From: a bacterium
GTDB taxonomy: Bacteria; JAHJDO01
NCBI GenBank assembly: GCA_030611945.1
Contig: JAUWOV010000054.1
Coordinates: 1-12,747, forward strand
Reading direction: 5' to 3'
DNA: 12,747 bases
In this document: piece by piece, positions 1 to 12,747 of the stretch
Position numbering within the stretch: position 1 is the first letter of the stretch
How the letters are laid out: every line of letters begins with the position of its first letter
Notes under the pieces: model-generated
What the model saw: only the letters and a program-made list of their open reading frames with translations
Database searches by the model: none
Told to the model about the DNA's origin: nothing
Made by a program: the position numbers and the translations under genes

Positions 1-564
1 GAGTGTAAGTAATTTGCCTTTTTTAATTATCTTCTTAATTTCAATGTCCTGGTCAACCATTGCCTCTGCTAATTTTGTGGAATGATTGTTCTGTTCTGCT
101 GCTGCTCTGAATGCTGAGCGCACAAAGGATATTTCCTTTTCACCTGTTTTTTGTTGATTCATGCCGGCAAAACCAATTTTAACAGGAGAAGCCGCGCCTA
201 TCATACTGCCCGGTGCAACAATTATATGTTTACAAGATAGGGCAATAAGCGCCCCTGCGGATATGGCTCTTGGATTCACATATGCTATAGTAAGCATCTT
301 GAGATTCGAGAGAGCGTCTTTCATATCTACCGCTGCGTCAACCCTGCCGCCATACGTTTCAATATCCAGAATTACTGCCTTAGCATCTGCCTTTTCCGCT
401 TCCTGAACCGAACGTTTAACAAAGCTTGCAAGCCCCAGATCAATTATTCCATGAACAGGGATAACGTATACATCTCCGTCTTCAGCATGTAGGAATTGAG
501 GATATGGGCATATTAAAGTAAGAAACAGCAATAATAAGATAAAACTTGTTTTAACTTTTTTCAT
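1..564 (-). CDS. NfeD-type membrane serine protease (ClpP class), N-terminal part; 3' end outside window
   Basis: Open from an ATG at 564 to the left edge (188 codons, no stop), so the C-terminus is missing. Residues 1-27 look like a signal peptide (basic MKKVKTS, then a Leu/Ile-rich core ending near HAED). The rest matches the ClpP-class protease domain of the NfeD/SppA-like family: a DIETYGG strand-turn at about 67-73, then SAGA with candidate nucleophile Ser102, then IGAASPV at 122-128, and Lys143 in GEKEIS. The 41-residue Ser-Lys spacing equals that of the Ser97/Lys138 dyad known in archaeal PH1510. Family members usually continue into membrane helices and a small OB-fold (NfeD) domain and act with a stomatin-like partner in the membrane; neither is visible here. 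YGG replaces the more common PGG. The Shine-Dalgarno sequence is poor (AGGA almost touching the ATG), but the signal peptide supports this start. Confidence 0.85.
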   Translation of the reverse strand, partial: MKKVKTSFILLLLFLTLICPYPQFLHAEDGDVYVIPVHGIIDLGLASFVKRSVQEAEKADAKAVILDIETYGGRVDAAVDMKDALSNLKMLTIAYVNPRAISAGALIALSCKHIIVAPGSMIGAASPVKIGFAGMNQQKTGEKEISFVRSAFRAAAEQNNHSTKLAEAMVDQDIEIKKIIKKGKLLTL

Positions 565-690
565 TCCTATTCTGGCATACCTTTTGTTTTAGATGATTCA
601 AAGTAGCGAAAAATGACAGTTACATACATCTTTTCCGACCAAACCTAATTGCGTTGAAATTGTAGCGGATAATTTAATTTCCACTATGTT

Positions 691-718
691 ATTTTAAAGT
701 ACGACTTTAAATTGTCAA
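691..718 (-). promoter_or_regulatory. Sigma70-like promoter for the NfeD-type protease gene
   Basis: On the minus strand a perfect TTGACA (713-718) is followed, after 16 bases, by TAAAAT (691-696, five of six matches to TATAAT). It lies in the 185-base gap before the protease gene and would give a leader of roughly 120 bases. The spacer is occupied by a palindrome, listed separately. The gap otherwise shows no ORF or convincing RNA structure. Confidence 0.6.
693..711. repeat. Palindrome spanning the promoter spacer (possible operator)
   Basis: TTTAAAGT-ACG-ACTTTAAA is a perfect 8+8 base inverted repeat with a 3-base centre. It covers almost the whole region between the -35 and -10 boxes of the minus-strand promoter, which is a classical place for a repressor operator. 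Because the arms are AT-rich, chance occurrence is possible. No regulator gene is adjacent. Confidence 0.4.
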
Positions 719-749
719 GGCTCTTTTGTGGAAAAAAATACTCAAGACA

Positions 750-959
750 TCAAATCTCTAAAATCTCAAGTGCTTTTTGGGCGTCTTCTTCTTTGACTAA
801 TAACCGTGTTCCGTTAGTACCAAGCAGTAAATGAGGCCGCATGCCGCCGCAATCATCAGCAGAAACAACAGCTTCAATACCACTTGACTCAAGGAGACCT
901 TTTACGAGCTCAGCTTCTGTGCGGTTATTATAATTTTTAATACAAATTACATCTGCCAT
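750..959 (-). CDS. DUF2007-family small protein
   Basis: 69-residue protein. The opening (MADVICIKNYNNRTEAELVKGLLESSGIEA, residues 1-30) is typical of DUF2007 proteins: an initial strand, then a helix that 'climbs' to a Gly-Ile-x-Ala turn, and a final strand-helix (LLVKEEDAQKALEIL). The family folds as a small ferredoxin-like domain, sometimes labelled 'putative signal transducing protein'; its biochemical role is unknown. There is no signal peptide or membrane segment, so it is probably cytoplasmic. The ATG is preceded by a good Shine-Dalgarno sequence (AAGGAG, 8-9 bases away), and a candidate promoter lies just upstream. It is transcribed in the same direction as the neighbouring protease but is separated from it by a promoter, so it is probably its own short transcript. 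Confidence 0.8.
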   Translation of the reverse strand: MADVICIKNYNNRTEAELVKGLLESSGIEAVVSADDCGGMRPHLLLGTNGTRLLVKEEDAQKALEILEI

Positions 960-994
960 TTTTTGTTCTCCTTATTCTCCAAAATTAAGCATAT

Positions 995-1022
995 ACTATA
1001 AGTGTTATAATTTACAAGACAA
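995..1022 (-). promoter_or_regulatory. Candidate promoter for the DUF2007 gene
   Basis: Minus-strand TTGTCT (1017-1022, four of six) and TATAGT (995-1000, five of six) are spaced by 16 bases. They sit about 35 bases upstream of the DUF2007 start, close to its strong ribosome-binding site. The surrounding sequence is AT-rich, so chance matches are easy. Confidence 0.35.
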
Positions 1023-1030
1023 AAACCATT

Positions 1031-1091
1031 TCAAAACATCAAATCTGTCATTGCTTTATTCCCTCTCTTTTTAAGAGAGGGTTAGGGTGAG
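1031..1091 (+). repeat. Hairpin repeat, copy 1 (left end of the DUF559 cassette)
   Basis: The core at 1054-1091 is CTTTATT followed by a 9-base-pair hairpin (CCCTCTCTT 1061-1069, AAGAGAGGG 1073-1081, loop TTT) and then TTAGGGTGAGT. It matches the copy at 1508-1545 over 38 bases, differing only in the 3-base loop (TTT versus CTC). Upstream, TCAAAACATCAAA (1031-1043) also recurs at 1494-1506 at a slightly different spacing, so the shared unit is longer than the core. On the minus strand it encodes the last residues and stop of the DUF559 protein. Confidence 0.85.
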
Positions 1092-1430
1092 TTTTTCAAT
1101 TACATCATCCAAAGAATTCTCTATTTCTTCATTTTTAAAACGAACAACTTTGATTCCCAACTGATTAATAATAAAGCTTCTGAATTTATCATAATCTTTC
1201 TGTTTCTCATGAATGTCGCCATCTACTTCAACGACTAATTTACATTCATGACAATAAAAATCCGCAATAAAGAAACGTCTCTGTTCATCATATTCAAAAT
1301 TAATTGGGTATTGACGATAAAATTTCCTGTTTTTAATTCTTCTGTTTCTTACAGTTTGCCAAAGAATATTTTCTGCTTTTGTGCTGTTCTTGCGAAGATT
1401 TCTGGCAACTTGTTTAATTGTGTTTTTCAA
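1071..1430 (-). CDS. DUF559 (Vsr-like PD-(D/E)XK endonuclease fold) protein
   Basis: 119 residues, the usual length for stand-alone DUF559 proteins. Hallmarks are visible in order: LRKNSTKAENILWQTVRNR (about 12-30), FYRQYPI (37-43), FIADFYCHECKLVVEVDG (54-71) with the candidate metal-binding Asp and Glu, HEKQKDYDKFR (74-84), and IKVVRFKNEEI (93-103). The family is related to very-short-patch-repair and other PD-(D/E)XK nucleases; its biological role is not established. The start is TTG at 1430 (an upstream ATG runs straight into a stop), with GGGG about 6-10 bases ahead, itself part of the flanking repeat. The final LTLTLS is encoded by the opposite repeat copy. It lies between pgpA and the DUF2007 gene on the same strand, but its repeat borders suggest an inserted unit rather than an operon member. 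Confidence 0.85.
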   Translation of the reverse strand: MKNTIKQVARNLRKNSTKAENILWQTVRNRRIKNRKFYRQYPINFEYDEQRRFFIADFYCHECKLVVEVDGDIHEKQKDYDKFRSFIINQLGIKVVRFKNEEIENSLDDVIEKLTLTLS

Positions 1431-1464
1431 CTCATCCCCTGCCCCTTCTCTTTCAAGAGAAGGG
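1428..1464 (-). repeat. Hairpin repeat, inverted copy (right end of the DUF559 cassette)
   Basis: CCCTTCTCTT (1443-1452) pairs perfectly with AAGAGAAGGG (1455-1464), a 10-base-pair stem. The minus-strand tail, GCAGGGGATGAGTTG, contains both the G-rich ribosome-binding region and the TTG start of the DUF559 gene. It is an imperfect, inverted relative of the copies at 1054-1091 and 1508-1545. Beyond it, AAAACA-GCT-TGTTTT (1465-1479) is a further small inverted repeat of unknown meaning. Confidence 0.7.
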
Positions 1465-1493
1465 AAAACAGCTTGTTTTGGAATAAATTTTGC

Positions 1494-1545
1494 TCAAAAC
1501 ATCAAACCTTTATTCCCTCTCTTCTCAAGAGAGGGTTAGGGTGAG
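1494..1545 (+). repeat. Hairpin repeat, copy 2 (forms the 3' end of pgpA)
   Basis: Direct-orientation copy of the repeat at 1031-1091: TCAAAACATCAAA (1494-1506), CTTTATT (1508-1514), a 9-base-pair stem (CCCTCTCTT 1515-1523, AAGAGAGGG 1527-1535, loop CTC) and TTAGGGTGAGT to 1545. On the minus strand it supplies the last seven or so codons and the TGA stop of pgpA. No U-run follows the hairpin on the minus strand, so it does not look like an intrinsic terminator. Confidence 0.85.
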
Positions 1546-2004
1546 TCCTATAAATTTATTTCCCAACACTATTATTTGCAGTACTAGATTAGCATAGATT
1601 CCTGCAGCTGCATCATCAAGCATCACTCCCCAGCCGTATGGGAGTTTCTCCAGCGATTTTGCGGGGAATGGCTTGAGAATGTCAAATACGCGGAATAATA
1701 TGAATCCTGTTATGATATAAAATAAGCCGAAAGGTACCATTGCCAACGCTATGAGAATTCCAAAGACCTCATCAAGAACAAATTTCCTGCAGTCTTTTTT
1801 TTCATATACTTCTTCTGATTTTTTACCGATAAGAATTCCTGCAATAAATAATAAAGCAAGTACCGAAAAATATAATCCTGATGAACAATGGCGGGACAAA
1901 ATCCAATACAAGCCCAACCCTGCCAAAGTGCCAATAGTTCCGGGAGCATATGGGGAATATCCAACAAAAAAGAATGAGGATATCAGTCTAATTAGAAGTT
2001 TCAT
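1525..2004 (-). CDS. pgpA: Phosphatidylglycerophosphatase A
   Basis: 159 residues, normal PgpA size. PgpA removes the phosphate from phosphatidylglycerophosphate to give phosphatidylglycerol at the inner membrane. Family signatures are clear: GYSPYAPGTIGTLAGL (15-30), VLDEVFG (76-82), FRVFDILKPFP (104-114) and GWGVMLDDAAAGIYANL (124-140), the last with the Asp pair expected at the Mg site. Hydrophobic stretches at about 43-60, 80-107 and 136-147 fit a membrane protein. Its ATG overlaps the pgsA stop as ATGA (4 bases), implying translational coupling with the preceding enzyme of the pathway. The C-terminal GLTLTLS and stop codon come from a hairpin repeat, so the native tail has probably been replaced after about residue 152; the catalytic core is intact. 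Confidence 0.95.
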   Translation of the reverse strand: MKLLIRLISSFFFVGYSPYAPGTIGTLAGLGLYWILSRHCSSGLYFSVLALLFIAGILIGKKSEEVYEKKDCRKFVLDEVFGILIALAMVPFGLFYIITGFILFRVFDILKPFPAKSLEKLPYGWGVMLDDAAAGIYANLVLQIIVLGNKFIGLTLTLS

Positions 2005-2630
2005 TGGTGAGCAGCTTCTCTAATAAGGTCTTTGTGCTCAATCATATACCCTATCCCTGAGATGACAGAAAAGATCACCACAACACCCATGATCCATGTT
2101 AGGAGAGAGTGCATCCAAATGTCCAGCGGCTTAGCATGCCATAGGACATTTTGCCATGAATTAAAAACTATCATAGTATCTCTGACGCAAAGAGCAATAA
2201 GCGTTATTATTATAGCTGTGATCTGAGAACCTGTTTTATGCTTACCAAGAAGTCCTGCGCTTATTATGATGCCTTTCGTAGCTGCCAGATTACGAAGACC
2301 TGTAATGATAAATTCTCTACTTATTATTATAACAACCATCCATGAGGGAAAGAGTCCCATGCCAATGAACACAATAAGAGCAGACGTTACAAGTAATTTG
2401 TCAGCAACAGGATCCATTAACCTGCCGAAATTTGTTATTTTTTTTTCACGACGAGCAATAATACCATCAAAAAGGTCAGTAAGGGATGCCAGAATAAATA
2501 TAAGCAGTCCCAGATATTTACCAATAGCAATGTAGATTAAGTCATTGGAAACATAGTTTATCAACAGAGCAATAATAAGAAATGGAATAGCCAGTATACG
2601 TATAAATGTTAATTTATTAGGCATGTTCAT
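2001..2630 (-). CDS. pgsA: CDP-diacylglycerol-glycerol-3-phosphate 3-phosphatidyltransferase
   Basis: 209 residues. It joins CDP-diacylglycerol and glycerol-3-phosphate to form phosphatidylglycerophosphate, the substrate of the next gene, pgpA. The complete CDP-alcohol phosphatidyltransferase motif is present: Asp55-Gly56-x2-Ala59-Arg60-x8-Gly69-x3-Asp73-x3-Asp77. The N-terminus MNMPNKLTFIRI is the usual PgsA opening, which supports the ATG at 2630 rather than the Met two codons later. Several hydrophobic helices (about 12-27, 33-50, 80-105, 133-149, 175-195) indicate an integral inner-membrane enzyme. The start overlaps the stop of the rodZ-like gene by one base (TAATG), and the stop overlaps pgpA, so it sits in the middle of a coupled run. 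Confidence 0.95.
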   Translation of the reverse strand: MNMPNKLTFIRILAIPFLIIALLINYVSNDLIYIAIGKYLGLLIFILASLTDLFDGIIARREKKITNFGRLMDPVADKLLVTSALIVFIGMGLFPSWMVVIIISREFIITGLRNLAATKGIIISAGLLGKHKTGSQITAIIITLIALCVRDTMIVFNSWQNVLWHAKPLDIWMHSLLTWIMGVVVIFSVISGIGYMIEHKDLIREAAHQ

Positions 2631-3379
2631 TATGAAGTTTTTATCCCCTCTTTAGTTACAATAACTTTTTTGAAAACCTCTCCCTTTTTACCAAGAATGG
2701 GCATTCTTTTGCCATTTAGCTGTATTATAACACCTCCTGCGTTTCCTATTCTGAAACGGAATTTTTCTTTGGCGTACCATACTTTCTCGTCCCCTTTATG
2801 TAGTGTGCCTCCAAATAATTTTTTGTCGTCAGCAAAGATTCTAAGCCATGTCTCATCTATTGTTGTGAATTTTAGTTCCAACAGCTCGCTCTTGCTTTTA
2901 ACATATTCATCAAGAGTAGACTGGTTTATGAGATTGGTATCCTCTGTTACTAACGGCGAATCCGCTATAACCAGATCAGAATAATCACGCGTTTTTTCAG
3001 GCGTGACTTTGTTAACAATATTAACAAAATGTCTGACTGCAAAAATGATTGTTATGGATAATATTAAAGCCAATCCTATGATAGAGAAAAGCAATATCTT
3101 CTTTTTTGTTTTCTCGTCTGTATTTTTTTCTCTATAGCTCTGAGAAGATTTAGAGTCTTGATCATACTGGGTTAAGAGTTTCTCCGTATCTAAGCCAAGA
3201 AAACTTGTATATCCTCTTAAGAATATTCTTGCATATTCCGGTGATGGCAGACTGTCAGTAGTGTCATTCTCCAATGCTTTAAGATATGCAGGACTTATTT
3301 TTATTTGCGCGTATACATCTTGGAGCCTTAATTTTTTTTCAAGTCTAGCTTTTTTTAAGACCTTTCCAATAGATTCCAT
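2630..3379 (-). CDS. RodZ-like HTH / membrane protein with C-terminal DUF4115
   Basis: 249 residues with the RodZ architecture. An N-terminal helix-turn-helix domain (5-65, including IGKVLKKARLEKKLRLQDVY and the RIFLRGYTSFLGLD segment typical of this family) is followed by a charged linker, one membrane helix (95-116, ILLFSIIGLALILSITIIFA) after a KKK stop, and a periplasmic DUF4115 beta domain (170-245: DETWLRIFADDKKLFGGTL, then GNAGGVIIQLNGK). RodZ binds MreB and helps control rod shape; some Gram-positive relatives act as regulators. Only family-level assignment is safe here, since no mreB is in the window. It follows the coiled-coil gene by 6 bases and overlaps pgsA by one. Co-transcription of RodZ-like genes with pgsA is seen in various bacteria. 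A modest AGG lies 6 bases before the ATG. Confidence 0.85.
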   Translation of the reverse strand: MESIGKVLKKARLEKKLRLQDVYAQIKISPAYLKALENDTTDSLPSPEYARIFLRGYTSFLGLDTEKLLTQYDQDSKSSQSYREKNTDEKTKKKILLFSIIGLALILSITIIFAVRHFVNIVNKVTPEKTRDYSDLVIADSPLVTEDTNLINQSTLDEYVKSKSELLELKFTTIDETWLRIFADDKKLFGGTLHKGDEKVWYAKEKFRFRIGNAGGVIIQLNGKRMPILGKKGEVFKKVIVTKEGIKTS

Positions 3380-3385
3380 AATTGC

Positions 3386-3655
3386 CTAAAATTTTCTTAG
3401 TTGTTTTAATAACTTGGTTATTTTAGATTTAATAACTACTCTATCATCCTTAAATATTCTATATTGTTCTTTAATATAATCTGATATTTTACCTGATTCT
3501 TCCAGTTTTTTATATCTATTATCCAATTCAGAAAGCTGCGCCTGAAGAGAATTAACACTCTCTCTCAGCGAATCCCTTTCGTTTTTCATATCCTGCGTTT
3601 TTTGAAGAGCATCCTGAATTTTTTGATCTAAAACTTCTAATTTCTCGTCCAGCAT
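3386..3655 (-). CDS. Short coiled-coil protein (ZapB-like in form)
   Basis: 89 residues, almost entirely charged heptads: LDEKLEVLDQKIQDALQKTQ (2-21), then ERDSLRESVNSLQAQLSELDNRYKKLEE (about 26-53), a short break at SGKISDY, and a basic helical tail ending KLLKQLRKF. There are no Cys, Trp or membrane segments. The size and leucine spacing resemble ZapB and other small division-associated coiled coils, and in many bacteria a ZapA-type gene directly follows pheT, so a cell-division role is plausible but unproven. It starts 4 bases after the pheT stop with only a weak purine-rich leader, so it is likely expressed by coupling, and ends 6 bases before the rodZ-like gene. The tail could also contact nucleic acid. 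Sequence similarity alone would be a weak guide because coiled coils match promiscuously. Confidence 0.7.
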   Translation of the reverse strand: MLDEKLEVLDQKIQDALQKTQDMKNERDSLRESVNSLQAQLSELDNRYKKLEESGKISDYIKEQYRIFKDDRVVIKSKITKLLKQLRKF

Positions 3656-3659
3656 TTTT

Positions 3660-5675
3660 CTACTTTCTTAAAGCAACATTTAATTGTGATATAAGCTGAC
3701 GTTCTATGTTTGAATGAGCTTGATTTACTTCCTCATCAGTCAATGTTCTTTTATTGGAACGATAGCAAACCGCATAGGCCATACTTTTATGTGTAGATGA
3801 AATTTGTTTGCCGCGATATATATCAAACAGTTTAATATCTTTGACAATCTCTCCACCAGCTTTCCACATTATATTCATAATATCAGCATTAGATACATTT
3901 TCTTTAACAGTAAAAGCTATGTCGCGTTCACTGGATGGGTATTTAGGAATCTCCTTAAAAACAGGGGATAAATTTATGTATTTTGATAAATCAAGGAACA
4001 CAATCTCAAGCAGAAACACCTTTTCGTCAATATTGTATCTCTCCAGTACATTCCTGCTGACTTCTCCTGTTATGCCTACTCCGCATCCCTGAACATCTAT
4101 GCTTGCTGAGCAATCTTGAGTAAATACTTGGTGTTTTTTATAGCATAAGCAATGGTCTTCTATTCCAAGTTTATGCAAGATTATTTCTAATATACCCTTA
4201 ATATCAAAGAAAGAAACGTTTCCAACAATTCCACAGCACAAATACGTCTTTTCGTGGTATGAAGAATTATTTTCAAAGAATACCTGTCCAAGTTCATATA
4301 ATTTAATTTCAGTAATAGACCTATTTAAGTTTCTCTTAATTACACTCAGCATCTCAGGTATCAGGCTTGTTCTCATTATATTTTGGTCATCTCCCATGGG
4401 ATTAGTAATTTTTACTCCATCAGAAGACAGACCCGTTTTATACAAGTTTTCTGGGTTTGTAAAACTTGAGGTGTATATTTCGGCCATGCCGCATGAACAC
4501 AATATGTTTTTCAGAGCATCTGTTTGCTTTTCAAACTCTCCTTTGCCACATGAACTGGTTTGTCCTCGAGGCATTGTAGTATCAATATTATTATATCCGT
4601 AGATACGGGCAATTTCTTCAACCAGGTCTATCTCCCGGTTAATATCATGGCGATATGTAGGGACAAGTATCTTGATGCTATTCGCATTATGTTGTTTGAT
4701 CTCAAAACCAAGATTTAAAATTATACTTTTTAACTTGTTTTTTGGTATGTCAATACCAAGAATTCGTTTTATTTGCCGGATTCTAAGTTGTATGTTTTGT
4801 TTCTTGAATTTCTTTGGATAGATGTCCACAATACCCCTTACTGATTTTCCCCGTGCAATCTTCTCTATGAGATAAGCGGCTCTATTAAGCGCAGACACAA
4901 CTCCATTTGGATCAACGCCTCTTTCAAAACGATATGATGATTCTGAAGACAGTCCTAATGTTTTAGAGGTTCTTCTTATGCATCCTGCATTAAAATGAGC
5001 GCTTTCCAGAAATATATCTGTTGTCTGCTCATCTATCTCGGAGCCAATGCCTCCCATGATACCTGCAATAGCAACGGGTCCTTTTTTATCTGCTATTACA
5101 AGCATATCCCGAGAGAGCTGTCTTTTGCTCTCATCCAGAGCAAGAATAGATTCATTTTGTTTTGCTTCTCTTATAGTAATTTTCTTGCCTGTTATTTTAT
5201 TGTAATCAAACGCATGAAGAGGCTGTCCTGTTTCCATCAGGACATAGTTTGTTATGTCTACAATATTATTTATTGAGCGAATACCAACCGCTTCCAGCCG
5301 CTTTGCGAGCCATGACGGCGATGGCGCTATTTTAACATTGCGAATTATTCTTCCTGCATATCTCGGACATAGGTAAGTGTTCTTTATTGATACATCTATT
5401 AACTTCTCGATTTCTTTATTTGCTCTGCATTCTTTTAATCCCTGAGGATACTTAACTTGTTTACTTGTAATTGCTCTAATCTCTCTTGCTATACCAATTA
5501 TACTTAAACAGTCCCCTCTGTTTGCCGTAACTTCTATATCTAATACAAATTCATCAGGATTTGACTTTTGTATGTCAGCAACTTCCAGTCCTGACATGGT
5601 TAGTTTTTCTGCAATTTCCTCAAGAGATAATTCTATGTCTATATATTCTTTTAACCAATTATAGGGTACTTTCAT
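3660..5675 (-). CDS. pheT: Phenylalanine-tRNA ligase beta subunit, lacking the EMAP-II-like domain
   Basis: 671 residues. With PheS it forms the alpha2-beta2 synthetase that charges tRNA-Phe. Visible domains: the N-terminal B1 half (MKVPYNWLKEYI...LTMSGLEV, 1-33), the B3/B4 editing region (about 100-275, with TNYVLMETGQPLHAFD 142-157 and SSYRFERGVDP 246-256), B5 (about 285-360, RHDINREIDLVEEIARIYGY 342-361 with acidic Mg-site residues), the catalytic-like core (about 380-560), and the ferredoxin-fold anticodon-binding domain (577-671, YPSSERDIAFTV and LFDIYRGKQI). The usual bacterial protein is about 800 residues. Here residue 33 runs within a few residues into FVLDIEVTANRGDCLS, so the roughly 110-residue tRNA-binding OB domain found between them in E. 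coli is absent. GGAG lies 5 bases before the ATG; pheS ends 10 bases upstream. Confidence 0.95.
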   Translation of the reverse strand: MKVPYNWLKEYIDIELSLEEIAEKLTMSGLEVADIQKSNPDEFVLDIEVTANRGDCLSIIGIAREIRAITSKQVKYPQGLKECRANKEIEKLIDVSIKNTYLCPRYAGRIIRNVKIAPSPSWLAKRLEAVGIRSINNIVDITNYVLMETGQPLHAFDYNKITGKKITIREAKQNESILALDESKRQLSRDMLVIADKKGPVAIAGIMGGIGSEIDEQTTDIFLESAHFNAGCIRRTSKTLGLSSESSYRFERGVDPNGVVSALNRAAYLIEKIARGKSVRGIVDIYPKKFKKQNIQLRIRQIKRILGIDIPKNKLKSIILNLGFEIKQHNANSIKILVPTYRHDINREIDLVEEIARIYGYNNIDTTMPRGQTSSCGKGEFEKQTDALKNILCSCGMAEIYTSSFTNPENLYKTGLSSDGVKITNPMGDDQNIMRTSLIPEMLSVIKRNLNRSITEIKLYELGQVFFENNSSYHEKTYLCCGIVGNVSFFDIKGILEIILHKLGIEDHCLCYKKHQVFTQDCSASIDVQGCGVGITGEVSRNVLERYNIDEKVFLLEIVFLDLSKYINLSPVFKEIPKYPSSERDIAFTVKENVSNADIMNIMWKAGGEIVKDIKLFDIYRGKQISSTHKSMAYAVCYRSNKRTLTDEEVNQAHSNIERQLISQLNVALRK

Positions 5676-5685
5676 TATGTCTCCG

Positions 5686-6693
5686 CTAAAACTGTCTTAG
5701 AAATCTTAGATCATTCTCAAGAAACATTCGTATATCGGGGATATGGTATTTTATCATAGCAATTCTTTCAATACCCATACCGAACGCAAATCCGCTGTAT
5801 TTTTCTGCGTCATAATGCACCGTCTTGAATACTTCAGGGTCCACCATTCCTGCGCCTCCTATTTCAAGCCACCCTGTATTCTTGCATATTCTGCACCCTT
5901 TGCCTTTGCAATTAACACATGAGAACGCATACTCTGCGCTCGGTTCAGTAAAAGGGAAAAAGTCAGGTCTAAATCTGATTTTTGTTTGCCTGCCAAATAG
6001 CTGTTTTGCAAATACTTCCAAAACACCCTTCAAGTCTCCAAATGTGATATTTGTATCTACAGCCAGTCCCTCTACTTGATGAAATATTGGAGAGTGTGTA
6101 GCATCAACTGCATCTCTTCTGAAACATCTGCCTGGAGCAATTACCCGGACAGGAGGCTTTTGCTTTTCCATAACGCGAATCTGAACAGGGGACGTATGTG
6201 TGCGCAGTAAGTCTTTGCTTGTTATATAAAATGAATCATGTTCGTCTCTTGCCGGATGATCTGCCGGTGTATTAAGCGCTTCAAAATTATAATATTCTGT
6301 TTCTATCTCAGGACCTGTTACTGTCTCAAATCCCAGTCCAAAGAATATCTCTTTGATTTCCTGAGTAATAAGTGCAAGAGGATGCTTGCTGCCAACAACA
6401 GGTTTTATGCCAGGCAAGGATATGTCTAATTTTGCTTCAGCTCTTTTTGATGGCTTGATACTGGCAGACTTCTCACTAATTCTAGCGCTTATATTAGTTT
6501 TTAAATTATTTAGTAATTTACCAAATACCGGTTTTTGGTCATTTGGCAAAGCTGAAACTTGTTTTAATAGAGAGGTAATAATTCCTTTTCTTCCAAGGTA
6601 TTTTACTCTTATTTTCTCTAAATGCTCAGGAAGAGAAATGTCCTTAATTTCAGAATTGAAGTTTTTTTCTGTTTCTTTTATCTTTGCTTTCAA
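5686..6693 (-). CDS. pheS: Phenylalanine-tRNA ligase alpha subunit
   Basis: 335 residues from a TTG start. This is the catalytic subunit of phenylalanyl-tRNA synthetase. It shows the N-terminal helical region (LEKIRVKYLGRKGIIT, 25-40), class II motif 2 (GRCFRRDAVDATHSPIFHQVEG, in two parts at 188-197 and 198-209), the FRPDFFPFTEPSAEY stretch (241-255), a four-Cys loop CVNCKGKGCRIC (259-270) of the kind also present in Bacillus PheS, and motif 3 (GFAFGMGIERIAMI, 301-314). The frame stays open to an ATG at 6771, but a strong promoter (6732-6759) lies inside that extension. The TTG at 6693 has GGAG 7 bases ahead and gives the normal family N-terminus, so it is preferred. It is the first gene of the operon; pheT follows after 10 bases. 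Confidence 0.95.
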   Translation of the reverse strand: MKAKIKETEKNFNSEIKDISLPEHLEKIRVKYLGRKGIITSLLKQVSALPNDQKPVFGKLLNNLKTNISARISEKSASIKPSKRAEAKLDISLPGIKPVVGSKHPLALITQEIKEIFFGLGFETVTGPEIETEYYNFEALNTPADHPARDEHDSFYITSKDLLRTHTSPVQIRVMEKQKPPVRVIAPGRCFRRDAVDATHSPIFHQVEGLAVDTNITFGDLKGVLEVFAKQLFGRQTKIRFRPDFFPFTEPSAEYAFSCVNCKGKGCRICKNTGWLEIGGAGMVDPEVFKTVHYDAEKYSGFAFGMGIERIAMIKYHIPDIRMFLENDLRFLRQF

Positions 6694-6700
6694 TATTCGT

Positions 6701-6704
6701 CTCC
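6701..6704 (-). promoter_or_regulatory. Ribosome-binding site deciding the pheS TTG start
   Basis: Minus-strand GGAG stands 7 bases before TTG at 6693. No comparable site precedes the upstream in-frame ATG at 6771. Together with the promoter at 6732-6759 this fixes the start. Confidence 0.7.
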
Positions 6705-6731
6705 ATATACGATACGCAAAAATGTCTGCTA

Positions 6732-6759
6732 ATTCTAGCACCTTGGGAAATTTTGTCAA
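6732..6759 (-). promoter_or_regulatory. Sigma70-like promoter for the pheS operon
   Basis: Minus strand: perfect TTGACA (6754-6759), 16-base spacer, TAGAAT (6732-6737, five of six). Transcription would begin near 6725, leaving a leader of about 30 bases before the TTG start. There is no room in that leader for a tRNA-Phe attenuator or T-box, so no leader-based control of pheST is evident. Confidence 0.75.
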
Positions 6760-6780
6760 TGACCTGCGCAACCAATAGCT

Positions 6781-6873
6781 TTAGCTGTCGGGGAGCCAAA
6801 GAATACGAATGGCAGAATGACACGCGAGATTGCCACATCGTCCCGAAAGCATTCGGGACTCCTCGCAATGACT
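6781..6873 (-). repeat. Dispersed intergenic repeat, 'GTCATTGCGAGGA...GGCAATCTC' type
   Basis: The core (6826-6873), read on the minus strand, begins GTCATTGCGAGGAGTCCCG, contains a 7-base-pair hairpin (6841-6847 TCCCGAA with 6852-6858 TTCGGGA) and ends GATGTGGCAATCTC. A second module, GTCATTCTGCCATTCGTATTC (given in parts: GTCATTCTG, CCATTCGTATTC), follows to about 6801, and the region to 6781 is unassigned but probably belongs. I recognise the GTCATTGCGAG/GGCAATCTC pattern as a dispersed element of many uncultured and environmental bacterial genomes; that recognition is from memory. It fills most of the gap between pheS and dprA and has no convincing coding capacity. Confidence 0.75.
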
Positions 6874-6886
6874 GAAAATATCAAAC

Positions 6887-6913
6887 TTGTATTTTAAATT
6901 CAATTTATATAAA
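6887..6913 (+). promoter_or_regulatory. Weak candidate promoter for dprA-topA
   Basis: TTGTAT (6887-6892) and TATAAA (6908-6913) are 15 bases apart, just before the dprA ATG at 6923 and just outside the dispersed repeat. The -35 match is poor and the spacing short, so this is only the best available candidate in an AT-rich leader. Confidence 0.25.
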
Positions 6914-6922
6914 GTGTAGAGC

Positions 6923-8029
6923 ATGGATAATCGCACAGCGCTTATAATTTTAAATCTGATTCCCGGCTTAGGACCAATTGGTATACAAAACTTAATAGCT
7001 AAACTTGGAGAGTCGAGAGCGATATTAGAAATATCAGGGGATGAATTAAGAAAAGCCGGCGGACTGAGAGAAAGCGTTTTAGATAACATAATACATTGGG
7101 AAAAGATTGTTGATATAGAGCGGGAATTAGTTTTAATTAAAGAGAAAGGCATAAGAATTATTACAATCCTTGATGATGAGTATCCTTTTTACCTAAAGAA
7201 TATCCATTCTCCGCCAGTCGTTCTCTATATCAGAAGCAGCTCTTCTTTTGAGTTTATTCCGTCAATAGCTATAGTTGGAACAAGAAAAGCCTCTCCATAC
7301 GGCGAAAAAATCACAAAAGAGCTGAGTGCGGAGCTTACCCTGCGGGGATTTATAATTGTGAGCGGAATGGCAAGAGGAATAGACTCCATTGCTCATAGGG
7401 CAGCTCTTGACGCAGGAGGGAAGACCATTGCTGTTTTAGGCTGCGGAGTGGACATTGTATATCCAAAAGAGAATGAGGAGCTTGCTGAACAAATTCAGAA
7501 ACAGGGAGCTCTGATCTCAGAATTCGGTATGGGAACCTCTCCATCAAGAGAGAACTTTCCAAGAAGAAATAGGATAATTAGCGGGTTATGTATTGGAGTA
7601 GTTGTTACTGAAGCCTCAGCGCGCAGTGGTTCGCTTATTACAACCAGATTTGCTTTAGAACAAGGCAGGGAGGTTTTTTCTGTGCCGGGAAAAATCAATG
7701 CGCAAAATTCGGAAGGGGTAAATGGATTAATAAGAGACGGCGCAAAACTGGTTCAGAATGTTGAGGATATACTTGCTGAACTCCAACCAACAACGTATAC
7801 GAACAAAATAACGCGTAAAAGAACCAAAGAGAGCATACCTTTAAAGCCGGCGAATTTATCTCCCGATGAAAAAAAGATATATGAGACCCTGTCTGATGAA
7901 CCTGTTCATATAGATAAAATTATGGAGAACACGCAATTCTCAATAGGTACTCTATCGCAGATTCTCTTGACCTTGGAGCTTAAAAAGATTATAAAGCAAA
8001 TTCCGGGGAAAATGTTTATAAGGATATAA
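6923..8029 (+). CDS. dprA: DNA-processing protein DprA (Smf)
   Basis: 368 residues, full length. DprA binds incoming single-stranded DNA, shields it and loads RecA during natural transformation. Order of parts: an N-terminal helical/HhH-like region (1-65, NLIPGLGPIGIQNLIAKLG at 11-29), the Rossmann-fold core (about 75-290) with SIAIVGTRKASPYG (114-127), IIVSGMARGIDSIAHRAAL (144-162), PRRNRIISGL (213-222) and EASARSGSLITTRFALEQGR (230-249) leading to VPGKIN, and a C-terminal winged-helix domain (about 312-365). The arginines and glycines of the DNA-binding pocket look intact. It starts 229 bases from the divergent pheS start, with only a weak purine stretch before ATG, and is followed by topA after 3 bases. 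No com (competence) genes are in the window, so actual transformability cannot be judged; dprA is widespread also outside competent species. Confidence 0.95.
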   Translation: MDNRTALIILNLIPGLGPIGIQNLIAKLGESRAILEISGDELRKAGGLRESVLDNIIHWEKIVDIERELVLIKEKGIRIITILDDEYPFYLKNIHSPPVVLYIRSSSSFEFIPSIAIVGTRKASPYGEKITKELSAELTLRGFIIVSGMARGIDSIAHRAALDAGGKTIAVLGCGVDIVYPKENEELAEQIQKQGALISEFGMGTSPSRENFPRRNRIISGLCIGVVVTEASARSGSLITTRFALEQGREVFSVPGKINAQNSEGVNGLIRDGAKLVQNVEDILAELQPTTYTNKITRKRTKESIPLKPANLSPDEKKIYETLSDEPVHIDKIMENTQFSIGTLSQILLTLELKKIIKQIPGKMFIRI

Positions 8030-8032
8030 AAT

Positions 8033-10135
8033 ATGGCTAAATCACTTGTCATTGTTGAATCGCCTGCAAAGGCAAAAACAATTAATCGTTATCTAGGCTC
8101 TGGTTTTACTGTAAAAGCGTCCATGGGACATATTATAGACCTGCCTGCAAAAGAATTCGGAGTGGATATTGAGCATGATTTTAAACCTAAGTATGTTGTC
8201 ATAAAAGGCAAACAAAAAATCCTGAAAGAACTAGCTGCGCAAGCGCAAGCGGCTAGCACAGTCTATCTCGCAACTGACCCGGATAGAGAGGGCGAAGCAA
8301 TATCATGGCATTTAAAAAACTCAATATGCAAGAATAAAAAAGTTTTGCGCGTTCTTCTTCATGAAATTACCTCATCTTCGGTGAAGTCTGCTTTTGATAA
8401 TACGCTGGATATTCAAATGGATAAAGTAAATGCTCAGCAGGCAAGAAGAATTCTGGACAGAGTTGTAGGATATAAGATCAGTCCTGTTCTGTGGAAAACA
8501 GTGGGAAGGAACTTAAGCGCAGGAAGAGTTCAGTCAGTTACTGTAAGAATTATTATTGACAGGGAGAGAGAGATTCAGAAATTCAAGCCTGAAGAGTATT
8601 GGTCGATAATAGCTGACCTTGAAACTTCTGCCTGCGAAAATTTGAAAGCAAAATTATCCAAGATTAAGGTTACAAACAAAGCGCAGGCGGACAAAATATC
8701 TGAGGATATTAAAAATGCGAAATTTGTCGTATCAAAGACGAATGTAAAAACTCAGAAAAGAACGGCGTCTCCTCCATTCATAACAAGCAGCCTTCAGCAG
8801 GAGGCGAGTTCAAAACTGCGTTTTTCATCTACAAGAACCATGAGAATTGCGCAGCAGCTCTATGAAGGGCTTGAAACAGGTGAAGGCACAGCAGGATTGA
8901 TCACTTACATGCGAACGGATTCCGTGCGTGTATCAGGGGAAGCTGTTAATGCAGTAAGAAATTACATAAAAAACAAATATGGAGAGCAGTATCTGCCATC
9001 TAAGCCTAATTTTTATAAAAGCAAAAAGACAGCACAGGATGCGCATGAAGCAATTCGCCCGACAAGCGCTTCAAGAGATCCTGAAAAAATCAAAAAATTC
9101 CTTACAGATGATCAGTTTAAGCTGTACAGGCTTATATGGAATAAATTTGTTGCAAGCCAGATAGCGCCTGCAGCTATTCAGCTTACGGTGGTAGAGATTC
9201 AAGCAGGCGACTATATATTCACCGCTTCAGGCTCAACTGTCTTATTCCCTGGATATATGGCAATACAGGGAAATAACACTAAAGAAGATGAACCGAAACT
9301 CCCTCCTCTAAAAGAAGGAGATATATTAAAATTGCTAAGGCTATTACCTGAGCAGCATTTCACAAAGCCGCCTTCCAGATATACAGAAGGCACCTTGATA
9401 CGCACATTGGATGAGAAAGGGATAGGAAGACCTTCCACTTATGCGCCGACAATTAATACTATACAGAACAGAAAATACGTAACAAAGATAAAAGGATTCT
9501 TTCATCCTACAAATACAGGAGTTCTTACAAATAATTTTTTAGTTGAAAAATTTTCCGACATCCTTGACATAAAGTTTACTGCAGATATGGAATCACTTCT
9601 GGACCTGATTGAAAACGGCAAAAAAGACTGGCTTAATGTACTTAAGCAGTTTTATGCGCATTTTGAAAAAGACCTTATGCAAGCTGGAACTCCGGAAAAA
9701 AGCAATGCAAAATGTGAAAAATGCGGAAGCTCTATGGTTATTAGATGGAGATTTGGCAGAAAGTTCTACGCATGCAGCGCATTTCCAAAATGCAGACAAA
9801 CAAAAGCTATTGAAAATGATGATCCGTTGATAAAAGACATACCCGCACAGGAAACCGAATATAAGTGCGAGAAATGCGGGAGCCCTATGCTAATAAGAAC
9901 ATCCAGAGGCGGACAATTCCTAGCATGCAGCAGCTACCCTAAATGCAAGAATACAAAGAGTCTTGATAAGAAAGGAAAGATTGTGGAGAGAAAACCTCCC
10001 GAAGAATCGGATCAGGTCTGCGAGAAATGCGGGAGTAAAATGCTGATAAAAACAAATCGCAGAGGACAAAAATTCCTAGCATGTAGCGGCTATCCTAAAT
10101 GCAGAAACGCAAAACCTCTGCCAAAATTAAATTAA
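8033..10135 (+). CDS. topA: DNA topoisomerase I (type IA) with three C-terminal zinc ribbons
   Basis: 700 residues. It relaxes negative supercoils by passing one strand through a transient single-strand break. The Toprim domain (1-115) carries SLVIVESPAKAKTINRYLG with the catalytic Glu9 and the DPDREGE motif (82-88). The core includes RRILDRVVGYKISPVLW (138-154), SAGRVQSVTVRII (162-174) and the active-site Tyr292 in GLITYMRTDS, followed by AHEAIRPT (337-344) and EKGIGRPSTYAPTI (461-474). Three four-Cys Topo_C ribbons follow: CEKC...C...C at 561-587, 612-638 and 663-690. Ribbons 2 and 3 are much alike in nucleotide sequence. AAGGA at 8020-8024, inside the end of dprA, sits 8 bases before the ATG, so the pair is co-transcribed. 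The gene ends in a 9-base tail-to-tail overlap with the oxidoreductase gene. Confidence 0.97.
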   Translation: MAKSLVIVESPAKAKTINRYLGSGFTVKASMGHIIDLPAKEFGVDIEHDFKPKYVVIKGKQKILKELAAQAQAASTVYLATDPDREGEAISWHLKNSICKNKKVLRVLLHEITSSSVKSAFDNTLDIQMDKVNAQQARRILDRVVGYKISPVLWKTVGRNLSAGRVQSVTVRIIIDREREIQKFKPEEYWSIIADLETSACENLKAKLSKIKVTNKAQADKISEDIKNAKFVVSKTNVKTQKRTASPPFITSSLQQEASSKLRFSSTRTMRIAQQLYEGLETGEGTAGLITYMRTDSVRVSGEAVNAVRNYIKNKYGEQYLPSKPNFYKSKKTAQDAHEAIRPTSASRDPEKIKKFLTDDQFKLYRLIWNKFVASQIAPAAIQLTVVEIQAGDYIFTASGSTVLFPGYMAIQGNNTKEDEPKLPPLKEGDILKLLRLLPEQHFTKPPSRYTEGTLIRTLDEKGIGRPSTYAPTINTIQNRKYVTKIKGFFHPTNTGVLTNNFLVEKFSDILDIKFTADMESLLDLIENGKKDWLNVLKQFYAHFEKDLMQAGTPEKSNAKCEKCGSSMVIRWRFGRKFYACSAFPKCRQTKAIENDDPLIKDIPAQETEYKCEKCGSPMLIRTSRGGQFLACSSYPKCKNTKSLDKKGKIVERKPPEESDQVCEKCGSKMLIKTNRRGQKFLACSGYPKCRNAKPLPKLN

Positions 10136-11107
10136 ACTTTTTTCTTTAGATTCTATTGATTTCAGTTCAGCAGTTACTATTTTTATTGTATCCCGAGCGC
10201 TTTTGGGAGTAACTATTTCAGGCTCTTTGCCTTTTTCTATACAGTCTGCGAAATATGATAGCTCCTTTTCATATGCATCTTTTGTTTCAAGTTCTGGAAC
10301 GAATGAATCCTTGTCTTTTGGATATATCGTGATTGAAGGATTATTCTTTGTTGAGAATATAATAGTTCCTCTCTCAAAACATGCCCTAAAACCTGCTTCA
10401 AATCCAAATCTTCCCTCGACAGCCCAGTTGCAATCCACTGTTACAACAATATCTTTATCGTACAGATATTGAGTTGACAATATATCAATTCCACCGCCTT
10501 TTATCGCATTTGCTCCAACACTATATACAGCTTCCGGCTTACCCAATAGATAATTCACCATATCCACATCGTGAACGTGCAGATCCAGTATTGCTCCACC
10601 GCTTTTACTTCCTTGTTCCAGCCAGTTATTCCATGACCATGAAGGGGGTTCACATGCCCGAAGCATATATAATGACAGAAGCCTGCCAAACTTGTTCTGA
10701 AAAACATAATCCTTAAGTATTTCATATTCATTCCAGAATCTGATGCACTGAGCGATCATGAGAAACCTGCCGCTTTTTTTCTGAGCTTCAATCATTGCGT
10801 CACATTCCTCAACATTCATAGCCATAGGTTTTTCACAAATTACATGCTTACCTGCATCGAGCGCTTTAGTTGTATATTCCTTGTGAAGAAATGTGGGCAG
10901 GCATATATCAACAAAATCAATACATTCGTCATTCAGCAGGTCGTCAATCTTCTCGTATGTTTTAATCCCTTCAAGATCAAACTTGTTCACTAACTCGCTT
11001 ATTCGCACATCATTAACTGCGCCAACTTCTACATTATCTATATTCTTATAGCTATTAATGTGTCTTTCCCCCATATGTCCCATACCAATTATCCCAACTT
11101 TAAGCAT
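10127..11107 (-). CDS. Gfo/Idh/MocA-family NAD(P)-dependent oxidoreductase
   Basis: 326 residues from the ATG at 11107. The N-terminal Rossmann fold has GMGHMGERH (8-16) after the first strand MLKVGII, CLPTFLHKEYTTKALDAGKHVICEKPMA (69-96, containing the family's conserved EKP), and a C-terminal alpha/beta domain with GGAILDLHVHDVDMVNYLLG (170-189), where the catalytic-type His/Asp cluster lies. The family oxidises or reduces sugars, inositols and related polyols; the substrate cannot be read from the sequence. An ATG five codons upstream is in frame, but the 11107 start has GGAGAG 7 bases ahead while the upstream one has none, so the shorter form is preferred. It begins one base after the NlpC/P60 gene and is surely co-transcribed with it. 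Its last three codons overlap the convergent topA end. Confidence 0.9.
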   Translation of the reverse strand: MLKVGIIGMGHMGERHINSYKNIDNVEVGAVNDVRISELVNKFDLEGIKTYEKIDDLLNDECIDFVDICLPTFLHKEYTTKALDAGKHVICEKPMAMNVEECDAMIEAQKKSGRFLMIAQCIRFWNEYEILKDYVFQNKFGRLLSLYMLRACEPPSWSWNNWLEQGSKSGGAILDLHVHDVDMVNYLLGKPEAVYSVGANAIKGGGIDILSTQYLYDKDIVVTVDCNWAVEGRFGFEAGFRACFERGTIIFSTKNNPSITIYPKDKDSFVPELETKDAYEKELSYFADCIEKGKEPEIVTPKSARDTIKIVTAELKSIESKEKSLI

Positions 11108-11108
11108 C

Positions 11109-12572
11109 TTAATACTCTCCATTTATAGTTCTTGTAATTCTTAATCGCTCAAGTAGAGAACCTGTTTTGCCATATTCTCCTAAACTCAAGTCAGATACTA
11201 CTACTCTGCCAATATGCTTTTCTGTCTTAGATGACCACTTCCCTTCAACATATGCCCATGTGTCATGGATAACATAATAATTGCCGTTATCCTTCCCCAG
11301 GTAGAGCATTATATGCCCAGGCATGTAAAGAATGGATATTCCTGATGGAAGTTTTTCAAGAACATCTTTTTCTTGCGCGCCGGATCTATCAAATCTTGCA
11401 ACTTCCCTGCCTATTCTTGCTTGCCGGCTTGAGTTACGCGGCATCCTTATTCCAAAACACGCAAATATGTCCATTATGAATCTGGAGCAATCCCTTTCCC
11501 CTCTCATACCTCCCCAAGCATAAGGTGCGTGTAATAATTTAAAAGCCTGATTAATTACATTCCTTCTTGTATACAGAATATATCCTCTGTGCACATCCTC
11601 ATAAGCTGGTATATACGCTTTTCTAAAAGACAATTTATTTCTTTTATTTGCAACAGGAAACGTAATAATAAAGTGGTTTTTTTTGACGCTCATTAAAGGA
11701 AAGCGCGTTCCCATCTGCGCGCTATCAAGAAAATTTTTACACTTAGAATCAGAGAATATATCAATCTTATCACCTGTTACAACAATAAACTTTTGAGCTT
11801 CGCTATACTCAGTAATATCCCCCTTATTATCTGATATCGCAAGATCTTCAGCATAAATCCAACCTGAGGTAATCTCTGTTTTAACATATGCCCATTTCTT
11901 ATCTCTTGTCTCCCATAACAAAGCCAGAGGCTGCCCCACGTCAATAGCGCTGTCCTGGAATCTATCAAAATCACGGTTGTTTTTTCTGGACATAATAATC
12001 TCATCCGTGGGCAAGACGCGTAGGTTTGTCCTGCGAAGTGTGAGTCCAAACTTAACATTTATTTTGTCAGGGATTTTATTTAGGTCTATATTGTGGAATA
12101 TGGTTTCAAAAAACAAACTGTCAACCCGCATATTATCAGTTGTATACAATTTTCTTCTTTGAATACATTTAGTTGAATTTAGCATATTTTTAGATAATCG
12201 CTTGCCTGATATTGTATTATCTGTCCGGATTACTTTTTCTAGTATTCTTCCTCTCTCGTGGTTAGTTCCATTGAATTTTTCAATTTCCTCTGCAGACATT
12301 ATCACTTTGTCCGGATTATCTATCTTGGATATCCAATATCCAGGAGTGTGCATCTTTACTTTAACATGAGGCAAAGGATAAGGAGCTATGCAAAGCCTGG
12401 AAGCGCAGCCGGAGATAAATATTAAAAGCCAAATACTAAATCCGAATACCGAAATCCTAAACAAACTCAAAATTCTAATTTTCAAAATCCTAAACATTGT
12501 TTTTGTCATTTGTACTTTGGTCATTTGATATTGTTTCGTATTTAGTGCTTCGTGCTTAGAATTTGATTTCAC
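11109..12572 (-). CDS. NlpC/P60 lipoprotein with SH3-type domains (probable muropeptide endopeptidase)
   Basis: 487 residues from GTG at 12572. The lipoprotein signal ends in LIFISGC, with Cys56 the likely lipidated residue. Then come an N-terminal helical region (about 75-170), two bacterial SH3-like segments (about 175-245 and 255-325), and a C-terminal NlpC/P60 domain (about 335-485). Candidate catalytic residues are Cys362 in GERDCSRFIMDIF, His420 in YMPGHIMLYLG and His436 in YVIHD. This layout matches the N_NLPC_P60/SH3_6/SH3_7/NLPC_P60 family, gamma-D-glutamyl-diamino-acid endopeptidases acting on cell-wall peptides outside the inner membrane. The start is uncertain: a 55-residue leader is too long, no start has a good Shine-Dalgarno sequence, and ATG at 12497 (MFRILKIRIL...) would give a normal 30-residue signal. 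Residues 3-48 are encoded by a dispersed repeat. The oxidoreductase gene follows one base later. Confidence 0.85.
   Translation of the reverse strand: MKSNSKHEALNTKQYQMTKVQMTKTMFRILKIRILSLFRISVFGFSIWLLIFISGCASRLCIAPYPLPHVKVKMHTPGYWISKIDNPDKVIMSAEEIEKFNGTNHERGRILEKVIRTDNTISGKRLSKNMLNSTKCIQRRKLYTTDNMRVDSLFFETIFHNIDLNKIPDKINVKFGLTLRRTNLRVLPTDEIIMSRKNNRDFDRFQDSAIDVGQPLALLWETRDKKWAYVKTEITSGWIYAEDLAISDNKGDITEYSEAQKFIVVTGDKIDIFSDSKCKNFLDSAQMGTRFPLMSVKKNHFIITFPVANKRNKLSFRKAYIPAYEDVHRGYILYTRRNVINQAFKLLHAPYAWGGMRGERDCSRFIMDIFACFGIRMPRNSSRQARIGREVARFDRSGAQEKDVLEKLPSGISILYMPGHIMLYLGKDNGNYYVIHDTWAYVEGKWSSKTEKHIGRVVVSDLSLGEYGKTGSLLERLRITRTINGEY
11115..11120 (-). promoter_or_regulatory. Ribosome-binding site deciding the oxidoreductase start
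   Basis: Minus-strand GGAGAG, lying within the last codons of the NlpC/P60 gene, is 7 bases before the ATG at 11107. The alternative ATG at 11122 overlaps this site and has no Shine-Dalgarno sequence of its own. Confidence 0.65.
12429..12566 (-). repeat. Dispersed AT-rich repeat overlapping the lipoprotein signal peptide
   Basis: Low-complexity sequence built of related phrases, read on the minus strand: TTCTAAGCACGAAGCACTAA, ATACGAAACAATATCAAATG, ACCAAAGTACAAATGAC, TTAGGATTTTGAAAATTAG, TTTAGGATTTCGGTATTCGG, ATTTAGTATTTGG. Its two ends are roughly inverted relative to each other (CACTAAATACG near one end, CGGATTTAGTATTTGG at the other). I recognise this 'AAATTCTAAGCACGAAG...TTTAGTATTT' pattern from memory as a family dispersed in candidate-phylum genomes. 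Only one copy lies in this window, so the family assignment rests on recall. It is in frame with the NlpC/P60 gene and encodes most of its hydrophobic leader. Confidence 0.6.
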
Positions 12573-12581
12573 CTGTCATAG

Positions 12582-12608
12582 CCTATATTCTCAAGCCTTT
12601 ATTGTCAA
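12582..12608 (-). promoter_or_regulatory. Candidate promoter for the NlpC/P60-oxidoreductase pair
   Basis: A perfect minus-strand TTGACA (12603-12608) lies about 30 bases before the GTG start. The best -10 is TATAGG (12582-12587), with a 15-base spacer; TAGGCT at 17 bases is weaker. If the -10 is TATAGG, transcription starts close to the GTG, which would favour the downstream ATG at 12497 as the true start. Confidence 0.4.
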
Positions 12609-12657
12609 CCCAAATTCCTATTTAGACCGGCAAACACAGGGATCTAAAGAAAATTCG

Positions 12658-12678
12658 AGATTAGTTTTTACCTAATCT
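12658..12678. repeat. Small inverted repeat near the right edge
   Basis: AGATTAG (12658-12664) and CTAATCT (12672-12678) form a 7-base-pair stem with a 7-base loop. It could be a weak terminator for a gene to the right or an operator. It is AT-rich and lacks a clear U-run, so the function is open. The rest of 12573-12747 shows no gene. Confidence 0.25.
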
Positions 12679-12747
12679 ACTTATTTCTGCCAAGAATTTC
12701 CTTTCAAATCACTATAATTCACTCAAAGAACGTTTTATGCCTGGTTT

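Follow-up and report, generated by a model that had tools for sequence, protein, structure and literature searches.

The window, a stretch of 12,747 nucleotides that constitutes contig C44 of the source genome (G000; 1.66 Mb, 119 contigs), carries a minus-strand gene whose product is predicted to be an NlpC/P60 SH3 cell-wall peptidase. Both domains of the 487-residue protein scored above the Pfam cut-offs: PF12913 (SH3_6) at E = 9.5e-13 (47.9 bits, cut-off 27) and PF00877 (NLPC_P60) at E = 7.7e-10 (39.1 bits, cut-off 23). The comparison set within the phylum comprised four further species, all of the same genus (G001-G004). Orthologues of 82-85% identity were found in three of these genomes and a partial orthologue in a fourth. 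The G003 orthologue starts at a contig edge, and the comparison of N-termini covers G000, G001, G002, and G004, all of which share the lipobox. An Rfam search of the window returned no matches.

Table 1. Features of the lipoprotein gene and its upstream region (window coordinates).
Feature	Position	Strand	Remarks
NlpC/P60 + SH3 lipoprotein gene	11109..12572	-	487 aa counted from GTG 12572
Native signal end, (W)LLIFISGC	12405..12430	-	Lipobox I-S-G-C; Cys codon 12407-12405, residue 56
Copy of the 134-bp dispersed imperfect-palindrome repeat	12431..12564	-	Encodes residues 3-48 of the NlpC/P60 protein
Right half of the element, encoding MFRILKIRILSLFRISVFGFSI(W)	12431..12497	-	Candidate start, charged n-region, and early hydrophobic core; same peptide at the N-termini of other exported proteins
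In-frame ATG, consensus position 68	12495..12497	-	A-rich ACAAAAACA lies before it; G002 and G004 have this candidate start too
GTG candidate start outside the element	12570..12572	-	Lines up with the G001 GTG start; AGGTGAAA in both
Promoter-like segment TTGACAATAAAGGCTTGAGAATATAGGCTA	12579..12608	-	Common to G001 (alignment by eye); putative promoter

A sequence-only reading of this DNA had placed a dispersed repeat at 12429-12572, translated as residues 3-48 of the protein. The residue range proved exact; the repeat itself accounts for 12431-12564, the remainder of the interval being the stretch that reaches to the GTG, along with a couple of bases of flank. The term dispersed was likewise apt. 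Specifically, the genome yielded 29 matches, the segment itself included, and 17 of the others are 82-90% identical to it over at least 122 bp; the genome as a whole contains 18-19 near-full copies and about 10 partial ones. When the copies were aligned with their flanks, their ends coincided (AAATTCGAAGCACG...CGGATTTCGGATTT), with AAATTCGAAGCACGAAGCACG as the left boundary and CGGATTTCGGATTT as the right, and the sequences parted immediately beyond. The repeat consensus folds as a DNA hairpin with a z-score of -3.4, and none of 200 shuffles folded as well. The window's own copy, at a z-score of only -1.2, is decayed.

The element was compared with the features of a MITE, namely a short (50-300 bp), multi-copy repeat that is too small for a transposase gene and has terminal inverted repeats. 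It is 134 bp long and occurs in about 16-28 near-full copies per genome, based on loci read in G000, G002, and G004. Its terminal inverted repeats are present but imperfect (AAATTCGAA.../...TTCGGATTT). No target-site duplication was evident by eye in the flanks of 18 copies, and the GspJ and amidase junctions show gained or lost bases. Elsewhere, the element's left half gives C-terminal tails such as KFEARSTKYETISNDQNTND followed by a stop (L010, L023, L020, L080, L092, and others), the stop codons of these genes now lying inside the element.

The window contains other palindromic stretches. A second palindromic repeat, of 39 nt (CCCTCTCTT..AAGAGAGGGTTAGGGTGAGT), is present in two copies, at 1054-1092 and 1508-1546. 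PgpA and an adjoining short ORF each have a copy at their 3' end, from which they take their C-terminal TLTLS and stop; a stretch resembling this repeat occurs upstream of the L012 lipoprotein. Between pheS and dprA, at 6800-6890, another palindromic stretch (CGTCCCGAAAGCATTCGGGACTCCTCGCAATGAC) has the look of a dispersed repeat.

Translation of the lipoprotein gene has several candidate starts. Those in frame inside the repeat are ATG at 12524, 12509, and 12497 and TTG at 12485, 12470, and 12464. Outside it, upstream of the element, is GTG 12572, which could be the true start. A clear Shine-Dalgarno sequence is missing before the ATGs of the element, and GTG 12572 has no strong one, whereas G001 has AAAGGAG. 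A native start after the repeat was rejected: no in-frame ATG, GTG, or TTG occurs from the repeat end to the lipobox cysteine, the next being at residues 67 and 74. Thus, with any of these starts, the repeat supplies the n-region and, of the hydrophobic core, more than half. The top hydrophobic 15-mer is ISVFGFSIWLLIFIS, in which about the nine first residues are repeat-coded; LLIFIS and the remaining lipobox residues are native. The N-terminus was judged by eye as a lipoprotein (SPII) signal, for which we looked for a charged n-region, a hydrophobic core, and a lipobox of the form [LVI][ASTVI][GAS]C near the N-terminus; the predicted signal contains all three, as RILKIRILSLFR, ISVFGFSIWLLIF, and ISGC. 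The sequence-only reading had the repeat joined directly to a native lipobox, as is indeed the case: LLIFISGC is native-like, and repeat-coded residues precede it. As for its further suggestion, that the repeat either replaced or lengthened the original signal, the lipobox and the end of the core look native, and the repeat encodes the start region, the charged n-region, and the core's first half. The repeat as the source of a predicted secretion signal is supported, in that the segment is not single-copy and no usable start separates it from the lipobox.

The same proposal also fared well against the orthologues. In both G002 (MFRILKIRIPNLFRISDFGFRILFGIWILTFILISGC) and G004 (MFGILKIRILGLFRILLSIWILTFILISGC), the NlpC/P60 gene is fused in frame to the repeat's right part, the differences in length between these leaders and the window's MFRILKIRILSLFRISVFGFSIWLLIFISGC being multiples of 3 nt and hence whole codons. 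Both species have an unrelated gene end in place of the upstream GTG region, which is missing, and have retained the ATG-containing half of the repeat. The leader of G001 is short, at 25 residues (MKRILNLTFGFWILTFIFISGCASR), with a good Shine-Dalgarno sequence. Its DNA is somewhat element-like: 6 of 500 shuffles scored as well, and it is the top-scoring stretch of its contig. This signal may be a shrunken copy of the element rather than the pre-insertion state. As it could be either original or shrunken, the NlpC/P60 locus alone offers no certain empty site. TopA groups G000 with G001 and G002 with G004; with G003 as the outgroup, an old insertion that subsequently shrank in G001 would be the simpler history. 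The fused NlpC copies of G002 and G004 are 86% identical, as compared to 90-100%, and often 96-100%, for intergenic copies, and the fused copies were not consistently better conserved than the intergenic ones. Selection on the peptide sequence itself is therefore not claimed.

Fusions to other proteins were surveyed among the ORFs overlapping element copies, using the frame MFRILKIRILNLFRISDFGFRI from the ATG at consensus position 68. This frame runs without a stop into 11 conserved families: the NlpC lipoprotein, Amidase_3, a T2SSB/PilP-like lipoprotein (fusion MFRILKIRVLNLFRISDFLSLLCLCAFVTLCLLLSSGC), a PDZ-GGDEF protein, GspJ, a GspK-like protein, LysM-DUF4015, two more pseudopilins, PilM-PilN, and a PilZ-flavodoxin protein. 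Nine of them are exported or have a prepilin leader; the sequence-only reading had missed that at least eight further exported-protein families of the genus share this kind of fusion. A plausible start for the PilZ protein itself lies downstream of the repeat, and some pseudopilins, such as GspJ in G000, have possible GTG or TTG starts after the element.

Two of these leaders, those of GspJ and the amidase, exist with and without the element. GspJ is element-free in G003 (MKKG|FTLLELL) and G004 (MRKG|FTLLELL); in G000 and G002, the repeat directly precedes FTLLELL, and in G001 a different, GC-rich repeat stands in frame at the same point. The element-free amidase of G003 begins with MIKRVFIFAALILSA (leader also given as MIKRVFIFAALILSASCSAYCAP). 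In G000, the region of G003's start and upstream site is gone and the repeat is in its place, and in G004 a collapsed MIKAMFRI is all that is left. In the T2SSB/PilP-like lipoprotein, MTKTMFRI is kept in G002 and G004, and G001 has the GC-rich repeat. The LysM leader reads MFSILKIRILNLFRISILEFRILFSIWLLFGF in G004 (near-identical in G002), MFKILFSIWLLFGF in G000, and MNYTLVKKPFRILFIICLLFGF in G003. In-frame insertions are therefore present in conserved protein genes at many loci and missing from some orthologues, the pattern of an intragenic repeat like the Rickettsia palindromic element (RPE).

Two further observations concern these genes. The GC-rich sequence is itself a dispersed repeat (GCAAGCCCCGCCCCTACAAT...; L183 and L174 in G001, L181 in G000), and it is in frame in the G001 GspJ and PilP-like leaders, where other species have the AT-rich element. 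The sole trace of the element in G003 is at the PilM N-terminus (L169, G003:C44:1780-1826). Repeat-derived sequence is found in the PilM of G002 and G004 as well, and the trace marks an old insertion, in this case into a cytosolic protein of the pilus.

Fusion is biased toward exported proteins. Exported products account for 9 of the 11 read-through families versus 5 of the 45 families that have a same-strand upstream copy without fusion (Fisher p = 1.2e-5), the classes of the unfused families having been assigned by eye from hydrophobicity and sequence, a source of error. Several fused genes adjoin each other in one secretion/pilus cluster; the bias has p = 2.5e-4 with the secretion/pilus genes merged and p = 0.003 if multi-pass membrane proteins count as exported. 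Fusion was also more frequent in copies reduced to the coding right half (11/21) than in near-full copies (7/68), with a p-value of 1.2e-4 that is too small because orthologous copies in sister species were counted separately.

Beyond the genus, 25 of 380 genomes have relatives of the element, with identities reaching 85% over 133 bp. G210, from another lineage, contains at least 22 copies of the repeat frame (L194, L210, L223, and others). Their DNA identity reaches 85%, suggesting a horizontal or very broad spread of the repeat family. This genome was the richest outside the genus among those tested with the peptide, and no long in-frame fusion was found in it.

Based on these comparisons of sequence, our preferred reading, to which we assign a probability of roughly 0.8, is that a non-autonomous palindromic element inserted near the starts of genes and that in-frame insertions survived mainly in cleavable, sequence-tolerant leaders. 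At the window locus, a native lipoprotein gene would have acquired a MITE/RPE-like repeat by transposition into the space separating its promoter from its lipobox. In one of its orientations and frames, the right half of this repeat reads ATG-FRILKIRILNLFRISDFGFRI, a start codon followed by a positively charged, fairly hydrophobic stretch. Together with the residual native core and the lipobox, this stretch would form a plausible Sec/lipoprotein (SPII) signal, translated from within the element and removed after export, such that the mature enzyme would be unaltered. The native start and ribosome site may sometimes have been lost after insertion, and later in-frame deletions would have shrunk the leader, e.g., to MTKTMFRI. 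The element presumably recurs in the leaders of the genus because cleavable leaders (lipoprotein, Sec, and prepilin) tolerate N-terminal additions and cytosolic N-termini do not.

In a bolder version, which we advance as a tentative possibility, the widespread mobile palindromic repeat is a portable start-codon-plus-signal module: in this lineage, the leaders of lipoproteins, secreted enzymes, and pseudopilins would time and again have arisen from it or given way to it, and they would keep being remade through insertion and collapse in frame. That positive selection spread the element, or kept it at gene starts, for its start codon and n-region seems unlikely. The nine fused exported families, the enrichment of fusions among copies reduced to the coding half, and the G000 amidase, which lacks its native start and ribosome site, fit such selection. 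However, 61 of the 68 near-full copies are unfused, no long fusion was seen among the 22 frame copies of the distant genome, and the GC-rich repeat in the same G001 leaders points to tolerance of any in-frame insert. Tolerance is thus favored over recruitment, given the unrelated repeat, the unfused majority, and the lack of extra conservation of fused copies.

It is quite improbable, at the other extreme, that the repeat is a neutral passenger, a tolerated extension with no targeting role in a protein that starts at the native GTG 12572 and for which LLIFISGC and chance hydrophobicity suffice. The GTG and the flanking AGGTGAAA are common to the window and G001, the sequence conservation of the fused segment is low, and the RPE insertion in guanylate kinase, when tested, was judged neutral or slightly detrimental (PMC2229807). 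Against this, only WLLIFIS is left between the element and the lipobox, which is too short for a core, so that at least half of the core is repeat-coded; moreover, G002 and G004 are without the upstream GTG region yet retain the ATG-containing half of the repeat. Pure neutrality is disfavored more generally: on the predicted signals, the hydrophobic cores of several leaders could not exist as they now do without the repeat. A misassembly or binning chimera that joined repeat to gene is highly improbable: the genomes are fragmented and repeats break assemblies, but the repeat lies at the same gene, in differing variants, in three separately assembled species and is contig-internal in G002 and G004.

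The origin of new signal peptides is an open question. On our preferred reading, survival of in-frame insertions in cleavable leaders, the gain of a leader from mobile DNA and its erosion would be directly traceable, because element-free, full, and collapsed states coexist across five sister species. For annotation, N-termini of the FRILKIRIL type derive from a repeat, and caution is needed with start calls and signal predictions at such sites. Should the portable-module proposal be true, signal peptides would be evolvable sites at which mobile DNA preferentially docks.

Among known systems, RPEs are in-frame palindromic repeats found in many unrelated genes (Ogata et al.; PMC10969869, PMC2229807). 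By description, the element resembles them: both are dispersed palindromes of roughly 100-150 bp, in frame in many unrelated genes, with copies open in the frame used. RPE fusions are reported from a wide variety of genes, guanylate kinase among them, whereas those described here are N-terminal and concentrated in cleavable leaders of exported proteins. Coxiella QMITEs and ERIC/RU-1 are also dispersed repeats with in-frame fusions and C-terminal tails, as here, but the portions of those papers available to us describe no bias to the leaders of exported proteins (PMC5896051, PMC2759123). The direct precedent is the Yersinia RU-2 (YAPL) repeat in YPO1552. There, a predicted signal peptide of 41 residues has its residues 1-30 encoded by this MITE-like repeat, and relatives in other genera have unrelated signal sequences (Delihas 2007, PMC2759123). 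Our search of the open-licence literature turned up these precedents (RPE and RU) and no description of recurrent insertion into leaders. RU-2 is one strong case, as compared to about nine conserved families in one genus here, with element-free sister leaders for two families and collapsed forms for others. What appears to be new is thus the recurrence of the element in about nine predicted leaders, together with a visible series of gain and collapse.
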